Origin: Jiangella sp. DSM 45060
GTDB taxonomy: Bacteria; Actinomycetota; Actinomycetes; Jiangellales; Jiangellaceae
Direction: 5' to 3'
Assembly (NCBI RefSeq): GCF_900105175.1
Contig: NZ_LT629771.1
Location: forward strand, 930,001-994,000
DNA: 64,000 nucleotides
Positions 1 to 64,000 of this stretch are shown piece by piece (the stretch's first letter is position 1; the number at the start of each line of letters is the position of its first letter). Position numbers and translations under genes: made by a program. A model generated the notes under the pieces. That model saw only the letters and a program-made list of their open reading frames with translations. It was not told the origin of the DNA and searched no databases.

Positions 1-930
1 ACCGCGTTCGTGTGGCCAAGTTCGGAGATCGCGCCACGCGACGTGCCCATCGCCGTCGCCGGGCCACCCGAGGCGGTCGCCGCGGTGTCCGAGCAACTCG
101 ACGAGGCGGTGCCGGACGGCTTCTCGGTCGACGCCGTGTCGTCGGAGGAGGAGGCGCGGTCCGCCATCGCCGACCGGGATGTGTACGGGGCGATCGTCCT
201 GTCGCCGTCCGGCCCGCCGTCCGTCGTGACCGCCTCCGCCGCCAGTCCCGTCGTGGCGCAACTCCTGGAGAGCGTGGCCAGGTCGATGGCGGCCTCGTCC
301 GGGTCGTCGTCCGGGCCGGTGATCGAGGATGCCGCGCCGCTGCCGTCCGACGACGCGCGCGGCACCGGATTCAGTGCGGGCGCGCTGCCCATGGTGTTCG
401 GTGGTATCGCGATCGGCGCCGCGATGAGCTTCGTCGTCTCCGGGGTCTGGCGCCGGGTGGCCGGTGCGACCATGGCGGCGATCGGCGGCGGAGCGATGGC
501 CGTGCTGGTCATGCAGAGCTGGCTCGGCGTGCTCGACGGCAACTGGTTCGCGAACGCGGGTGTGTACGCGTTGATCCTCGGTGCGACCTCGTTCACGCTG
601 ATCGGCTTGAACGCGGCGCTGGGTCACCCTGGAGCGGCGCTCGGTGCCGCGGCCATGCTGCTGCTGGGCAACCCGCTGTCCGGCGTGACGTCGGCGCCGG
701 AGCTGCTGCCGTCCGGGTGGGGGACGCTCGGCCAGTTCCTGCCGCCGGGCGCGGGTGGGACGCTGCTGCGGTCGACGGCCTTCTTCGACGGAGCGGGGGC
801 GCTGCAGCCGGTGCTGGTGCTGTCCGGCTGGGTGGTCGTGGGCCTGCTGCTGGCGGCGGTGGGGGCGCGGCGTGGCGCCCCGGTGGCCTCCGATCCTGTT
901 CCCGTCGGGGAGGCCACGTTCGCCAAGTAG
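1..930 (+). CDS. ABC-2/YhgE-like membrane protein, 3' part
   Basis: The reading frame is open from the first base of the window, so the start lies upstream; the visible part is 309 codons. The N-terminal half is an extracellular-type segment (residues reading FVWPSSEIAPRDVPIAV) with alternating acidic patches. It is followed by about five or six hydrophobic segments rich in Gly, Ala, Val and Leu, and a short charged tail. This order (soluble loop, then membrane block) matches ABC-2 type permease or YhgE/DUF3533-like proteins of actinobacteria. No ATPase partner is visible because the upstream side is cut off. A conserved PP-GAGG-L-RS motif (PPGAGGTLLRS) near the end fits the family. The substrate is unknown. 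The family call is by overall pattern only. Confidence 0.7.
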   Translation, partial: TAFVWPSSEIAPRDVPIAVAGPPEAVAAVSEQLDEAVPDGFSVDAVSSEEEARSAIADRDVYGAIVLSPSGPPSVVTASAASPVVAQLLESVARSMAASSGSSSGPVIEDAAPLPSDDARGTGFSAGALPMVFGGIAIGAAMSFVVSGVWRRVAGATMAAIGGGAMAVLVMQSWLGVLDGNWFANAGVYALILGATSFTLIGLNAALGHPGAALGAAAMLLLGNPLSGVTSAPELLPSGWGTLGQFLPPGAGGTLLRSTAFFDGAGALQPVLVLSGWVVVGLLLAAVGARRGAPVASDPVPVGEATFAK

Positions 931-990
931 CCTGCCGGGTTGCGCCTGCCCCCTGCTGCTCTCGATTGTCGGGGGCGCGGGCGGCCGCCT

Positions 991-1038
991 CAAGCGGACC
1001 TCTTGATGTGGCGCTTCGCGCCGGCGGAGGACCGCTTG
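991..1038. terminator. two-tier hairpin downstream of the membrane protein gene
   Basis: A 12-bp stem with one mismatch (991-1002 with 1027-1038, outer arms CAAGCGG/CCGCTTG) encloses a second small hairpin GGCGC-TTC-GCGCC at 1010-1022. It lies 60 bp after the stop of the membrane protein gene. There is no clear T-run, as is common in actinobacteria. It is a plausible terminator. Confidence 0.45.
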
Positions 1039-1185
1039 ACCCGGCCGCCCGCGCCCCCGTTTCAGCAGCGTCAGGGGGCCGGCCGGAAAATGGGCCCGGG
1101 CCTCCAGCCCTGCTGGGGTTCGGGTCCGCTGGCCGCTCACTGGTCATCGGGCGTTCCGGCTGCCGGCTCTGATGTGGGTTGCGTC

Positions 1186-1237
1186 GACCCCTCCCGGCCC
1201 GGGTGGGGCCCACCCTACGGGCGGGCACCGACAACGT
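1186..1237 (-). repeat. 52-bp dispersed repeat, copy 1: NDp-type promoter box plus hairpin
   Basis: Read on the minus strand, it contains TTGTCGGTG, 8 nt, then TAGGGT, which fits the published RecA-independent DNA-damage promoter consensus tTGTCRgtg-N8-TAnnnT of mycobacteria (linked to PafBC). This is followed at once by a GC-rich inverted repeat (CCCCTCCCGG / CCCGGGTGGGG on the plus strand). The same 52 bp occur at 12777-12828, 13038-13089 and, inverted and diverged in the hairpin, at 22247-22298. No gene starts within range downstream in the promoter direction. The rest of the 931-1321 gap holds only the two hairpins described separately. Confidence 0.75.
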
Positions 1238-1260
1238 CGCGCGCAACCGGGCGGTTCGTG

Positions 1261-1310
1261 TGATCATCCAGGATCCGACCACGTAGAGGGGGTCGGATGC
1301 TGGATGATCA
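1261..1310. terminator. 20-bp stem bidirectional terminator
   Basis: Positions 1261-1280 pair with 1291-1310 (TGATCATCCAG...CTGGATGATCA) with a single mismatch and a 10-nt loop. It lies 11 bp past the stop of the minus-strand Rrf2 gene and between two convergent genes, so it can terminate both. Confidence 0.7.
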
Positions 1311-1321
1311 CGCGGCCGGGG

Positions 1322-1777
1322 TCAGCGACGGGTCCAGGAGTCGGGGCGTTTCTGCAGTTCGATGACGTGGTCCGGGAGGCGGTCGGCGATGACGTCGGCG
1401 ACGGTGGTGTGCTCCAGTACCTCGCGCAGGCTGGCCCGGACCGCCACCCACACGCGGGTGAGCGGCTGCGCCGGCCCGGGATAGATGGTGTCCTCGGGCG
1501 GCATGCCGCGCACCGCGGCCAGCGGGCCCTCGGTGGCCCGGACGATGTCGGCGAGGGTGATCTCGGCCGGCGGTCTGGTGAGGCGATAACCGCCCGTGGC
1601 GCCGCGCTGGGCATCGAGGATGCCGGCCCGGCGCAGGTCGCCGAGGATGGTCTCGAGGAACTTGCCGGGGATGTCCTGCGCCTCCGCCAGCTGCTGCCGG
1701 GTGGCCGACGACGGCTGGAGGGAGGCGAGCTGGACCACCGCCCGGACGGCGTAGTCGGCGCGCGCTGTGATGTGCAC
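1322..1777 (-). CDS. Rrf2 family transcriptional regulator
   Basis: A 151-aa DNA-binding regulator of the Rrf2 family. The N-terminus (HITARADYAVRAVVQLA) is the canonical family opening, followed by the winged HTH (QQLAEAQDIPGKFLETILGDLRRAG) and the family wing motif (RGATGGYRLTRPP). No cysteines of an Fe-S cluster are visible in the C-terminal half, so it is not an IscR/NsrR-type cluster sensor by this reading. I place the start at GTG 1777 because homologs open with M-x-ITAR; an in-frame ATG at 1789 would add four residues, and neither has a strong ribosome site. It is divergent from the acyl-CoA mutase gene with a near-palindrome between them, so it probably controls itself and that gene. 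Confidence 0.85.
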   Translation of the reverse strand: MHITARADYAVRAVVQLASLQPSSATRQQLAEAQDIPGKFLETILGDLRRAGILDAQRGATGGYRLTRPPAEITLADIVRATEGPLAAVRGMPPEDTIYPGPAQPLTRVWVAVRASLREVLEHTTVADVIADRLPDHVIELQKRPDSWTRR

Positions 1778-1814
1778 GAGCCCGATCATCCCACTGCGGG
1801 TACGATGGAGCCAG

Positions 1815-1834
1815 TTACTAGGACGTCCAACTAA
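1815..1834. promoter_or_regulatory. candidate Rrf2 operator
   Basis: TTACTAGGACGTCCAACTAA is symmetric at 16 of 20 positions around a perfect GGACGTCC core. It lies in the 72-bp gap between the divergent Rrf2 and mutase genes, 16 bp before the mutase ATG. Position and symmetry suggest an operator; binding is inferred. The mutase ribosome site GGAG is at 1838-1841. Confidence 0.55.
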
Positions 1835-1849
1835 AATGGAGACCCCATC

Positions 1850-3559
1850 ATGGATGCCCGTGAGATCGAGGACGGCCGCCGACGCTGGCAGGCCAGGCTC
1901 GACGCCGCGGTCGCGGCCGGCAAGGTCCGCGACACCGACTTCACCACGCTGTCCGGCACCGAGGTCGACCCCGTCTACGGGCCGCCCGACGGCGTCGACG
2001 ATCCCCGGTTCGAGCGCATCGGCTGGCCCGGCGAGTACCCGTTCACCCGCGGCCTCTACCCCACGGGGTATCGCGGGCGGGCGTGGACGATCCGGCAGTT
2101 CGCCGGGTTCGGCAACGCGCAGCAGACCAACGAGCGCTACAAGATGATCCTGCGCTCCGGCGGCGGCGGGCTGTCCGTCGCGTTCGACATGCCGACGCTC
2201 ATGGGCCGCGACTCCGACGACGCGCGCAGCCTCGGCGAGGTCGGCCACTGCGGCGTCGCCATCGACTCCGCGGCCGACATGGACGAGCTGTTCGCCGGCA
2301 TCCCGCTGGGCGACGTCACCACGTCGATGACGATCAGCGGGCCGGCGGTGCCGATCTTCTGCATGTACGTCGTGGCCGCCGAGCGGCAGGGCGTCGCCGT
2401 CGGCGACCTCAACGGCACGCTGCAGACGGACATCTTCAAGGAGTACATCGCGCAGAAGGAGTGGCTGTTCGAGCCCGAGCCGCACCTGCGCCTCATCGGC
2501 GACCTCATGGAGTACTGCGCCGAGAACGTGCCCGACTACAAGCCGCTGTCGGTGTCGGGTTACCACATCCGCGAGGCCGGCTCGACGGCCGCGCAGGAGC
2601 TCGCGTTCACGCTGGCCGACGGCTTCGGCTACGTGGAGCTGGGGCTGTCGCGCGGTCTCGACGTCGACGTGTTCGCGCCCGGGCTGTCCTTCTTCTTCGA
2701 CGCCCACGTCGACTTCTTCGAGGAGATCGCCAAGTTCCGCGCCGCCCGCCGCATCTGGGCGCGTTGGATGCGCGACGTCTACGGTGCGACGAGCGAGAAG
2801 GCGCAGTGGCTGCGCTTCCACACCCAGACGGCGGGCGTCTCGCTCACCGGGCAGCAGCCGTACAACAACGTCGTCCGGACGGCGGTCGAGGCGCTCGCCG
2901 CGGTGCTCGGAGGCACGAACTCGCTGCACACCAACGCCCTCGACGAGGTGCTGGCGCTGCCGACGGAGTCCGCGGCCGAGATCGCCCTGCGCACCCAGCA
3001 GGTGCTGATGGAGGAGACCGGCGTCGCCAACGTCGCCGACCCACTCGGCGGCTCGTGGTACGTCGAGGCGCTCACCGACCGCCTCGAGGCCGAGGCCGAG
3101 GCGATCTTCGACCGCATCCGCACCATGGGCGAGCGCGACCGCCGCTGGCACGACGCCTACGGCCCGATGACGGCGGGCATCCTGCGCGGCATCGAGGACG
3201 GCTGGTTCACCGGCGAGATCGCCGAGTCGGCGTTCCAGCACCAGCAGCGGGTCGAGAAGGGCGACAAACGCGTCGTCGGCGTCAACGTCCACACCGGCAG
3301 CGTCACCGGCGAGCTCGACATCCTGCGGGTGTCGCACGAGGTCGAGGACGTCCAGCGCGAGGTGCTGACGAAGCGGCGGGCGGCCCGCGACGACGCCGCC
3401 GTGCGGGCCGCGCTGGCCGCCATGGTCGAGGTCGCCCGCACCGACGCGAACATCGTCCCCGCCATGCTCGACGCCGCCCGGGCCGAGGCGACGCTGGGCG
3501 AGATCTGCGACGCGCTGCGCGCGGAATGGGGGGTGTACTCCGAGCCCGCCCGGTTCTGA
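1850..3559 (+). CDS. acyl-CoA mutase large subunit, isobutyryl-CoA mutase type
   Basis: A 569-aa B12-dependent mutase catalytic subunit (TIM-barrel part) without the C-terminal cobalamin-binding domain, the length usual for the IcmA-type large subunit. Substrate-pocket residues that separate mutase classes can be read: the barrel opens with RQFAGFG (F84 where methylmalonyl-CoA mutase has Tyr) and has EYIAQKEW (Q202 where methylmalonyl-CoA mutase has Arg). The Phe/Gln pair is the isobutyryl-CoA mutase signature and is unlike the Ile of 2-hydroxyisobutyryl-CoA mutase. The reaction would be isobutyryl-CoA to n-butyryl-CoA. It needs a small B12-binding subunit, which is not in this window. It has a GGAG site 8 nt before the ATG and is probably controlled by the divergent Rrf2 protein. 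Confidence 0.88.
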   Translation: MDAREIEDGRRRWQARLDAAVAAGKVRDTDFTTLSGTEVDPVYGPPDGVDDPRFERIGWPGEYPFTRGLYPTGYRGRAWTIRQFAGFGNAQQTNERYKMILRSGGGGLSVAFDMPTLMGRDSDDARSLGEVGHCGVAIDSAADMDELFAGIPLGDVTTSMTISGPAVPIFCMYVVAAERQGVAVGDLNGTLQTDIFKEYIAQKEWLFEPEPHLRLIGDLMEYCAENVPDYKPLSVSGYHIREAGSTAAQELAFTLADGFGYVELGLSRGLDVDVFAPGLSFFFDAHVDFFEEIAKFRAARRIWARWMRDVYGATSEKAQWLRFHTQTAGVSLTGQQPYNNVVRTAVEALAAVLGGTNSLHTNALDEVLALPTESAAEIALRTQQVLMEETGVANVADPLGGSWYVEALTDRLEAEAEAIFDRIRTMGERDRRWHDAYGPMTAGILRGIEDGWFTGEIAESAFQHQQRVEKGDKRVVGVNVHTGSVTGELDILRVSHEVEDVQREVLTKRRAARDDAAVRAALAAMVEVARTDANIVPAMLDAARAEATLGEICDALRAEWGVYSEPARF

Positions 3560-3624
3560 CGGGTGGACGGCCCGCCGGTGATCTGTCACCATGCGGGCAA
3601 CAGCGCTCCGACCAGGGAGGTCGC

Positions 3625-3801
3625 ATGTTGGTGCCGATCCTGCTGGCCGTGATGATCGCCATCCTGCTCGCGCACGCCTATCCGTTGCGCCGCCGCGTCG
3701 CCGACGAACCCGCCCGCCCGGCCGCGTCCGCGCCGCTCGTTCCGGTGCCTCGCGCGCACGCCGTCGACGCCCGTCATTGGAACAGCGCCTACTGGGACTG
3801 A
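3625..3801 (+). CDS. 58-aa single-pass membrane protein
   Basis: The short ORF starts at ATG 3625, 4 nt after a strong AGGGAGG site. It has one N-terminal hydrophobic helix (MLVPILLAVMIAILLAHAY) followed by an Arg patch (PLRRR), which predicts the C-terminus in the cytoplasm, then a Pro/Ala-rich tail ending in HWNSAYWD. It sits between the mutase and the thioredoxin-like gene, co-directional with both. I do not recognise a family. Ribosome site, membrane helix and spacing make it a likely real gene. Confidence 0.6.
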   Translation: MLVPILLAVMIAILLAHAYPLRRRVADEPARPAASAPLVPVPRAHAVDARHWNSAYWD

Positions 3802-3847
3802 CGGACCCATGTGGCAGCCGGGCGGCTGATCGGTGGAGGATAGGGGG

Positions 3848-4786
3848 ATGAGCTCGCAGAGTTTCAGCCGCCCCGGCGCCGTCGACCTGTCCGCCCTGAA
3901 CGGCGGCGGGACGCCGCAGCAGGCCACGCCGGGCGCCTCCGGCGGTGGCTACGTCATCGACGTCACCGAGGAGACGTTCCAGTCCGAGGTGCTCACCCGG
4001 TCCATGTCCGTGCCCGTCGTCATCGACTTCTGGGCCACCTGGTGCGAGCCCTGCAAGACGCTCTCGCCCATCCTCGAGCGCCTGGCCGCTCAGCACGAGG
4101 GCCGGTTCGTCCTCGCCAAGATCGACGTCGACGCCAACCAGGCCATCGCGCAGGCCGCGCAGGTGCAGAGCATCCCCACCGTCGTCGCCGTGCTGCGCGG
4201 GCAGCTGGTGCCGATGTTCCAGGGCGCCATCCCCGAGGCGCAGGCCCAGCAGGTCATCGACCAGCTGCTGCAGATGGCCGTCGCCAACGGCGTCGCCGGG
4301 CGGGCCGACCCCATTCCGGGCGCCGGCGGCGCCGCCCCGGCCGAGGGTGACGACCCGGTCGAGGAAGAGCCGATCGACCCCCGGTTCGAGGCCGCCTACG
4401 ACGCCATCAACGCCGGCGACTTCGACAAGGCCGCCCAGGCGTACCAGCAGGTGCTGGCCGAGGCGCCGGCCGACGCCGAGGCGAAGGCCGGACTGGCCCA
4501 GGTCGAGCTGCTGCGCCGCACGGCGGGCGCCGACCCGGCCGGGGCGCTCGCGGCCGCCGACGCCGACCCCGCCGACGTCGGCGCGCAGCTGCTGGCCGCC
4601 GACATCGAGGTCGTGTCGGGCCGGGTCGACCAGGCGTTCGACCGCCTCATCGGCACCATCCGGCGCGTCTTCGGCGACGACCGCGAGCAGGTCCGCGCCC
4701 GCGTCGTCGAGCTGTTCGACATCGTCGGCAGCGCCGACCCGCGCGTCGTCAAGGCGCGGTCGGCGCTGGCCAGCGCGCTGTTCTAG
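3848..4786 (+). CDS. thioredoxin-TPR protein (CnoX/YbbN-like)
   Basis: A 312-aa cytoplasmic protein with a thioredoxin domain (about residues 35-145) and a C-terminal tetratricopeptide region (about 180-312). This is the architecture of YbbN/CnoX, which holds unfolded or oxidation-sensitive clients. The active site reads WCEPC (C66, C69): both cysteines are present, but the usual Gly-Pro is Glu-Pro, so redox activity is possible but tuned differently from classical CGPC. I chose ATG 3848 because a GGAGG at 3835-3839 serves it; the GTG at 3833 would overlap that site. Its stop codon TAG overlaps the stop of the convergent esterase gene, so the two genes share the bases CTA. Confidence 0.85.
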   Translation: MSSQSFSRPGAVDLSALNGGGTPQQATPGASGGGYVIDVTEETFQSEVLTRSMSVPVVIDFWATWCEPCKTLSPILERLAAQHEGRFVLAKIDVDANQAIAQAAQVQSIPTVVAVLRGQLVPMFQGAIPEAQAQQVIDQLLQMAVANGVAGRADPIPGAGGAAPAEGDDPVEEEPIDPRFEAAYDAINAGDFDKAAQAYQQVLAEAPADAEAKAGLAQVELLRRTAGADPAGALAAADADPADVGAQLLAADIEVVSGRVDQAFDRLIGTIRRVFGDDREQVRARVVELFDIVGSADPRVVKARSALASALF

Positions 4787-6912
4787 ATGCTCGGCGGCAG
4801 CGGGCCGGTGAACACGTCACCGAGCCCGCGGCCGCCGCCGAACGTCAGCCCGGTGATCAGCGTGCCGGTCGCGTCGAGGTAGAGGTTCGCCTCGTCCCAC
4901 TCGTCCGCGCCGTCGCGTTCCGGCGTGCCGAACTGAGTGCGCTCGCGCACCTTGCCGCGGCTGCCGAGCGTGCTGACGACGACGTCCACGCCGCCCGCGC
5001 TGACGCCGACGCGGCCGTCGGTGTGTCCGGCGACGGTGACGGTGCCGTTCGTCCCGACGTGTACGGCGGCCGCGCGGTCGTCGCCGCCGGTGCCGTCCTG
5101 GGTGATCCAGCGGGCCCTGCCCGACGACGTGACGGCGACGGCGAGCTGGTCGTTGCCGCCGGCGCTGGTGGCCCCGAGCGTCCCGCCGGTGTGGCCGACC
5201 GCGACCACGCCCTGCGTCGGCAGCGGTGCGAGCGCGCTGAACTGGTCGCTCTCGGCCGTGCCGAACTGGCTGAGCCAGTCCTGCGTCCCGGCGTCGGTGA
5301 ACCGGGCCACCCACGCGTCCAGGCCACCGTGCGCCGTCGCACCGGGCATCGCCTGTGAGGTGACCCCGGCGACGTAGACGCGGCGGTCGGCGCCGATCGT
5401 GACGGCCAGCGCCTTGTCCTCGCCGGGGCCGCCGAGCTGGCGGGTCCAGAGCAGCTCGCCGTTCGCGTCGAACCGGGCCAGCAGCGCGTCCTTGTCGCCG
5501 GCGTTCGGTGTGCCGCCGACGCTGCCGCTGGTGTAGCCGGCGACGTAGAGCCCGCCGTCCGGCGCGGGGACGCTGGCGTAGGCGCGGTCGGCCGCGGCCG
5601 GGTCGCCGAATCGCGTCAGCCAGACCGTCTCGCCGGTGGCCGTGTCGCCGGCAGCCGTCTCGCCGGTGGCCGTCACCCGCGCGCCGAACGCGTCGCCGCC
5701 GGAGTAGCCGGCCGTATAGAGGTCGCCGTACGGTCCGGTGTGCAGGCCGTAGACCCGGCCGGTCTCGGCGAGCCGCAGTGTCCAGCCGTCGTCGCTGCTG
5801 AGGGCGGGTCCGGCGCCGCCCTCGTTGACCGCGGCGACGGTGCCGCCGTTCGCCGTGATCGCGACGCCGCCCGCGCGGTCGTCCCCGCCGGTGCCGGTGA
5901 TGACGCCGGGCAGCGGGATCGGGTCGGTGGTGCGCAACCGCCCGGCGACGTCGGCGAGACCGTCGCGGAACGCCGGGCGCCAGACGTCCCAGTCGTGCCC
6001 GCCGTCGAGCACGCGCAGCTCAGCCGTCACACCGTCGACCCGCCTCGCCGCGTTGTACAGCCGGGCGGACTCGAAGTCGATGTCGTGCTGGGCGTCCTCG
6101 GGCGCCGGGTTCGCCCACTCGTCGTCACCGACCGCGATGAACAGGTGCGTCGGCAGTTCCGGGTCCGCCGTCTGCAGCAGGGCCGGGTAGTTGAGCTCGG
6201 TGTACCGGGCGTCGTCGAAGAGCGCGTCGCCGCGGCCGAAGCCCCCGAACTCGCGCGCCGACGAGTCGGCCGGCGGCAGCGGCACGTAGACGGCCGGGCT
6301 GAGCACCAGGCCGGCGGCGAAGACGTCCTGGTGGGCGAGGGCGTAGCGGAGCGCGCCGTAGCCGCCCATCGAGTACCCGCCGACGGCCCTTGCGTTCCGA
6401 TCCGCAACGGTTCGATACGTCGCGTCGACGTGCGCCACAAGGTCGTGCGTGATCGCCGTCTCGACGGCCGCACCGCCGGTGTGCAGGGAGTCGACGTACC
6501 AGTTGCCGCGGTCGCTCCACGGCGCGTCCGGCATGACCGCGATCAGCGGCGGCACGTCGCCGTCGGCGATCAGGCGGTCGAGGTCGGCGGTCACCTGCTG
6601 CCAGGCGGCCATCGTGTCGCCGCGGCCGTGCAGCAGGTAGATCGTGGCGTACTCGTCGTCGCCGTCCTCGTAGCCGGCGGGCAGGTAGGCGGCGTACTCG
6701 ACGGGGGCGCCGGCCGCGCCCGCCGGCGCCGTCCCCGTCACGACGGTGCCCTGCGCCGCGGATGCCTCGGTGGTGGCGTTGGTGGCCTGTGCCGGGCGTG
6801 CGTCCGTGGCGGTGGTGTCGGACTCCGGCTCCGATCCTGACGTCGCGACGTGCAGGGCTGCGAGCAGCAACGATGCCGCTGCTACCGCCGTCGCCCGGTT
6901 CCATGCCGCCAT
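4783..6912 (-). CDS. secreted esterase with SBBP-like beta-propeller C-terminus
   Basis: A 709-aa exported protein: signal peptide (residues 1-25, no lipobox), a Ser/Thr/Ala linker, then a putative esterase domain (about 68-340) of the esterase D/feruloyl-esterase type. The nucleophile is S181 in GGYSMGGYGA; a likely acid lies in VAVGDDEW and the His in DGGHDWDVW. The C-terminal half (about 345-700) has repeated units such as GLYVAGYTSGSVGG and VVAVGHTGGTLG, an SBBP-type propeller or delta-60-like repeat. Substrate is unknown; a carbohydrate ester fits the setting. A perfect 14-bp LacI-type palindrome lies 25 bp upstream of the start, the same sequence as upstream of the divergent lacI gene. 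It is therefore probably co-regulated with the importer and ADP-ribosylglycohydrolase locus. Confidence 0.82.
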   Translation of the reverse strand: MAAWNRATAVAAASLLLAALHVATSGSEPESDTTATDARPAQATNATTEASAAQGTVVTGTAPAGAAGAPVEYAAYLPAGYEDGDDEYATIYLLHGRGDTMAAWQQVTADLDRLIADGDVPPLIAVMPDAPWSDRGNWYVDSLHTGGAAVETAITHDLVAHVDATYRTVADRNARAVGGYSMGGYGALRYALAHQDVFAAGLVLSPAVYVPLPPADSSAREFGGFGRGDALFDDARYTELNYPALLQTADPELPTHLFIAVGDDEWANPAPEDAQHDIDFESARLYNAARRVDGVTAELRVLDGGHDWDVWRPAFRDGLADVAGRLRTTDPIPLPGVITGTGGDDRAGGVAITANGGTVAAVNEGGAGPALSSDDGWTLRLAETGRVYGLHTGPYGDLYTAGYSGGDAFGARVTATGETAAGDTATGETVWLTRFGDPAAADRAYASVPAPDGGLYVAGYTSGSVGGTPNAGDKDALLARFDANGELLWTRQLGGPGEDKALAVTIGADRRVYVAGVTSQAMPGATAHGGLDAWVARFTDAGTQDWLSQFGTAESDQFSALAPLPTQGVVAVGHTGGTLGATSAGGNDQLAVAVTSSGRARWITQDGTGGDDRAAAVHVGTNGTVTVAGHTDGRVGVSAGGVDVVVSTLGSRGKVRERTQFGTPERDGADEWDEANLYLDATGTLITGLTFGGGRGLGDVFTGPLPPSI

Positions 6913-6936
6913 CCGTCGCTCCTTCGCGCCGTGGGC

Positions 6937-6950
6937 CGGAAACGTTTCCG
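6937..6950. promoter_or_regulatory. LacI-family operator 1
   Basis: CGGAAACGTTTCCG is a perfect 14-bp palindrome with the central CG typical of LacI/GalR operators, upstream of the minus-strand esterase gene. Confidence 0.8.
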
Positions 6951-7475
6951 TCGATGGCCGCGATGGCCGGCTGCGGCGATTCCGGGAGGTCGGCGCTACT
7001 CCAGCACGCCCTCTGCCGGGCCGTCAAGAGTCCGCCGCCGGTCCTTCGCGGCGCACTCGCTCGCCGCCGCCCACCCGGTGCGGCTCCGCCGCCGCCCGTT
7101 GATCACGGATCAACGGGGTTCAGCCTGCCTGGGGCCCCTGATTTCTCCATGATCAACTCTTGGTGTGGGACGCAAGGGGCTGGTGAGGCTGCTGTGGTCG
7201 ACTGGGGCGGCGCGGGCGGGGCAGGTGAGTGGGCGGGCCAGTCGGTGGGGTGGGCTGGCGGGCAGAGTCGCCCGGAGGGTGTGTGAGTCGGCGCCGGCGC
7301 GGCGCGGGCGCGGCAGGTGCGTGGGCCCGGGCGGTGCGGGGCGGTTGAGTTGGCGTGGCGGGCGGGTGGCCCGGGTGGCGGGGTTCCGGCAGCTCGGGAG
7401 CCGCCGCGGGTCACGGGTTCGTATCGGCGACTTGACGGGACCGGGCGCGGCACGATCCAATGTCCACCACACCCC
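6951..7475. other. gene-free divergent region
   Basis: I see no credible gene in this 525-bp GC-rich stretch between the divergent esterase and lacI genes. It contains one compact perfect inverted repeat, GTTGATC-ACG-GATCAAC (7098-7114), function unknown, and a GATCAAC again at 7151-7157. The operators flank it. Confidence 0.6.
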
Positions 7476-7487
7476 GGAAACGTTTCC
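7476..7487. promoter_or_regulatory. LacI-family operator 2
   Basis: GGAAACGTTTCC, a perfect 12-bp palindrome identical to the core of operator 1, lies about 64 bp before the lacI start. Probably autoregulation of lacI and the downstream importer genes. Confidence 0.8.
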
Positions 7488-7508
7488 CACCCGTCACCGC
7501 AGCACACT

Positions 7509-7522
7509 CGGAAACGGTTCCG
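7509..7522. promoter_or_regulatory. LacI-family operator 3
   Basis: CGGAAACGGTTCCG differs from operator 1 by one base and lies 33 bp from operator 2 (centre to centre, about three helical turns) and 29 bp before the lacI start. The pair suggests cooperative binding. Confidence 0.72.
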
Positions 7523-7550
7523 GCCCCGATCCACGAGGAGGTGGACGCAC

Positions 7551-8555
7551 GTGTCGCAGCGCCGTCGGCCGACGATTCATGAGGTGGCCAAGGTCGCCGG
7601 GGTCTCGATCTCCTCGGTGTCGCGCGCGCTCAACGGCAACACCTCCAACGCCGACATGGTCGCCCGGGTGAACGCCGCGGTGCGGGAGGTCGGCTACGTC
7701 CCGAGCGTGGTCGCGCAGTCGCTGAAGACGCGGCACACGGGGCAGGTCGCGTTCGCGATGGAGGACATCGGCAACGCCGCGTACCTGGAGATGGTTCGCC
7801 GCATCCAGCCGACGCTGCGGGACGAGGGCTACCGGCTGCTGCTGCACAGCACCGCCGCCGACGTCGAGGACGAGCTGGGGGTGCTGGCCAGCCTCAGCCA
7901 GAACTACGTCGACGGGCTCATCCTGTGCCCGCTGCGCGTCACCGACCGCCACGTCGAGGCGCTGCGCCAGACCGCGGTGCCTGTCGTGGTCATCGGCCTG
8001 CTGCCGGACGACGTGCCGGTCGACAACGTGCGGGCCGACTCGCGGGTGGGCGCGCAGCTGGCGGTCGAGCACCTGGCCGAGGCCGGCGCCCGCCGCATCG
8101 CGTTCATCGACGGCCCGCTCGACACCGTCCCCGGCCGGGCCCGCTACGACGGCTACCGCAGGGGGCTCGCGGCGGTGGGGCAGGAGGCGGACGACGCGCT
8201 GATCCGGTTCACGGACTTCCGGTTCGACGCCGGCCGCGAGACGGCGCGCGAGCTGCTCACCCAGCACCCCGGCATCGACGCGGTGCTGGGCGCCAACGAC
8301 CTCATCGCGATGGGCGCCCTGCACGCGCTGCGCGAACTCGGCCGCGACGTCCCCGGCGACGTGCGGGTGGTCGGCATGGACGACACCCCGCTGGCCGCCA
8401 CCAGCTTCCCGCCGCTGTCCAGCGTCTCCCTCGGCTCGGCCGACCGCGGCCGCATCGCCGCGGAACTGCTGCTGCGACGGCTCGACGGCGACGACGCGCC
8501 GCCCGAGCGGGTCACCGTCCCGCCGTCGCTGACCGTCCGGGAGAGCAGCCGATGA
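7551..8555 (+). CDS. LacI family transcriptional regulator
   Basis: A 334-aa LacI/GalR repressor. The N-terminal HTH and hinge (PTIHEVAKVAGVSISSVSRALNG, residues 7-29) are followed by a periplasmic-binding-protein-like effector domain (about 60-330). Start GTG 7551 was chosen because the family opening falls right after it and GAGGAG is at 7535-7540; the frame runs further upstream without homology. Two matching palindromes precede it and one precedes the divergent esterase gene. It overlaps the first permease gene by ATGA, so the regulator is the first gene of the importer operon. The effector is probably the imported sugar or riboside, or a product of it. Confidence 0.92.
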   Translation: MSQRRRPTIHEVAKVAGVSISSVSRALNGNTSNADMVARVNAAVREVGYVPSVVAQSLKTRHTGQVAFAMEDIGNAAYLEMVRRIQPTLRDEGYRLLLHSTAADVEDELGVLASLSQNYVDGLILCPLRVTDRHVEALRQTAVPVVVIGLLPDDVPVDNVRADSRVGAQLAVEHLAEAGARRIAFIDGPLDTVPGRARYDGYRRGLAAVGQEADDALIRFTDFRFDAGRETARELLTQHPGIDAVLGANDLIAMGALHALRELGRDVPGDVRVVGMDDTPLAATSFPPLSSVSLGSADRGRIAAELLLRRLDGDDAPPERVTVPPSLTVRESSR

Positions 8556-9487
8556 GCGCCACCGCCACCGCGCGTCGGCCCGCGACCCGGCCCACGGCGC
8601 CGAAGCGCAAGAACTTCCTCGGCCTGGACCGCGACGGGCTGCTGCTCGCCGTGCCGGCGCTGATCCCCGTCGTGCTGTTCAGCATGTACCCGCTGCTGCG
8701 CGGCATCTACCTCGGCTTCACCGACGCCGAGGCCGGACGCAACAGCGAGACGGCCTTCACCGGCTTCGAGAACTACAGCCAGCTGCTCGGCGACTCGTAC
8801 TTCTGGGACTCCTTCCGCATCGGGCTGATCTGGGCGTTCGGCGTCACGATCCTGCAGTTCTTCGCCAGCCTCGGCCTCGCGTTGCTGCTCAACCAGAAGC
8901 TGCGGCTGCGCTGGCTGGCCCGCACGCTGGCGCTGGTGCCGTGGGCGATGCCGCCGGTCGTCATCGGCATCATGTGGCGGCTGGTGTACCACCCCAACGC
9001 CGGCATCCTGAACAGCACGCTCAAGGACCTCGGGATCATCGACTCCAACGTCGAGTGGCTCAGCTCGCTGTCGCTGGCGCTGCCCGCCGTCATCGTCGTC
9101 GGCGTGTGGTCCGGCATGCCGCAGACGACGGTGGTGCTGCTGGCCGGCCTGCAGAGCGTCTCCGAGGAGCTGAAGGAAGCGGCCGCGGTCGACGGCGCGG
9201 GCCCGTGGCAGCGGTTCCGCAACGTGACGTGGCCGGCGCTGCGCCCCATCGTCACGGCGATGACGACGCTCGACTTCATCTGGAACTTCAACTCCTTCAG
9301 CCTCGTGTACGTGCTCACCGAGGGCGGACCCGGCGGCTCGACCCGGCTGCCGATGCTCTTCGCGTACGAGGAGGCGTTCCGCTACGGCAACTACGGCTAC
9401 GCGGCCGCGCTGGGCAACGCGATGGTGCTGGTGATCGCCGTGTTCGTCGTGATCTACCTGCGACGGCGCTACCGGGAGGAGGGCTGA
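8552..9487 (+). CDS. sugar ABC transporter permease 1 (MalF-type)
   Basis: A 311-aa inner-membrane permease of the carbohydrate uptake CUT1 type. After a basic N-terminus it has about six membrane segments and the EAA loop (EELKEAAAVDGAGPWQRFRNVTWPAL) that docks onto the ATPase. Its ATG overlaps the lacI stop. The second permease and the lipoprotein follow directly. No ATPase gene is nearby; actinobacterial CUT1 importers commonly share one MsiK-type ATPase encoded elsewhere, which I infer here. Confidence 0.93.
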   Translation: MSATATARRPATRPTAPKRKNFLGLDRDGLLLAVPALIPVVLFSMYPLLRGIYLGFTDAEAGRNSETAFTGFENYSQLLGDSYFWDSFRIGLIWAFGVTILQFFASLGLALLLNQKLRLRWLARTLALVPWAMPPVVIGIMWRLVYHPNAGILNSTLKDLGIIDSNVEWLSSLSLALPAVIVVGVWSGMPQTTVVLLAGLQSVSEELKEAAAVDGAGPWQRFRNVTWPALRPIVTAMTTLDFIWNFNSFSLVYVLTEGGPGGSTRLPMLFAYEEAFRYGNYGYAAALGNAMVLVIAVFVVIYLRRRYREEG

Positions 9488-9489
9488 CG

Positions 9490-10326
9490 ATGCGCGGCTT
9501 CCGCACGCTGGCGACGCCGGCGAAGTACGTGGCGCTGATCGCGTACCTGGTGTTCCTGGCCTTCCCGCTGCTCTGGCTGATCTCGACGGCGTTCAAGCCG
9601 CCGCAAGAGATGGCGCTGATCGATCCGACGATCATCCCGGCCGAGCCGACGCTGGACAACTTCCGGCTCGCGTTCGAGCAGCAGCCGCTGGCGCGGGCGC
9701 TGCTCAACACGTTGATCATCGCCGGCACCTCGGCGCTGGTGACGGTGCTGCTGTCGATTCCGGCGGCCTACGTGATGGCGCGCTACCGCTCGGTGGTGAG
9801 CCGGATGACGGTGCTCTGGGTGCTGCTGAGCCAGATGTTCCCATTCATTCTGGTGATCATCCCGCTCTTCCTGTTACTGCGCGACGCCGGGCTCTACGAC
9901 ACCCAGATCGGCCTGATCATCGTCTACGTCGTCTGGAGCATGCCGTTCGCGCTGTGGATGCTGCGCAGCTACGTCGTCGGCATCCCCGTCGAGCTGGAGG
10001 AGGCCGCCGCCATGGACGGCGCCGGCAAGCTCCGCACGCTCAAGGACATCGTCGCGCCGCTGCTGGTGCCGGGCGTGGTCGCGGCCGCGCTGTTCGCGTT
10101 CGTGTCGGCGTGGAACGAGTTCCTGTTCGCCCTGGTCCTGCTCCGCACGCCGGAGCTGCAGACCATCTCACTGACGCTGGTGAAGTTCATCGGGGCGGAG
10201 GGGGTGGCGCGGCTGGGCCCGCTGGCGGCCGCCGCGCTCGTCGCCACGATCCCGAGCCTCGTCTTCTTCGCCATCATCCAACGCCGTCTCGTCGGGGGCA
10301 TGCTCGGCGGCGCGGTGAAGTCCTGA
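9490..10326 (+). CDS. sugar ABC transporter permease 2 (MalG-type)
   Basis: A 278-aa partner permease. It has an N-terminal helix with STAFKPP (typical of MalG proteins), about six membrane segments, an EAA loop (PVELEEAAAMDGAGKLRTLKDI) and a C-terminal GGMLGGAVKS tail characteristic of CUT1 MalG subunits. It starts 2 nt after the stop of permease 1, so it is translationally linked. Confidence 0.93.
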   Translation: MRGFRTLATPAKYVALIAYLVFLAFPLLWLISTAFKPPQEMALIDPTIIPAEPTLDNFRLAFEQQPLARALLNTLIIAGTSALVTVLLSIPAAYVMARYRSVVSRMTVLWVLLSQMFPFILVIIPLFLLLRDAGLYDTQIGLIIVYVVWSMPFALWMLRSYVVGIPVELEEAAAMDGAGKLRTLKDIVAPLLVPGVVAAALFAFVSAWNEFLFALVLLRTPELQTISLTLVKFIGAEGVARLGPLAAAALVATIPSLVFFAIIQRRLVGGMLGGAVKS

Positions 10327-10355
10327 CCACCCACATCACCACCCCAGGAGGGATC

Positions 10356-11660
10356 GTGCGCAGAGCAGCAACGATCGTGTCCGCCGGCGTCGTCAGCGCC
10401 GGCCTCGTGCTGGCCGGTTGCGGCTCCGGTGACGGAGACGGCGACGGCGCCGGGACGGGCGGCGGCGACGGCCCGGTGACGCTGACCTTCCAGAGTTTGG
10501 CCTTCCAGCCGGAGTCCATCGAGGCGAACCAGCAGATCATCGAGCAGTGGAACGCCGACAACCCCGACATCCAGGTCGAGTACCTGCAGGGCGACTGGGC
10601 CTCGGTGCAGGACCAGCTGGTGACGGCGTTCGAGGGCGGCACCGCGCCTGACCTCGTCCACTACGAGTCGTCCTACCTGCAGGACTTCGCCGACCGCGGC
10701 TGGATCCTCGACATCACCGACCTCGTCCCCGACGAGATGACCGACGACATCCTCGACGGCGCGTGGGAGGCGGTCACGTTCGACGACTCCGTCTACGCGG
10801 TGCCGTTCCTGCTCGACGCGCAGGTGATCTTCGCCAACAAGGCGCTGCTCGACGCGGCCGGCATTCCGGTGCCCGCACCGGACGACCCGTGGACGTGGGA
10901 CGAGTTCGCCGACATCTCGACGCAGCTCACCGACGCCGACACGTTCGGCGTGGCGTGGACGCTGAAGGACCCGGCGAACCGGATGCTCAACCTCGCCATG
11001 AACTTCGGCGGCGCGTTCTTCGAGGAGTCCGACGGCGCCAGCACGGCGATCTTCGGCGACGCGGAGAAGGAGGCGTTCCAGCGCATCCACGACCAGCTCT
11101 ACGTCGACAAGAGCGCCGCGACCGACGCCATCGGCATGGGCGGCTCCGACCCGCTGCCCGGCTTCTTCGCCGGTCAGTACGCGATGCTCCCCAAGGGCAT
11201 CTGGTTCCGCCAGCAGATCATCGACCAGGCGCCCGAGGGCTTCGAGTACGTGACGATCCCGGCGCTCGAGGGCGACTCGCAGACGCAGGCGGCGGCGCCG
11301 CAGACGATCTCGATCGCGGCCGAGTCCGAGCACCCCGAGGAGGCGATGGCCTTCCTCGAGTACATGCTCAACCCGGAGAACCAGGCGCTGCTGGCCAAGG
11401 GCGACTGGATGATCCCGGCGAGCTCCGCGGCCGCCGAGGACCCCGTCCTCACCGAGACGCCCGACTGGCCCGTCGCGGCCGCGTCCGGGACGTTCCTCGA
11501 GCAGGCGCCATTCCAGCGGGTCCGCGGCTACGAGGAGTGGAAGAACAAGGTCGCCAACCCGTCGATCGAGGAGTTCTTCGCGAACTCGATCTCGCTGGAC
11601 GAGCTCGGCACCCGGCTGACCGAGGACGGCAACGAGATCCTGGAGCGCTACAACCGCTGA
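10356..11660 (+). CDS. sugar-binding lipoprotein of the ABC importer
   Basis: A 434-aa extracellular solute-binding protein (family 1). It has a signal peptide with lipobox LAGC (Cys about residue 22), a Gly/Asp-rich linker and the bilobed binding fold with typical segments (ITDLVPDE, YAVPFLLDAQVIFANKALLDAAG). GTG 10356 has a strong AGGAGGG site 4 nt upstream. It completes the importer with the two permeases. Only 33 bp separate it from the first ADP-ribosylglycohydrolase gene with no terminator visible, linking import to those enzymes. The ligand cannot be read from sequence. Confidence 0.92.
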   Translation: MRRAATIVSAGVVSAGLVLAGCGSGDGDGDGAGTGGGDGPVTLTFQSLAFQPESIEANQQIIEQWNADNPDIQVEYLQGDWASVQDQLVTAFEGGTAPDLVHYESSYLQDFADRGWILDITDLVPDEMTDDILDGAWEAVTFDDSVYAVPFLLDAQVIFANKALLDAAGIPVPAPDDPWTWDEFADISTQLTDADTFGVAWTLKDPANRMLNLAMNFGGAFFEESDGASTAIFGDAEKEAFQRIHDQLYVDKSAATDAIGMGGSDPLPGFFAGQYAMLPKGIWFRQQIIDQAPEGFEYVTIPALEGDSQTQAAAPQTISIAAESEHPEEAMAFLEYMLNPENQALLAKGDWMIPASSAAAEDPVLTETPDWPVAAASGTFLEQAPFQRVRGYEEWKNKVANPSIEEFFANSISLDELGTRLTEDGNEILERYNR

Positions 11661-11693
11661 CGGCGGTGGCGCGGTGAGGGTGGAGAGGTGTCG

Positions 11694-12650
11694 ATGAAGG
11701 ACCGCGCGAGGGGGTGCCTGCTCGGGCTCGCGATCGGCGATGCCATGGGCGCCCCCGCGGAGAACCTGACGGCCGAGCAGATCGCGGCCCGCTGGGGAAC
11801 CGTGACGGGGTTTCTGACCGACCGTCCGTCGGGGACCGACGACACCGAGTACGCGGCGTTCAGTGCGCTGCTGCTGCTCTCGCACGGCGCATCTCTGACC
11901 AGTGACCAGGTCGCCGACGCGTGGATCGCGGAGTTGGCCGGGCAGTCCGGCGGGTTCTCCGGCGCCGGGTTCAGCGAGCTCGGCACCATCGAGAACCTGC
12001 GGGCCGGGCTGCGGCCGCCGGCCAGCGGGCGGCACCTGCACTCGTGGAGCGACGGGCTGGCGATGCGGGCCGCGGTGCACGGCGTGTACGCGGCCGGCGA
12101 CCCGGCCCTGGCCGGGCGGCTGGCCGCTGTCGACGGCGCGGTCAGCCACTCCGGCGAGGGGGTTCTGGCCGGGGTCGCGGTGGCCGCCGCGGTCGCCGTC
12201 GCGATGACGGGTTCTGCTTCGGCGGGTGAGGTCGCGGCGGCCGCGCTGGCCGCCGTCCCCGAGGATTCGTGGACGGCGCGGTCGCTGCGGTCGGCGTTGG
12301 TCCACGCAGGGGACGTGCCCGCGCTGCTGGACGCCGTCGTCGTCCGGTCGTATCCGTGGACGGACCTGGCGCCGGAGGCGGTGGCGCTCGCGTTCGGCGC
12401 GTTCTTGGCCGCCGGCGGCTCGTTCGCCGATGCGGTGACGGGCGCGGTCTCGATGGGCCGCGACGCCGACACGACGGCGGCGATCGCGGGCGCGCTGGCC
12501 GGGGCGCTCGGCGGGCTGTCCGCGGTGCCGGCGGAGTGGCGGTCGCAGATCGGGCCGGTGACCGGGCGGTGCCTGGGCGAGGTGGTGGCGGGGCTGCATC
12601 CGCTGGACCTCGCCGACCGGCTGGCCGAACACCTGGAGGACGGCTCGTGA
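11694..12650 (+). CDS. ADP-ribosylglycohydrolase family protein, paralog 1
   Basis: A 318-aa DraG/ARH-like hydrolase. Family marks are present: the opening GLAIGDAMGAPAE, the first metal motif GTDDTEY, and the C-terminal metal motif MGRDADTTAAIAGALAGA. Both halves of the binuclear metal site look intact, so catalysis (hydrolysis of an N- or O-ribosyl bond) is plausible. Start: GGAG at 11682-11685 fits ATG 11694; a GTG at 11688 would add two residues. It follows the importer lipoprotein. Three further family members lie downstream after a 493-bp repeat-filled gap. Actual substrate unknown; it need not be ADP-ribosylated protein. Confidence 0.88.
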   Translation: MKDRARGCLLGLAIGDAMGAPAENLTAEQIAARWGTVTGFLTDRPSGTDDTEYAAFSALLLLSHGASLTSDQVADAWIAELAGQSGGFSGAGFSELGTIENLRAGLRPPASGRHLHSWSDGLAMRAAVHGVYAAGDPALAGRLAAVDGAVSHSGEGVLAGVAVAAAVAVAMTGSASAGEVAAAALAAVPEDSWTARSLRSALVHAGDVPALLDAVVVRSYPWTDLAPEAVALAFGAFLAAGGSFADAVTGAVSMGRDADTTAAIAGALAGALGGLSAVPAEWRSQIGPVTGRCLGEVVAGLHPLDLADRLAEHLEDGS

Positions 12651-12740
12651 GGGAACGGCTCGTGGGGGAACGGTTGGTGTGGACGGCGCGGACGGCGCGG
12701 ACGGTGCGGGCCGGGGGCGTGCGGCGGGTGCGTGGCTCGC

Positions 12741-12828
12741 GGCGGGTGTGTGGCGTGCTCTGCGCGGTGGTAGGTGGACCCCTCCCGGCCCGGGTGGGGT
12801 CCACCCTAGGGGCGGGCACTGACAACGT
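12741..12828 (-). repeat. 88-bp direct repeat A containing 52-bp repeat copy 2
   Basis: Identical to 13002-13089 at 85 of 88 positions. Its last 52 bp (12777-12828) are copy 2 of the dispersed repeat: minus strand TTGTCAGTG-N8-TAGGGT, then a hairpin with a perfect GGACCCC/GGGGTCC outer stem. It lies between paralogs 1 and 2 of the ADP-ribosylglycohydrolases and points against them. Confidence 0.8.
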
Positions 12829-12839
12829 GCTGCGTTCGC

Positions 12840-13001
12840 CGGCGGCGGCCGGTGGCGCGCGGAGGGCGAGTGGCTCGCGGGCCTGTGGCGCGCGATTGGT
12901 GAGTGGTGCGCGGCTGGTGAGTGATGTGCGGCGGGACGGTGGCGCGCGAGTGGTGAGTGGTGCGCGGCCGGTGTCTGGTGCGCGGCGCGAGTGTGATGCG
13001 T
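12840..13001. repeat. degenerate 18-bp tandem repeat
   Basis: Units of GGTGAGTGGTGCGCGGC occur exactly at 12898 and 12952 and with two changes at 12916, on an 18-bp register, with weaker units around them. The gap 12651-13143 otherwise holds only the two 88-bp repeats. No gene is supported, although frames stay open because the repeat lacks stop codons. Confidence 0.6.
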
Positions 13002-13089
13002 GGCGGGTGCGTGGCGTGCTCTGCGCGGTGGTAGGTGGACCCCTCCCGGCCCGGGTGGGGCCCACCCTAGGGGCGGGCACCGACAACGT
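13002..13089 (-). repeat. 88-bp direct repeat B containing 52-bp repeat copy 3
   Basis: Second copy of the 88-bp repeat; 13038-13089 is copy 3 of the dispersed element (minus strand TTGTCGGTG-N8-TAGGGT plus hairpin). The three differences from repeat A are all T to C; one turns an A-T stem pair into a G-T wobble and so keeps the hairpin. Confidence 0.8.
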
Positions 13090-13143
13090 TCGACGCGCGC
13101 GGAAGTCGCCGGCGCCGGCCCGCGGTGCACGGTGGGAGGAGAC

Positions 13144-14184
13144 GTGAGAGGGCGGGACCGGATCGCCGGGGCGTTGGTCGGGCTCGCCATCGGCGACGCC
13201 GCGGGGTGGCCGGCGGCGCGGCACCGGGCGGTGCTGCTGCCGCCGTGGACCCGGCGGCTGCACCGCGAGCTCGACGCGTTCGCCGAGACGCAGCAGGTGA
13301 CGACGCTGCCGGTGCCGTTCGCGCTGAACCAGCCGACGGCGCCGCTGCGGCTGGGCCCGTCCGATGACGCGGAGTGGGCGGCGTGGACGCTGACCCGCCT
13401 CGGCACCTCGAGCAAGACGCTGACCAGGGCCGACGTCCACGCGTACTGGCGGGCGGCGGCGACGGAGGGGACGCTGCCGCGCGGCCGGATCAGCGTCGCC
13501 ACCGCGGCCGACGCGCTGCGGCGAGACGTCGACCCGCCGGTGACGGGGCACGACAACCCGCACCACTTCGACGACGCAGCGGCGGTGCGGGCGGTCGCGG
13601 CCGGGCTGGTCGCCGCCGGGCCGGCGGAGGCGGCCACCCTCGCCGGCTGGGACGCCGAGGTGACGAACGCCGGCGAGGGTGTGGACGCGGCGCGGGTGGT
13701 CGCCGCGACGATCGCGCGGCTGATCCGCGGCGAACCGCTGGCCACCGCCTGGGCGAGAGCCGCGGAACACCTGACGCCGGACACCCTGCTCACCGACAAT
13801 CTGACGCGAGCAACGCGGCGAACGGCCGACGCGACCAGCGCCGCCGACGCCGTCCCGCTACTGGACGAGCCGGCCGGTCACGTCTACAGCTACGGCGTCG
13901 CCGCGGCGCAGACGCTGCCGGTCGCCGTCGCGCTGGCGCTGGCCGCCGAGCGCGGCGGGGAACCTCCCATCGCCGCGATCACCGCCGTCGCCTGCCTGCC
14001 CGCGACCGCCGACAGCGCGCCCGCGCTGACCGGCGCGCTCACCGGGGCGGCCCGCGGCATGAGCGCGCTACCCACCACGTGGGCCGAGCGGTGCCGGCGA
14101 CTCGCCGGGTGCTGCGCGGCCGAACTGGCCGGACTCGACCTGGTCGAGCTGGCAGGCTCCATCGAGGAAAGGACACCAGCGTGA
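13144..14184 (+). CDS. ADP-ribosylglycohydrolase-like protein, paralog 2 (degenerate metal site)
   Basis: A 346-aa family member opening with GALVGLAIGDAAGWPAARH. The first metal motif is present in altered form (GPSDDAEW). The C-terminal metal motif, normally RDxDT, is replaced by PATADSAPALTGALTGA and so has lost one of the paired acids. It may be inactive, act on a different bond, or serve as a partner for paralogs 1, 3 and 4. GTG 13144 has GGGAGGAG just upstream. It begins a chain of seven genes that overlap end to start, and overlaps paralog 3 by GTGA. Confidence 0.82.
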   Translation: MRGRDRIAGALVGLAIGDAAGWPAARHRAVLLPPWTRRLHRELDAFAETQQVTTLPVPFALNQPTAPLRLGPSDDAEWAAWTLTRLGTSSKTLTRADVHAYWRAAATEGTLPRGRISVATAADALRRDVDPPVTGHDNPHHFDDAAAVRAVAAGLVAAGPAEAATLAGWDAEVTNAGEGVDAARVVAATIARLIRGEPLATAWARAAEHLTPDTLLTDNLTRATRRTADATSAADAVPLLDEPAGHVYSYGVAAAQTLPVAVALALAAERGGEPPIAAITAVACLPATADSAPALTGALTGAARGMSALPTTWAERCRRLAGCCAAELAGLDLVELAGSIEERTPA

Positions 14185-15326
14185 CCACTGACGCACTCAT
14201 CGACACCGCGGTCGGATGCATGACGGGAGCCGCCGTCGGCGACGCGCTCGGTGGTGCGACGGAGGGCTGGTCGCCGCAGCAGATCCGGGACCGGTGGGGC
14301 GGCTGGGTCGAGGGCATCGTGCCGCCGTACTACGAGGACTGGCGCACGGCGCGGCCCATCGCGCCGTACCACAAGGGCGACGGCCACGTCACCGACGACA
14401 CCCTGATGACGCACCTGGTGGTCGACGTGTACGAGCAGGCCGGGGCGCACCTGACGGCGTACGACGTCGCCGAGCGGCTGGTGCCGCTGATGATCGGCCG
14501 CAAGGTCTGGATCCCCGAGCTCGAGGCCGAGGCGCTGCCGCTGCAGCGGGTCTTCCTGGCGGAGAAGTTCATGGCGCTGCGGCTGCACTGGGGCCACGCC
14601 GACCCGCGCGAGGCCGGCGTCGGCAACGCGGTGAACTGCGGCGCGGCCATGTACATCGCGCCGATCGGCATCGTCAACGCCGCCGACCCGGACGCCGCCT
14701 ACGCCGAGGCCATCGACGTCGCCGGCGCGCACCAGTCGTCGTACGGGCGCGAGGCGGCCGGCGTCATGGCCGCCTGCGTGGCCGCGGCCGCGGCGCCCGG
14801 TGCGACGGTCGACGACGTACTGGCGGCGGCGGTGCGGCTGGCGAAGGACGGGACGAAGGCCGGGATCGAGGCGGTGCTGGAGACGGCGGCGTCGATCGGG
14901 CACTGGAGCGAGGCGGTCGAGTCGGGCAAGCTGCGCGCCGCCGTCGCCCCGTACGACACCGTCGGCGACGACTACCGCAACCAGGGCCTCGGCGCCCGCC
15001 GCCCGAGCCGCGTGCACACCATCGAGGAACTGCCGGTCGCGCTGGGCTTCCTCGCGATCGCCGGGGGCGACTGGCACGACGCCGTCATCGGCGGCGTCAA
15101 CTACGGCCGCGACTCCGACTCGATCGCGTCGATGGCCGGCGCCATCGCCGGCGCGCTGGGCGGCGCGGCGGCCGTCCCGGCCGAGCTGGTCGGCGCGGTC
15201 GCGACCGCCAGCCGGGTAGACCTCACCGGGCCGGGCGAGCGACTGGCGGCGGTGACGGCGCGGGTGCGAGCGTCCGACGCGGCCCGGCGGGCGGCCGTCG
15301 ACGAGGCGTTCGGCGGGCTGGCCTGA
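14181..15326 (+). CDS. ADP-ribosylglycohydrolase family protein, paralog 3
   Basis: A 381-aa family member: AVGDALGGATEGW near the N-terminus, first metal motif HVTDDTLM, C-terminal metal motif GRDSDSIASMAGAIAGALGG, so the binuclear site looks complete. It is longer than classical ARH/DraG proteins and has inserts rich in aromatic residues around PPYYEDWRTARPIAPYHKGD that may shape the substrate pocket. GTG start overlaps the stop of paralog 2. Probably active, but on an unidentified ribosylated or similar substrate. Confidence 0.88.
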   Translation: MTTDALIDTAVGCMTGAAVGDALGGATEGWSPQQIRDRWGGWVEGIVPPYYEDWRTARPIAPYHKGDGHVTDDTLMTHLVVDVYEQAGAHLTAYDVAERLVPLMIGRKVWIPELEAEALPLQRVFLAEKFMALRLHWGHADPREAGVGNAVNCGAAMYIAPIGIVNAADPDAAYAEAIDVAGAHQSSYGREAAGVMAACVAAAAAPGATVDDVLAAAVRLAKDGTKAGIEAVLETAASIGHWSEAVESGKLRAAVAPYDTVGDDYRNQGLGARRPSRVHTIEELPVALGFLAIAGGDWHDAVIGGVNYGRDSDSIASMAGAIAGALGGAAAVPAELVGAVATASRVDLTGPGERLAAVTARVRASDAARRAAVDEAFGGLA

Positions 15327-16663
15327 TGCGGCTCACCTGGATCCAGCCCGAGGACCTGGTCGGGCACGCGTTCGCCCAGGCCGACGAGGACGGCGTCGAC
15401 GTCGCCGACCTGCGGGCCCGGTGGACGGCGGCCGGCGGCGACGACGCGCCGGTGCGGTCGGGCGCCTCCGAGGCCCCCGCGCCGCCGGAGCTGCGGACAC
15501 TGGCCGCCGAGCTGCTGGACGAGCTCGACGCACGGCCGTCGCCCCACGACGCGGCCGAGCCGACCGCCCTGGACGACCTGCGCGCGGGCTGGCCGTCGGC
15601 CGCGCCCCGCGAAACCGCCGACGCCGGCCGCGTCCACGGCGCCTGGCTGGGCCGCGCCGCCGGCTGCCTGCTCGGCAAGCCGGTGGAGAAGATCTCGCGG
15701 GCCGGGATCCGGGAGATCCTCGAGGCGACCGGCCGCTGGCCGCTCGACGACTGGTTCACCGCCGTCGGCCTGCCCGACGACGTCGCCGCCCGCCACCCGT
15801 GGAACCGCCGCAGCGCGACGACCAGCCTGGCCGAGAACATCGACGGCATGCCCGAGGACGACGACCTCAACTTCCCGATGCTCAACCTCGCGCTGCTGGA
15901 GACCCACGGCGCCGGCTTCACCACCGAGGACGTCGCCCAGAGCTGGCTGGCCGAACTGCCCGCCGGACGGGTGTTCACCGCCGAGCGGGTCGCCTACCGC
16001 AACCTGCTGCTCGGGCACCTGCCGCCGGCCACCGCGACGGTGCGCAACCCGTTCCGCGACTGGATCGGCGCGCAGATCCGCGGCGACGTGTTCGGCTGGG
16101 CCCGCCCCGGCGACCCCGCTGGCGCGGCCGAACTGGCCTGGCGCGACGCCGTCGTCAGCCACACCCGCAACGGCGTGTACGGCGAGCTGTTCGCGGCCGC
16201 GGCGTGCGCGGCGTCGCTGGTCGCGGCGACGGTGGACGAGGTGATCGATGCCGGCCTGTCCGTCGTCCCCGAGCAGTCGCGCTACGCCGAAGCGGTCCGG
16301 TTCGCCCGCGAGACCGCCGCGACGGTACCGGACTGGGAGGCCGTCGTCGACGCGATCGAGGCACGCTACGGGCACCTGCACTGGGTGCACGTGCTGAACA
16401 ACGCCGCGCTGGTGGTGGCCGCGCTGGTGCACGGCGGCGGCGACTACGAGCGATCCATCACCGCCGTCGTCAGCGGCGGCTGGGACACCGACTCCAACGG
16501 CGCCACCGTCGGCTCGATCGTCGGCGGGCTGACCGGCGTGGCCGCTCTGCCGCAGCGATGGACCGCGCCGTTGCGCAACCGCGTCGGCACCACGCTGGCC
16601 GGCTTCGACGGCATCGGCTTCGACGAGCTCGCCCGCAGGACGATGGCGGTGAGCGCCCGATGA
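15326..16663 (+). CDS. ADP-ribosylglycohydrolase family protein, paralog 4, with N-terminal extension
   Basis: A 445-aa member. An acidic, helical N-terminal extension of about 105 residues precedes the family opening [19 protein letters not shown]. The first metal motif is changed (PEDDDLNF in place of TDDT), while the C-terminal motif [18 protein letters not shown] is intact. This type is often annotated simply as ADP-ribosylglycohydrolase in actinobacterial sugar loci. Its ATG overlaps the stop of paralog 3 in TGATG, so the two are translated together, and it overlaps the kinase gene by ATGA. Confidence 0.85.
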
Positions 16664-17547
16664 TCGTCGTCCTGGGCAGCGCGAACATGGACCTCGTCGC
16701 GACCGTCGACCGCGCGCCGGGCCGCGGCGAGACCGTCACCGGCCGCGACTTCAGCACCGTCCCCGGTGGCAAGGGCGCGAACCAGGCGCTGGCGGCCGCG
16801 CGGGCCGGCGGCGACGTCGCGTTCCTCGGCGCCGTGGGCGACGACGACTTCGGCCGGCGCATCACGGCGCTGCTGGCCGATGCCGGGATCGACGTGTCCG
16901 GGCTGGCGGTGGCCGACCGGCCGACCGGGACCGCGCACATCACCGTCGACGCGACCGGCGACAACTCCATCGTCGTGGTGCCGGGCGCGAACGGGACGGT
17001 GACGGAGCTGACCGACGCGCACCGGGCCGCCGTCGACGCCGCGGACCTGCTGATGCTGCAGCTGGAGCTCCCGTTGCCGCTGGTCACCGCAGCAGCGCGC
17101 CATGCGCGGGACCGCGGCGTGCGGGTGGTGCTGACCCCGGCGCCCGCGGTGCCGCTGCCGGCGGACCTGCTGGCCGCGGTCGACGTCCTGGTGCCGAACG
17201 AGCACGAGGCGGCGCTGCTGGCCGGCGTCGCGGATCCGGTCGAGGCGGCCCGGTCGCTGGCGGCGGGCGGCGGCGACGTCGTCGTGACGCTCGGGGCGCG
17301 CGGTGCGCTGCGGGTCCGGGCGGGCGAGGAGACGCGGGTGCCCGCGTTCCAGGTCGAGGCGGTCGACACGACGGCGGCCGGCGACACCTTCGCCGGGGTG
17401 CTCGCCGTCGGCCTGGCCGAGGGCCTGGACTGGGCCGGAGCGCTGCGACGGGCGTCGGCGGCGGCCGCGCTGTCGGTGCGGCGGCCGGGCGCGTCGTCGT
17501 CGATGCCGGACCGGGCCGAGATCGACGCGTTCCTGGCGGAGGCCTGA
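16660..17547 (+). CDS. ribokinase-like PfkB carbohydrate kinase
   Basis: A 295-aa cytoplasmic kinase of the ribokinase branch. N-terminal substrate motif ([22 protein letters not shown]), the GGKGANQA motif, and the C-terminal ATP/anion-hole motif [13 protein letters not shown] with the catalytic Asp. Closest in pattern to ribokinase (ATP + D-ribose to ribose 5-phosphate). It directly follows four glycohydrolase paralogs that act on ribosyl bonds, so the simplest role is capture of the released ribose. A related pentose or nucleoside cannot be excluded. ATG overlaps the upstream stop (ATGA). Confidence 0.88.
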
Positions 17548-19463
17548 TGTTCACCCCGTACGTGCCCCGCCCGATCGACCGTCCCGCGACGGTGCCGCTG
17601 GACCCGGACGCCGACCTGTCGATGCTGGACGAGGCGAAGATCTTCGCCGCGCCGGACGACCCGGCGGACTGGCCGGCCTGGCGGGCGGCGCTCAAGCGCT
17701 GGCGCTCGGAGGCGCGCGAGCGCGTCGGGTATGACGGCTCTCGCTACGACGTGGAGCGGACCGACGGCTTCGTCGTCGCGCTGGCCTGGCTCTGGGACGA
17801 GCTGCTGTACGACCACGCGACCGGCGGGTTCGACGTCGACGGCTACCTGGCCGCGGCGACGCGCGAGTTCGGCGGCCTCGACGGTGTCGTGCTCTGGCAC
17901 GCGTACCCGAACGAGGGCATCGACGAGCGCGACCAGTTCGCCTTCTTCGACGTGCCCGAGCTGCCGTCCGTCGTCGCCGCCTTCCAGGCCGCCGGGGTGC
18001 GGGTGTTCGTGTCGTACTACCCGTGGGAGCGGTCCGACCCACAACAGGTCGTCGCACTGGTCGAGCGGCTGGGCGCCGACGGCGTCTTCCTGGACAGCTC
18101 GAAGGAGGGCTCGGCCGAGGTCCGGGCCGGGCTGGACGCGCTGCGGCCGGAGTTGTCGATGGAGGGCGAGTCGCGGCTGCCGCTGGCCCGCGTGCACGAC
18201 CACACGATGTCGTGGGCGCAGTGGTTCGCCGACTCGCCGGTGCCGGGCGTGCTGCGCGCGACCTGGTTCGAACGGCGGCACGTGCTGCACCACACCCGCC
18301 GCTGGAACCACAGTCACCTGGACGAGCTGCAGTCGGCCTGGCTGAACGGCTCCGGCGTGCTGGTGTGGGAGACGGTGTTCGGCGTCTGGGTGGGCTGGAG
18401 CGCGCGGGACCGGTCGCTGCTGCGCTCGATGCGACGGGTGCAGCGCGACTACCGCGACTGGCTGCAGGCCGAGGACTGGACGCCGCTGGCCGACCACCCC
18501 GGCGGCGGCGCCCCGGTGTACGCGTCGCGGTGGGTGCACGACGGCGTCGGATTGTGGACCGTGGTCAACCGGAGCGACACCGACTGGTCCGGGCCATGGC
18601 TGGCGGTCGACGTGCCGGGCCCGTTCACCGAGCTCACGACCGGTGCGGTGCTGTCGGTGACGAAGGACGACGACGGGCGGACGGTGATCGGCGGCCGGCT
18701 TCCGGCCGGCGGCGTCGCGGCGGTGCTGGCGGCGGACGTCGCGCCGGGCTCCGTCGCCGTGTCGCCGGACACGACGTTCCCGCGCCGGCCGGCCGTCCGC
18801 GTCCCCGCGGCGGGGCTGACCGTCGCCGAGACGCCGCCCGGCCTGGCCCGGGTGGACGGCGGCCGCTACGACCTCGTCGTCCGGTACCGGATCCGCGAGA
18901 CCGGCCTCTACGACGAGGCCCCGTACGTCGACGAGTGGAAGCCGCTGCCGCCCCGGCTGCACGCCGACGGCACCGCGCACCGCCGCGCCGAGCTCGCGCC
19001 GTTCGCCGTCGGCCGGACCGAGGTGACCAACGACGAGTTCGCCGCGTTCCTCGCCGCCACCGGCTACCGGCCGCGGCGCCCGGAGCGGTTCCTGGCGCAC
19101 TGGGATGAGCGGCGCGGCGCGGACCCCGTCACGTACGTCGACCTCGCCGACGCCCGCGCGTACGCCGCGTGGGCCGGGCGGCGGCTGCCGACCGAGGACG
19201 AGTGGCAGGTCGCGGCCGAGGCCGGGCTGCTGGAGCGCGGCACGCCCGCCGTCTGGAACCTCACCGAGAGCGAGCACACCGACGGCCGCACCCGGTTCGT
19301 CGTGCTCAAGGGCGGCTCCGACTGGGCGCCGACCGGCTCGGACTGGTACTTCGACGGCGGCCGCCGCGCGCCGGACTTCTCGGCGAAGTACCTGCTCATG
19401 GGCGCGGGGCTGGACCGCTCGCCGTCCGTCGGGTTCCGCTGCGCGGTCGGGGTGACGGCGTGA
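17547..19463 (+). CDS. TIM-barrel glycosidase-like/FGE-sulfatase domain fusion
   Basis: A 638-aa protein without signal peptide. Residues about 60-420 resemble a glycoside-hydrolase-like TIM barrel ([35 protein letters not shown], a Trp-rich [15 protein letters not shown]) plus a beta-sandwich. Residues about 440-638 are a formylglycine-generating-enzyme/C-lectin-type domain: [42 protein letters not shown] and the ending SVGFRCAV. The two active-site cysteines of true formylglycine-generating enzymes are not seen; the only Cys near the site is in FRCAV. The domain is therefore more likely a binding or scaffold module. It lies in the seven-gene overlapping chain. Function unknown, probably on a glycosidic substrate inside the cell. 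Confidence 0.7.
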
Positions 19464-20647
19464 GCGGGCCGCTGGCGGGACTGCGCGTCGTCGACGCCGC
19501 GACGCTGTTCGCCGGGCCGATCGCCGCGATGCACCTGGGCGACATGGGCGCCGACGTCGTCAAGGTCGAGCACCCGCGCCGCCCGGACCCGTCCCGCGGG
19601 CACGGGCCGGCGAAGGACGGCCAGAACCTGTGGTGGAAGACGCTCGGCCGGAACAAGCAGACGATGACGCTGGACCTGTCGCACGAGCGCGGCCAGGAGG
19701 TGTTCCGGCGGCTGGCCCGCGAGTCGGACGTCGTCATCGAGAACTTCCGGCCGGACACGCTGGAGCGGTGGAACCTCGGCTACGACGTCCTCGCCGAGGA
19801 GAACCCGGGGCTGATCCTGGCGCGGGTCACCGGGTTCGGGCAGGTCGGCCCGTACCGGCGGCGGCCCGGGTTCGGCACGCTGGCCGAGGCGATGAGCGGG
19901 TTCGCCGCGATGACCGGCGAGCCCGACGGCCCGCCGACGCTGCCGCCGTTCGGGCTGGCCGACGGCATCACGGCGCTGGCGACGGCGTTCGCGGTCACGT
20001 CCGCGCTGCACGCCCGGGCGGCGAGCGGGCGCGGCCAGGTCGTCGACCTCGCGATCGTCGAGCCGATGCTGTCCGTGCTCGGGCCGCAGCTCACCCGGTG
20101 GGACCAGCTCGGGACGGTGCAGCCGCGCACCGGCAACCGGTCGGCGAACAACGCGCCGCGCAACACCTACCGCACCTCCGACGGCCGCTGGGTCGCGGTG
20201 TCGACCAGCTCGCAGAGCATCGCCGAGCGGGTCATGCGGCTGGTCGGGCGGCCCGAGGTCGTCGACGAGCCGTGGTTCGCGACCGGCGCCGGCCGGGCGG
20301 CGCACGTCGAGGAGCTGGACGCCGCCGTCGGGGCGTGGGTGGCGAAGCGGTCCCGGGACGAGGTGGTCGCGGAGTTCGAGGCCGCCGAGGCCGCGGTCGC
20401 GCCCGTCTACGACGCGTCTGACATCGTCGCCGACCCGCAGCTGGACGCGCTGGGGACCGTGCTGCGGCTGCCCGACGACGACCTCGGCGAGGTCGCGATG
20501 CAGAACGTGCTGTTCCGGCTCTCCGAGACGCCCGGGACGGTGCGGTGGACCGGGCGGGCGCACGGCGCCGACACGTCCGCCGTCCTGGCCGAACTGGGGT
20601 ACTCGGCCGACGACATCGCGTCGCTGCGGGCGGAGGGCGTCGTATGA
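19460..20647 (+). CDS. class III (CaiB/BaiF) CoA-transferase
   Basis: A 395-aa formyl-CoA-transferase-like enzyme that moves CoA between carboxylic acids. The N-terminal signature [33 protein letters not shown] is clear. The catalytic acid region reads [11 protein letters not shown]: the position that is Asp in formyl-CoA transferase is Glu, a variant also common in related actinobacterial CoA-transferases. GTG overlaps the upstream stop by four bases. Together with the CitE-like lyase that follows it suggests activation and cleavage of an organic acid, perhaps the aglycone of the imported compound. Confidence 0.86.
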
Positions 20648-21456
20648 ACCTGACGCTGCTCTACGTGCCCGCCGACCGGCCGGACCGCGCGGCGAAGGCG
20701 CTCGCGTCGGCGGCCGACGTGGTGATCCTCGACCTGGAGGACGCGGTGGCGCCGTCGGCGAAGGCGGCCGCCCGGGCGTCGGCCGCGGCGGTGCTGGCGG
20801 AGGCCGGCCCGGACCGGGCCGTGCAGGTGCGCGTCAACGCGCCCTCGACGCCGTGGGGCGGCGACGACCTCGCCATGGTCGCCGCGCTGCCGCCGTCGGT
20901 GGGGGTGCGGGTGCCGAAGGTGGCGTCCGCGGCGGACGTCGCGGCCGTGCGGTCGGTGGCCGGGCCGCGGCCGGTGCACGTGCTGCTGGAGACGGCGGCC
21001 GGGGTCGAGGCGGCGTACGCCGTCGCGTCGGCGCCCGGCGTGGCGTCGATCGGGCTGGGCGAGGCCGACCTCGCCTCCGACCTGGGCGTTTCCGGCCCGG
21101 ACGGGCTGGCGTGGTGCCGGCAGCGGCTGGTGGTCGCGGCGCGGGCGGCCGGGCTGGCGCCGCCGGCGATGGCCGTCTGGACCGACCTGCGCGACGACGA
21201 CGGGCTGGCCGCGTCGTGCCGGGCCGGGCGCGCGCTCGGCTTCGTCGGGCGGGCCGCGATCCACCCCAAGCAGCTACCCGTCATCGAGGCCGCCTTCCGC
21301 CCGTCGCCGGACGAGGTCGCCCACGCGGCCGAGGTGGTCGCCGCGGTCGAGGCCGCGGCGGCCTCCGGCTCCGGCGTCGCCGTCCTCGCCGGCGGCCGCT
21401 TCGTCGACGTCGCCATGGTCGACCAGGCCCGCCGGGTGCTCGCCCTCGCCGACTAG
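20644..21456 (+). CDS. HpcH/HpaI or CitE-like aldolase/lyase
   Basis: A 270-aa TIM-barrel lyase of the citrate-lyase beta/HpcH family. Recognisable segments: LLYVPADRPDR, VILDLEDAVAPSAK (metal/substrate acids E and D), VRVNAPSTPWGGDDLA, IGLGEADLASDLG, GRAAIHPKQLPVI. Family members cleave or condense 3-hydroxyacyl-CoA or malyl-CoA-type substrates. As partner of the preceding CoA-transferase it would cleave the CoA thioester, for example citramalyl- or malyl-CoA-like. It is the last gene of the overlapping chain; its stop codon TAG is part of the -10 box of the next gene. Confidence 0.84.
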   Translation: MNLTLLYVPADRPDRAAKALASAADVVILDLEDAVAPSAKAAARASAAAVLAEAGPDRAVQVRVNAPSTPWGGDDLAMVAALPPSVGVRVPKVASAADVAAVRSVAGPRPVHVLLETAAGVEAAYAVASAPGVASIGLGEADLASDLGVSGPDGLAWCRQRLVVAARAAGLAPPAMAVWTDLRDDDGLAASCRAGRALGFVGRAAIHPKQLPVIEAAFRPSPDEVAHAAEVVAAVEAAAASGSGVAVLAGGRFVDVAMVDQARRVLALAD

Positions 21457-21459
21457 GGT
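21454..21459 (+). promoter_or_regulatory. -10 box for a leaderless transcript
   Basis: TAGGGT, 6 nt before GTG 21466; its first three bases are the stop codon of the preceding lyase gene. It places the transcription start on or next to the start codon. Confidence 0.55.
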
Positions 21460-21465
21460 GGCGGT

Positions 21466-22221
21466 GTGCTGGACGACGGCGTCGTCGCGCGGTTGCGTGG
21501 CGCGGGGTGTGTGTTCGCGGAGGACGAGGCGCGGCTGATCACCGAGACCGCGCGCACCCCGGCCGAGGCCGAGGCGATGGTGGCCCGGCGGGTCGCGGGC
21601 GAGCCGCTCGAGCACGTGCTGGGCTGGGCCGCGTTCGCCGGGCTGCGCGTCGCCGTCGGGCCGGGGGTGTTCGTGCCGCGGCACCGCAGCGAGCTGCTGG
21701 TCGGCCTCGCGCGGGAGCGGGTGCGGCCGGGCGCGGTGGTGGTCGACCTCGGGTGCGGGACGGGGGCGCTGGGGCTCGCCGTGGTGCACGGGATCGACGG
21801 CGTGGAGCTGCACGCGGCCGACGTCGACCCGGACGCGGTCGCGTACGCCCGCCGCAACGTCGAACCGGCCGGCCACGTCCACCAGGGCGACCTCTACGAC
21901 GCCCTGCCGGGGGAGCTGCGGGGCCGGGTGGACGTGCTGCTGGCCAGCCCGCCGTACGTGCCGACCGCGGCCATCGCGCTGATGCCGCCCGAGGCCCGCG
22001 ACCACGAGCCGCGCACCGCCCTCGACGGCGGCGGCGACGGGCTCGACCTCGCCCGCCGCATCGCCGCCGGGGCGCCGGACTGGCTGCGCGCCGGCAGCGG
22101 CGTCCTGCTGATCGAGCTGAGCGCCGCCCAGGCGCCGGCCGCCGCCGACGCCGTCACCGCGGCCGGGCTGAGCGCGCGGCAGCACCACGACGACGACGCG
22201 GCCGTCGTGACCGGGCGCTGA
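21466..22221 (+). CDS. HemK-like N5-glutamine methyltransferase family protein
   Basis: A 251-aa SAM-dependent methyltransferase similar to release-factor glutamine methyltransferase. It shows the substrate-side motif AGEPLEHVLGWAAFAGLRV, the SAM motif VVDLGCGTGALGLAVV and the catalytic-loop motif ASPPYVP. True PrmC/HemK has NPPY; Ser in place of Asn marks a divergent branch whose target may not be a release factor. The start GTG 21466 is supported by a -10 box 6 nt upstream, implying leaderless mRNA and independence from the preceding operon. Repeat copy 4 lies just after its stop. Confidence 0.82.
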   Translation: MLDDGVVARLRGAGCVFAEDEARLITETARTPAEAEAMVARRVAGEPLEHVLGWAAFAGLRVAVGPGVFVPRHRSELLVGLARERVRPGAVVVDLGCGTGALGLAVVHGIDGVELHAADVDPDAVAYARRNVEPAGHVHQGDLYDALPGELRGRVDVLLASPPYVPTAAIALMPPEARDHEPRTALDGGGDGLDLARRIAAGAPDWLRAGSGVLLIELSAAQAPAAADAVTAAGLSARQHHDDDAAVVTGR

Positions 22222-22246
22222 GGGCCGGCCGGGTTCGAGCGAGCGG

Positions 22247-22298
22247 CGTTGTCGGTGCCCGCCCGTAGGGTGGGTGCCCTCCCAGCCGGGCGGGTACC
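22247..22298 (+). repeat. 52-bp dispersed repeat, copy 4 (diverged hairpin)
   Basis: Plus strand: TTGTCGGTG (22249-22257), 8 nt, TAGGGT (22266-22271), then a hairpin at 22273-22298 (GGTGCCCTCCC / GGGCGGGTACC, 4-nt loop). The promoter box is identical to copy 1. The hairpin sequence has changed on both arms while staying paired. It lies between two convergent genes. Confidence 0.75.
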
Positions 22299-22347
22299 GA
22301 ACCGGCGGTCCGACGGAGCTCGGGCAGGTCACCGGCGGGCGCGTGGG

Positions 22348-22944
22348 TCAGCGTGGCCAGCCGGCCGCCAGCGCCCGAGCCGCCACGCGGGCCTGCTCCG
22401 CCGCCGTCTCGGCCGCGGTCTCGTCGTCGCCCCAGGCGCCGTCCAGGAGCAGCGTCGCGTATCCCTGAGCGGTCGCCGCCACGGCGAGCGCGAGCGGCTC
22501 GCCGTCCCGGCCGAGCAGCTCGGCGGCCGGCGCCACGAACGCCGCCACGATCGGCTCGGCCGCCCGCTGCAGGTCCGGGTGCGCCGCCTTGTCCAGTCCG
22601 GACGACACCAGCGTCCGGAACAGCGCCCGGTGGCCGTCGGCGAACCGGACGTACGCGCCCGCCGCCGCGGCCAGCCGATCGGCGGGCGGCCCGCCCTCGG
22701 GCGTCGCCCGCAGCGCCGCCGTCAGGAACCCGGCCGCCCGGATCGCCGCCGCCGCGAGCAGTTCGTCGCGGTCGGCGAAGTGCCGGTACGGCGCCGCGGA
22801 GGTGACGCCGACCCGGCGCGCCGCCTCGGAGATCGAGAAGCCGTGCAGGCCGCGTTCGGCGATCAGCTCGACGGTGGCGTCGACCATCGCCTCGCGCAGG
22901 CCGCCGTGGTGGTAGCCCTTCCTCGTCCGTTCCGGCACGCGCAT
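22348..22944 (-). CDS. TetR family transcriptional regulator
   Basis: A 198-aa regulator. The N-terminal HTH (about residues 14-60) reads REAMVDATVELIAERGLHGFSISEAARRVGVTSAAPYRHFADRDEL-like in family order. The C-terminal ligand domain is Ala-rich and helical and resembles the WHG-type TetR C-terminus (RALFRTLVSSG). It begins 16 bp after the stop of the SDR gene on the same strand, so the two form an operon and the regulator probably controls the SDR gene. Confidence 0.9.
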   Translation of the reverse strand: MRVPERTRKGYHHGGLREAMVDATVELIAERGLHGFSISEAARRVGVTSAAPYRHFADRDELLAAAAIRAAGFLTAALRATPEGGPPADRLAAAAGAYVRFADGHRALFRTLVSSGLDKAAHPDLQRAAEPIVAAFVAPAAELLGRDGEPLALAVAATAQGYATLLLDGAWGDDETAAETAAEQARVAARALAAGWPR

Positions 22945-22960
22945 CAGCGTAGGCGGCCGC

Positions 22961-23839
22961 TCAGGCGAGCAGACGCACGCCGGTCAGTTGCTCCGACACC
23001 GACCACAGCCGGGCCGCAGCCTCGGGGTCGTGCGACTGCGGGCTGGTCGACACGAACCCGGGCCGCCCGCGGGACTGCGCGAACCCGGTCGGCCCGACGC
23101 ACTCGCCGCCGCGGACGGACGGATCCAGCGCCGCGAACACCGTCGGCTTCGCCCCGGCGGCCGCCGGCTGCGCCGCCACGTACGCCAGCCGCAGCCACCA
23201 CGGAGGTCGCTCGCCGCCGACCGCCGGGCCGGTCGACGTCAGGTTCGACCTCGCCACGCCCGGATGGCAGGCGACGGAGACGACGTCCAGGCCGGCTCGC
23301 TTCGCCCGGCGGTCCAGCTCGTACGCGAACAGCAGGTTGGCCAGTTTCGACCGCCCGTACGCCGTCCACCGGTTGTAGCCGCGGTCGAGGGCCAGGTCGT
23401 CGAAGGCGAGCGCGTTGCGCCGGTGCCCGCCGCTGCTGACGGTGACGACTCGGGCGTCCGGCGCAAGCAATGGCCACAGCAGCCCGGTCAGCGCGAAGTG
23501 GCCCAGGTGGTTGACGCCGAAGTGCAGCTCGAAGCCGTCGGTCGTGAGGCGCCGTGGCGCCGCCATGATGCCGGCGTTGTTGATCAGCAGGTCGACGTGG
23601 TCGAACCGGCTGGCCGCCGCGGCCGCGAACGCTCGCACGGACGCGAGGTCGGCGAGGTCGAGCTCCAGCGCCTCGGCGGACCCGGGCAGCTCGGCGGCCA
23701 CGGCCTCCGCCTTCGCGCGGTTGCGGCAGGCCAGGACGGTGTGGGCGCCGGCGGCGGCGAAGGCGCGGGCGGCCTCGAGGCCGATGCCGCTGTTGCCGCC
23801 GGTGACGACGGCGACTCGTCCGGAGAGGGAGGAAGGCAT
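22961..23839 (-). CDS. short-chain dehydrogenase/reductase
   Basis: A 292-aa Rossmann-fold oxidoreductase of the WWOX/retinol-dehydrogenase-like SDR branch. NAD(P) motif TGGNSGIG near residue 14, NNAG motif (LLINNAGIMAA) near 90, catalytic YGRSK, and a proline-tryptophan-rich C-terminal part (GGERPPWWLRLA). Substrate unknown. A -10 box TAGAGT ends 7 nt before the ATG, suggesting a leaderless transcript that also carries the TetR gene downstream. Confidence 0.88.
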   Translation of the reverse strand: MPSSLSGRVAVVTGGNSGIGLEAARAFAAAGAHTVLACRNRAKAEAVAAELPGSAEALELDLADLASVRAFAAAAASRFDHVDLLINNAGIMAAPRRLTTDGFELHFGVNHLGHFALTGLLWPLLAPDARVVTVSSGGHRRNALAFDDLALDRGYNRWTAYGRSKLANLLFAYELDRRAKRAGLDVVSVACHPGVARSNLTSTGPAVGGERPPWWLRLAYVAAQPAAAGAKPTVFAALDPSVRGGECVGPTGFAQSRGRPGFVSTSPQSHDPEAAARLWSVSEQLTGVRLLA

Positions 23840-23846
23840 GTAAGAG

Positions 23847-23852
23847 ACTCTA
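23847..23852 (-). promoter_or_regulatory. -10 box for leaderless SDR-TetR transcript
   Basis: TAGAGT on the minus strand, 7 nt before ATG 23839; no ribosome site is present in front of that ATG. Confidence 0.5.
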
Positions 23853-23869
23853 ACATCGGCTCGAAGAGA

Positions 23870-23909
23870 CGGGGAGTCGCCACCTCCGCAGCGCGGCGGC
23901 GACTCCCCG
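23870..23909 (-). terminator. terminator after the M14 peptidase gene
   Basis: A perfect 12-bp stem CGGGGAGTCGCC (23870-23881) / GGCGACTCCCCG (23898-23909) with a 16-nt loop, 5 bp past the stop of the minus-strand peptidase gene. Confidence 0.7.
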
Positions 23910-23914
23910 CGGGA

Positions 23915-26485
23915 CTACTGCCAGAGCGCGTTCGCGACCTGCGGGAACAGCCCTTCCGGATGCGAGCGGTAGAGCGGCTCGGTGGCGAACAGCGTGACGT
24001 CGGCGCCGCCGGCCACGCCGCTGACGACGACCGGCTGACCGGCGACGGCCTCGTGCCCGATCCAGTGACCGGCCAGGAAGAAGCCCTCGCCGCCGAGGCT
24101 CTGGTCGACGCGCACGCCCGCGCCGAGGCCGGTGAAGTGCTGCGGGTTGCTGACGAACGACGACGGCGACGCCGTGCCGGTGACGGGCGAGGCGGGGTCG
24201 TTCGTCACCGCGACGATGCCGTTGGCGGAGTTCCACTCGCGCGGGTCGACCAGCCCGACGTCGAGGAGCCCGGCGCGGTCGCTGAACGTCCAGCCGCCGG
24301 CGCCGCGCCCGACGATCGTGCCGCCGGCCGCGCGCCAGGCCGCGAACGCCGCCTGCCGCTCCGCGTCCAGCTGCCGCGGGTCGAACCCGGTGGTCGAGAC
24401 GTACAGGGCGTCGAAGTCGGCGAACGCGTACGTCCCGGCGTTGAACCCGGCCGCATTGACGTTCGTCGTGGCGAAGCCCATGCGGGCCAGCGCGTGCAGC
24501 TCGTCGGCCGGCGCGCTGGTGCCGACGGACGCGACGTCCACCGGGACGGCGCCCCGAAGGGCCGCCGCGCCGACCGCGGAGAACGCGATGCCGTACGTCG
24601 CCGCCGCGTCCTCGACGAGCGAGCGGGCCGAGCCGGGCACCGCGAAGACCCCGGACGCCGTCCGCCGCACCGGGACGCCGGCGTCGACGAACGCGTTCAC
24701 CGCGCGGATCCCGGCCAGCGTGCCGGCGGCGAACCCGTAGTGCGCCGGCCGCCCCGGCGGCACGTACCCCGTCGGCGCCACGGCCGAGATCGCCGATAGC
24801 GCGCGGGCGTCCAGCGACGACCCGGCGGGCACCGTCGCGACGTCCGCGCCCCACAGGTACGCCTGGCTCCACGCCGAGATGTCGTACATGGTGGGGAAGT
24901 TCGTCGTGACGTCGCGGCCGACGTCGAGGATCGTGCTGGCCAGGCCGCGCTTGGCCTGGTGCAGGTCGACGACGTAGGAGCCGGCCGGGTAGGTGGCGTC
25001 GCCGGCGGTGAACGGCCGCCGCGCCTGGTGCACCTCGACGTCGTTGTCGAGGAGGAACTGCGCCAGTCGCGCGGCGGCCGCGTCTCCGCGCCGCTCGGCC
25101 GGAATGACGTAGGCCCGCGGGTAGTCCTGCAGGAACGTCTTCCCGTTGTCGCCGAGCGCGAGCGACAGGGCGAGGTCGTCGTCGATCGGCCGCGACGACT
25201 CGCCGGCCTCGCCGCGCCGGAAGATCTCCAGCTGGTCGGCGAGCAGGCTCATCCGGTTCTCGTGCGCCCACGCGAAGTTCGCCTCGATGGTGGCGCGCGA
25301 GACGGCGGTGTTGACGCGGGTGTACTCGTGCCGGGTCTGCACCGGCAGGCGCGGATCGCGCGGGTCCAGCGGGATCTCGACGGTGTGCCCGACGGCACCG
25401 TGCAGCATCGCGTACATCGGCGTGAAGATCGGCGGCCAGTCGTCCCAGCCGTCGGTCTGGTTGCGGAATGGGATGTTCACCTCGGTCACCAGCGGCTCGC
25501 CGAGCGCGAGCACCGCCTCCTCCATGGCCAGGCCGTTGCGGATGGCCTGCCGGATGTAGAGGTCGTACTCGTAGTTCTCGCCGTGTGGCCCGGTGGTCGG
25601 TTCGATCAGCGTCGTGTCGGTGTAGCCGTGCTCGTCCAGCATGGTCAGCGGGTCGTAGCGGATCAGCTGGGCGCGGACGGCGCGCGACTCGGGCTGCGAG
25701 GCCGTGATGTAGTCGCGGTTGATGTCGAACCCGTTGCCGTTGGCGCGGGTGCCGGCGACGCGGCCGTCCGGGTTGTTCGTGACGACCATCGCGATGACGT
25801 GCTGGTCGAGCAGCTCGGTGACCTCGGGGTCGGGCGAGAACGCCAGCTCGTCGAGCACCTGCAGCGTCGCGTCGGTGCCCTCCCACTCGTTGCCGTGGAT
25901 GTTGCTGTTGACGAACAGCGGCGACTTCCAGTCGTCGTACTCGCCGGCCTCCATGGCGGCGATGGCGGCGTCGGGGTCGGCGCTGCGCAGGTCGGACAGC
26001 CGCTGCCACTCCGCCCACTCGGCGTCGCTCATCGGGGTGGTGACGACGACGAGGTGCAGGTCGCGGCCGAGCGCGGACTGCCCGATGATCTCGACGCTGA
26101 CGCGCTCGCTCTCCTGCAGCGCCCGCAGCGCCGGCGCGATGGCGTGGTACGGCGTCAGGTTCAGCGGGATCGACGCGTCGCCGGGGTTCTCCGGCACGTC
26201 GACGATGACGTCGTCGTGCGGCTGCCCGGGCAGCTGGGTCGGAGCGGCGGCGAGCGTCGACAGCAGCGTCGCCGCGTCCGTCGTGCCGAGCGACGGCGTC
26301 AGCTCCGACGCCTGCGTGCGGTCCTCGGGGGTGCGCTGCGCCGGGGCCAGGGCGCCGTCGTCGGGAGCGGCCGGGGCGGACAGCGCCACCGACACCGTCA
26401 GCACGAGTCCGGCGAGGCCGGCGGGCAGCGAGCGAGTCCACATGAGGCGGCCCCTTGGGACGTGGCGGGCTGAGGGTCTGGTCAT
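23915..26485 (-). CDS. secreted M14 zinc carboxypeptidase-like protein
   Basis: An 856-aa exported metallopeptidase. Signal peptide within residues 1-40 (hydrophobic LAGLVLTVSVALSAPAA). The M14 domain spans about 105-400: zinc ligands H197 and E200 in NIHGNEWEG, a third histidine H286 in LDEHGY, DINRDY near 255 for substrate C-terminus binding, and the general base E370 in VGHTVEIP. The C-terminal half (about 440-856) resembles a glutamine-amidotransferase-like/ThuA-like fold with unclear role. ATG 26485 has a GGGAG site; an ATG at 26443 with AAGGGG would give a shorter signal sequence. It faces away from the divergent S8 protease gene; both are probably extracellular protein scavengers. Confidence 0.85.
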   Translation of the reverse strand: MTRPSARHVPRGRLMWTRSLPAGLAGLVLTVSVALSAPAAPDDGALAPAQRTPEDRTQASELTPSLGTTDAATLLSTLAAAPTQLPGQPHDDVIVDVPENPGDASIPLNLTPYHAIAPALRALQESERVSVEIIGQSALGRDLHLVVVTTPMSDAEWAEWQRLSDLRSADPDAAIAAMEAGEYDDWKSPLFVNSNIHGNEWEGTDATLQVLDELAFSPDPEVTELLDQHVIAMVVTNNPDGRVAGTRANGNGFDINRDYITASQPESRAVRAQLIRYDPLTMLDEHGYTDTTLIEPTTGPHGENYEYDLYIRQAIRNGLAMEEAVLALGEPLVTEVNIPFRNQTDGWDDWPPIFTPMYAMLHGAVGHTVEIPLDPRDPRLPVQTRHEYTRVNTAVSRATIEANFAWAHENRMSLLADQLEIFRRGEAGESSRPIDDDLALSLALGDNGKTFLQDYPRAYVIPAERRGDAAAARLAQFLLDNDVEVHQARRPFTAGDATYPAGSYVVDLHQAKRGLASTILDVGRDVTTNFPTMYDISAWSQAYLWGADVATVPAGSSLDARALSAISAVAPTGYVPPGRPAHYGFAAGTLAGIRAVNAFVDAGVPVRRTASGVFAVPGSARSLVEDAAATYGIAFSAVGAAALRGAVPVDVASVGTSAPADELHALARMGFATTNVNAAGFNAGTYAFADFDALYVSTTGFDPRQLDAERQAAFAAWRAAGGTIVGRGAGGWTFSDRAGLLDVGLVDPREWNSANGIVAVTNDPASPVTGTASPSSFVSNPQHFTGLGAGVRVDQSLGGEGFFLAGHWIGHEAVAGQPVVVSGVAGGADVTLFATEPLYRSHPEGLFPQVANALWQ

Positions 26486-26681
26486 CCTGTCGTCTCCCGG
26501 CAGGCGGTGACAAGAGCTGCGGGGAGCGGGATCCGTGGTGATTTCTCCTGATTCAGAGTGACAAGGCGGGCCGACTTGCCGTCAAAGCTTCCAATCGAGG
26601 CGATATCGGCCATAGGTTACGGGGCAACCCCGTCCGACCGGCGGGGCCTTGTCATGCCGTACGACTGAACGAGGAGCGCCG

Positions 26682-29438
26682 ATGACACGACCATCGAGAG
26701 CGCCGGGGAGGCGGGCCGTCACCCGGCGCGCCGGACTCGCCGCGACCGCCGCGGTGGCGCTGGCCGCCGGGACGCTCGGCACCGTCGCCGCCGGCACCGC
26801 TGCGCCCGCGAGCGACGGCTACCTCGGCACCCTCGCCGAGCTGGCCGGGCTGCCCGAGCCCAGCGACGAGCTGACGCACGAGCCGACCGGCGCGTGGTTC
26901 GTCGAGCTGACCGCGAAGCCGGTCGCCGACGGCGGCAGCAGCGCCACGGCGCAGCGCCAGCAGGACCGCGTCCTCGCCGAGGCCGACGCGCTGGGCGCCG
27001 ACGTGGAGGTCCGCTACACCTACGACCGGCTGTGGAACGGCCTGTCGGTCACGGCGTCCGACGCCGACATCAGCCGGCTGGCCGGCTCGGCCGAGGTCGC
27101 CGCGGTGTACCCCGTCGTCACCGTCGACGCGCCCGACCCGGCGACGTCCGAGCCCGCCATGGACTCCGCGCTCGGCATGACCGGCGCCGACATCGCGCAG
27201 AGCGAGCTGGGCTTCACCGGCGACGGCCTCAGGGTCGGCATCGTCGACACCGGCATCGACATCGACCACCCGGATCTCGGTGGCGGCGGTACGCCCGGTG
27301 AGACGGCGTTCCCGACCGGCCGCGTCGTGGCCGGCTACGACTTCGTCGGCGACGACTACAACGCCGACGACACCTCCGCCGCCTACCAGCCCGTCCCCAG
27401 CCCCGACGACAACCCGGACGACTGCAATGGACACGGCAGTCACGTCGCCGGCATCGTCGGCGCGAGCGGCGACAGCGCGGCCGGCGGCGTCACCGGTGTG
27501 GCGCCGGACGTCGAGTTCGGCGCGTACCGGGTGTTCGGCTGCGGCGGCTCGACGACGTCCGACATCATCCTGGCCGCGCTCGAGCGGGCGCACGCCGACG
27601 ACATGGACGTCGTCAACATGAGCCTCGGCGCCGGCTTCGTCACCTGGCCGGAGTACCCGACGGCGACGGCCAGCGACGCGCTGGTCGACGACGGCGTCGT
27701 GGTGGTCGCCTCGATCGGCAACAACGGCACGTCCGGCACCTGGTCCGCGGGAGCGCCGGGTGTCGGCGACAAGGTCATCGGCGTCGCGTCGTTCGACAAC
27801 ACCGAGTACGACGCGCGCATGTTCACCGTCAGCCCGGACGGCCGCGAGGTCGGCTACGCCGAGGCGAGCGGCGCGCCCAGCGCACCGACGTCCGGCGACG
27901 TCCCGCTGTCGCGCACCGGCACGCCCGACTCCACCCAGGACGGGTGCACGGCGGCCGGGGCGCTGCCCGACCTGACCGGCACCGTCGCGCTGATCGAGCG
28001 GGGCACCTGCCCGTTCTACGAGAAGGCGCACAACGCCCAGCAGGCCGGCGCGTCCGCCGTCGTCCTCTACAACAACGTGCCCGGCGCGTTCGCGCCGACG
28101 GTGGCGCCGCCGACCCCGGCCGACCCGCCGATCACCATCCCCGTCGTCGCCGTCGACCAGGAGACCGGCATCGAGCTGGACGGTCGCATCGCCGCCGGCG
28201 CCACGACGCTGACCTGGACCGACGAAACCACCACCGTCGAGAACTCGACCGGCGGGCTGATCTCGTCGTTCAGCTCCTACGGCATGGCGTCGGACCTGTC
28301 GCTGAAGCCGGACCTCGGCGCTCCGGGCGGGCTGATCCGTTCGACCTACCCGCTCGAGGGCGACGGCTACGCCGTCATCTCCGGCACCTCGATGGCGTCG
28401 CCGCACGTCGCCGGCGCGGTCGCGCTGCTGCTGCAGGCGCACCCGTCGCTCAGCCCCGAGGAGGTCCGCGACGTGCTGCAGAACAGCGCCGACCCGGCCG
28501 ACTGGTCGCTGGTGCCGGGCGCCGGGTACGTCGAGCCGGCGCACCGTCAGGGCGCGGGCATGCTCGACATCGACGACGCGATCCTCGCGCCGGTCGCGGT
28601 GGCACCGGGCAAGCTGTCGCTCGGTGAGAGCGAGGCCGGCCCGGCTGTGCGCACGCTCACGCTGACGAACGACGGCGACGAGGACGTGACGTACGAGCTG
28701 TCGCACGCCGACGGCATCACCACGGCGGGCGCGCCGAACAACCCGGAGTTCTTCGAAGGTGGCGCTTCCGTCGCGTTCTCGGCGCCGTCGGTGACGGTGC
28801 CGGCCGGTTCGTCCGCGACGGTGGACGTGACGGTGACCGCGCCGGCCGAGCCGGACCTCGGCCAGTACGGCGGCTGGGTCGTCCTGACCCCGGCCGAGGG
28901 CCAGCCGCTGCGGGTGCCGTTCGCCGGCTTCGTCGGCGACTACCAGCAGCTGCCGGTCCTCACCGACGCCGGGTTCGGGCTGCCCGCGCTGGGCGATGTC
29001 ACGGCGTGCGAGCGCTACGTCGGCGTCAACTGCACGATGGGCGGCGAGTACGACCTGCTGCCCGAGGGCGCGACGTTCTCCATGACCGAGGGCGACTACC
29101 CGGTCGTCATCGCGCACCTGGAGCACGCGGCGCAGAACGTGTCGGTGCAGCTGTTCCACGCCAAGGCCGACGGCACGGCGGGGCGCCCCTATGCGGGCGG
29201 CCGCCTGAACACCGTCCTCTCCGAGGACTTCGTCGGCCGCAGCAGCGCGGCGACCGCGTTCAACGCCTACACCTGGGACGGCATGCGTCCGCGCGGCAGC
29301 GGCACCGACCGGCGCGTCCCCGTGCCCGACGGCCGCTACGTCCTCCGCCTGACGGCCACCAAGCCGCTCGGCGACCCCGCCAACCCGGACCACGTCGAGA
29401 CCTGGGACTCCCCAGCCATCGTCGTCGACCGCTCCTAG
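26682..29438 (+). CDS. secreted S8 subtilisin-like serine protease with PA and Fn3-like domains
   Basis: A 918-aa exported protease. Basic signal peptide (RRAVTRRAGLAATAAVALAAG), I9 propeptide-like region (about 70-150), and S8 domain (about 180-650) with catalytic D189 (IVDTGID), H251 (NGHGSHVAG) and S570 (GTSMASPHVAG). A PA insert (about 425-510) reads ALIERGTCPFYEKAHNAQQAGA. After the catalytic domain comes an Fn3-type beta-sandwich (KLSLGESEAGPAVRTLTLTNDG), then a C-terminal beta-rich region. This is the cell-envelope protease/C5a-peptidase architecture without an LPXTG anchor. ATG 26682 has GAGGAG 6 nt upstream. A strong hairpin follows the gene. Confidence 0.92.
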   Translation: MTRPSRAPGRRAVTRRAGLAATAAVALAAGTLGTVAAGTAAPASDGYLGTLAELAGLPEPSDELTHEPTGAWFVELTAKPVADGGSSATAQRQQDRVLAEADALGADVEVRYTYDRLWNGLSVTASDADISRLAGSAEVAAVYPVVTVDAPDPATSEPAMDSALGMTGADIAQSELGFTGDGLRVGIVDTGIDIDHPDLGGGGTPGETAFPTGRVVAGYDFVGDDYNADDTSAAYQPVPSPDDNPDDCNGHGSHVAGIVGASGDSAAGGVTGVAPDVEFGAYRVFGCGGSTTSDIILAALERAHADDMDVVNMSLGAGFVTWPEYPTATASDALVDDGVVVVASIGNNGTSGTWSAGAPGVGDKVIGVASFDNTEYDARMFTVSPDGREVGYAEASGAPSAPTSGDVPLSRTGTPDSTQDGCTAAGALPDLTGTVALIERGTCPFYEKAHNAQQAGASAVVLYNNVPGAFAPTVAPPTPADPPITIPVVAVDQETGIELDGRIAAGATTLTWTDETTTVENSTGGLISSFSSYGMASDLSLKPDLGAPGGLIRSTYPLEGDGYAVISGTSMASPHVAGAVALLLQAHPSLSPEEVRDVLQNSADPADWSLVPGAGYVEPAHRQGAGMLDIDDAILAPVAVAPGKLSLGESEAGPAVRTLTLTNDGDEDVTYELSHADGITTAGAPNNPEFFEGGASVAFSAPSVTVPAGSSATVDVTVTAPAEPDLGQYGGWVVLTPAEGQPLRVPFAGFVGDYQQLPVLTDAGFGLPALGDVTACERYVGVNCTMGGEYDLLPEGATFSMTEGDYPVVIAHLEHAAQNVSVQLFHAKADGTAGRPYAGGRLNTVLSEDFVGRSSAATAFNAYTWDGMRPRGSGTDRRVPVPDGRYVLRLTATKPLGDPANPDHVETWDSPAIVVDRS

Positions 29439-29452
29439 CCGGCCGGCACCGA

Positions 29453-29490
29453 CGGGCGCCGTCACCCCTCACCCGGGGTGGCGGCGCCCG
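29453..29490 (+). terminator. terminator after the S8 protease gene
   Basis: Stem 29453-29468 with 29475-29490, 15 of 16 pairs (CGGGCGCCGTCACCCC against GGGGTGGCGGCGCCCG), 6-nt loop, 15 bp after the stop. Confidence 0.8.
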
Positions 29491-29657
29491 GCCGCATCCG
29501 GCGTCGGACGGCGTGGGAGGAACGCTACGTAGGCGCCGTCGTAGGCGTTGAAGAAGATGGGCGGTTCACAGGCAACCGGCCTGCGTGGGACGACTGGCAG
29601 AGCCGGACTCGATGCCTCTGGAAGGGACAGCCGGACTTCGTCCACGGAAGGGGCGAG

Positions 29658-30041
29658 TTAGCAGGCCGGGAAGATCTGCGCCAAGGTCAGCGCAGTACAG
29701 GCGCTCTGTACTCGGCGCTCAACGCTTCTCAGATCTTGCTCGACCCCGGTAAGGCGTTCCTCCAGACCTTCACCGGGCAGCGCCGTCGAGAAGATGTCAT
29801 CGCCGACCTGAGTCTCCAAAGCCTCGATCCGCGTCAATGTGACCTGGAAGGCGTCTGTGGTCTCTTGCCGGAGTGTGTCGACCTGGCCGACCTCGGCCTT
29901 GCCGTGGCTCGACTCATCCAGGTCGTGCACGGTGGCTGACAGGTCATCGATTTGCTGTTGCTGCTCGTGAATCACGTACCCACCGGCACCGAACGCACCA
30001 GCCACCAGCAAGCATGCCAACACCACGAGTGCCCGCTTCAT
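29658..30041 (-). CDS. small membrane-anchored coiled-coil protein
   Basis: A 127-aa protein with an N-terminal membrane helix (ALVVLACLLVAGAFGAGGYVI), then a long heptad-like segment rich in Gln, Asp, Leu and Val (QQQQIDDLSATVHDLDESS ... RIEALETQVGDD ... LEERLTGVEQDLRSVERRV). It ends in a short tail with two cysteines, one of them the last residue (FPAC). A GGGGG site precedes the ATG. The helix plus outward coiled coil suggests an envelope scaffold or spacer. I do not recognise a family. Base composition is somewhat lower in GC than the neighbours. Confidence 0.72.
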   Translation of the reverse strand: MKRALVVLACLLVAGAFGAGGYVIHEQQQQIDDLSATVHDLDESSHGKAEVGQVDTLRQETTDAFQVTLTRIEALETQVGDDIFSTALPGEGLEERLTGVEQDLRSVERRVQSACTALTLAQIFPAC

Positions 30042-30231
30042 GACGCCCCCAGCTCATGCCGATCGACCCAAGCTAGCGGCTGGGCCGGACACATCAGAGA
30101 TGTTGAACGACCCTCCCAGGTTGGCGCCGGGGAAAAGCCGCTCGTTGCGCGGAGAATGCGTCGATGCCGACGACTCGCTGAACGTCACTCTGCCCCTGAC
30201 GAACGGCACCTGACCCGCAGCGAGTTGGAGG

Positions 30232-30438
30232 TCACCAGGAGTAGCGTTCAGGCTGGCCCGCATGCGGAGTCCAGGCGTCGACGAGGACGCCCGCGGTCAT
30301 CGCCGGGCGCTCGGCGTCCTCACGGATGAGTCGCCGCACGTAGGCCGCGACCGACATGTCCTCCGCTGCGGCACGGGCGCGCAAGGTGGCATGGGTGTCC
30401 TCGGGGACGTTGCGCACATGGATGCGGCGGCCGGTCAT
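30232..30438 (-). CDS. orphan ribbon-helix-helix antitoxin-like protein (FitA/VapB type)
   Basis: A 68-aa protein with the FitA-type RHH pattern: a beta strand IHVRNVPEDTHATLRARAAAEDMSVAAYVRRLIRE. It starts 17 bp after the glgB stop on the same strand, without a good ribosome site. The PIN-domain toxin normally next to such an antitoxin is absent; the 190 bp downstream contain no recognisable PIN motif. The C-terminal part ending in ERYSW is not a typical toxin-binding tail that I know. It may be a solo regulator or the remnant of a toxin-antitoxin pair. Confidence 0.7.
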   Translation of the reverse strand: MTGRRIHVRNVPEDTHATLRARAAAEDMSVAAYVRRLIREDAERPAMTAGVLVDAWTPHAGQPERYSW

Positions 30439-30455
30439 CTGGCCATGCTGACACG

Positions 30456-32333
30456 TCAGTGGGTCGGCGCAGGGCGCAGCCAGAGGGTGCCCAGCGGCGG
30501 CACCCGCAGCACCGCAGACGCCGGGCGGCCGTGCCAGGGTTCGTCGACCGCGACGACCCGGCCGAGGTTGCCGACGTCCGAACCGCCGTAGAGCGCGGCG
30601 TCGGTGTTCATGACCTCCTGCCACGGCCCCGCCTGCGGCAGCCCCAGCCGGTAGCCCTCGTGCGGCCGCGCGTTGAAGTTCGCGACGCACGCCAGCACCT
30701 CCCCGTCGGGGCCGTGGCGCAGGAACGAGAGCACGTTGCCGGTAGCGTCGTTGGCGTCGATCCACTCGAAGCCGGCCGGGTCGGAGTCGAGCGCCCACAG
30801 CTCCGGCGCGGCCCGGTACGCCGCGTTGAGGTCGGTGACCAGCCGCTGCACCCCCGCGTGCCCCGGCCGCTCCAGCAGCCACCACTCGAGCTCGCGGCCC
30901 TCGGCCCACTCGGACTCCTGGGCCAGTTCACCACCCATGAACAGCAGCTGCTTGCCCGGGTGCGCCCACATGTAGGCGTAGAACGCGCGCAGCGTGGCCA
31001 GCTGCTGCCACCGGTCGCCGGGCAGCTTGCCGAGCAGCGACCCCTTGCCGTGCACGACCTCGTCGTGGGAGAGGGGGAGGACGAAGTTCTCGCTGAACGC
31101 GTACATCATCGAGAACGTCAGCTGATGGTGGTGGTACTGCCGGTGGATCGGGTCGCGCGACAGGTACGCCAGCGAGTCGTGCATCCAGCCCATGTTCCAC
31201 TTCAGCCCGAACCCGAGGCCGCCGAGATGGGTGGGACGGGTGACGCCGGGCCAGGCGGTGGACTCTTCGGCGACGGACACGATGCCGGGCACCGACCGGT
31301 ACGCCGTGGCGTTGGTCTCCTGCAGGAACGCGATGGCGTCGAGGTTCTCGCGGCCGCCGTGCACGTTGGGCAGCCACGCCCCCTCGGCGCGGGAGTAGTC
31401 GAGGTACAGCATGGACGCGACGGCGTCGACGCGCAGGCCGTCGATGTGGTACTCGGTCAGCCAGTAGAGGGCGTTGGCGACGAGGAAGTTGCGCACCTCG
31501 GGGCGGCCGAAGTCGAAGACGTACGTGCCCCAGTCGGGGTGCTCGCCGCGGCGGGGGTCGGCGTGCTCGTAGAGCGGCGTGCCGTCGAACCGGGCCAGCG
31601 CCCAGTCGTCGCGGGGGAAGTGCGCCGGCACCCAGTCGAGCAGCACGCCGATGCCGGCCTGGTGCAGGGTGTCGACGAGGAACTTGAAGTCGTCGGGGTG
31701 GCCGAACCGGGCCGTCGGCGCGTAGTACGACGTCACCTGGTAGCCCCACGAGCCGCCGAACGGGTGCTCGGCGACGGGCAGGAACTCGACGTGGGTGAAG
31801 CCCAGCTCGGTGACGTACTCCGCCAGCTCGACGGCCAGCTCACGGTACGAGCGACCGCGCCGCCACGACCCCAGGTGCACCTCGTACACCGACATCGGGT
31901 GCGCGTGCGCCGACGCGGGCCGCCGGGCCAGCCACGCCTCGTCGTTCCACGCGTGGCGCGACTCGTGCACGATCGACGCCTGCGCGGGCGGCACCTCGGT
32001 GCGGAACGCCATGGGGTCGGCCTTGTCGCGCCAGTGGCCGTCGGCGCCATGCACCTTGAACTTGTACAGCGCGCCGTCGCCGACGCCCGGCACGAACAGC
32101 CCCCACACGCCGCCGCTCAGGCGCGTCATGCTGTGCCGGCCGCCGTCCCAGCCGTTGAACTCGCCGGCCACCTGGACCAGCCGCGCGTTCGGCGCCCACA
32201 CGGTGAACGCGGTGCCCGCGATGCCGTCGATGGTGACGACCCGGGCGCCCAGCACCTCCCAGAGCCGCTCGTGCCGGCCCTCACCGATGAGGTGGAGGTC
32301 GACCTCGCCCAGGAGCCGCTCTGCGCCGATCAT
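30456..32333 (-). CDS. glgB: 1,4-alpha-glucan branching enzyme
   Basis: A 625-aa GH13 enzyme that introduces alpha-1,6 branches into glycogen or alpha-glucan. A CBM48-type N-terminal domain ([22 protein letters not shown]) is followed by the catalytic barrel with [30 protein letters not shown] (nucleophile Asp), VSVAEEST (acid Glu) and [16 protein letters not shown]. It lacks the extra N-terminal domain of longer enzymes (about 730 aa) and so belongs to the short class. The start is supported by TAGGCT 6 nt upstream (leaderless). TreS, maltokinase, phosphorylase and GlgX lie 14-24 kb away in the window. Confidence 0.95.
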
Positions 32334-32339
32334 CCGCCG

Positions 32340-32345
32340 AGCCTA
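32340..32345 (-). promoter_or_regulatory. -10 box for leaderless glgB
   Basis: TAGGCT on the minus strand with 6 nt to ATG 32333; the bases between are GC only and contain no ribosome site. Confidence 0.55.
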
Positions 32346-32359
32346 TCGGCCGCAGCGGT

Positions 32360-33208
32360 TCAGTAGAGGCGACCCATGATCACCTCGGACACGCGGGCCG
32401 CGGCGAGCTCGGCGGCCGGCCCGAGCCGTTCCAAGCAGCCACGCATCAGGATCTCGAGGACGAACACCTGCACCAGGACGGAGTCGAGGGTGCCGATGGT
32501 GCCCTCGCTCGCGACCTGGAGCACGATGTCGGAGAGCTTGGCGACCGGCGAGCGCGACGCGTTGGTCACCGAGATCACGGTCGCGCCCTGAGCGTGCGCC
32601 AGGCGGACGCAGGCCGTGACGTCCTTCGCGCTGCCGGTCCGGCTGAACGCCAGCACGACGTCCGACGAGTCGAGCAGCGCCGTGGCGCCGAGCAGCACGT
32701 GGAGGTCGGCGTGCGACTCGGCCCGGACCCCGATGCCGAGCAGGTGGTGCGCGGCGGCCTGCGCGGCGATCCCGGAGGCTCCGAGCCCGACGCAGACGAC
32801 CCGGCGTGCCGCGCTGATGGCGTCGGCCGCGCGATCCACCTTGGCCGGATCGAGTAGCCGTGCCGTACGGTTCAGCAGGTCCGCGCTGGTCGAGGCGGCG
32901 AGCTCGATGCCGTTCTCGGCGCTGCCGCCCGCGCTGGCCTCCTCGGCGGCGAGCTCGCGGGCGATGCGGATGCGCAGGTCCTGGTAGCCCTTGAACTGCA
33001 GCCGGCGGCAGTAGCGGCTGATCGTCGCCTCGCTGACGCCGGCGCGATCGGCGAGCTCGGTGATCGACATGCTGATGGCGTCGTCGGGCGATCTGGTGAG
33101 CACGTCGGTGATCTTGCGCTCGGCCGCCGACATCGACGGCAGGCGGTCGGCGAGGAACGCGAGCTGACGTGGGCCGCGGGAGGTGGCTGCGGGGCCGGCA
33201 GATGCCAT
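32360..33208 (-). CDS. MurR/RpiR family transcriptional regulator
   Basis: A 282-aa regulator with an N-terminal RpiR-type HTH (MSITELADRAGVSEATISRYCRRLQFKGYQDL) and a C-terminal SIS sugar-phosphate-binding domain (VVCVGLGASGIAAQAAAHHL, VVLAFSRTGSAKDV, VISVTNASRSPVAKLSD). It is divergent from the amino-sugar locus, and SIS effectors of this family are typically amino-sugar or hexose phosphates. It is therefore the likely regulator, with a phosphorylated intermediate such as ManNAc-6-P or GlcNAc-6-P as effector (inference). The start at ATG 33208 was chosen because a -10 box TATACT ends 7 nt before it; the ATG at 33247 lies upstream of that promoter. Confidence 0.9.
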   Translation of the reverse strand: MASAGPAATSRGPRQLAFLADRLPSMSAAERKITDVLTRSPDDAISMSITELADRAGVSEATISRYCRRLQFKGYQDLRIRIARELAAEEASAGGSAENGIELAASTSADLLNRTARLLDPAKVDRAADAISAARRVVCVGLGASGIAAQAAAHHLLGIGVRAESHADLHVLLGATALLDSSDVVLAFSRTGSAKDVTACVRLAHAQGATVISVTNASRSPVAKLSDIVLQVASEGTIGTLDSVLVQVFVLEILMRGCLERLGPAAELAAARVSEVIMGRLY

Positions 33209-33215
33209 GGGACTG

Positions 33216-33235
33216 AGTATAGAGCGAAAATTTTC
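33216..33235 (-). promoter_or_regulatory. -10 box and palindromic operator of the RpiR gene
   Basis: Minus strand TATACT (33216-33221), with the perfect palindrome GAAAATTTTC (33226-33235) directly upstream in the -10/-35 spacer. The A+T-rich palindrome stands out in this GC-rich window and fits the GAAA...TTTC style of RpiR-family sites. It suggests autorepression. Confidence 0.6.
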
Positions 33236-33271
33236 TTCATCTCCCATTTGAAGTGATGACGAACTTGCCTC

Positions 33272-33300
33272 TTGACACGGTCTGCGGCGGTGTGGAGACT
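33272..33300 (+). promoter_or_regulatory. candidate promoter of the amino-sugar operon
   Basis: TTGACA at 33272-33277 with a weak -10 (GAGACT, 33295-33300) 17 bp later, 68 bp before the first gene. Confidence 0.35.
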
Positions 33301-33368
33301 TGCCGCATTCGCGCTGGTCCGAAGCGGGCCGCCACCCACAACCCCCGTGCCACGAAGGCAGGTCGCCG

Positions 33369-35870
33369 ATGAGTTCGCATCGCCTACGCGCCTACCGCCG
33401 CGCCGTCATCCCGGTGATCATCGGGCTGCTGGCAGCACTCCTGCCGGGAGCCGGCGTGACCACGCCGGCGCACGCGGAGGAGGAGGTCGTCCTCAGTGAC
33501 GGCTTCGAAGCCGGCAACGACTGGACGCTCTACAGCAACGGAACCGGCCCGACGTTCGACCTCGTCGCCGACCCCGTCCGCAGCGGGTCCGCGGCGCTGA
33601 CGATGGGCGCGGGCGCGAACCCCGGCCAGAGCGAGATCGGCGTCGCGGCGATCCGGTCCGGCCTGTCCGTCGCCGAGAACTCCAGCGTGCTGTCGTTCTG
33701 GTACTACGCGGGCGGCGACGCGACCTACCGGGGCCTGTCGGTCGAACTGCACACGCCGGCCAAGGTCTACAGCACGCTGCTGCCCGACGTCGTGCGGCTG
33801 GGCGCCTGGCAGCAGGTCAGCGTCCGGTTCACCGACGTCGCACCGGAGCTGGCCGGAGCGACGATCACCACGGTCGTGATCAAGGCGATCACCGACCCCG
33901 CCGCCGGCCGGTCCTCGTTCACCCTCGACGACGTCGAGGTGCGCAACGGCGTCCCGGTCGTGGTGCCGGCGCCCGAGCTGCTGGCGGCGAGTCCCGCACC
34001 CGGCGCCACCGCCGTCGGCCGCGACCGGGTGGTCACCGTCTTCTTCGACCAGCCGCTGGACCCGGCCTCGGTCGTCGACCAGAACGTCACCGTCGTGCGG
34101 GGCCGGAGCGCCCAGCCGGTCGCCGGAGCGGTGCGCCACCTGTCCGGCGCCCGGGCGGTCGTCTTCGTCCCGGACCGCCCGCTGCTGCCCGGCACGACCT
34201 ACACGGTGCGCGTCGACGGCATCCGCAGCCTCGGCGGCCCCGCTCTCGCGGCGCCGGTGACGACGACGTTCGCCACCGGCTCCCGGATGACGTCGGCCGA
34301 GCAGTCCTTCGCTGACGATCTCACCGAGATCGGCGACTGGCGGCTTTACACCAACGCCGCGGGGGCAGCCACCCAGACCCTCACCGCCGACCCGGCGCTC
34401 GCGCCCGGTCAGGCGCTCACCGCGAGTGCGTCGGACCCCGCACAGCCGTTCGTGCTCTCGCACATCCACCCGCTCCCGGTGGTCGACGAGAACAGCGTGA
34501 TCAGCTTCTCCTACTTCGTCACCGGCACCGCCGCGCCCGCGGAGCTCCAGGTCATGCTCACCTCGTCCGACGGACGGAGCAAGCAGGTCAGCCTGGCCGC
34601 CGGCGAGGTGCGCACCGGCGAGTGGGCCACGGTGAGCGTGGCCGTCCCGGACGTGTCACGGTCGCTGGCCGGCTTTCCGCTGGCCTCGATGGAGCTCAAG
34701 CTGGCCACCGCGACCGGCGGTGACGCCCGGTTCAGCATCGACCGCGTGCGGGTCGGCTCCGACCCGGCCGCCTTCGAGGTGCTGCCGCCGAGCCAGGCCG
34801 GCGAACAGCGGCCGCGGCTCGACGACGTGCCGGCCGCCGACCGGCAGCGCATCCGCGACCTCGCCGATCACATCCTCACCACCCAGAACCCGGACGGCAG
34901 CATCCCGGTCGGCCCCGAGGGCCTCAACTCCACCCGGTACGTGGGCTACTTCAGCACCTTCGCCGCGCTGGGCCTCGTCCGCGCGTACGAGCTCACCCGC
35001 GACCAGCGCTACCTCGACGGCGCCCAGCTGTACGCCGTCTGGTACCGCGACCACCTGAACCCGGACGGCAGCATGAACGACTTCTCCGGGACGTGGCCGG
35101 ACCTGACCGACACGCTGACCGCGGACTCGGTCGACTCGTACGCCTCCACGTACCTGCTGCTGCTCATGCACCTCGTTCAGGTGCAGGAGAGCCGGGCCGC
35201 CCACGACGCCGCTCTGGACCGGTGGTTCCCGATCGCCCAGCGGGTGTTCGGCGCCCTCAACGGCACCTACGTGTCGAACGGGCAGACCGAGGTCAGGCCC
35301 GGCTACCCGGTGCAGTTCATCCAGGACAACTCCGAGACGTGGTTCGGCCTGCAGGCGATGGCCTGGCTGGCCGGCGCCGCCGGGGACGCGGCGACCGCCA
35401 GGGTCGCCACGGCGCTCGCCGGACGCACCCAGTACGGCATCCGGCACGCCTACCTGCGCGACGCCACCGAGGACTACGGGGTCGCGATCACCCGGCCGAC
35501 CTGGGAGGTCCAGCCGACCGGTCCGCTGGTCACCTGGTACCCGGACGCGCTGTCCAACGTGCTGCCGCTCGGCGTGATCGGCGGCGGCCCGGGACAGCCC
35601 GGCGACGGCGACGCCGCCCTGCTGCGCCGGCTGGTCCAGCAGTTCGACGTCGAAAGCGACGACACCCGCCCGACCCATATCAACGACACCCAGATGTACC
35701 TGTGGTGGGCGATGTCCGGGCTGACCACCGGCCAGCCCGACCTCGCCGCGCACTTCGTCGACCGGTTCGACGACGCCGAACTCGCCGGCAACCACGTGGC
35801 GCTCGGGTTCGCCGCCGCCCACCTCATTCGAGTGCTGTCCTTCCCGTACGACGACACGCTCTGGCTCTAG
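33369..35870 (+). CDS. secreted multi-domain protein with alpha/alpha-barrel catalytic-type domain
   Basis: An 833-aa exported protein with a Sec signal peptide ending in TPAHA before EEE. Residues about 35-200 are a jelly-roll/LamG-like carbohydrate-binding module (DGFEAGNDWTLYSNGTGPTF). About 205-300 is a bacterial Ig-like domain (LLAASPAPGATAVGRDRVVTVFFDQPLDPAS). A second jelly-roll repeats the first (FADDLTEIGDWRLYTNAAG). From about 490 to the end is an (alpha/alpha)6-type domain with repeated helices (DHILTTQNPDGSIP, GYFSTFAALGLVRAYELTRDQRYLDGA, DNSETWFGLQAMAWLAG). It is probably a glycoside hydrolase or polysaccharide lyase releasing the sugar that the following importer takes up. No known family can be fixed by eye. 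Confidence 0.78.
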   Translation: MSSHRLRAYRRAVIPVIIGLLAALLPGAGVTTPAHAEEEVVLSDGFEAGNDWTLYSNGTGPTFDLVADPVRSGSAALTMGAGANPGQSEIGVAAIRSGLSVAENSSVLSFWYYAGGDATYRGLSVELHTPAKVYSTLLPDVVRLGAWQQVSVRFTDVAPELAGATITTVVIKAITDPAAGRSSFTLDDVEVRNGVPVVVPAPELLAASPAPGATAVGRDRVVTVFFDQPLDPASVVDQNVTVVRGRSAQPVAGAVRHLSGARAVVFVPDRPLLPGTTYTVRVDGIRSLGGPALAAPVTTTFATGSRMTSAEQSFADDLTEIGDWRLYTNAAGAATQTLTADPALAPGQALTASASDPAQPFVLSHIHPLPVVDENSVISFSYFVTGTAAPAELQVMLTSSDGRSKQVSLAAGEVRTGEWATVSVAVPDVSRSLAGFPLASMELKLATATGGDARFSIDRVRVGSDPAAFEVLPPSQAGEQRPRLDDVPAADRQRIRDLADHILTTQNPDGSIPVGPEGLNSTRYVGYFSTFAALGLVRAYELTRDQRYLDGAQLYAVWYRDHLNPDGSMNDFSGTWPDLTDTLTADSVDSYASTYLLLLMHLVQVQESRAAHDAALDRWFPIAQRVFGALNGTYVSNGQTEVRPGYPVQFIQDNSETWFGLQAMAWLAGAAGDAATARVATALAGRTQYGIRHAYLRDATEDYGVAITRPTWEVQPTGPLVTWYPDALSNVLPLGVIGGGPGQPGDGDAALLRRLVQQFDVESDDTRPTHINDTQMYLWWAMSGLTTGQPDLAAHFVDRFDDAELAGNHVALGFAAAHLIRVLSFPYDDTLWL

Positions 35871-35898
35871 AGCCGCGCCCTAGCAGAAAGACACTCCC

Positions 35899-37191
35899 GT
35901 GAACCGTTACCGCCTTGCCCGGGCAGCGACCGCCGCTGTCCTCGTCCTGACCATCGCGGCCTGCGGCGGCCCGAGCTCGTCGCCGTCCGGCTCCGGTGAG
36001 GACGACACCGAGCTCGTGTTCTGGCACTACTTCACCGACCGTGAGGAGCTGCTGCAGCAGTTCGCGGACGAGTACGAGGCCGAGACCGGGGTGAGCATCG
36101 ACCTCGTGCTCGTGCCCGGCGACACGCTGGGCCAGAAGTTCCAGGCCGCGGCGCAGGCCGGCACGCTGCCGGACATCTCCGCGGCGTGGGCCGGCGTCGG
36201 CGAGGAGACCGCTCCGTACGCCCGCGAGGGTCAGATCGCCGACCTCTCCGCGGAGATGGCGGACGGCTGGTCCGACCGGTTCGAGCCGAGCCTGCTCGCG
36301 GCCGCGTCCTTCCCGGAGGGCAATGGCTTCGACGTCCCGCCCGGGCCGTACTTGGTGCCGCTGGACAGCACGAACATGCAGATCCTCTACAACAAGCAGA
36401 TGTTCGCCGATGCCGGCATCACCGAGCTGCCGACCACCTGGGACGACTTCATCGCCGCCGGCCGGCAGCTGGCGGAGGCGGGATTCGAGCCGTTCACGGC
36501 CGGGTTCGGTCAGTGGCCGCTGAGCTCGTTCGCCCAGGTCTACCAGTGGAACGTCATCGGTGAGGAGGACCTGAAGGCGACCTTCGCCGGGACCATGCCC
36601 TACACCGCCGAGCCCTGGGTGCGCATGCTGGGCCTGTTCGAGGAGCTCGGCCAGGCGGGGATCCTGGCCGACGGCACGGTCACCAACGACGCCCCCGCGT
36701 CGGAGTCGCTGTTCGTCAACGGGCAGGCGGCCATGCTGTTCGACGGGTCCTGGGCGCTCGGGGTGTTCAAGCAGCAGAACCCGTCGTTCACCGACTACGG
36801 CGTCTTCGTCCCGCCGTCGGCCGGAGACCACGCGGTACGTCTTCCGGGAGGCGTCGGCGCCATGGTCTTCGCCGTCGGGTCCTCGCCGCACCGGGACGAG
36901 GCGGTGGAGTTCCTGCAGTGGCTGACCGACACCGAGCGGCAGCGCACCTACGCCACCGAGAGCCTGAACCTGCCGGCCAACACCGACGCGGTCGACGACG
37001 GGCTGGACGAGAACCTGGCCGCGTTCGCGGCGCAGGGCGACGCCGTCGCGCCGACGCTGCCGACCCCGATGCCGCTCGAGGTCGACACCACCATGACCAA
37101 GGGGATCCAGCGCATCCTGCAGGGCCAGGACACCCCGGAGGGAGTGGCCGCGCTCATGCAGAAGGCGGCCGAGACCGGTCAGGCGCAATGA
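35899..37191 (+). CDS. solute-binding lipoprotein of amino-sugar ABC importer
   Basis: A 430-aa family 1 extracellular binding protein. Signal peptide with lipobox IAAC (Cys about residue 22), Ser/Gly-rich linker, and the binding fold (LVFWHYFTDREELLQQFADEYEAETG; VPLDSTNMQILYNKQMFADAGI). GTG start with AGAAAG upstream, 28 bp after the secreted protein. Overlaps the first permease by ATGA. Likely ligand: an oligosaccharide containing ManNAc, GlcNAc or a similar amino sugar, inferred from the kinase and epimerase downstream. Confidence 0.92.
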   Translation: MNRYRLARAATAAVLVLTIAACGGPSSSPSGSGEDDTELVFWHYFTDREELLQQFADEYEAETGVSIDLVLVPGDTLGQKFQAAAQAGTLPDISAAWAGVGEETAPYAREGQIADLSAEMADGWSDRFEPSLLAAASFPEGNGFDVPPGPYLVPLDSTNMQILYNKQMFADAGITELPTTWDDFIAAGRQLAEAGFEPFTAGFGQWPLSSFAQVYQWNVIGEEDLKATFAGTMPYTAEPWVRMLGLFEELGQAGILADGTVTNDAPASESLFVNGQAAMLFDGSWALGVFKQQNPSFTDYGVFVPPSAGDHAVRLPGGVGAMVFAVGSSPHRDEAVEFLQWLTDTERQRTYATESLNLPANTDAVDDGLDENLAAFAAQGDAVAPTLPTPMPLEVDTTMTKGIQRILQGQDTPEGVAALMQKAAETGQAQ

Positions 37192-38120
37192 CCACCTCCA
37201 CTGTGCAGCGGCCGCCGGTCGCGGCCGGGGCGACCCGGCCGCGGCGGCGCCGCCGGTCCGGCGAGGCGTGGGTCGGCTACCTGCTGGTCGCCCCGGTCGT
37301 TGCGCTGTTCCTCGTCTTCTCCGCCTATCCGCTGCTGCGGACCGCGCAGATCAGCGTCACCGATTGGAACGGCCTGTCGGCGCACTTCGACTACGTCGGG
37401 CTGGCCAACTACTCCCGGGTGCTGACCGACCGGATCTGGGGGATCGCGCTGTGGCACGGGCTGCTGTTCGCCGTCGTCGCGCTGACGGTCATGCAGGGGA
37501 TCGGGCTGGCGCTGGCGGTCGCCGTGGCCAGGCTGGTCCGGTCGGCGGGCATCTACCGGGTCTTCTTCTACCTGCCGCCGATCCTCTCCGCCATCGTCGT
37601 GGCGCTTGTCTGGAAGTGGTTCTACCAGCCGCACGGCGGTCCGCTGAACGAGCTGCTGGCCTCGGTCGGCCTCGACTCGCTGGCCCGGCCCTGGCTGGCG
37701 GACTCGTCGACGGCGCTGTGGGCCGTGTCGGCGGCGTCGGTCTGGCAGGGCGTCGGGACGCCGTTCCTGTTCTTCCTCGCTGCGGTGCAGGCCGTGCCGA
37801 CGGAGCAGCTGGAGGCGGCCACCATGGACGGGGCGGGCGCGTGGCGGCGCTTCCGGGCCGTGACGCTGCCGTCGATCATGCCGGTGATCGGGCTGGTCAG
37901 CGTGCTGACGCTGCTCGGCGCCATGCAGATCTTCAACCTCGTGCTGGCGATGACGAACGGCGGACCGGGCTATGACACCGAGGTGCCCGTGCTGAACATC
38001 TACCGCAACGCGTTCGAGCTGGGCGAGTTCGGCTACGCGACCGCACAGTCGATCGTCTTCGGCCTGGTGCTGTTCGTCGTGTCCGGCGTGGCCATGGTCC
38101 TGTCGCGGCGGAGGAGCTGA
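37188..38120 (+). CDS. ABC transporter permease (MalF-type) of amino-sugar importer
   Basis: A 310-aa CUT1 permease with a basic N-terminus (RPRRRRRSGE), about six membrane segments and an EAA loop (TEQLEAATMDGAGAWRRFRAVTLPSI), ending in a VLSRRRS tail. ATG overlaps the stop of the binding protein gene. As in the first importer, no ATPase gene is present, so a shared ATPase is inferred. Confidence 0.93.
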   Translation: MTTSTVQRPPVAAGATRPRRRRRSGEAWVGYLLVAPVVALFLVFSAYPLLRTAQISVTDWNGLSAHFDYVGLANYSRVLTDRIWGIALWHGLLFAVVALTVMQGIGLALAVAVARLVRSAGIYRVFFYLPPILSAIVVALVWKWFYQPHGGPLNELLASVGLDSLARPWLADSSTALWAVSAASVWQGVGTPFLFFLAAVQAVPTEQLEAATMDGAGAWRRFRAVTLPSIMPVIGLVSVLTLLGAMQIFNLVLAMTNGGPGYDTEVPVLNIYRNAFELGEFGYATAQSIVFGLVLFVVSGVAMVLSRRRS

Positions 38121-38122
38121 TC

Positions 38123-38953
38123 GTGACGAGGACCAGCAGGCTCGGCACGACGGTCACCCACCTCGGCCTGATCGTCTGGGCCGTCGGCTCGGTGCTGCCG
38201 ATGGTGTACATGCTGTCGGCGTCGTTCCAGCCCACCGAGGACATCTACGCCGGCATCTCGCTGTGGCCGGGCCGGTGGACGTTCGACAACTACCGCGAGT
38301 CGTGGCAGGGCGCCGACTTCGGCGTCTACCTCGGGAACAGCGTCCTGTACACCACCGTGACGACGGCCGCGGTGCTGGTGTTCGGCGCGGGCGCGGCCTA
38401 CGCCTTCGCCCGGCTGCGCTTCCCCGGCCGGGAACTGATCTACACGGCGCTGCTGGTGTTCCTGTTCCTGCCCATCCCCGGTGTCTTCATCCCGCTCTAC
38501 ACCGTGCTGGTGAGCCTGAACCTCGCCGACACCCGGATCGGCTACGTCCTGCCGCTGATCAACGCCTCGCTGCCGGTCGCGGTCTTCATCATGCGCCGGT
38601 TCTTCGAGCAGCTGCCCGAGGAGATCGACGACGCGGCGCGGATGGACGGCGCCGGCCCGGTCACGATCTTCTGGCGGATCGCCGTACCGCTGGCCCGCCC
38701 CGCCCTGGCCACCGTCGCCATCCTCACGGTGCTGAACTCGTGGAACGAGTTCGTGCTGGCGCTGATCGTGTTCTCGGACGAGAGCCTGATGCCGTTGCAG
38801 GTGGGGCTGCAGACCTTCCAGGGCACCTACTTCGCCCAGTACGGGCTGATGATGGCCGCCCTGACCGTCTCGACGGTGCCGGTCGTGATCGTCTACCTGC
38901 TGTTCCAGCGCAACATCATCAAGGGCATCACCGCCGGGGCGGTGAAGGGATGA
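38123..38953 (+). CDS. ABC transporter permease (MalG-type) of amino-sugar importer
   Basis: A 276-aa partner permease. It has the ASFQPTEDIY segment after the first helix, about six membrane helices, an EAA loop (LPEEIDDAARMDGAGPVTIFWRI) and the tail KGITAGAVKG. GTG start 2 nt after the upstream stop with GGAGG before it. Overlaps the kinase gene by ATGA. Confidence 0.93.
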   Translation: MTRTSRLGTTVTHLGLIVWAVGSVLPMVYMLSASFQPTEDIYAGISLWPGRWTFDNYRESWQGADFGVYLGNSVLYTTVTTAAVLVFGAGAAYAFARLRFPGRELIYTALLVFLFLPIPGVFIPLYTVLVSLNLADTRIGYVLPLINASLPVAVFIMRRFFEQLPEEIDDAARMDGAGPVTIFWRIAVPLARPALATVAILTVLNSWNEFVLALIVFSDESLMPLQVGLQTFQGTYFAQYGLMMAALTVSTVPVVIVYLLFQRNIIKGITAGAVKG

Positions 38954-39966
38954 CCGCCCGCCTGGTGATCGGGGTGGACGGCGGCCAGTCGTCGACGCGC
39001 TGCCTGCTCGGCGCCGACGACGGCAGGCTGCTCGGGTGGGCGACCGGCCCGCCCGTGCGCCACGGCGCCGCCCCTGGCGCGGCCGACGACCTGCGCGCCG
39101 TCGTCGACCAGATCCTGGCCGACGTGACGGCGTCGGCCGGCGCCGCGCCGGGCGACGTCGTCGCCGCGCACCTGAGCCTGACGTCGGGGCTGGTGGTCGC
39201 GCGCGCCCAGGCGGAGCTCCGGCTGCCGGCTGCCACCGTGACCGCCGACAGCGACGCGGTCGGAGCGCTCGCGACCGTCACGACCGGGGCCGGCGCCGTG
39301 CTCGCGGCCGGCACCGGCGTGGTGGCCATGGCTCTCGGGCCGGACGGGCAGCGGGTCGAGGTAGGCGGCTGGGGAGCCGACCTCGGCGACGAGGGCGGCG
39401 CCTACTGGCTGGGGCTGCGGCTGCTGCAGGCCGCCACCCACGCCGCGGACGGCCGCGGACCCCGCAGCCCGCTCATCGACCGGGTGCCCGGCCTGCTGAG
39501 CGAGGCCGGGATCGTCGACGCGGCCGAGCTGCGCGAGTTGCCCGGCTGGATCGCCTCCGGGCAGCTGGACCGTCCGGCGATCGCCCGGCTCGCGGCCGCC
39601 GTCGCCGCGGCGGCCGCCGCCGGTGACCCCGTCGGGTCCCGGCTCGCCGACCGCGCCGGAGCGGAGCTGGCCCGCTGCGGCGACGCCTTGCTGCGCGCCG
39701 CCGGCTTCCTGCCCCGTCCGCGGCGGCTGGTGCTGGCCGGGGGCGTGCTCGAGGCCGGCGGCCCGGTCGCCGACAGCCTCGCCCGGCAGCTGGCCGACGC
39801 GCAGCCGCAGGTCGCCCTGATCCGCCCCGAGGCGCCACCGGTCGTGGGCGCCTACCTGCTCGGACTGCGGACCGCGGGGTCCGAGGCCGACCGCCTGCGC
39901 CGCGCGGCCATCGAGAGCTACGACGCACTGATGCGAGACCGACGTCCCATGGATGAGGAGAGATGA
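38950..39966 (+). CDS. BadF/BadG/BcrA-type sugar kinase (N-acetylhexosamine kinase-like)
   Basis: A 338-aa ASKHA-fold kinase resembling eukaryotic/bacterial N-acetylglucosamine kinase. Phosphate-1 motif GVDGGQSSTRCLL, a second phosphate motif AAGTGVVAMAL, GGWGADLGDEGGAYWLG, and the adenosine motif RLVLAGGVLEAGG. In this operon it would phosphorylate imported ManNAc or GlcNAc at C6 before NanE. Starts inside the upstream stop and overlaps nanE by ATGA. Exact sugar unproven. Confidence 0.83.
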   Translation: MTARLVIGVDGGQSSTRCLLGADDGRLLGWATGPPVRHGAAPGAADDLRAVVDQILADVTASAGAAPGDVVAAHLSLTSGLVVARAQAELRLPAATVTADSDAVGALATVTTGAGAVLAAGTGVVAMALGPDGQRVEVGGWGADLGDEGGAYWLGLRLLQAATHAADGRGPRSPLIDRVPGLLSEAGIVDAAELRELPGWIASGQLDRPAIARLAAAVAAAAAAGDPVGSRLADRAGAELARCGDALLRAAGFLPRPRRLVLAGGVLEAGGPVADSLARQLADAQPQVALIRPEAPPVVGAYLLGLRTAGSEADRLRRAAIESYDALMRDRRPMDEER

Positions 39967-40706
39967 CGTACCAGCACAACGCCAGCACCCGCCCGGCCCG
40001 GCCGGACCCGCCGGGGGAGGCCGCCGTGGCCAGCATCGCCGGAGGCGTCGTCGTCTCCTGCCAGGCCGGGCCGGAGAGCCCCCTGAACACCCCGGGCATC
40101 CTGGCGGCGCTGGCCCAGTCCGCCGAGCGGGGCGGTGCGGCGGGCTTCCGCGTCGACGGGCCCGCGAACATCGCCGCGATCCGTCTCGGCAGCGACCTGC
40201 CGATCATCGGCATCCGGAAGTGTCACGTCCCGGGCTCGGACGTCTACATCACGCCGACGCTGAGCGACGCGCAGGAGATCGTCGCGGCCGGCGCCGACGT
40301 CGTCGCGCTGGACGGGACCCCGCGCCCGCGGCCCGGCGGCGAGCGGCTGGAGACCATCATCGAGCGCATCCACGACGACCTGCGGGTCCCGGTGATGGCC
40401 GACATCGCCACCGGGGACGAAGGACTGGCCGCACACGACGCGGGCGCCGACCTGGTGGCGACGACGCTGGCCGGTTACACCACTCCGGGCGACCGGCGCA
40501 CCGGGCCGGCGTTCGACGTCCTCGACCGGCTGGCGGCCGCCGGTGCGAGGTGCGTCGTCGAGGGCCGGATCTGGACCGTCGAGGACGTGCGGCGCTGCTT
40601 CGACGCGGGCGCCTACGCCGTGGTCATCGGCTCGGCTATCACCGTTCCCGAGTTCATCACCCGGCGTTTCGTCGGCGCCACGAGGAGTCACGTTGAGCTG
40701 CACTGA
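39963..40706 (+). CDS. nanE: N-acylmannosamine-6-phosphate 2-epimerase
   Basis: A 247-aa NanE-type TIM barrel that converts N-acetylmannosamine-6-phosphate to N-acetylglucosamine-6-phosphate. Recognisable: GGVVVSCQAGPESPLN, GGAAGFRVDGPANIAAIR, LPIIGIRKCHVPGSDVYITPT (with the active-site Lys), GADVVALDGTPRPRP, VVEGRIWTVEDV (active-site Glu) and AVVIGSAITVPEFITRRFV. No sialic-acid lyase (NanA) or NagA/NagB is encoded nearby, so ManNAc may come directly from the medium rather than from sialic acid. The first about 25 residues are Pro-rich and not conserved. Confidence 0.9.
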   Translation: MTYQHNASTRPARPDPPGEAAVASIAGGVVVSCQAGPESPLNTPGILAALAQSAERGGAAGFRVDGPANIAAIRLGSDLPIIGIRKCHVPGSDVYITPTLSDAQEIVAAGADVVALDGTPRPRPGGERLETIIERIHDDLRVPVMADIATGDEGLAAHDAGADLVATTLAGYTTPGDRRTGPAFDVLDRLAAAGARCVVEGRIWTVEDVRRCFDAGAYAVVIGSAITVPEFITRRFVGATRSHVELH

Positions 40707-41442
40707 CACGGCCATGAGCGACTACTTCGACGCGTTGCAGGCGCTGCTGCGCGACCTGCGCGAGCAGGAGTGGGACGCGTTGCGACGAGCCGCCGACGTC
40801 TGTGCCGAGGCGGTCGCCGCTCGCGGAGTCATCCACGTTTTCGACACCGGTCACCTGCTCTCGCACGAGATGATCTGCCGCACCGGCGGGCTCGTGGCCT
40901 ACACCCCGCTGCGCATCGCCGGGACCGTCGACAACACCAACCCGCACCGCGGTGCCGCCGCACCGTCCGGCGAGGAGGCCGACCGGCGGCTGGTGGAGTG
41001 GGCCCTCTCCGGCGGGACGCTGCGCCGTGGTGACGTGCTGGTCATGAGCTCGGTCTCGGGAACGTCCGCCCTCGTGGTCGAGCTGACGCTGGCGGCCCAG
41101 GCGCTCGGCGTGACCGTCGTCGCCGTCACCGCGGTGCGGCACTCCAGCCGGCTGCCGTCCGGGCACTCCAGCGGCAGGCGGCTGCACGAGATCGCTGACG
41201 TCGTGCTCGACGACCACGCCGACTACGGCGACAGCATGATCGAGGTGGCCGGGCTCGGCAAGCGGATCAACCCCGCCTCGGGGGTGACCGGGGCGGTGCT
41301 GATGTGGGCGCTCAACGCCGGGGTCGTCGAGCGGCTGCTCGCCCGCGGTGTCGTGCCCAGCGTCTACACCAGCGTGCACCTGCCCGACGGACGGCGGCAG
41401 CTGGCCGAGGTCGAGGAGCGGTACCGGGTGGAGGGCCGGTGA
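40693..41442 (+). CDS. SIS domain protein A (UPF0309-like)
   Basis: A 249-aa SIS-fold protein with the sugar-phosphate site pattern VIHVFDTGHLLSHEMICRTGG, VLVMSSVSGTSALVVELTLAAQ and RLHEIADVVLDDHADYGDS, similar to UPF0309-type proteins. I prefer the TTG start at 40693 because GAGGAG (40682-40687) lies 5 nt upstream and it overlaps nanE by 14 bp; the ATG at 40714 has no ribosome site and would give 242 aa. Probably an isomerase or sugar-phosphate-binding factor for an amino-sugar phosphate. The catalytic role is not established. Confidence 0.83.
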   Translation: MSCTDTAMSDYFDALQALLRDLREQEWDALRRAADVCAEAVAARGVIHVFDTGHLLSHEMICRTGGLVAYTPLRIAGTVDNTNPHRGAAAPSGEEADRRLVEWALSGGTLRRGDVLVMSSVSGTSALVVELTLAAQALGVTVVAVTAVRHSSRLPSGHSSGRRLHEIADVVLDDHADYGDSMIEVAGLGKRINPASGVTGAVLMWALNAGVVERLLARGVVPSVYTSVHLPDGRRQLAEVEERYRVEGR

Positions 41443-42218
41443 GCGAGTACGACGCCTATCTCGACCAGGTGGCGGCGGCCCTCGACGCCGCCCGGGCCCA
41501 GGGGCCGACGATCGATACCGCCGCCACCTGGATGGCTGACGCCATCGCCGGCGGCCGCGTCGTGACGGTGTTCGGCGCCAGCCACGCCGGCCTGCTCGCA
41601 CAGGACCTCATGTACCGCGCCGGGGGACTGGCCGCGATCGACGCCGTGCTGCCGCGGCAGCTCATGCTCGACACCCGGCCGGTCACCGACACCACGGCGT
41701 GGGAGCGCCGGCCCGGCTTCGGCGCCGAGCTGTTCGCCGGCCGCGGCCTCGGGCCCGGCGACGTCGTGATCCTGATCTCGGTGTCGGGCCGCAACCCGGT
41801 CATCGTCGAAGCCGCGACCACGTGTGCGGCGGCGGGCGCCCGGGTCATCGCCGTGACCAGCCTGGAGTACTCCCGGTCGGTCACCGGTCGCGGCGGACCG
41901 CGGCTGTTCGAGGTCGCGGACCTCGTGATCGACCTCCCGGGCCGGGTCGGCGATGCCTCCGTCCAGCTCGCGGCGGACTGCTGGGCCGGACCCACCTCGT
42001 CGGCGGTGGGCGCCGCCGTCCTGCACGGCCTCTGCGTCACCGCGGCGGCGCAGCTCGTCCGGCGAGGGGTCGAGACACCGGTGTTCCAGTCGGCGAACAC
42101 CGACGACGGCGACGCCGCCAACGCGCGGCTGCTGGCGCGATATCGCGACCGCGTCGGCTACCTGGAGGGCTCGGCCATCACCACTGGTCCTTTTCCGGAG
42201 CCGGTCCGGTCATGGTGA
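41439..42218 (+). CDS. SIS domain protein B (UPF0309-like)
   Basis: A 259-aa paralog of the preceding protein and closer to the UPF0309 consensus: VVTVFGASHAGLLAQDLMYRAGGLAAIDAV, VVILISVSGRNPVIVEAA, VIAVTSLEYSRSV, LFEVADLVIDLPGRVGDAS, TPVFQSANTDDGDAANARLLARY. GTG overlaps the stop of SIS protein A. Its last 13 codons overlap the 3' end of the convergent MFS gene by 41 bp. Family members usually end near the RYRxRI segment, so the terminal residues look like a tail acquired from the inserted neighbour. Confidence 0.83.
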   Translation: MSEYDAYLDQVAAALDAARAQGPTIDTAATWMADAIAGGRVVTVFGASHAGLLAQDLMYRAGGLAAIDAVLPRQLMLDTRPVTDTTAWERRPGFGAELFAGRGLGPGDVVILISVSGRNPVIVEAATTCAAAGARVIAVTSLEYSRSVTGRGGPRLFEVADLVIDLPGRVGDASVQLAADCWAGPTSSAVGAAVLHGLCVTAAAQLVRRGVETPVFQSANTDDGDAANARLLARYRDRVGYLEGSAITTGPFPEPVRSW

Positions 42219-43428
42219 CGCCATCGTGGGTTGAGCGGCGTGCCCGGTCGAGGAGGATGAGGGGTACAGCAGCTGCCGCGAGGGCGGCCCCGATCAGGCA
42301 CACGGTTGTGAGGGCCGCCCCTTGTGTGAGTGCAGCGGCTGCGAGAACGGGGGTGATGCTGATTCCCAGTTGGAATGCCGACACGGTGGTGGCACCGGCG
42401 AGGGTGGGCGCGTCGGCTGCGATGGTGAAGACGCGGCCGAAGACGGCGGGGTTCAGTACGAATGCGGCGATACCGATCAGGACAACGATGGGCACCACCA
42501 CCCAGGCCTGCTGGATCGCAGCAGTCATCACCACCGACAAGATCACGATCGCTGATGCACCAGTCAGGAGTGCGAGGTGCGGCCGCTGATCGGAGACCCG
42601 GCCACCGATGGACAGACCGATGAAGGCGCCGACCCCCAAGAGCGCGAGCACGCCCGGGATCCAGACTTCGGGCATGCCGGTGATGTCTTCGAGCATGGCC
42701 GCCAGGAAGTTGAACGTGATCATGTACGCCGCGGTGGTCAGGAGCGTGATCGCATGGATGACCCACAGACTCGGGTTCCGCATCGTGGCGAACTCCCGCG
42801 ACAAGCTCGGCCCGGTGGAGTCGGCGGAGTCGGAGTTGGCGGCGGCGGGTAGCCCGAGGAGGCACCCGATGGTCCCTACGACCGTGAGGGCAACGACGGT
42901 CCAGAAGCCGGTGCGCCACTGGGTGAAGTGGCTGAGCAGCGTGCCTACAGGACCACCAGCCACCATGGCCACACTGAGCCCGCTCACCACGACTCCGGAG
43001 GCGCGGGCTCTACAGTCCGGTGTCACCAGGCTGATCGCAGTCACCGCCGCGACGGCAAAGAAGGCCGCGTAAGCGATGCCCGCGACCAGTCGCGTGACCA
43101 ACAGGACCTCATAGCTGCCCAGCTGTCCGACGGCAATACTGACGGCGAAGACACACTGGCTGGCCACCAGCGCGGTGCGGCGCGGCCAGCGCAGGCTGAG
43201 CACAGCGAACGGTGGCCCCCCGACCACGACGCCCAGCGCGAACGCCGTGATCAGGAACCCGGCAGAGGAGAGCGTGACATCCACGTCAGCGGCGACCGCC
43301 GGCAGTACGCCGGCCAACAGGAACTCCGCGCTACCCATGGCGAACAGGCTGAAGCCGAGCAGATACACCCCCGCAGGCAATCTCGTGGATCGACCGCTCA
43401 GGGACGACTCTGCGGTAGTGCCGGCCAT
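42178..43428 (-). CDS. MFS transporter (AraJ/Cmx-like)
   Basis: A 416-aa major facilitator with about 12 membrane segments. DHA1-type motif A region (VVGGPPFAVLSLRWPRRTALVAS) after the second helix and a motif-C-like glycine-rich stretch (GLSVAMVAGGPVGTLLSHFTQWR) fit a proton-coupled drug or metabolite exporter. Its codon use is visibly less GC-rich than the flanking genes. ATG overlaps the stop of the upstream broken flavoprotein frame in TGATG, which shows that they once formed an operon. Probably controlled by the divergent XRE-cupin regulator. Confidence 0.88.
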   Translation of the reverse strand: MAGTTAESSLSGRSTRLPAGVYLLGFSLFAMGSAEFLLAGVLPAVAADVDVTLSSAGFLITAFALGVVVGGPPFAVLSLRWPRRTALVASQCVFAVSIAVGQLGSYEVLLVTRLVAGIAYAAFFAVAAVTAISLVTPDCRARASGVVVSGLSVAMVAGGPVGTLLSHFTQWRTGFWTVVALTVVGTIGCLLGLPAAANSDSADSTGPSLSREFATMRNPSLWVIHAITLLTTAAYMITFNFLAAMLEDITGMPEVWIPGVLALLGVGAFIGLSIGGRVSDQRPHLALLTGASAIVILSVVMTAAIQQAWVVVPIVVLIGIAAFVLNPAVFGRVFTIAADAPTLAGATTVSAFQLGISITPVLAAAALTQGAALTTVCLIGAALAAAAVPLILLDRARRSTHDGVTMTGPAPEKDQW

Positions 43429-43687
43429 CAGTTCACGCCCCCGTCATCGAGCCCGTCACTCGCGACGCCGGCTGAGTCCCCACCCGCTGCGCCAGCCGGC
43501 GTCGCGACCCGTGTGACGTGCGCGTCGACCAGGCGTACGCCGTGCACCGACACCGCCGACGTCATCGCCGTCGCCGAGTAGCGAGGACTACTCCGGCCGA
43601 CAAGCCCGCGGCTCCACCGCCGATGATGACGCTGTCCCACAGTGTCGCTGCCTGCGGTCCGGTCGTTGATTGCCTTGTTGTGTCCAT
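43428..43687 (-). pseudogene. remnant of an FAD-dependent (thioredoxin-reductase-like) oxidoreductase
   Basis: A near-perfect ribosome site (GGAGGTGAT) precedes ATG 43687, which opens MDTTRQSTTGPQ then LWDSVIIGGGAAGLSAGVVL, the dinucleotide-binding start of flavin oxidoreductases. After about 41 codons the frame stops. A different frame (...VRLVDAHVTRV...) continues to a TGA overlapping the MFS start. A functional protein of this family has about 300 residues, so most of the gene appears to be deleted. XRE-cupin regulators often sit next to such flavoproteins, which fits the original arrangement. Confidence 0.72.
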
Positions 43688-43729
43688 ACGGATCACCTCC
43701 ACCGAGAGGATCGGCGGCTTCGTTCACTT

Positions 43730-43749
43730 TCGACAACATTCGTTGCCGA
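43730..43749. promoter_or_regulatory. candidate operator of the XRE-cupin regulator
   Basis: Inverted repeat TCGACAAC-ATTC-GTTGCCGA, 7 of 8 positions symmetric, 29 bp before the regulator start and 42 bp before the divergent remnant start. Confidence 0.5.
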
Positions 43750-43778
43750 TTCCGGGACACACTGCTTGACTGCTGCCC

Positions 43779-44357
43779 ATGGACGGTCAACCCAGCGTCA
43801 GCGCCGCGATCGAGCAGATCGCTCCTCGGCTACGAAGCGCCCGCGAGAAGAAGGGCATCAGCCTGGCCGACCTCGCGCGCGCCACCGGCATCTCGACCAG
43901 CACCCTGTCCAGGCTGGAATCAGCGCAGCGCAAGCCAAGCCTCGAACTCCTCCTACCGATCACCGCGGCACTGGGCATCCCTCTCGACGAGATCGTCGCG
44001 GCACCCCGGATCCTCGACCCTCGCGTGCCACAGCAGTCCACCGGAAAAGACGGCCGGGTGCTGATCCCCCTGTCACGACAGCAAGGCGAACCACGGGCGT
44101 ACAAGATGACCATCCCAGCGCACGACAACGAGCCGCACCTACGGACTCACGACGGCTACGAATGGCTGTACGTGCTACGCGGACAACTCCGCGTGCGACT
44201 GAGCGACGAGGACTTCATCATGGGAGTCGGCGAAGCAGCCGAGTTCGACTGCCATATCCCACACTGGTTCGGAGCCTCCGCACGCGGGAGCGTCGAAGTC
44301 CTCAGCCTCTTCGGCAAGCAAGGCGAACGCATCCACCTGCGCACCCAGCGGCGCTGA
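43779..44357 (+). CDS. XRE family regulator with cupin sensor domain
   Basis: A 192-aa regulator with an N-terminal HTH_3 (IEQIAPRLRSAREKKGISLADLARATGISTSTLSRLESAQRKPS, about residues 11-54) and a C-terminal cupin (HDGYEWLYVLRGQLRVRLSDEDFIMGVGEAAEFDCHIPHWFG). The cupin retains metal-type His/Glu positions. It is divergent from the remnant flavoprotein/MFS pair and shares their lower GC content; ligand unknown. It is convergent with maltokinase, leaving 17 bp between stops. Confidence 0.9.
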   Translation: MDGQPSVSAAIEQIAPRLRSAREKKGISLADLARATGISTSTLSRLESAQRKPSLELLLPITAALGIPLDEIVAAPRILDPRVPQQSTGKDGRVLIPLSRQQGEPRAYKMTIPAHDNEPHLRTHDGYEWLYVLRGQLRVRLSDEDFIMGVGEAAEFDCHIPHWFGASARGSVEVLSLFGKQGERIHLRTQRR

Positions 44358-44374
44358 CGCCGGTCCTGCAACAG

Positions 44375-45771
44375 CTAGACGCCGGCCAGCCGCTCCACGG
44401 CCGCCAGCGGGATCGGCAGCCAGGTGGGCCGCCGCCGGGCCTCGAAGACCACCTCGTAGACCGCGGTGTCGGTCTCGTAGGCGGTCAGCAGCTCCGGCTC
44501 GTCGCGCGGGTCGAGCTGCGCCGCCGACGCGTATCCGTTGCAGAACGCCTCGCTGTTGCGCTGCGTCCACTCGTGCGCGCGGTAGGCCAGCTGGTCGTGC
44601 GCGGGGTCGTCCTGCGGGTGGTCGGTGATCAGCAGGTGCCGGGCGGCGTAGTCGAACGAGCGGAGCATCTGCGCGACGTCGCGGACGGGGGAGTGCATGG
44701 CCCGGCGCTCGGCCGCGGGCGCCATCAGCTCGCCCTCGAAGTCGATCAGCTTCCAGCCCAGCACGGTGCGCAGCACCTGGCCCAGGTGGTAGCTGCCGTG
44801 AACGCGCTGGACGGCCACCTCGCCGGCGCGCTCGCGCAGCACGTCGTAGTGCGTGCGCAGCCCGGCGGCGAACGGCTCGAGCTCGGGCACGGTCGCGACG
44901 GCGGCGTCGAGTCGGCGGGTCATGGTGTCGGCCAGCTCGTTCAGGCCGGACGGCGCCATGGCCCCGCTGGGCAGCACCTCGGCCAGCGTCTCGTGCACCC
45001 GCGCCGTCGCCATGCCCAGGCGGTACGACTCGGCCGCGAAGTCGCCGCCCACCTCGTCGGCGTGGAGGTCGCCCTCGGCGTAGAGGTCGCGCACGCTCGC
45101 GGTGGCCAGCGCCCAGCCGTCGGACGCCGTGGTCAGGAAGCCGCGCAGCATCGCCAGGCTGCCCGACCGCGGCGCGTCGTCGCCCGGCCCGGACCAGTCG
45201 CCGTCGACCCAGCCCAGGTACGGCGCGACCAGCGTGCTGCCGGCGTCGGTGAGCGCCTCGTTCAGCTCGACGTCGGGGTTCAGCCCGGGGTCGACCCGGC
45301 GGAACACCTTGAGCAGCGCCGCGTTGCCGTAGGCCAGGCTGGTGTTGTGGTGCTCGCCGGGCAGCACCAGCGACGGCTCGCCGTACGGCACCTTGACGTC
45401 GGGCTTGACGTGGAAGCGCAGGCCCTCGGCCGGCGGCGCGTCGTCGGCGAAGTGGTCCAGCAGGGCCGCCGTCGCCTCCTTGTCGTGCAGCGCGTCGTAG
45501 ACGTGGCCGTCGGCGGTGTGGCCGAGGTGGACGTGGTCGAGGCGCTCGGCGCGCTGGCTGTGCACCGACAGCGGCACCTGGTAGACGTCGGCGCCGTCGG
45601 AATGCGTGACCTCGGCCAGCAGGTGCCACACCCGCGGCTCGCCGTCGTGCAGCAGCGCGGCCGCCACCGGCCGGACCTCGAGCGGCGCGGACCGCCCGCC
45701 GGTGAACCAGTGCTGGTGCGGCAGCCAGTCGGGCAGCAGCGCCACCGCCTCGGCGAGCCGAGCGTCGACCG

Positions 45772-45775
<4 letters not shown>
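44375..45775 (-). CDS. mak: maltokinase
   Basis: A 466-aa kinase that makes maltose 1-phosphate from maltose and ATP, the entry to GlgE-type glucan synthesis. Typical features: N-terminal WLPHQHWFTGGRSAPL, GNAALLKVFRRVDPGLNPDVEL (Lys in the lobe), the catalytic region QRVHGSYHLGQVLRT and the metal site LIDFEGE. GTG 45775 overlaps the treS stop (GTGA), so the pair is co-translated. No glgE gene is in the window. The frame is open much further upstream but only as an overlap of treS. Confidence 0.9.
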
Positions 45776-47481
<1,706 letters not shown>

Positions 47482-47487
47482 CATTCG

Positions 47488-47493
47488 ATGGTA
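47488..47493 (-). promoter_or_regulatory. -10 box for leaderless treS-mak transcript
   Basis: TACCAT on the minus strand, 6 nt before GTG 47481; no ribosome site is seen before either possible start. Confidence 0.45.
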
Positions 47494-47531
47494 GAGGCGG
47501 TACGCACGATACCTCTCGGGACGACGTGTCG

Positions 47532-47551
47532 GGGCGGGCGTCGGCCCGCCC
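47532..47551 (-). terminator. terminator after the DUF305 gene
   Basis: GGGCGGGC-GTCG-GCCCGCCC, a perfect 8-bp stem, 57 bp past the DUF305 stop and before the treS promoter. Confidence 0.5.
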
Positions 47552-47608
47552 GATGAGCCATTCTTCATACCCACCTCGACGCGGGCAAACCGCCTCGTCC
47601 GGGGTCGG

Positions 47609-48277
47609 TCAGAGGCTGTCCAGGATCTCCCGCATGCGGTCGATCTCGATGCCCTGCTCGACGCTCACGTCGCCGGCCAGCTCCAGCACGCGCGAGTTGG
47701 TGCCGGTGTTCAGCTCGGCGGCGGCCATGTCGATGGCGCCGGCGTGGTGCTGGCTCATGTAGGTGAGGAACAGCTCGTCGAACTCCGCGCCGCTGGTGTT
47801 GCCCAGCTGCTCCAGCTGCAGCGGCGTGATCATGCCGGGCAGGCCGTGGTCGTGCTCGGCGCCCTCGGCCGGGACCGGCAGGCCGCGCTCGGTGAGCCAG
47901 CTCTCGAGGACGGCGATCTCCGGGCCCTGCGCGGCGATGATGCGGTCGGCGACCAGCAGGACGCGTTCGTCCTGCGCGCGGTCGACGGCCAGCTCGGCCA
48001 TCGTGACGGCCTGACGGTGGTGCGGGATCATCTGCTCGACGAACCGGACGTCGGTCTCGCTGTGGCCGCCGTCGACGATCTCGATGTCCTCGCCCGGCTC
48101 GATGACGTCCGCCGTCTCGCCCGGACGGCCCGGCTGGATCACCCGGGAATCGGCCGTGACGGTGGACGTGCTCGGCGCGGCGCCGCGGCCGGTGTCGTCG
48201 TCGCCGCTGCACCCGGCCAGCGTGAGCAGGGCGGCGACCGCCGCCGCGGTCGTCGTGCCGAGGGTCGCGCGCCGCAT
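47609..48277 (-). CDS. DUF305 family lipoprotein
   Basis: A 222-aa lipoprotein. Signal peptide with lipobox LAGC (Cys about residue 23), an acidic linker and a ferritin-like helical DUF305 domain with paired histidines: VRFVEQMIPHHRQAVTMAELA, LTYMSQHHAGAIDMAAAEL. Such His/Met patterns suggest metal (often copper) binding; the biochemical role is not established. GGAGG lies before the ATG. It is divergent from the LVIVD-repeat gene, a pairing often seen in actinobacteria, so the two may act together at the cell surface. Confidence 0.88.
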   Translation of the reverse strand: MRRATLGTTTAAAVAALLTLAGCSGDDDTGRGAAPSTSTVTADSRVIQPGRPGETADVIEPGEDIEIVDGGHSETDVRFVEQMIPHHRQAVTMAELAVDRAQDERVLLVADRIIAAQGPEIAVLESWLTERGLPVPAEGAEHDHGLPGMITPLQLEQLGNTSGAEFDELFLTYMSQHHAGAIDMAAAELNTGTNSRVLELAGDVSVEQGIEIDRMREILDSL

Positions 48278-48472
48278 CGTTCCTCCAGGTGGCCGGGGGA
48301 CGGACCGGGCCAGCGTACGGCCGGATCGGCGCCGGCCGAAGCGTGTCAGAAACCGGACACGTCGAGGTTTCGCAGGTATGTGACAGAAGTATGGCCAATC
48401 TGGTCGATTGCCGTTATTGTTCGGCCCTGACCTTGATCGGCCCAGTCCTCTCTACCCCGGTGAGGTGTGCGC

Positions 48473-49984
48473 ATGATCGGACATCGATGGAGAAGGAGGG
48501 CGGCCGGGCTTTCCGTCGCCGCCCTGGTGAGCGGCGGCCTGGCCCTCGGGGCCATCGGGACCTCCGCCGCCGACGACGGTGAGCTCCTGCGGGACTCGTC
48601 CAGCGAGGAGTGCGCCAACGCCGAAGCGCTGGAAGGCGCCGGCGACAACTTCGAGGAGAACTGCCTCACCGAGTCCGAGCTCGCGGACGCCCAGGCGTCG
48701 TCGGGCATCCTGCCGGTCGGCGGCGTGGCCAGTTCGCCCAACATCAGCCTGGAGTCGAACCTGCCCAAGGGTGGCGCGTTCAGCGCCGAGGGCGCGTTCA
48801 ACTCCGACCTGGCGTTCCAGGGCAAGTACGCCTTCGCGGGCAACTACCAGGGCTTCACGGTCTACGACATCCACAACCCGCGCAAGCCGCAGCTGGTCGC
48901 GCAGGTGCTCTGCCCGGGCTCGCAGAACGACGTCTCGGTCTACGGCGACCTGCTCTTCCTGTCGACCGACTCGCGCTGGACGGACGACTCGTGCAGCGCG
49001 CAGGGCCCGCTGAACACCCAGCAGACCGTGGAGAACCCGGACTACTGGGAGGGCATGAAGATCTTCGACATCAGCGACGTGACCAACCCGCGGTACGTCG
49101 CCGCCGTCGAGACCAAGTGCGGTTCGCACACCCACACGCTGGTGCCGGGCGAGGAGAGCGTCTACATCTACGTCTCGTCCTACGACGTCAACGCCCAGCA
49201 CGCCAAGTGCCAGCCGCCGCACGACCAGATCTCCATCATCGACGTCCCGCTGGACGACCCGGAGTCGGCGCACATCGCCGCCGAGCCCGTGCTGTTCCCG
49301 GACGCCGCCAACCAGGGCAGCAACACCCGCGGCTGCCACGACATCACCGCCTACCCGCACCTCGGCCTGGCCGCCGGCGCGTGCATGGGCGACGGCATCG
49401 TCATGGACATCACCGACCCGCTCGACCCGGTGATCCTCGACCAGGTGCGCGACGCGAACTTCGCGTTCTGGCACTCGGCGACGTTCAACAACGACGGCAC
49501 CTCGATCATCTTCACCGACGAGCTGGGCGGCGGCAGCGGCCCGACCTGCAACCCGACGATCGGCCCGGTCCGCGGCGCCAACGCCATCTACACGTGGGAC
49601 GGCGACTCGCTGGACTTCGCGTCGTACTACAAGATCCCGCGCGAGCAGGCGGCCACGGAGAACTGCGTGGCGCACAACGGCTCGCTGATCCCGGTGCCGG
49701 GCAAGGACATCTTCGTCCAGGCGTGGTACCAGGGCGGCATCTCGGTGTTCGACTTCACCGACCCGTACAACCCCACCGAGTTCGCGTGGTTCGACCGCGG
49801 CCCGCTGTCAGCCGACCGGCTGATCCTCGGCGGCGCGTGGTCGACGTACTACTACAACGGCTTCATCTACTCCAACGAGATCCAGCGCGGCTTCGACGTC
49901 TTCAACCTCAGGGACCCGAGGGTCGCGCCGGCCAAGGGCACGCGCTACGACGAGTTCAACGCTCAGACGCAGCCCGTGTACTGA
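48473..49984 (+). CDS. secreted LVIVD-repeat (beta-propeller) protein
   Basis: A 503-aa exported protein. Signal peptide (about residues 1-32, ending AIGTSAA), then repeats of the LVIVD type: YAFAGNYQGFTVYDIHNPRKPQLVAQV, MKIFDISDVTNPRYVAAVE, GIVMDITDPLDPVILDQV, GGISVFDFTDPYNPTEFAWFD. These predict a propeller. Several Cys (about eight in the mature part) could form disulfides. ATG 48473 was chosen over GTG 48467 because GGTGAGG fits its spacing. A perfect 16-bp terminator follows. Function unknown; genomic pairing with DUF305 is the main clue. Confidence 0.88.
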   Translation: MIGHRWRRRAAGLSVAALVSGGLALGAIGTSAADDGELLRDSSSEECANAEALEGAGDNFEENCLTESELADAQASSGILPVGGVASSPNISLESNLPKGGAFSAEGAFNSDLAFQGKYAFAGNYQGFTVYDIHNPRKPQLVAQVLCPGSQNDVSVYGDLLFLSTDSRWTDDSCSAQGPLNTQQTVENPDYWEGMKIFDISDVTNPRYVAAVETKCGSHTHTLVPGEESVYIYVSSYDVNAQHAKCQPPHDQISIIDVPLDDPESAHIAAEPVLFPDAANQGSNTRGCHDITAYPHLGLAAGACMGDGIVMDITDPLDPVILDQVRDANFAFWHSATFNNDGTSIIFTDELGGGSGPTCNPTIGPVRGANAIYTWDGDSLDFASYYKIPREQAATENCVAHNGSLIPVPGKDIFVQAWYQGGISVFDFTDPYNPTEFAWFDRGPLSADRLILGGAWSTYYYNGFIYSNEIQRGFDVFNLRDPRVAPAKGTRYDEFNAQTQPVY

Positions 49985-49996
49985 CACCGTGAGCGC

Positions 49997-50031
49997 ACGA
50001 GCGGACGGCGACCCGGTCGCCGTCCGCTCGT
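49997..50031 (+). terminator. terminator after the LVIVD gene
   Basis: A perfect 16-bp stem ACGAGCGGACGGCGAC (49997-50012) / GTCGCCGTCCGCTCGT (50016-50031) with a 3-nt loop, 13 bp after the stop. Confidence 0.85.
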
Positions 50032-50063
50032 CCGCCGGTAAGGCCCGCGTAACAGTCAGCGAC

Positions 50064-50069
50064 TAGCGT
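50064..50069 (+). promoter_or_regulatory. -10 box for leaderless glucan phosphorylase
   Basis: TAGCGT, 6 nt before GTG 50076, 33 bp after the terminator of the preceding gene. No -35 or ribosome site is recognisable. Confidence 0.55.
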
Positions 50070-50075
50070 TGGGTC

Positions 50076-52625
50076 GTGCGAGCGATCCGACGACTCATGG
50101 TCCGTACCGTCCTGCCCGAGCCGCTGGCCGCGCTCGGCGAACTCGTCACGAACCTGCGGTGGTCGTGGCACCAGCCGACGCAGGAGTTGTTCGCCGCCGT
50201 CGAGCCGGATCTGTGGGCCGAGGTCGGCCACGACCCCGTGCGGCTGCTCGGCGAGGTGCGGCCGGAGCGGCTGGCCGAGCTGGCCGCCGACCCCGCGTTC
50301 CTGGGGCTGGTCCGGGCCGCCCACGACGACCTCCAGCAGTACCTGACCGAGGCGCGCTGGTACCAGGACCACGACGGCGGCGCGCCGCGCGGCGTCGCGT
50401 ACTTCTCGCCCGAGTTCGGCATCACCCACGTGCTGCCGCAGTACTCCGGCGGCCTGGGCATCCTGGCCGGCGACCATCTCAAGGCCGCCAGCGACCTCGG
50501 TGTGCCGATCATCGGCGTCGGGCTGCTGTACCGGCACGGGTACTTCGTCCAGTCGCTGTCGCGCGAGGGCTGGCAGCAGGAGCGCTACCCCGTCGTCGAC
50601 CCCGACAACCTGCCGCTGGTGCGGCTGCGCGAGGCCGACGGCACGCCGGCGCAGGTCACCATCGGCATGCCGGGCGGGCGGGTGCTGACCGCCGCCGTCT
50701 GGGTGGCGCAGGTCGGCCGGGTGCCGCTGCTGCTGCTCGACTCCTACATCGACGACAACGGGCCGGTCGAGCGCGACGTCACCGACCGGCTGTACGGCGG
50801 GAGCCGCGAGCACCGGCTGCTGCAGGAGATGCTGCTCGGCGTCGGCGGCGTGCGGGCGGTGCGGGCCTATTGCCGCATCACGGGCGTGCCGGCGCCGGAG
50901 GTGTTCCACACCAACGAGGGGCACGCGGGCTTCCTCGGGCTCGAGCGCATCCGCGAGCTGGTCGAGGAGCGCGGGCTGACCTACGAGGCGGCGCTCGAGT
51001 TCACCCGGGCCGGCACCGTGTTCACCACGCACACGCCGGTGCCCGCCGGCATCGACCGGTTCCCGATGGACCTCGTCCGCGAGCACTTCGGCGGCGCCAA
51101 CGCCAGCCCGAGCCTGTCCGTCGAGCACATCCTGGCGCTGGGCGCCGAGGACTACGAGGGCGGCGACCCGTCCGTGTTCAACATGGCCGTCATGGGGCTG
51201 CGGCTCGCGGCCCGCGCCAACGGCGTCAGCACCCTGCACGGCGAGGTCAGTCGTGGCATGTTCGCCGGGCTGTGGCCGTCGTTCGACGAGCGCGAGGTGC
51301 CCATCGGCTCGATCACCAACGGCGTGCACGCGCCCACCTGGGTGGCACCGGAGATCCTGCGGCTGGAGGAGAAGGCCGTCGCCGGCGGCGGCTGGACGGC
51401 CGCCACGACCACCGTCTCCGACGCCGACCTCTGGACGACGAAGCGGGCGCTGCGGGCCCGGCTGGTCGAGGCGGCGCGGGCGCGGCTGCGCGACGCCTGG
51501 CGCGGGCGCGGGGCGTCGGAGGCCGAGCTGGGCTGGATCGACGGCGTCCTCGACCCCGGCGTCCTCACCATCGGGTTCGCCCGCCGGGTGCCGTCGTACA
51601 AGCGGCTCACGCTGATGCTGCGCGACCCGGCCCGGCTCAAGGCGCTGCTGCTGCACCCGGAGCGTCCGGTCCAGTTCGTCATCGCAGGCAAGGCGCACCC
51701 GGCCGACGACGGCGGCAAGCGGATGATCCAGGAGATGGTCCGCTTCGCCGACGACCCCGAGATCCGGCACCGCATCGTGTTCCTGCCCGACTACGGCATC
51801 GGCATGGCGCAGGACCTCTACCCCGGCTGCGACGTGTGGCTGAACAACCCGCTGCGCCCGTACGAGGCATGCGGCACGTCCGGCATGAAGGCGGCGCTCA
51901 ACGCCGGGCTGAACCTGTCCATCCGCGATGGCTGGTGGGACGAGTGGTCCGACGGCCTCAACGGCTGGGACATCCCGTCCGCCGAGGGCGTCGAGGACCC
52001 GTCCTACCGCGACGAGCTGGAGGCGACGGCGCTCTACGAGCTGCTGGAGAACGAGATCGCGCCCCGCTTCTACGACGTCGACGGCGAGGACGTCCCACGC
52101 CGCTGGGTCGACCAGCTGCGCCACACCCTCACCACGCTCGGCCCGAAAGTGCAGGCCACCCGCATGGTCCGCGACTACGTCGAGCGGCTGTACCGGCCGG
52201 CGGCGCAGGCGGGTCGCACGCTGAACGCCGACTTCGACGGCGCGGTCTCGCTGGCGGACTGGAAGGAGCAGGTCCGCGCCGCCTGGCCGCAGGTCCGCGT
52301 CGTCCATGTCGAGACCACCACCGCCGACACCTTCGAGCGCGGCCAGACGCTGCGGCTGCACGCGTTCGTCACCCTCGGCCCGCTCACCGCAGACGACGTC
52401 GACGTCCAGGTCGTCCACGGCCCCGTCGACGACGCCGACACCCTGCGCGAGCCCGCCGTCACCCCCATGACGCTGAGCGAGCGCCAGGACGACGGCGCCT
52501 ACCGCTTCGACGGAGAGGTCCAACTCGACCGCACCGGCGCCTTCGGCTACACCGTCCGCATCGTCCCTCGCCACCCGTTGCTCTCGGACGGCAGCGAACT
52601 GGGTCTGGCCGCGCTCCCGGAGTGA
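50076..52625 (+). CDS. glgP: alpha-glucan phosphorylase (DUF3417 type)
   Basis: An 849-aa PLP enzyme that releases glucose 1-phosphate from alpha-glucans. The N-terminal DUF3417 domain (about residues 10-120; LAALGELVTNLRWSWHQPTQELF) marks the actinobacterial/archaeal-type phosphorylase rather than the classical one. The core includes VAYFSPEFGITHVLPQYSGGLGILAGDHLKAASD, VFHTNEGHAGF, TTHTPVPAGIDRF and the PLP-lysine region YEACGTSGMKAALNAGLN. The start GTG fits the leaderless -10 box; an ATG seven codons later is possible. Works with GlgX and GlgB in glycogen or maltodextrin turnover. Confidence 0.93.
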   Translation: MRAIRRLMVRTVLPEPLAALGELVTNLRWSWHQPTQELFAAVEPDLWAEVGHDPVRLLGEVRPERLAELAADPAFLGLVRAAHDDLQQYLTEARWYQDHDGGAPRGVAYFSPEFGITHVLPQYSGGLGILAGDHLKAASDLGVPIIGVGLLYRHGYFVQSLSREGWQQERYPVVDPDNLPLVRLREADGTPAQVTIGMPGGRVLTAAVWVAQVGRVPLLLLDSYIDDNGPVERDVTDRLYGGSREHRLLQEMLLGVGGVRAVRAYCRITGVPAPEVFHTNEGHAGFLGLERIRELVEERGLTYEAALEFTRAGTVFTTHTPVPAGIDRFPMDLVREHFGGANASPSLSVEHILALGAEDYEGGDPSVFNMAVMGLRLAARANGVSTLHGEVSRGMFAGLWPSFDEREVPIGSITNGVHAPTWVAPEILRLEEKAVAGGGWTAATTTVSDADLWTTKRALRARLVEAARARLRDAWRGRGASEAELGWIDGVLDPGVLTIGFARRVPSYKRLTLMLRDPARLKALLLHPERPVQFVIAGKAHPADDGGKRMIQEMVRFADDPEIRHRIVFLPDYGIGMAQDLYPGCDVWLNNPLRPYEACGTSGMKAALNAGLNLSIRDGWWDEWSDGLNGWDIPSAEGVEDPSYRDELEATALYELLENEIAPRFYDVDGEDVPRRWVDQLRHTLTTLGPKVQATRMVRDYVERLYRPAAQAGRTLNADFDGAVSLADWKEQVRAAWPQVRVVHVETTTADTFERGQTLRLHAFVTLGPLTADDVDVQVVHGPVDDADTLREPAVTPMTLSERQDDGAYRFDGEVQLDRTGAFGYTVRIVPRHPLLSDGSELGLAALPE

Positions 52626-52742
52626 TGGGTGGGGTATCCGGGCCGCCCTGGCTGCCTCGATCCCTCACCCATCCGAGAGCGCTGTCCACAGATCGCTCCG
52701 GCTATCTTTCGCGGCCTCGCTTGCGCGGGCAGGCTCGGCTTC

Positions 52743-53735
52743 ATGGCTCGCTTGGAGGTGCTCCGGCTCGCCGCGGCGCAGGACGGGTTGATCACCCGGT
52801 CCCAGGCACTGTCGGCGGGCATGTCGATCGGCGCGCTGCGGCACGCCGTTCGCGCGGGCGGCTCGTGGCAACGCGTCGTGCCGGGGGTGTACGCGACCTT
52901 CACCGGCCCGCTGCAGGACCTCCACCGGCTGCGTACGGCCGAGCTCGTCGTCGGCGCGGACGGCATGATCACCGGTTCGTGGGCGTGCCGGTCGTGGGGG
53001 CTGCGGTACGGTCCCGAGCCGGGTGAACAGGTGGACGTGTTGCTGGACCGGCGGCGCGACCGCGGGCGGGTGGGCTTCATCCGGGTCATTCGCACCTCGC
53101 ACCTACCCGAGCCGAGGCGGTGCGTCGACGAGGCACGATTCCAGGAGCTGCGCCGATCTGGGCCACCACTCGAGTTGGTCTTCGACGGTACCGTGTCGAG
53201 TCCGGGCGTGGTCACGCTGGCACCGCCGGCGCGTGCCGTGGTCGACACCATCGTCCACGCGCGACAGCCGTGGGCCCTGCGCGACGCCCGGGCACTCATG
53301 TGCGAGGTGGTTCAGCGCCGCCGTTCGACGGTGGCCGAGCTGTGTGCAGAAGTGGCTGCGGCGCCACGTCGCGGCGGCGCCGTGGCTCGCCGGGCGATCA
53401 GAGACATCGCCGCCGGCTGTCGGTCAGCGCCGGAGTGCGAGCTGCGTGACCTCGTCCTCACCAGCCGCCTGCTGCCCGAACCGCGGTGGAACCGCACGCT
53501 GCCGGGTCACCGGCGTATCGTGCCGGACGCCTGTTGGCCGGAGGCGCGGCTGGTGGTCGAGGTCGACTCGCGGAGCTTCCACGGCTTCGGCGACGCGCCG
53601 CGGCGGACCGAGGAACGGCGCGCCCGATACGCGATGCTGGGCTGGCGGGTACTGCCTGTCTCGCCGATGCGGTTGCGGAGCGAGCCGCAGGCCGTCCTGC
53701 GTGAGATCGAGGCCGCCTACCTGGCTGGTGATTGA
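52743..53735 (+). CDS. AbiEi-like HTH/DUF559 endonuclease-fold protein
   Basis: A 330-aa protein with an N-terminal winged-helix of the AbiEi antitoxin type (EVLRLAAAQDGLITRSQALSAGMSIGALRHAVRAG ... VVPGVYA, residues 3-55), a middle domain, and a C-terminal DUF559/Vsr-like PD-(D/E)XK-type domain (ARLVVEVDSRSFHGFG ... RRARYAMLGWRVLPVSP). No AbiEii nucleotidyltransferase toxin lies next to it, so it is unlikely to act as a classical type IV antitoxin. Such solo proteins are common in actinobacteria and unexplained. The frame is open from GTG 52629, but conserved sequence starts at ATG 52743. A terminator overlaps the stop. Confidence 0.83.
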   Translation: MARLEVLRLAAAQDGLITRSQALSAGMSIGALRHAVRAGGSWQRVVPGVYATFTGPLQDLHRLRTAELVVGADGMITGSWACRSWGLRYGPEPGEQVDVLLDRRRDRGRVGFIRVIRTSHLPEPRRCVDEARFQELRRSGPPLELVFDGTVSSPGVVTLAPPARAVVDTIVHARQPWALRDARALMCEVVQRRRSTVAELCAEVAAAPRRGGAVARRAIRDIAAGCRSAPECELRDLVLTSRLLPEPRWNRTLPGHRRIVPDACWPEARLVVEVDSRSFHGFGDAPRRTEERRARYAMLGWRVLPVSPMRLRSEPQAVLREIEAAYLAGD

Positions 53736-53771
53736 GGGTTTGGTGTCGCCCTGGCGGCACCAAACCCTCAA
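53732..53771. terminator. bidirectional terminator
   Basis: TTGAGGGTTTGGTGTCGCC (53732-53750) pairs with 53753-53771 at 18 of 19 positions plus one G-T wobble. The arm's TGA is the stop codon of the upstream gene. It has A/T-rich flanks for both convergent genes. Confidence 0.85.
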
Positions 53772-53782
53772 CCATCGGCGGG

Positions 53783-54319
53783 TCAGTAGTCGTAGCCGCC
53801 GCCACCGTCGTCGCTGGACGGGGCGGAGCCGTCGGTGGTGACGGCGTGCCAGACGAAGTGGGTGCCCTGGAAGTCGTCCTCGAAGCCGTCGCCGGTGAAG
53901 GAGCCGGGGCCGGAGTCCTCGGAGAACGTGTACAGCGGCTTGCCGTCGAGGGTGAGCTGGTCCGAGCCGTCCGGCCGCGCGATCACGCCGAACTCGCCGT
54001 CGACACCCTCGACACCGGAGGGGACCTCGGAGCCCGTCATGGCGACCGGCGGCCAGAAGTCCTCGCAGCCGTCGACGCAGAGGATGGTGCCGTCGGCCTC
54101 GGCGTCGGTCGTGTAGAGCGTGTTGCCGTCGGCGTCGGTGAGGACGGTGCCGAAGTCGGAGATCTCCCGGGTGCCGACGATCCCGTCCGTCGTCGTCTGG
54201 GCCTCGGCCCCGTCGGAGGACGAGTCGTCCGAGCCGCAGGCGCTCAGCGCGAGCAGGGCCGCGGCCGCAACGCCGATCAGGCGGAGCCGCCGGGACCCGG
54301 TGTGCAGCGAAGTGTTCAT
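53783..54319 (-). CDS. lipoprotein with secreted repeats (COG4315/lipoprotein_15 type)
   Basis: A 178-aa lipoprotein with signal peptide and lipobox LSAC (Cys28), an acidic linker, then two repeats of the secreted-repeat family: TVLTDADGNTLYTTDAEADGTILCVDGCEDFWPP and LTLDGKPLYTFSEDSGPGSFTGDGF, plus the typical ending FQGTHFVWHAVTTDG. The Tyr, Trp and Cys pattern is that of the family. Function unknown, often linked to envelope or redox stress. It faces the DUF559 gene across a bidirectional terminator. The C-terminus ends in GGGGYDY. Confidence 0.86.
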   Translation of the reverse strand: MNTSLHTGSRRLRLIGVAAAALLALSACGSDDSSSDGAEAQTTTDGIVGTREISDFGTVLTDADGNTLYTTDAEADGTILCVDGCEDFWPPVAMTGSEVPSGVEGVDGEFGVIARPDGSDQLTLDGKPLYTFSEDSGPGSFTGDGFEDDFQGTHFVWHAVTTDGSAPSSDDGGGGYDY

Positions 54320-54351
54320 ACCAGTGGTACGGCCGAGCCGCCCGCGGGGAT

Positions 54352-56502
54352 TCAGTCGATCACGCGCAGCAGCAGACACGACCGTCCGGTCAGCCGCACC
54401 CGGCCGGCCGCCCGGTGCCGCCGTCCCTCGGCCGCGGCGGAGGCGGTGTCGAGCACGACCTCGTACGACGCCGCCCAGAACCGGCCGGGCAGCCGCACGT
54501 CGAGGGCGTCGGCGCCGGCGTGGACGTACAGCAGGAACGACTCGTCCAGGATCGGCTCGCCGCGCACGCCGCGCGACCGGATGCCCTCGCCGTTCAGGTA
54601 CATGCCGAGCGTGCGCAGCGACCCGTCGTGCCACTCGGTCTCGGTCATCTCCGCACCCGACGGGGCGAACCACGCGATGTCCTTGCGGCCGCCCTCGACG
54701 ACCGGGACGCCCTCGAAGAACCGGCGCTGCCGCACGACCGGGTGCGCGCGGCGGAACCGCAGCAGCCGGCGGACGTGCTCGAGCAGCTCGGGGTGCTCGG
54801 CGGCCAGCGACCAGTCGATCCAGCTGATCTCGTTGTCCTGGCAGTACGCGTTGTTGTTGCCGCGCTGCGTGCGCCCCGCCTCGTCGCCGGAGAGCAGCAT
54901 GGGCACGCCGGTCGAGAGCAGCATCGTCGTCAACATGTTCTTCACCTGACGCAGCCGCAGCTCGCGCAGCGCGGGGTCCGGCGGCACGGGGTCACCCTCG
55001 ACGCCGTGGTTCCAGGACCGGTTGTTGTCCGTGCCGTCCCGGTTCTCCTCGCCGTTGGCCTCGTTGTGCTTGCGGTCGTAGGAGACGAGGTCGCGCATGG
55101 TGAAGCCGTCGTGCGCGGTGACGTAGTTGATGGACGCGTACGGGCGGCGGCGGTCGTCGGCGTACAGGTCGGAGGAGCCGGAGAGCCGGAAGGCGAGGTC
55201 GCGGACGCCGGCCGCGGCGCCGCGCCAGTGGTCGCGGACGGAGTCGCGATAGCGGTCGTTCCACTCGGTCCACAGGTGCGGGAACTCGCCGACCTGGTAG
55301 CCGCCGGGCCCGACGTCCCACGGCTCGGCGATCAGTTTCACCTCGCGCAGCACCGGGTCCTGCCCGATGACCGTCATGAACGAGCCGAGCATGTCGACGT
55401 CGTGCATCGACCTGGCCAGCGCCGACGCGAGGTCGAAGCGGAAGCCGTCGACGTGCATCTCGCCGACCCAGTACCGCAGCGAGTCCATGACCAGCCCGAG
55501 CACCTGCGGGTGCGCGACGCGGAACGTGTTGCCGGTGCCGGTGTAGTCGAGGTAGCGGGACCGGTCGGCGGGGTCGACGTGGTAGTACGCCTCGTTCGCG
55601 ATGCCGCGGTAGGCCAGCGTCGGGCCGCCGTCGCCCTGCTCGGCCGTGTGGTTGTAGACGACGTCGAGGATCACCTCGAGCCCGGCCTCGTGCAGCGCGC
55701 GGACCATGGCCTTGAACTCGTCGACCTGCTCGCCCCGCGTGCCCGCCGACGAGTACGCGTTGTGCGGCGCGAAGAACGCCAGCGTGTTGTAGCCCCAGTA
55801 GTTCAGCGAGCCGCGGTGCAGGAAGTCGGGCTCGCTGACGAACTGGTGGACGGGCAGCAGCTCGACGGTCGTGATGCCGAGGCCGGTGAGGTACTCGAGG
55901 GCCGCGGGATGGGCCAGCCCGGCATAGGTGCCGCGCAGCTCCTCGGGGACGCCGGGGTGGCGCATGGTGAAGCCGCGCACGTGCGTCTCGTAGAGGACGG
56001 TCTCGGACCAGGGGACGCGCGGCGGGGCGTCGCCGCGCCAGTCGAACGGGTGGCGGTCGACGACGACGGACTTCGGGACGTACGGGGCGGAGTCGCGGTC
56101 GTCGCGCACGTGGTGGTCGCCGCCCTCGTCCATGGACGGGCGCACGTGGCCGTAGACGGCCGGGTGCGCCGTCAGCGCGCCGTCGACGGCGCGGGCGTAC
56201 GGGTCGGTGAGCAGCTTCGCCGGGTTGAACCGGCGGCCGGTGGCCGGGTCCCACGGGCCGTGCACCCGGAACCCGTACCGCTGGCCGGGCCGCACCCCGG
56301 GGACCGCGCCGTGCCAGATGTCGAACGTCCGGTTGGGCAGCACCAGCCGCGTCTCGGCGCCGTCGTCGTCGAACAGGCAGACCTCGACCTGCTCCGCCTC
56401 GGGGGCCCAGAGGGCGAAGTTCGTGGCGGCCACGTCGTAGGTGGCTCCGAGCGGGGTCCAGTGACCGGGCCAAGGCTCCATCGCGACATCCACGCGGGGC
56501 AT
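54352..56502 (-). CDS. glgX: glycogen debranching enzyme
   Basis: A 716-aa GH13 isoamylase-type enzyme that cuts alpha-1,6 branches of glycogen. N-terminal CBM48 domain (TNFALWAPEAEQVEVCLFDDDGAETR), catalytic barrel with ILDVVYNHTAEQGDGGPTL, HVDGFRFDLASAL (nucleophile Asp), LIAEPWDVGPGGYQVG (acid Glu), NYVTAHDGFTMRDLVSYD, and GGRTQRGNNNAYCQDNE-like region near PMLLSGDEAGRTQRGNNNAYC. C-terminal beta-sandwich. ATG 56502 lacks a clear ribosome site; ATG 56481 is an alternative. Complements the glucan phosphorylase encoded nearby. Confidence 0.94.
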   Translation of the reverse strand: MPRVDVAMEPWPGHWTPLGATYDVAATNFALWAPEAEQVEVCLFDDDGAETRLVLPNRTFDIWHGAVPGVRPGQRYGFRVHGPWDPATGRRFNPAKLLTDPYARAVDGALTAHPAVYGHVRPSMDEGGDHHVRDDRDSAPYVPKSVVVDRHPFDWRGDAPPRVPWSETVLYETHVRGFTMRHPGVPEELRGTYAGLAHPAALEYLTGLGITTVELLPVHQFVSEPDFLHRGSLNYWGYNTLAFFAPHNAYSSAGTRGEQVDEFKAMVRALHEAGLEVILDVVYNHTAEQGDGGPTLAYRGIANEAYYHVDPADRSRYLDYTGTGNTFRVAHPQVLGLVMDSLRYWVGEMHVDGFRFDLASALARSMHDVDMLGSFMTVIGQDPVLREVKLIAEPWDVGPGGYQVGEFPHLWTEWNDRYRDSVRDHWRGAAAGVRDLAFRLSGSSDLYADDRRRPYASINYVTAHDGFTMRDLVSYDRKHNEANGEENRDGTDNNRSWNHGVEGDPVPPDPALRELRLRQVKNMLTTMLLSTGVPMLLSGDEAGRTQRGNNNAYCQDNEISWIDWSLAAEHPELLEHVRRLLRFRRAHPVVRQRRFFEGVPVVEGGRKDIAWFAPSGAEMTETEWHDGSLRTLGMYLNGEGIRSRGVRGEPILDESFLLYVHAGADALDVRLPGRFWAASYEVVLDTASAAAEGRRHRAAGRVRLTGRSCLLLRVID

Positions 56503-56556
56503 TGTTTCTCATGCCCGCGGCGAGAACCTCTTCCACCAGGTGACGAGCCCGCCGGG

Positions 56557-56562
56557 TACGGT
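56557..56562 (+). promoter_or_regulatory. -10 box for leaderless enoyl-CoA hydratase gene
   Basis: TACGGT, then GCCGGG, then ATG 56569; no ribosome site. Confidence 0.55.
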
Positions 56563-56568
56563 GCCGGG

Positions 56569-57345
56569 ATGAGTGAAAACGTGGTGCGGCTGGAGGTCGC
56601 TGACGGCGTCGGGACGATCCGGCTGGACCGTCCGCCGATGAACGCCCTGGACGCCGCCATGCAGGACGGTCTGCTGGCGGCCGCCGCCGAGGCGACGTCG
56701 CGCCGTGACGTGCGCGCCGTCGTCGTCTACGGCGGCGAGAAGGTGTTCGCGGCCGGCGCGGACATCAAGGAGATGGCCGGCTGGTCCTACACCGACATGG
56801 TCGACCGGTCGGTCGCGCTGCAGGCCGCGTTCACCGCCATCGCCCGCATCCCGAAGCCGACCGTCGCCGCCGTCACCGGGTACGCGCTGGGCGGCGGCTG
56901 CGAGCTGACGCTCGCCTGCGACCTGCGCTTCGCCGCGGCCGACGCGAAGCTGGGCCAGCCCGAGATCCTGCTCGGGCTGATCCCCGGCGCCGGCGGCACC
57001 CAGCGGCTGGCCCGGCTGATCGGGCCGTCGAAGGCGAAGGACCTCATCTACACCGGGCGCATGGTCGGCGCCGAGGAGGCGCTGGCGATCGGGCTGGTCG
57101 ACCGGGTGGTCGACGACGTCTACACGGCGGCGGTCGAGTGGGCGGCGCGGTTCGCGACGGGTCCGGCGTACGCGCTGCGGGCGGCCAAGGAGGCCATCGA
57201 CCGCGGGCTGTCCACCGACCTCGACACCGGCCTCGAGATCGAGCGGCACCTGTTCGCCGGGCTGTTCGCCACCGACGACCGCGGCATCGGCATGCGCTCG
57301 TTCATCGAGAACGGTCCCGGCAAGGCCGCCTTCGAGGGCCGCTGA
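56569..57345 (+). CDS. enoyl-CoA hydratase/isomerase family protein
   Basis: A 258-aa crotonase-fold enzyme. The oxyanion hole segments are present: KVFAAGADIKEMAGW and VTGYALGGGCELTLACDLR, and the catalytic-glutamate region reads LGQPEILLGLIPGAGGTQRLARLIG with both Glu of a hydratase in place. Typical role: hydration of 2-enoyl-CoA in fatty-acid or amino-acid degradation. The start is fixed by a leaderless-type -10 box. The next gene, a methyltransferase, overlaps its stop in TGATG, an unusual partner for a crotonase. Confidence 0.9.
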   Translation: MSENVVRLEVADGVGTIRLDRPPMNALDAAMQDGLLAAAAEATSRRDVRAVVVYGGEKVFAAGADIKEMAGWSYTDMVDRSVALQAAFTAIARIPKPTVAAVTGYALGGGCELTLACDLRFAAADAKLGQPEILLGLIPGAGGTQRLARLIGPSKAKDLIYTGRMVGAEEALAIGLVDRVVDDVYTAAVEWAARFATGPAYALRAAKEAIDRGLSTDLDTGLEIERHLFAGLFATDDRGIGMRSFIENGPGKAAFEGR

Positions 57346-58301
57346 TGAGCGGCGACACGACGCCGCGCCCGCCCGCGTCCGCCGAGGACGTCGAGCGGGC
57401 CTGGAACGACACCAAGCTGGCCCAGGTGCTCTACCACGACTGGGAGGCACAGACCTACGACGACAAGTGGTCGATCTCGTTCGACGAGCGCTGCGTCTCC
57501 TACGCGCGCGACCGGTTCACCGCCGCCGCGGGCACCGGCGGCTGGCCGTACGAGCGGGCGCTCGAGATCGGCGCCGGCACCGGGTTCTTCTCGCTGAACC
57601 TGCGACAGGCCGGCGTGCTCGACGACGTCACCGTCACCGACATCTCGCCGGGCATGGTCGAGGCGGCCCGGCGCAACGCCCGCGGGCTCGGCTTCGAGAT
57701 CGACGGCGAGGTGGCCGACGCCGAGCGGCTGCCGTTCGACGACGAGACCTTCGACGTCGTCGTCGGGCACGCCGTCATCCACCACCTGCCCGACGTCGAG
57801 CAGGCCTTCCGCGAGATGCTGCGGGTGCTGCGGCCGGGCGGGCGGGTCGTCATCTGCGGCGAGCCGACGAAGTACGGCGACAGGATCGCGCGGGCGCTGT
57901 CGCGGGCCACCTGGTGGACGGCGACGCGGGCCACCCGGCTGCCCGGGCTGCGCGGGTCGTGGGCGCGGCCGCAGGAGGAGCTGGACGAGTCGTCCCGGGC
58001 CGCCGCGCTGGAGTCCGTCGTCGACCTGCACACGTTCGACCCCGGCGCGCTGACGGCGCTGGTCACCCGGGCCGGCTTCACCCACGCCCGGTCCGTCACC
58101 GAGGAGCTGACGGCGGCCTGGTTCGGCTGGCCGGTGCGCACGTTCGAGCACGCCGTCAACCCCGACCGGCTCGGCTGGGGCTGGGCGATGTTCGCGTACA
58201 AGAGTTGGCTGCGGCTGTCGGCGGCCGACCGCGTGCTGGCCAAGGTGGTGCCGGGCGAGCTGTTCTACAACGTGTCGGTGACGGCGGTCCGGCCCTCGTA
58301 G
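57345..58301 (+). CDS. SAM-dependent methyltransferase
   Basis: A 318-aa class I methyltransferase of the UbiE/Methyltransf_11 style. SAM motif I ALEIGAGTGFFSLNL, motif II/III around VTDISPGMVEAARRNA and VADAERLPFDDETFDVVVGHAVIHHLPDV, then FREMLRVLRPGGRVVICGEPT. An N-terminal segment (AQVLYHDWEAQTYDDKWSISFDERC) resembles that of actinobacterial methyltransferases coupled to enoyl-CoA hydratases. The C-terminal about 110 residues are less conserved and may bind substrate. ATG overlaps the hydratase stop. Substrate unknown; a lipid or acyl product is a reasonable guess. Confidence 0.88.
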   Translation: MSGDTTPRPPASAEDVERAWNDTKLAQVLYHDWEAQTYDDKWSISFDERCVSYARDRFTAAAGTGGWPYERALEIGAGTGFFSLNLRQAGVLDDVTVTDISPGMVEAARRNARGLGFEIDGEVADAERLPFDDETFDVVVGHAVIHHLPDVEQAFREMLRVLRPGGRVVICGEPTKYGDRIARALSRATWWTATRATRLPGLRGSWARPQEELDESSRAAALESVVDLHTFDPGALTALVTRAGFTHARSVTEELTAAWFGWPVRTFEHAVNPDRLGWGWAMFAYKSWLRLSAADRVLAKVVPGELFYNVSVTAVRPS

Positions 58302-58305
58302 CGGG

Positions 58306-58857
58306 TCAGGCCGCCGTCGCGCCGAGTTGCTGCGGGAGCCGGACCGGCGGTGAGCGCAGCCACAGCCGCATCGTGTCGTGGCCGTCCGACCGCTCCAGCC
58401 GGGTGCGGCCGTGCCGGGCCAGCGTCGTGCGGTACCAGCCGCTGCCGGGCAGCCCGACGGTGTAGACCTCGCGGTAGCCGACCAGCCGGGCCATGCCGAC
58501 CAAGTGATCCAGTAGCGCCGAGCCGAGGCCGGCCCGCTGCCAGCGGTCCTCCACGACGACCGCCAGCTCGCCGGCGGCGTCGTCGTCGCGGCCGAGGTTG
58601 GCCAGCGCCACCACCGCGCGGTTCGGCGCCACGGCGACCAGCGCGATCTCGGTGCCGAGGAGCTGGGAGAGGAACCGCCCCGTCATCGGCGGGACGGAGT
58701 GGTAGCGGTGCCGGACGGTCTCGGTGGAGCACCGCACGTGCATCGCGCTGACGTCGCCGGCGTCGCGCGCCGTGGCCGCCCGGACGGTGACCGTGCGCCC
58801 GTCGCGCAACCGGGCCGTGATGCCGGAGCCGGAGAACAGATGGGCCGAGTCCTTCAT
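58306..58857 (-). CDS. GNAT family N-acetyltransferase
   Basis: A 183-aa acetyltransferase. Conserved parts: VTVRAATARDAGDVSAMHVRCS near the N-terminus (beta1-alpha1), VVALANLGRDD and ELAVVVEDRWQRAGLGSALLDHLVGMARLVG (acetyl-CoA-binding motif V/VxxxxRxxGxG). GGAGG lies 8 nt before the ATG. It is convergent with the methyltransferase, with 4 bp between stops. Resembles the GNAT domain of protein lysine acetyltransferases (Pat-like) but lacks a cyclic-nucleotide domain. Target unknown. Confidence 0.87.
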   Translation of the reverse strand: MKDSAHLFSGSGITARLRDGRTVTVRAATARDAGDVSAMHVRCSTETVRHRYHSVPPMTGRFLSQLLGTEIALVAVAPNRAVVALANLGRDDDAAGELAVVVEDRWQRAGLGSALLDHLVGMARLVGYREVYTVGLPGSGWYRTTLARHGRTRLERSDGHDTMRLWLRSPPVRLPQQLGATAA

Positions 58858-58930
58858 GCCGGCAAGCCTCCGCCACGGGTGTTTCGCGGCCGTCTCCGCC
58901 CCGTAACGGGCTGATCAGGCCACCATGACA

Positions 58931-58936
58931 TACCGT
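58931..58936 (+). promoter_or_regulatory. -10 box for leaderless acyltransferase gene
   Basis: TACCGT, 6 nt before GTG 58943; it lies inside the frame that would be coding if the ATG at 58925 were used, which argues for the GTG. Confidence 0.45.
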
Positions 58937-58942
58937 GTGGCG

Positions 58943-59617
58943 GTGTCGTTCCGCCGTCCCCGCGACCCTCGGCAGGCGCGCTACCTGACGCCGTCGTCGC
59001 TGCGGTGGGTGCTGCGGCACCGGGCGTGGACGTGGTGGTACCTGGTCCGGTACGCGCGGCTGCTGCGGCTGCGGCTGCGCCACCCCGAGGTCGTCACCGA
59101 GGGCATGGTGTTCCTCGGCCGGGGTGCCCGGGTGGCCGGGCGGCGCGGCTACGGGCGGGTGGTGCTCGGCCGCTGGGTGCACATCGGCGACGGCACCGCG
59201 CTGACGGCGCACGAGGGGACGCTGCGGGTCGGCGACAAGGCCGTCCTCGGGTCGTCGTCGACGGTCACGTGTTACCTGGACGTCGAGATCGGCGCCCGGA
59301 CGCTGGTGGCCGACTGGGTGTATGTCACCGACTTCGACCACCGCTTCGACGATCTCGGCCTGCCGATCAAGGACCAGGGGATCGTCAAGTCGCCGGTGCG
59401 GATCGGGCCGGACTGCTGGCTCGGGGTCAAGGTGACGGTGCTGCGCGGCGCCGTGGTCGGGCGCGGCTGCGTGCTCGCCGCGCACGCCGTCGTTCGCGGG
59501 ACGATCCCCGATCTGGCCGTCGCCGGGGGAGTTCCCGCGCGAATTCTCAAGCACCGAGGGAATCCGGCGGTTTCCGCAGAAAAAGGCCAGGACGATTGTC
59601 CGGATCGGCGGAATTGA
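58943..59617 (+). CDS. left-handed beta-helix (hexapeptide) acyltransferase
   Basis: A 224-aa trimeric acyltransferase of the LbH_MAT-like type. A basic helical N-terminus (WVLRHRAWTWWYLVRYARLLRLRLRHP) may touch the membrane. Hexapeptide turns follow (RVVLGRWVHIGDGTALTAHEG; LRVGDKAVLGSSSTVTCYLDVEIG; VRIGPDCWLGVKVTVLRGAVVGRGCVLAAHAVV), with a loop carrying TDFDHRFDD and the usual ending VAGGVPARILKHRG. Probably O-acetylates a sugar or lipid-linked glycan. I prefer GTG 58943 (leaderless promoter just upstream) over ATG 58925. Confidence 0.86.
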   Translation: MSFRRPRDPRQARYLTPSSLRWVLRHRAWTWWYLVRYARLLRLRLRHPEVVTEGMVFLGRGARVAGRRGYGRVVLGRWVHIGDGTALTAHEGTLRVGDKAVLGSSSTVTCYLDVEIGARTLVADWVYVTDFDHRFDDLGLPIKDQGIVKSPVRIGPDCWLGVKVTVLRGAVVGRGCVLAAHAVVRGTIPDLAVAGGVPARILKHRGNPAVSAEKGQDDCPDRRN

Positions 59618-59734
59618 CGCCGGTCTGTCGGTCGTGATCCGTCCCATTTCTCCGCTACGGAGAGTTCGCTCGCATTTCGCGCTCGGGGCCGAGTAATTCA
59701 GCAATTCTGAAGGTCAACTGCCTTGTCGGGACAG

Positions 59735-59776
59735 TAATATCGCACCCGTCAGCAGGCCGGTCCTCGACCTAGGTCG
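59735..59776 (+). promoter_or_regulatory. candidate promoter and palindrome before surface protein gene 1
   Basis: A consensus-like -10 TAATAT (59735-59740) and a perfect 12-bp palindrome CGACCTAGGTCG (59765-59776) lie 70-111 bp before the start. No gene is seen in 59618-59845. Confidence 0.35.
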
Positions 59777-59845
59777 CGCCCTTTGTTCCGCGCGTTCGAC
59801 GCGGACGGCGCGGAGGTAACGTCCCCGAGCACAAGGAGAGCAGGA

Positions 59846-62362
59846 ATGTCTTCCTGGGAAAGACATCGTCGGCGTCGGGTAGCGGCTTCGCTCCTGGCAG
59901 CCGGAGTGGCCCCGGTAGTCGCCGTCGGTGCGTGGTTGGTGCCCGCATCGGCGGCCGAGGGTGACGAGTCCCGCTCGGCCGCGCGATTCCTCAGCGGCGA
60001 GATCCTCGGGACGGACCTCGACGCCGTCGCCGAACTGGCCGGCGTCGAGGTCGAGAACCTCGGCACACCCGACCCGGTCACCGAGGCGAACCCGCTCGAT
60101 CTCACCGTCCTCGACACCCTCAACGTGTCGGTCCCCGGCGGGGTGCAGTTGCCGCTGAGTGACATCCTGCAGCTGGGCGCCGTCAACCAGTGGGCGTCGG
60201 CGGAGGACGGCGGCGCCTCGCACGCCGCGACCGGTGCGGTCGCCGACAACGGCGGCATCGGCACCGGCACCGAGGCCGGGTTCCCCGGCAACGCGACGTT
60301 CGACCTCACCGACGTGCTCGGCGAGGCCCTCACCGACCTCGTCGCCGACCTCGAGCTCGAGCTCGGCGCCATCTCGTCGGAGGCGCACCTGGCGCCGTCC
60401 GGTGAGGGGTTCGAGTTCACCAACGACTACGAGATCGCCGGCGGTCAGCTGCGGCTGACCATCCCCCTGCTCGCCGATCTCCTGCCGCAGGTCCAGGACG
60501 CCGTCGCCACCGTCGACGAGATCGTCAACGGGCTGGCCGGGCCCGAGGGCACCATCGCCCAGACCCTCTCGACCGTCGAGGGGCTGCTCAACCTGCTGGC
60601 CGTCGCGGGCGTCGAGAACCCCGACATCACGGTGTCGCTGGAGACCGACCTCGCCGGCGCCGTCGAGGAGCTGCTGGCCACGCCGCTGGGCGAGGGCACC
60701 GGCGTCGAGCTGAACCTGGCCGAGGGCACGCTGGTCGTCGACCTCGACACCCTGGCCGGCGGGCTGAACGACCAGGCGCCGAACACCGAGCTGCTCAGCC
60801 CCGAGGTGATCTCGCAGCTGGCCGAGACCATCGGCACCCTGCTGGACACGCTGGTCACGGACATCGTCGACACGGTCGAGAACGCGCTGAACGCGGCGAC
60901 GCTGGACGTGAAGATCTACGCCGAGGTCGGCGGGCTGCTGCCGGGCACGCTGGACCTGCAGCTCACCGGCACCCTGGGCGACGTCCTCACCGGTGAGGCG
61001 GCGTTCGTCAACAACAGCACCGGCGTCGTCGTCGGGCTCATCTCGGCGCTGATCGCGCCGGTGCTCGACACGCTGATCTCCACGGTCGGCGGGGTCATCG
61101 AGGACGTCGTGTTCGCCGAGGGCGGCCCGCTCACCACGCTCGGCGAGACCGTCGCCGGGCTGGTCAGCTCCCTGGCGGAGTCGCTCACCCCGGTCGGCGA
61201 CCTGCTCGCGTCGATTCTGTCGATCAAGCTGAACGTCCAGCCCGAGGCCGTCGAGGTGCCGGCTCAGGCGCGGGCGACGGATGGTCCGTACAGCGTGGCC
61301 GCCCTCGAGGTGACGGCGCTCCCCGACGCCCCGGCCGCAGTCCTCACCCTCGCCGAGTCGACCGTGGGTCCCAACACCACCGCTGATGACGGTGGCGAGA
61401 CCGAGGTCGATGGCACTGAGGTGGACGGCACTGAGGTGGACGGGACCGAGGTCGATGGGACCGAGGTCGATGGGACCGAGGTCGATGGGACCGAGGTCGA
61501 TGGCACTGAGGTGGACGGCACTGAGGTGGACGGGACCGAGGTCGATGGGACCGAGGTGGACGGGACCGAGGTCGATGGGACCGAGGTGGACGGCACTGAG
61601 GTGGACGGGACCGAGGTCGATGGCACCGAGGTGGACGGGACCGAGGTCGATGGGACCGAGGTGGACGGCACCGAGGTGGACGGGACCGAGGTCGATGGCA
61701 CCGAGGTCGATGGCACCGAGGTGGACGGGACCGAGGTCGATGGCACCGAGGTCGATGGCACCGAGGTCGATGGCACCGAGGTGGACGGGACCGAGGTCGA
61801 TGGCACCGAGGTGGACGGGACCGAGGTGGACGGGACCGAGGTGGACGGGACCGAGGTCGATGGCACCGAGGTGGACGGGACCGAGGTCGATGGCACCGAG
61901 GTCGATGGCACCGAGGTCGATGGCACCGAGGTGGACGGGACCGAGGTCGATGGGACCGAGGTGGACGGCACCGAGGTGGACGGCACCGAGGTCGACGGCA
62001 CCGAGGTCGATGGCACTGAGGTGGACGGGACCGAGGTGGACGGGACCGAGGTGGACGGCACCGAGGTGGACGGCACCGAGGTGGACGGCACCGAGGTCGA
62101 CGGGTCGGAAGTGGCCGGAGTCGAGGTCGACGGGTCTGAGGTCGATGGCGTCGAGACGGCGGGTGTGATCCCGCAGCCGGCGACCGAGGACAACGGCGAC
62201 GACGACAACGGTCACGAGAACCGTGGCAGCGATGACGACGAGCGGCTGCCCGACACCGGCGCTGGGTCGAACCAGCTGCTGATCGTCGGCATCGGGCTGA
62301 TGCTCGCGGGCGGCATCGCCGCCTTCGCCGTCAGCCGTCGCGGCGGGGTCGGCCAGGGCTGA
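59846..62362 (+). CDS. LPXTG-anchored surface protein with TEVDG tandem repeats (choice-of-anchor G type)
   Basis: An 838-aa cell-wall protein. Signal peptide (residues 1-33, ending VPASA), a conserved globular N-terminal region (about 34-500; [39 protein letters not shown]), then 47 exact TEVDG pentapeptides at residues 519-753 and four degenerate units. An acidic linker follows, then the sorting signal LPDTG (801-805), a membrane helix and SRRGG. A sortase would attach it to peptidoglycan, placing the highly acidic repeat (Glu and Asp in every unit) as a stalk or cation-binding brush. GGAG precedes ATG 59846. A paralog without visible repeat begins at 63032. Confidence 0.88.
61400..62104 (+). 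repeat. 15-bp coding tandem repeat, 47 units
   Basis: 705 bp of uninterrupted 15-bp units, each encoding TEVDG. Units vary only at synonymous sites: GTC-GAT or GTG-GAC (rarely GTC-GAC), ACC or ACT, GGC or GGG. Multi-unit blocks recur: the block from 61411 recurs at 61501 (90 bp) and that from 61621 at 61921 (300 bp). All six frames stay open across the array, so other frames here are artefacts. Confidence 0.95.
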
Positions 62363-62390
62363 GTCCCGGCCACCATCCGGCGAGACGAAC

Positions 62391-62427
62391 GATGGCCGCG
62401 GGTCCGCGATCCGGACCCGCGGCCATC
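62391..62427 (+). terminator. terminator after surface protein gene 1
   Basis: A perfect 16-bp stem GATGGCCGCGGGTCCG (62391-62406) / CGGACCCGCGGCCATC (62412-62427) with a 5-nt loop, 28 bp after the stop. Confidence 0.85.
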
Positions 62428-63031
62428 GGCTCGCAGGCCTCCGAAACAGGCTCGGCGGGCACTGGAAAACGGGCGCCGAGGAAGCGGCTCGCCGCCGGCC
62501 CGGCGAACGCCATTCCCGCCGGCCGCCGACTGGCATATCCACAACGCATCGCGCTATCAGCCGAATGGGTGAGCCGGACTCCGCTCAATGGCGCTCTGAC
62601 CAGGACGTTGGGCGGAAAGGAAACCGCACCGGAACCCGCCCGCGTGTCGCCCCTCCATAACGATTGGGTCACGGCCGACAGGCTCGCGGTTTAGACCACT
62701 GGTTCCGGTTTGCACACCTCGAGCACGGCCGATTCGCCCCCTTCGCCCCAGTTCAACGCGACGATCCGCCCCGGTATGTCCGGAGAACAGGCGAAAAACG
62801 GCAAAGACGCTAAGAGGCCAGCTTTGCGGGGATAGAAGTTGATCAACCCTTTCGAGGCTTAGCGACCGGCGCGCGACGAATGGGCGGTCGGTGTCCCCGG
62901 AGGCAAATTCGCCAAGTACGAGACACGTCTCTGACGCAGTTGTAGGTTCATGATCACGCTTCGCCGGCCTTGGCACATCTGATGGCCGCGAAGGAGCCCG
63001 CCATGAAAATGCAAATGCCAGAGGAGAAGGC
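62428..63031. other. gene-free region before surface protein gene 2
   Basis: No credible gene is seen in these 604 bp on either strand. They are less GC-rich than the genes around them. They presumably hold the promoter and leader of the second surface protein. AGGAGA at 63022-63027 is the ribosome site for ATG 63032. I could not match a known riboswitch. Confidence 0.5.
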
Positions 63032-64000
63032 ATGCCTGCAACACCTGTTATGCGCCGGCGTCGCGCAGCGACAACGCTGCTCGCAGCTGGTATTGCCCCG
63101 GTTTTCGCTGTGGGTGCGTGGCTGACGCCCGCCGCAGCGGCCGAGGGTGACGAGGCGCGCGCTGGTGCGCGGTTCCTCGACGGCACCGTCCTGGGCACCG
63201 ACCTGGACGAGATCGCCGAGCTCGCCGGTGTCGACGTCGAGAACCTGGGCGACCCGGAGGCCGTCACCGACGCCAACCCGCTGGACGTCACTCTGCTCGA
63301 CTCGATCAACATCGACATCGACCCGAACCTGCAGATCCCGCTGAGCGACATCATCAAGCTCGGCGCGGTGAACCAGTGGGCCACGGCCGAGGACGGCGCC
63401 GTGTCGCACGCCGCGACCGGTGCGGTCGCCGACAACGGTGGCGTCGGCACGGGTGTCGAGGCCGGCTTCCCCGGCAACGCCACGTTCGACCTGACCGACC
63501 TGCTCGGCGAGGGCGTCACCGACCTCATCGCCGACGTCGAGCTCGAGCTCGGCGCCGTCTCGTCCGAGGCGCACCTCGAGCCGTCCGACGACGACTTCGA
63601 GGTCTCGCGCGACTACGAGATCGCCGGTGGCGAGCTGCGGGTCACCGTCCCGCTGCTGAGCGGCCTGAACCTGTCGCTCGGCGACGACGCCGCGGTCTGG
63701 ATCGAGGACGGCACCATCGTCATCGACCTCGACCTGCTGTTCGAGAGCCTGAACGACCTGCCGCCGAACAGCGAGCTGATCGGCCCGGGCCTGTTCGACA
63801 TCCTCGACAACCTGCTCACCGAGCTGCTCGGTGACCTCGGCGCCGGCCTGGGCGACCTGCTCGGCAACCTCGGCCTCGACGAGCTCACCAACGGCATCGC
63901 CGACGCCCTGACCGACATCCTGTCGATCAAGGTGAACGTGCAGCCCGACCAGGCTGACGCCGGTGTGGCCATGCCGACCAGCGCCCGCACCGCGGTGAAC
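63032..64000 (+). CDS. choice-of-anchor G-type surface protein 2, 5' part
   Basis: The frame runs from ATG 63032 to the last base of the window (323 codons, no stop). It is a paralog of the preceding protein: signal peptide with basic start (VMRRRRAATTLLAAGIAPVFAVGAWLTPAAAA), then [52 protein letters not shown] and SIKVNVQPDQADAG, matching gene 1 block by block. It lacks the about 190-residue segment between ELRVTVPLL and the LSIKVNVQP block that gene 1 has. The repeat or anchor region, if any, lies beyond the window. AGGAGA is 5 nt before the start. Confidence 0.88.
   Translation, partial: MPATPVMRRRRAATTLLAAGIAPVFAVGAWLTPAAAAEGDEARAGARFLDGTVLGTDLDEIAELAGVDVENLGDPEAVTDANPLDVTLLDSINIDIDPNLQIPLSDIIKLGAVNQWATAEDGAVSHAATGAVADNGGVGTGVEAGFPGNATFDLTDLLGEGVTDLIADVELELGAVSSEAHLEPSDDDFEVSRDYEIAGGELRVTVPLLSGLNLSLGDDAAVWIEDGTIVIDLDLLFESLNDLPPNSELIGPGLFDILDNLLTELLGDLGAGLGDLLGNLGLDELTNGIADALTDILSIKVNVQPDQADAGVAMPTSARTAVN

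Follow-up and report, generated by a model that had tools for sequence, protein, structure and literature searches.

A secreted protein with an (alpha/alpha)-barrel-like domain outside Pfam-A and NCBIfam, encoded in a putative amino-sugar operon of Jiangella sp. DSM 45060

The window, the whole stretch of DNA analysed here, covers 64,000 nucleotides of Jiangella sp. DSM 45060 (contig NZ_LT629771.1, positions 930,001 to 994,000). It carries a gene for a candidate secreted enzyme, followed by genes for a sugar importer and for putative amino-sugar metabolism (Table 1). The enzyme gene is real: it starts with ATG and stays open for 833 codons. Its product has no cysteine in its 833 amino acids. 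Behind a predicted signal sequence, two beta-sandwich-like modules flank an Ig-like domain, and a predicted helical domain forms the C-terminus. A GlgB-like alpha-amylase-family gene lies upstream (30456-32333).

Table 1. Features of the locus, with positions counted from the first letter of the window and residues numbered in the 833-residue protein.
Feature	Position	Strand	Basis or remark
RpiR/MurR-type regulator	32360..33208	-	HTH_6 and SIS over cut-off
Palindrome GAAAATTTTC, possible operator	33226..33235	.	Sole copy in the window; identical in G004; role is a guess
Secreted multidomain enzyme candidate, 833 aa	33369..35870	+	ORF
Signal sequence, residues 1-36	33369..33476	+	By eye: basic start, hydrophobic stretch, AHA
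Beta-sandwich-like module 1, residues 38-197	33480..33959	+	Repeat of module 2; alone without Pfam match
Big_5 Ig-like domain, residues 201-303	33969..34277	+	E 1.6e-14, 54.9 bits against a cut-off of 23.6
Beta-sandwich-like module 2, residues 310-475	34296..34793	+	Repeat of module 1; MAM 18.0 bits, below cut-off
(alpha/alpha)-barrel-like domain, residues 482-833, no Pfam-A/NCBIfam family	34812..35867	+	
D586 and D589	35124..35135	+	Kept in 5/7 and 6/7 A3 rows
D653-x-x-E656, proposed acid pair	35325..35336	+	D in 7/7 A3 rows; E in 5/7 and D in 2/7; proposed role
D726	35544..35546	+	Kept in 5/7 A3 rows
Sugar ABC solute-binding protein (SBP)	35899..37191	+	SBP_bac_1 5e-37
ABC permease 1	37188..38120	+	BPD_transp_1
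ABC permease 2	38123..38953	+	BPD_transp_1
BadF-type, NagK-like sugar kinase	38950..39966	+	BcrAD_BadFG 93.7 bits, over cut-off
Putative ManNAc-6-phosphate 2-epimerase (NanE-like)	39963..40706	+	PRK01130 255.5 bits, over the cut-off of 189
SIS-A, NagS-like SIS protein	40714..41442	+	PRK02947 200.9 bits, cut-off 135; NagS structure E 2.5e-27
SIS-B, NagS-like SIS protein	41439..42218	+	PRK02947 235.2 bits, cut-off 135; NagS structure E 6.2e-38

The two beta-sandwich-like modules are true relatives of each other. They are identical in 54 of 155 aligned pairs, and their local score of 151 (shuffle mean 33.2, SD 5.6) is attained by 0 of 2000 shuffles. For the Ig-like domain, the score against module 1 is attained by 1054/2000 shuffles and the score against module 2 by 269/2000. 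The original prediction had described exactly this arrangement, a duplicated module around an Ig-like domain, and had quoted one motif from each copy. Both motifs are present (residues 44-58 and 316-330), and Big_5 lies between the modules, over its cut-off. The prediction had also called the modules jelly rolls, and here the outcome is mixed. MAM, a jelly-roll family, reaches 26.5 with the full protein against a cut-off of 26.4, barely at threshold in Pfam, and 28.9 with the N-terminal 481 residues, but it is below cut-off or absent for the single modules. CBM_4_9 appears only at E 0.1 with the same 481 residues (Pfam). A jelly-roll fold of both modules is thus probable, if weakly so.

The genes behind the enzyme are tightly packed. 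Four junctions overlap by 4 bases (SBP/permease 1, permease 2/kinase, kinase/NanE and SIS-A/SIS-B), and the gap between the enzyme and the SBP is 28 bases. The gene content points to an operon for the uptake and processing of N-acetylated amino sugars. The original prediction had read the operon as a sign that the enzyme opens an amino-sugar polymer. The amino-sugar side of this claim has become stronger than first stated, with a ManNAc-6-phosphate 2-epimerase over cut-off and two NagS homologues. The other side, the opening of such a polymer by this enzyme, is suggested by gene order. The kinase scores 56.5 bits against NagK_SO3507, below the cut-off of 370. NagA is encoded elsewhere in the genome (three matches over cut-off). 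For the NanA lyase equivalog, the best score in the genome is 128.1 bits against a cut-off of 382, a strict cut-off that was passed in 1 of 14 control genomes. We do not favour a sialic acid catabolic operon, since no nanA equivalog is over cut-off. Unsaturated-uronate families had no match over cut-off among the operon proteins tested.

We place the start of the regulator at 33208. This start is common to G004, a second genome of the genus, where it opens an ORF of 282 codons; the alternative start at 33247 is not conserved there. Therefore, the palindrome GAAAATTTTC sits between divergent genes. The block that holds it, between regulator and enzyme, is nearly identical in G004; that the palindrome is an RpiR operator is a guess from the sequence. 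TTGACA (33272-33277) and GAGACT (33295-33300), 17 bases apart, were picked by eye and could be a promoter.

The enzyme family is rare and its relatives are few. Full-length copies exist in 2 of 12 same-genus genomes, the source genome of the window and G004 (90%). The other six matching genomes among the 60 searched have short matches only. At E up to 0.001 the C-terminal domain alone is found in 3 of 22 family genomes, and the third of these, G006, has two partial matches, one of them (L008) within a GH127-like protein. The wide searches score only the first few candidates per genome, so that misses are possible, and many of their genome matches are partial: the single-sequence search matched 3/396 phylum genomes, A1 matched 8/296 class genomes at 0.001, A2 matched 7/396 phylum genomes at 1e-4 and 3/393 class genomes at 1e-6, and the domain search matched 1/24 genomes in the class of G242 and 1/3 in the order of G448. 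A scan of genome contigs confirmed a single relative, which is the L013 protein again. A phage or plasmid gene was considered and rejected. By tblastn the domain has no match in either collection (from which the window genome's own records may have been excluded), none was confirmed across three scans of viral contigs, and the operon DNA shares just 1% of its length with one plasmid.

Judged by eye, the relatives L013/L016, L017 and L031 are secreted single-domain proteins; the C-terminus of L013 is a hydrophobic segment with arginines behind it. More distant are L032 and L033, with 14% and 20% identity to the window domain. L032 exceeds the Pec_lyase cut-off (26.8 vs 22) but stays far under that of the NCBIfam pectate lyase model (25.9 vs 189.8). 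The C-terminal domain was aligned in four rows (A2), seven rows (A3) and two rows (A4). Left out of A3 were the short matches L003-L007, L009 and L011, then L008 (GH127 over cut-off), L014 (AMMECR1 over cut-off, GH127 below), L018 (GH88-like by eye) and L034 (its ORF methyltransferase-like by eye), as well as L010, L019-L024 and L035. L033 was retained in A3 though its match covers only 66 profile positions.

The enzyme is found where its importer is found. At E up to 1e-60 the SBP occurs in 2 of 22 family genomes, the same two that hold the full enzyme. G004 also has a close NanE copy (94%), about 4.1 kb downstream of its SBP as in the window, and its ORF layout matches the window operon. NanE is more widespread: at E up to 1e-30 it occurs in 32/296 class genomes. 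One such locus, in G011, combines NanE with a GntR/UTRA regulator and a SIS_2 gene; its long upstream ORF encodes an alpha/beta-hydrolase-fold protein, and the G011 genome gave no match to our enzyme domain in single-sequence or profile searches. Hence, enzyme and importer seem to travel together, and the intracellular steps are more general. In other genomes, neighbouring ORFs were chosen by eye and part of them tested (six at L026, three at L025, six at L070 and four at L071). Next to L013 we found a ParA-type ATPase, an alanine dehydrogenase and a NUDIX protein, with three more ORFs matchless; next to L017, an MFS protein and a PilZ protein, with one more ORF matchless. These tested neighbours are not sugar genes, which speaks against an amino-sugar role shared by the whole family.

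The original prediction could not place the C-terminal barrel in a known family by eye, and our searches of Pfam-A and NCBIfam agree. Residues 482-833 match no lyase or hydrolase family of Pfam-A or NCBIfam over its curated cut-off, and clear membership in such a family was not found within these two collections. At E up to 1 the domain has no NCBIfam match, and neither Pec_lyase (PL10) nor Glyco_hydro_76 is listed for it at E up to 10 in Pfam. GH15 has no match over cut-off in this protein (Pfam/NCBIfam). The sole Pfam trace of the domain is C5-epim_C, with E 0.015 and 15.2 bits against 23.3, over 42 residues. Searching PDB sequences with the single protein gave nothing relevant, and the single relatives L013 and L017 had no PDB match at E up to 10.

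Profiles of the domain do find PDB sequences. A2 matches GH76 mannanases at E 1.3e-4 to 1.1e-3 and the methylmannose polysaccharide hydrolase MmpH at 0.0025; its best stretches span about one helical hairpin. With A3 the best values are 0.0032 for GH76, 0.0045 for AprG, 0.0077 for a glucan 1,4-alpha-glucosidase and 0.28 for MmpH. A4 matches none of the four at E up to 10. We read these matches as fold-level echoes rather than as membership.

The structure of the C-terminal domain was predicted with AlphaFold from two sequences, the window domain and its homologue L016. The model has a pTM of 0.65 and a mean pLDDT of 56.4. Over domain residues 11-210, 13 of 20 ten-residue blocks have a mean pLDDT of at least 67; from domain residue 211 on, all 15 blocks are below 50, and the second half of the model is unreliable. 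A full-length model from one sequence reached a pLDDT of 38.9. In the two-sequence model the domain is helical, and its helices pair as in an (alpha/alpha) barrel.

We ran VIA-align 2 over the top chains of Foldseek. The best row is MmpH, with Z 19.4 and 269 of 352 residues aligned (rmsd 4.1, 17% identity) on a model of which half has pLDDT below 50. It is tied with a dextran dextrinase (9ju0, presumably a GH15-type enzyme), which has Z 19.1 and 293 residues aligned. Among the matches listed, 48 further rows lie between Z 16.5 and 14.7; they include a polysaccharide lyase, phosphorylases, epimerases and glycosidases (glucodextranase 1ug9 at 16.1, the GH76 enzyme BT2949 at 14.9). A best Z of 14 is typical of helical models that lack a clear match, so the lead of the top pair is modest. 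On this half-reliable model, the (alpha/alpha) barrel of the original prediction appears to hold as a fold class.

MmpH and dextran dextrinase act on alpha-glycosides, and their place at the head of the structural list would also suit a glycosidase that acts on a neutral polymer such as an alpha-mannan or alpha-glucan. The operon would then be shared through some amino sugar on the polymer, or be assembled by chance. GH76 alpha-1,6-mannanases (E about 1e-4) and MmpH as the best PDB matches of A2, together with the GlgB-like gene upstream, speak for such a substrate. However, these A2 matches span a single hairpin; with A3 they fade to 0.003 and 0.28, and with A4 they are gone. N-acetylhexosamines are indicated by the kinase, epimerase and SIS genes alike, and the enzyme co-occurs with its importer. 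We consider a neutral polymer unlikely.

A barrel protein that does not cleave, such as an isomerase or epimerase working on a surface glycan, would fit the C5-epim_C trace and the mannose isomerase and 2-epimerase structures at Z 14.7-16.3. Yet these traces are below cut-offs or no better than those of other barrels. Secretion, two likely binding modules and an adjacent importer would suit cleavage better, which makes a non-cleaving protein very improbable.

Foldseek itself gives a different picture. For the domain model it found nothing at E 0.001 or better. Its top two rows are the polysaccharide lyase BACCELL_00875 (E 0.015 and 0.019). Behind them comes a mixed set: complement fragments, glycosidases and a PL10 lyase (E 0.063). 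TM-scores to the BACCELL_00875 and PL10 lyases are low, at 0.29-0.33 of the query. BFVD had no match below E 0.12. These rows raise a serious rival, an (alpha/alpha) toroid polysaccharide lyase that would cut a uronic-acid-containing amino-sugar polymer by beta-elimination. BACCELL_00875 also reaches Z 16.1 in VIA-align 2, and the distant relative L032 passes the Pec_lyase cut-off of Pfam, if not that of the NCBIfam pectate lyase. H562 and Y559, which lie at the end of helix 3, are common to the four A2 rows and could serve lyase chemistry. But L032 is just 14% identical to the window domain, and for the latter Pec_lyase is not listed at E up to 10. MmpH and dextran dextrinase outscore BACCELL_00875 in Z, and uronate-processing families are unmatched among the operon proteins tested. 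A lyase is thus a serious rival, but on the improbable side.

Y548, W558, Y703, W712 and W723 are invariant across the seven A3 rows, and several acids are widely kept (Table 1). The model puts D586 and D589 where helix 4 begins and D653/E656 early in helix 6; in (alpha/alpha) barrel enzymes the acids sit at loop-side helix ends of this kind. GH15 enzymes have a D-x-x-E, with the general acid at the loop between helices 5 and 6. We propose E656 as the acid because of its loop-side position in the model and its likeness to the D-x-x-E of GH15. D726 falls in the unreliable second half of the model, so its placement is tentative. D509, placed by eye in the loop between helices 1 and 2, is absent from the distant rows. 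In the last third of the domain, no acid is conserved across the A3 rows.

To explain these observations together, we tentatively prefer a secreted glycoside hydrolase from a small (alpha/alpha)6-barrel family outside Pfam-A and NCBIfam, which would free oligosaccharides that contain N-acetylhexosamine. The two beta-sandwich modules and the Ig-like spacer would anchor the protein to its glycan, insoluble or on a surface. There the C-terminal barrel would cut the chain with a pair of carboxylates, most likely E656 (beside D653) as general acid, with D586, D589 or D726 as base. The freed oligosaccharides would carry an N-acetylhexosamine such as ManNAc or GlcNAc and would be taken up by the ABC importer of the operon. 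Inside the cell, the NagK-like kinase may phosphorylate the imported sugar and the NanE-like enzyme may epimerise it at C2. The two NagS-like SIS proteins, and the NagA encoded elsewhere, would then take over the products.

We infer hydrolase activity because the two best structural neighbours act on alpha-glycosides, because the helical barrel has conserved acids (D653 in 7/7 rows, E or D at position 656 in 7/7), and because the tested operon proteins have no uronate-processing match. The amino-sugar substrate is suggested by the importer, the kinase, the NanE-like epimerase, the two NagS homologues and the gene overlaps, by the fact that the same 2 among 22 family genomes hold both enzyme and importer, and by NagA elsewhere in the genome. 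Several results count against the hydrolase. By sequence, no hydrolase family of Pfam or NCBIfam is over cut-off; the best Foldseek row (E 0.015) is a polysaccharide lyase and L032 is over the Pec_lyase cut-off; the second half of the model is unreliable and the last third holds no conserved acid. The amino-sugar link is weakened by the non-sugar neighbours tested at L013 and L017 and by the NanE/SIS_2 locus of G011, which lacks the enzyme. We keep the hydrolase ahead of the lyase, without much margin.

A more specific version of the hydrolase is rather doubtful. The protein could be the founder of a new glycosidase family that cuts a polymer containing ManNAc or an N-acetylhexosamine substituted at C3. 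After import and phosphorylation, the product would be handled by the paired NagS-like SIS proteins, which would act as an eliminase. If so, the operon would serve to take up a polymer that, as far as is known, none of the described enzymes opens. The hints at the substrate are unusually specific, with a ManNAc-6-phosphate epimerase and two NagS-like proteins. A literature search for 'mannosaminidase', as any part of a word, found no paper under that name, and an enzyme that cuts at ManNAc would have little precedent under this name in the literature searched. Should the domain prove to be a working enzyme, it would found a new family of barrels that cut polymers.

The closest known counterpart of the SIS proteins is NagS (SCO4393 of S. 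coelicolor, PDB 9eol), a GlcNAc-6-P dehydratase that also acts on ManNAc-6-P, for which PMC12680351 names nine residues: H53, S54, R64, S91, E94, S119, S121, D179 and N228. SIS-B keeps seven of these nine (H53, R64, E94, S119, S121, D179 and N228) but has S54A and S91T, and thus differs from the full set. SIS-A has H in place of N228 and a gap at S54, and its alignment is unclear around S91/E94. NagS homologues at 26-36% identity are reported to have negligible or no activity on GlcNAc-6-P (PMC12680351). Therefore, we do not assume GlcNAc-6-P as the true substrate of SIS-A and SIS-B.

For the enzyme itself, GH76 alpha-1,6-mannanases provide the best PDB sequence matches of A2 and A3 and a structural row (BT2949), but the match is a repeated hairpin and the window domain has no Glyco_hydro_76. 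The signature of GH76 is an adjacent pair of Asp residues. BACCELL_00875 and the PL10 lyases resemble the domain in the top Foldseek rows and through L032, but differ in their low TM-scores and in Pec_lyase, which the window domain lacks. GH15-type enzymes share the predicted barrel (9ju0 and 1ug9) and a D-x-x-E, found near helix 6 here. In contrast to them, the window domain has no GH15 match over cut-off and no conserved late acid as base. Glucodextranase belongs to GH15 according to PMC9883506.

The closest structural counterpart is MmpH of Mycolicibacterium hassiacum (PDB 7qsj; PMC9883506). A placement of MmpH in GH188 was considered and rejected; GH188 holds sulfoquinovosidases (PMC11465081). 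A likeness is suggested by the predicted (alpha/alpha)6-barrel, which gives the top structural row, and by the weak A2 profile match. However, that match is one hairpin and fades with A3 and A4. The proposed acid of MmpH, Asp47, sits on the loop that joins helices A and B (PMC9883506), elsewhere than E656, which counts against E656 as the acid. In MmpH the acid would be Asp47/Asp50 and the base Glu262; by eye, the counterpart of the Asp47 loop in the window domain is the one that holds D509. According to the same source, MmpH sits in a cluster that makes methylmannose polysaccharide, whereas the window protein is predicted to be exported and is modular.

A single copy of the palindrome GAAAATTTTC occurs in the whole window, whose G+C content is 72%. 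It lies upstream of the enzyme gene and is conserved in G004, the same-genus genome with a full-length copy of the enzyme. The palindrome is a candidate operator of the RpiR-type regulator.

The window's genome carries a second NanE-like copy, which adjoins a nagA-like match over the cut-off. This site is an amino-sugar locus separate from the window operon.

Among the distant relatives of the enzyme domain, by eye, L031 adjoins a gene for a multi-spanning membrane protein, and L032 adjoins an apparent processive glycosyltransferase. L032 itself matches Pec_lyase over the cut-off. The protein of L014, another sequence matched in the enzyme-domain searches, is an odd fusion: its AMMECR1 domain is above the cut-off and the GH127 match in its helical-barrel region is sub-threshold.

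In the window, the MFS transporter scores 365 bits against the Cmx/CmrA chloramphenicol efflux model, under that model's cut-off of 400. The maltokinase cap is the sole Pfam match (E <=0.001) of the 1014-aa ORF.

Coordinates of the features discussed (window positions unless L014 or G000, the window's own genome, is named)
Feature	Location	Strand	Remark
Palindrome	33226-33235		AT-only core
NagS-like SIS proteins	40714-42218	+	two in tandem, genes overlapping
MFS transporter	42178-43428	-	near Cmx/CmrA chloramphenicol efflux model
1014-aa ORF	44375-47419	-	maltokinase N-terminal cap match
nagA-like match and NanE-like copy	G000:C1:2382603-2384404	-	outside window
L014 protein, 647 aa	L014 277-2220		AMMECR1 domain and helical-barrel region

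The two NagS-like SIS proteins may be a catalytic/partner pair. The residues tested in NagS are mostly kept in the second protein only, not in the first.
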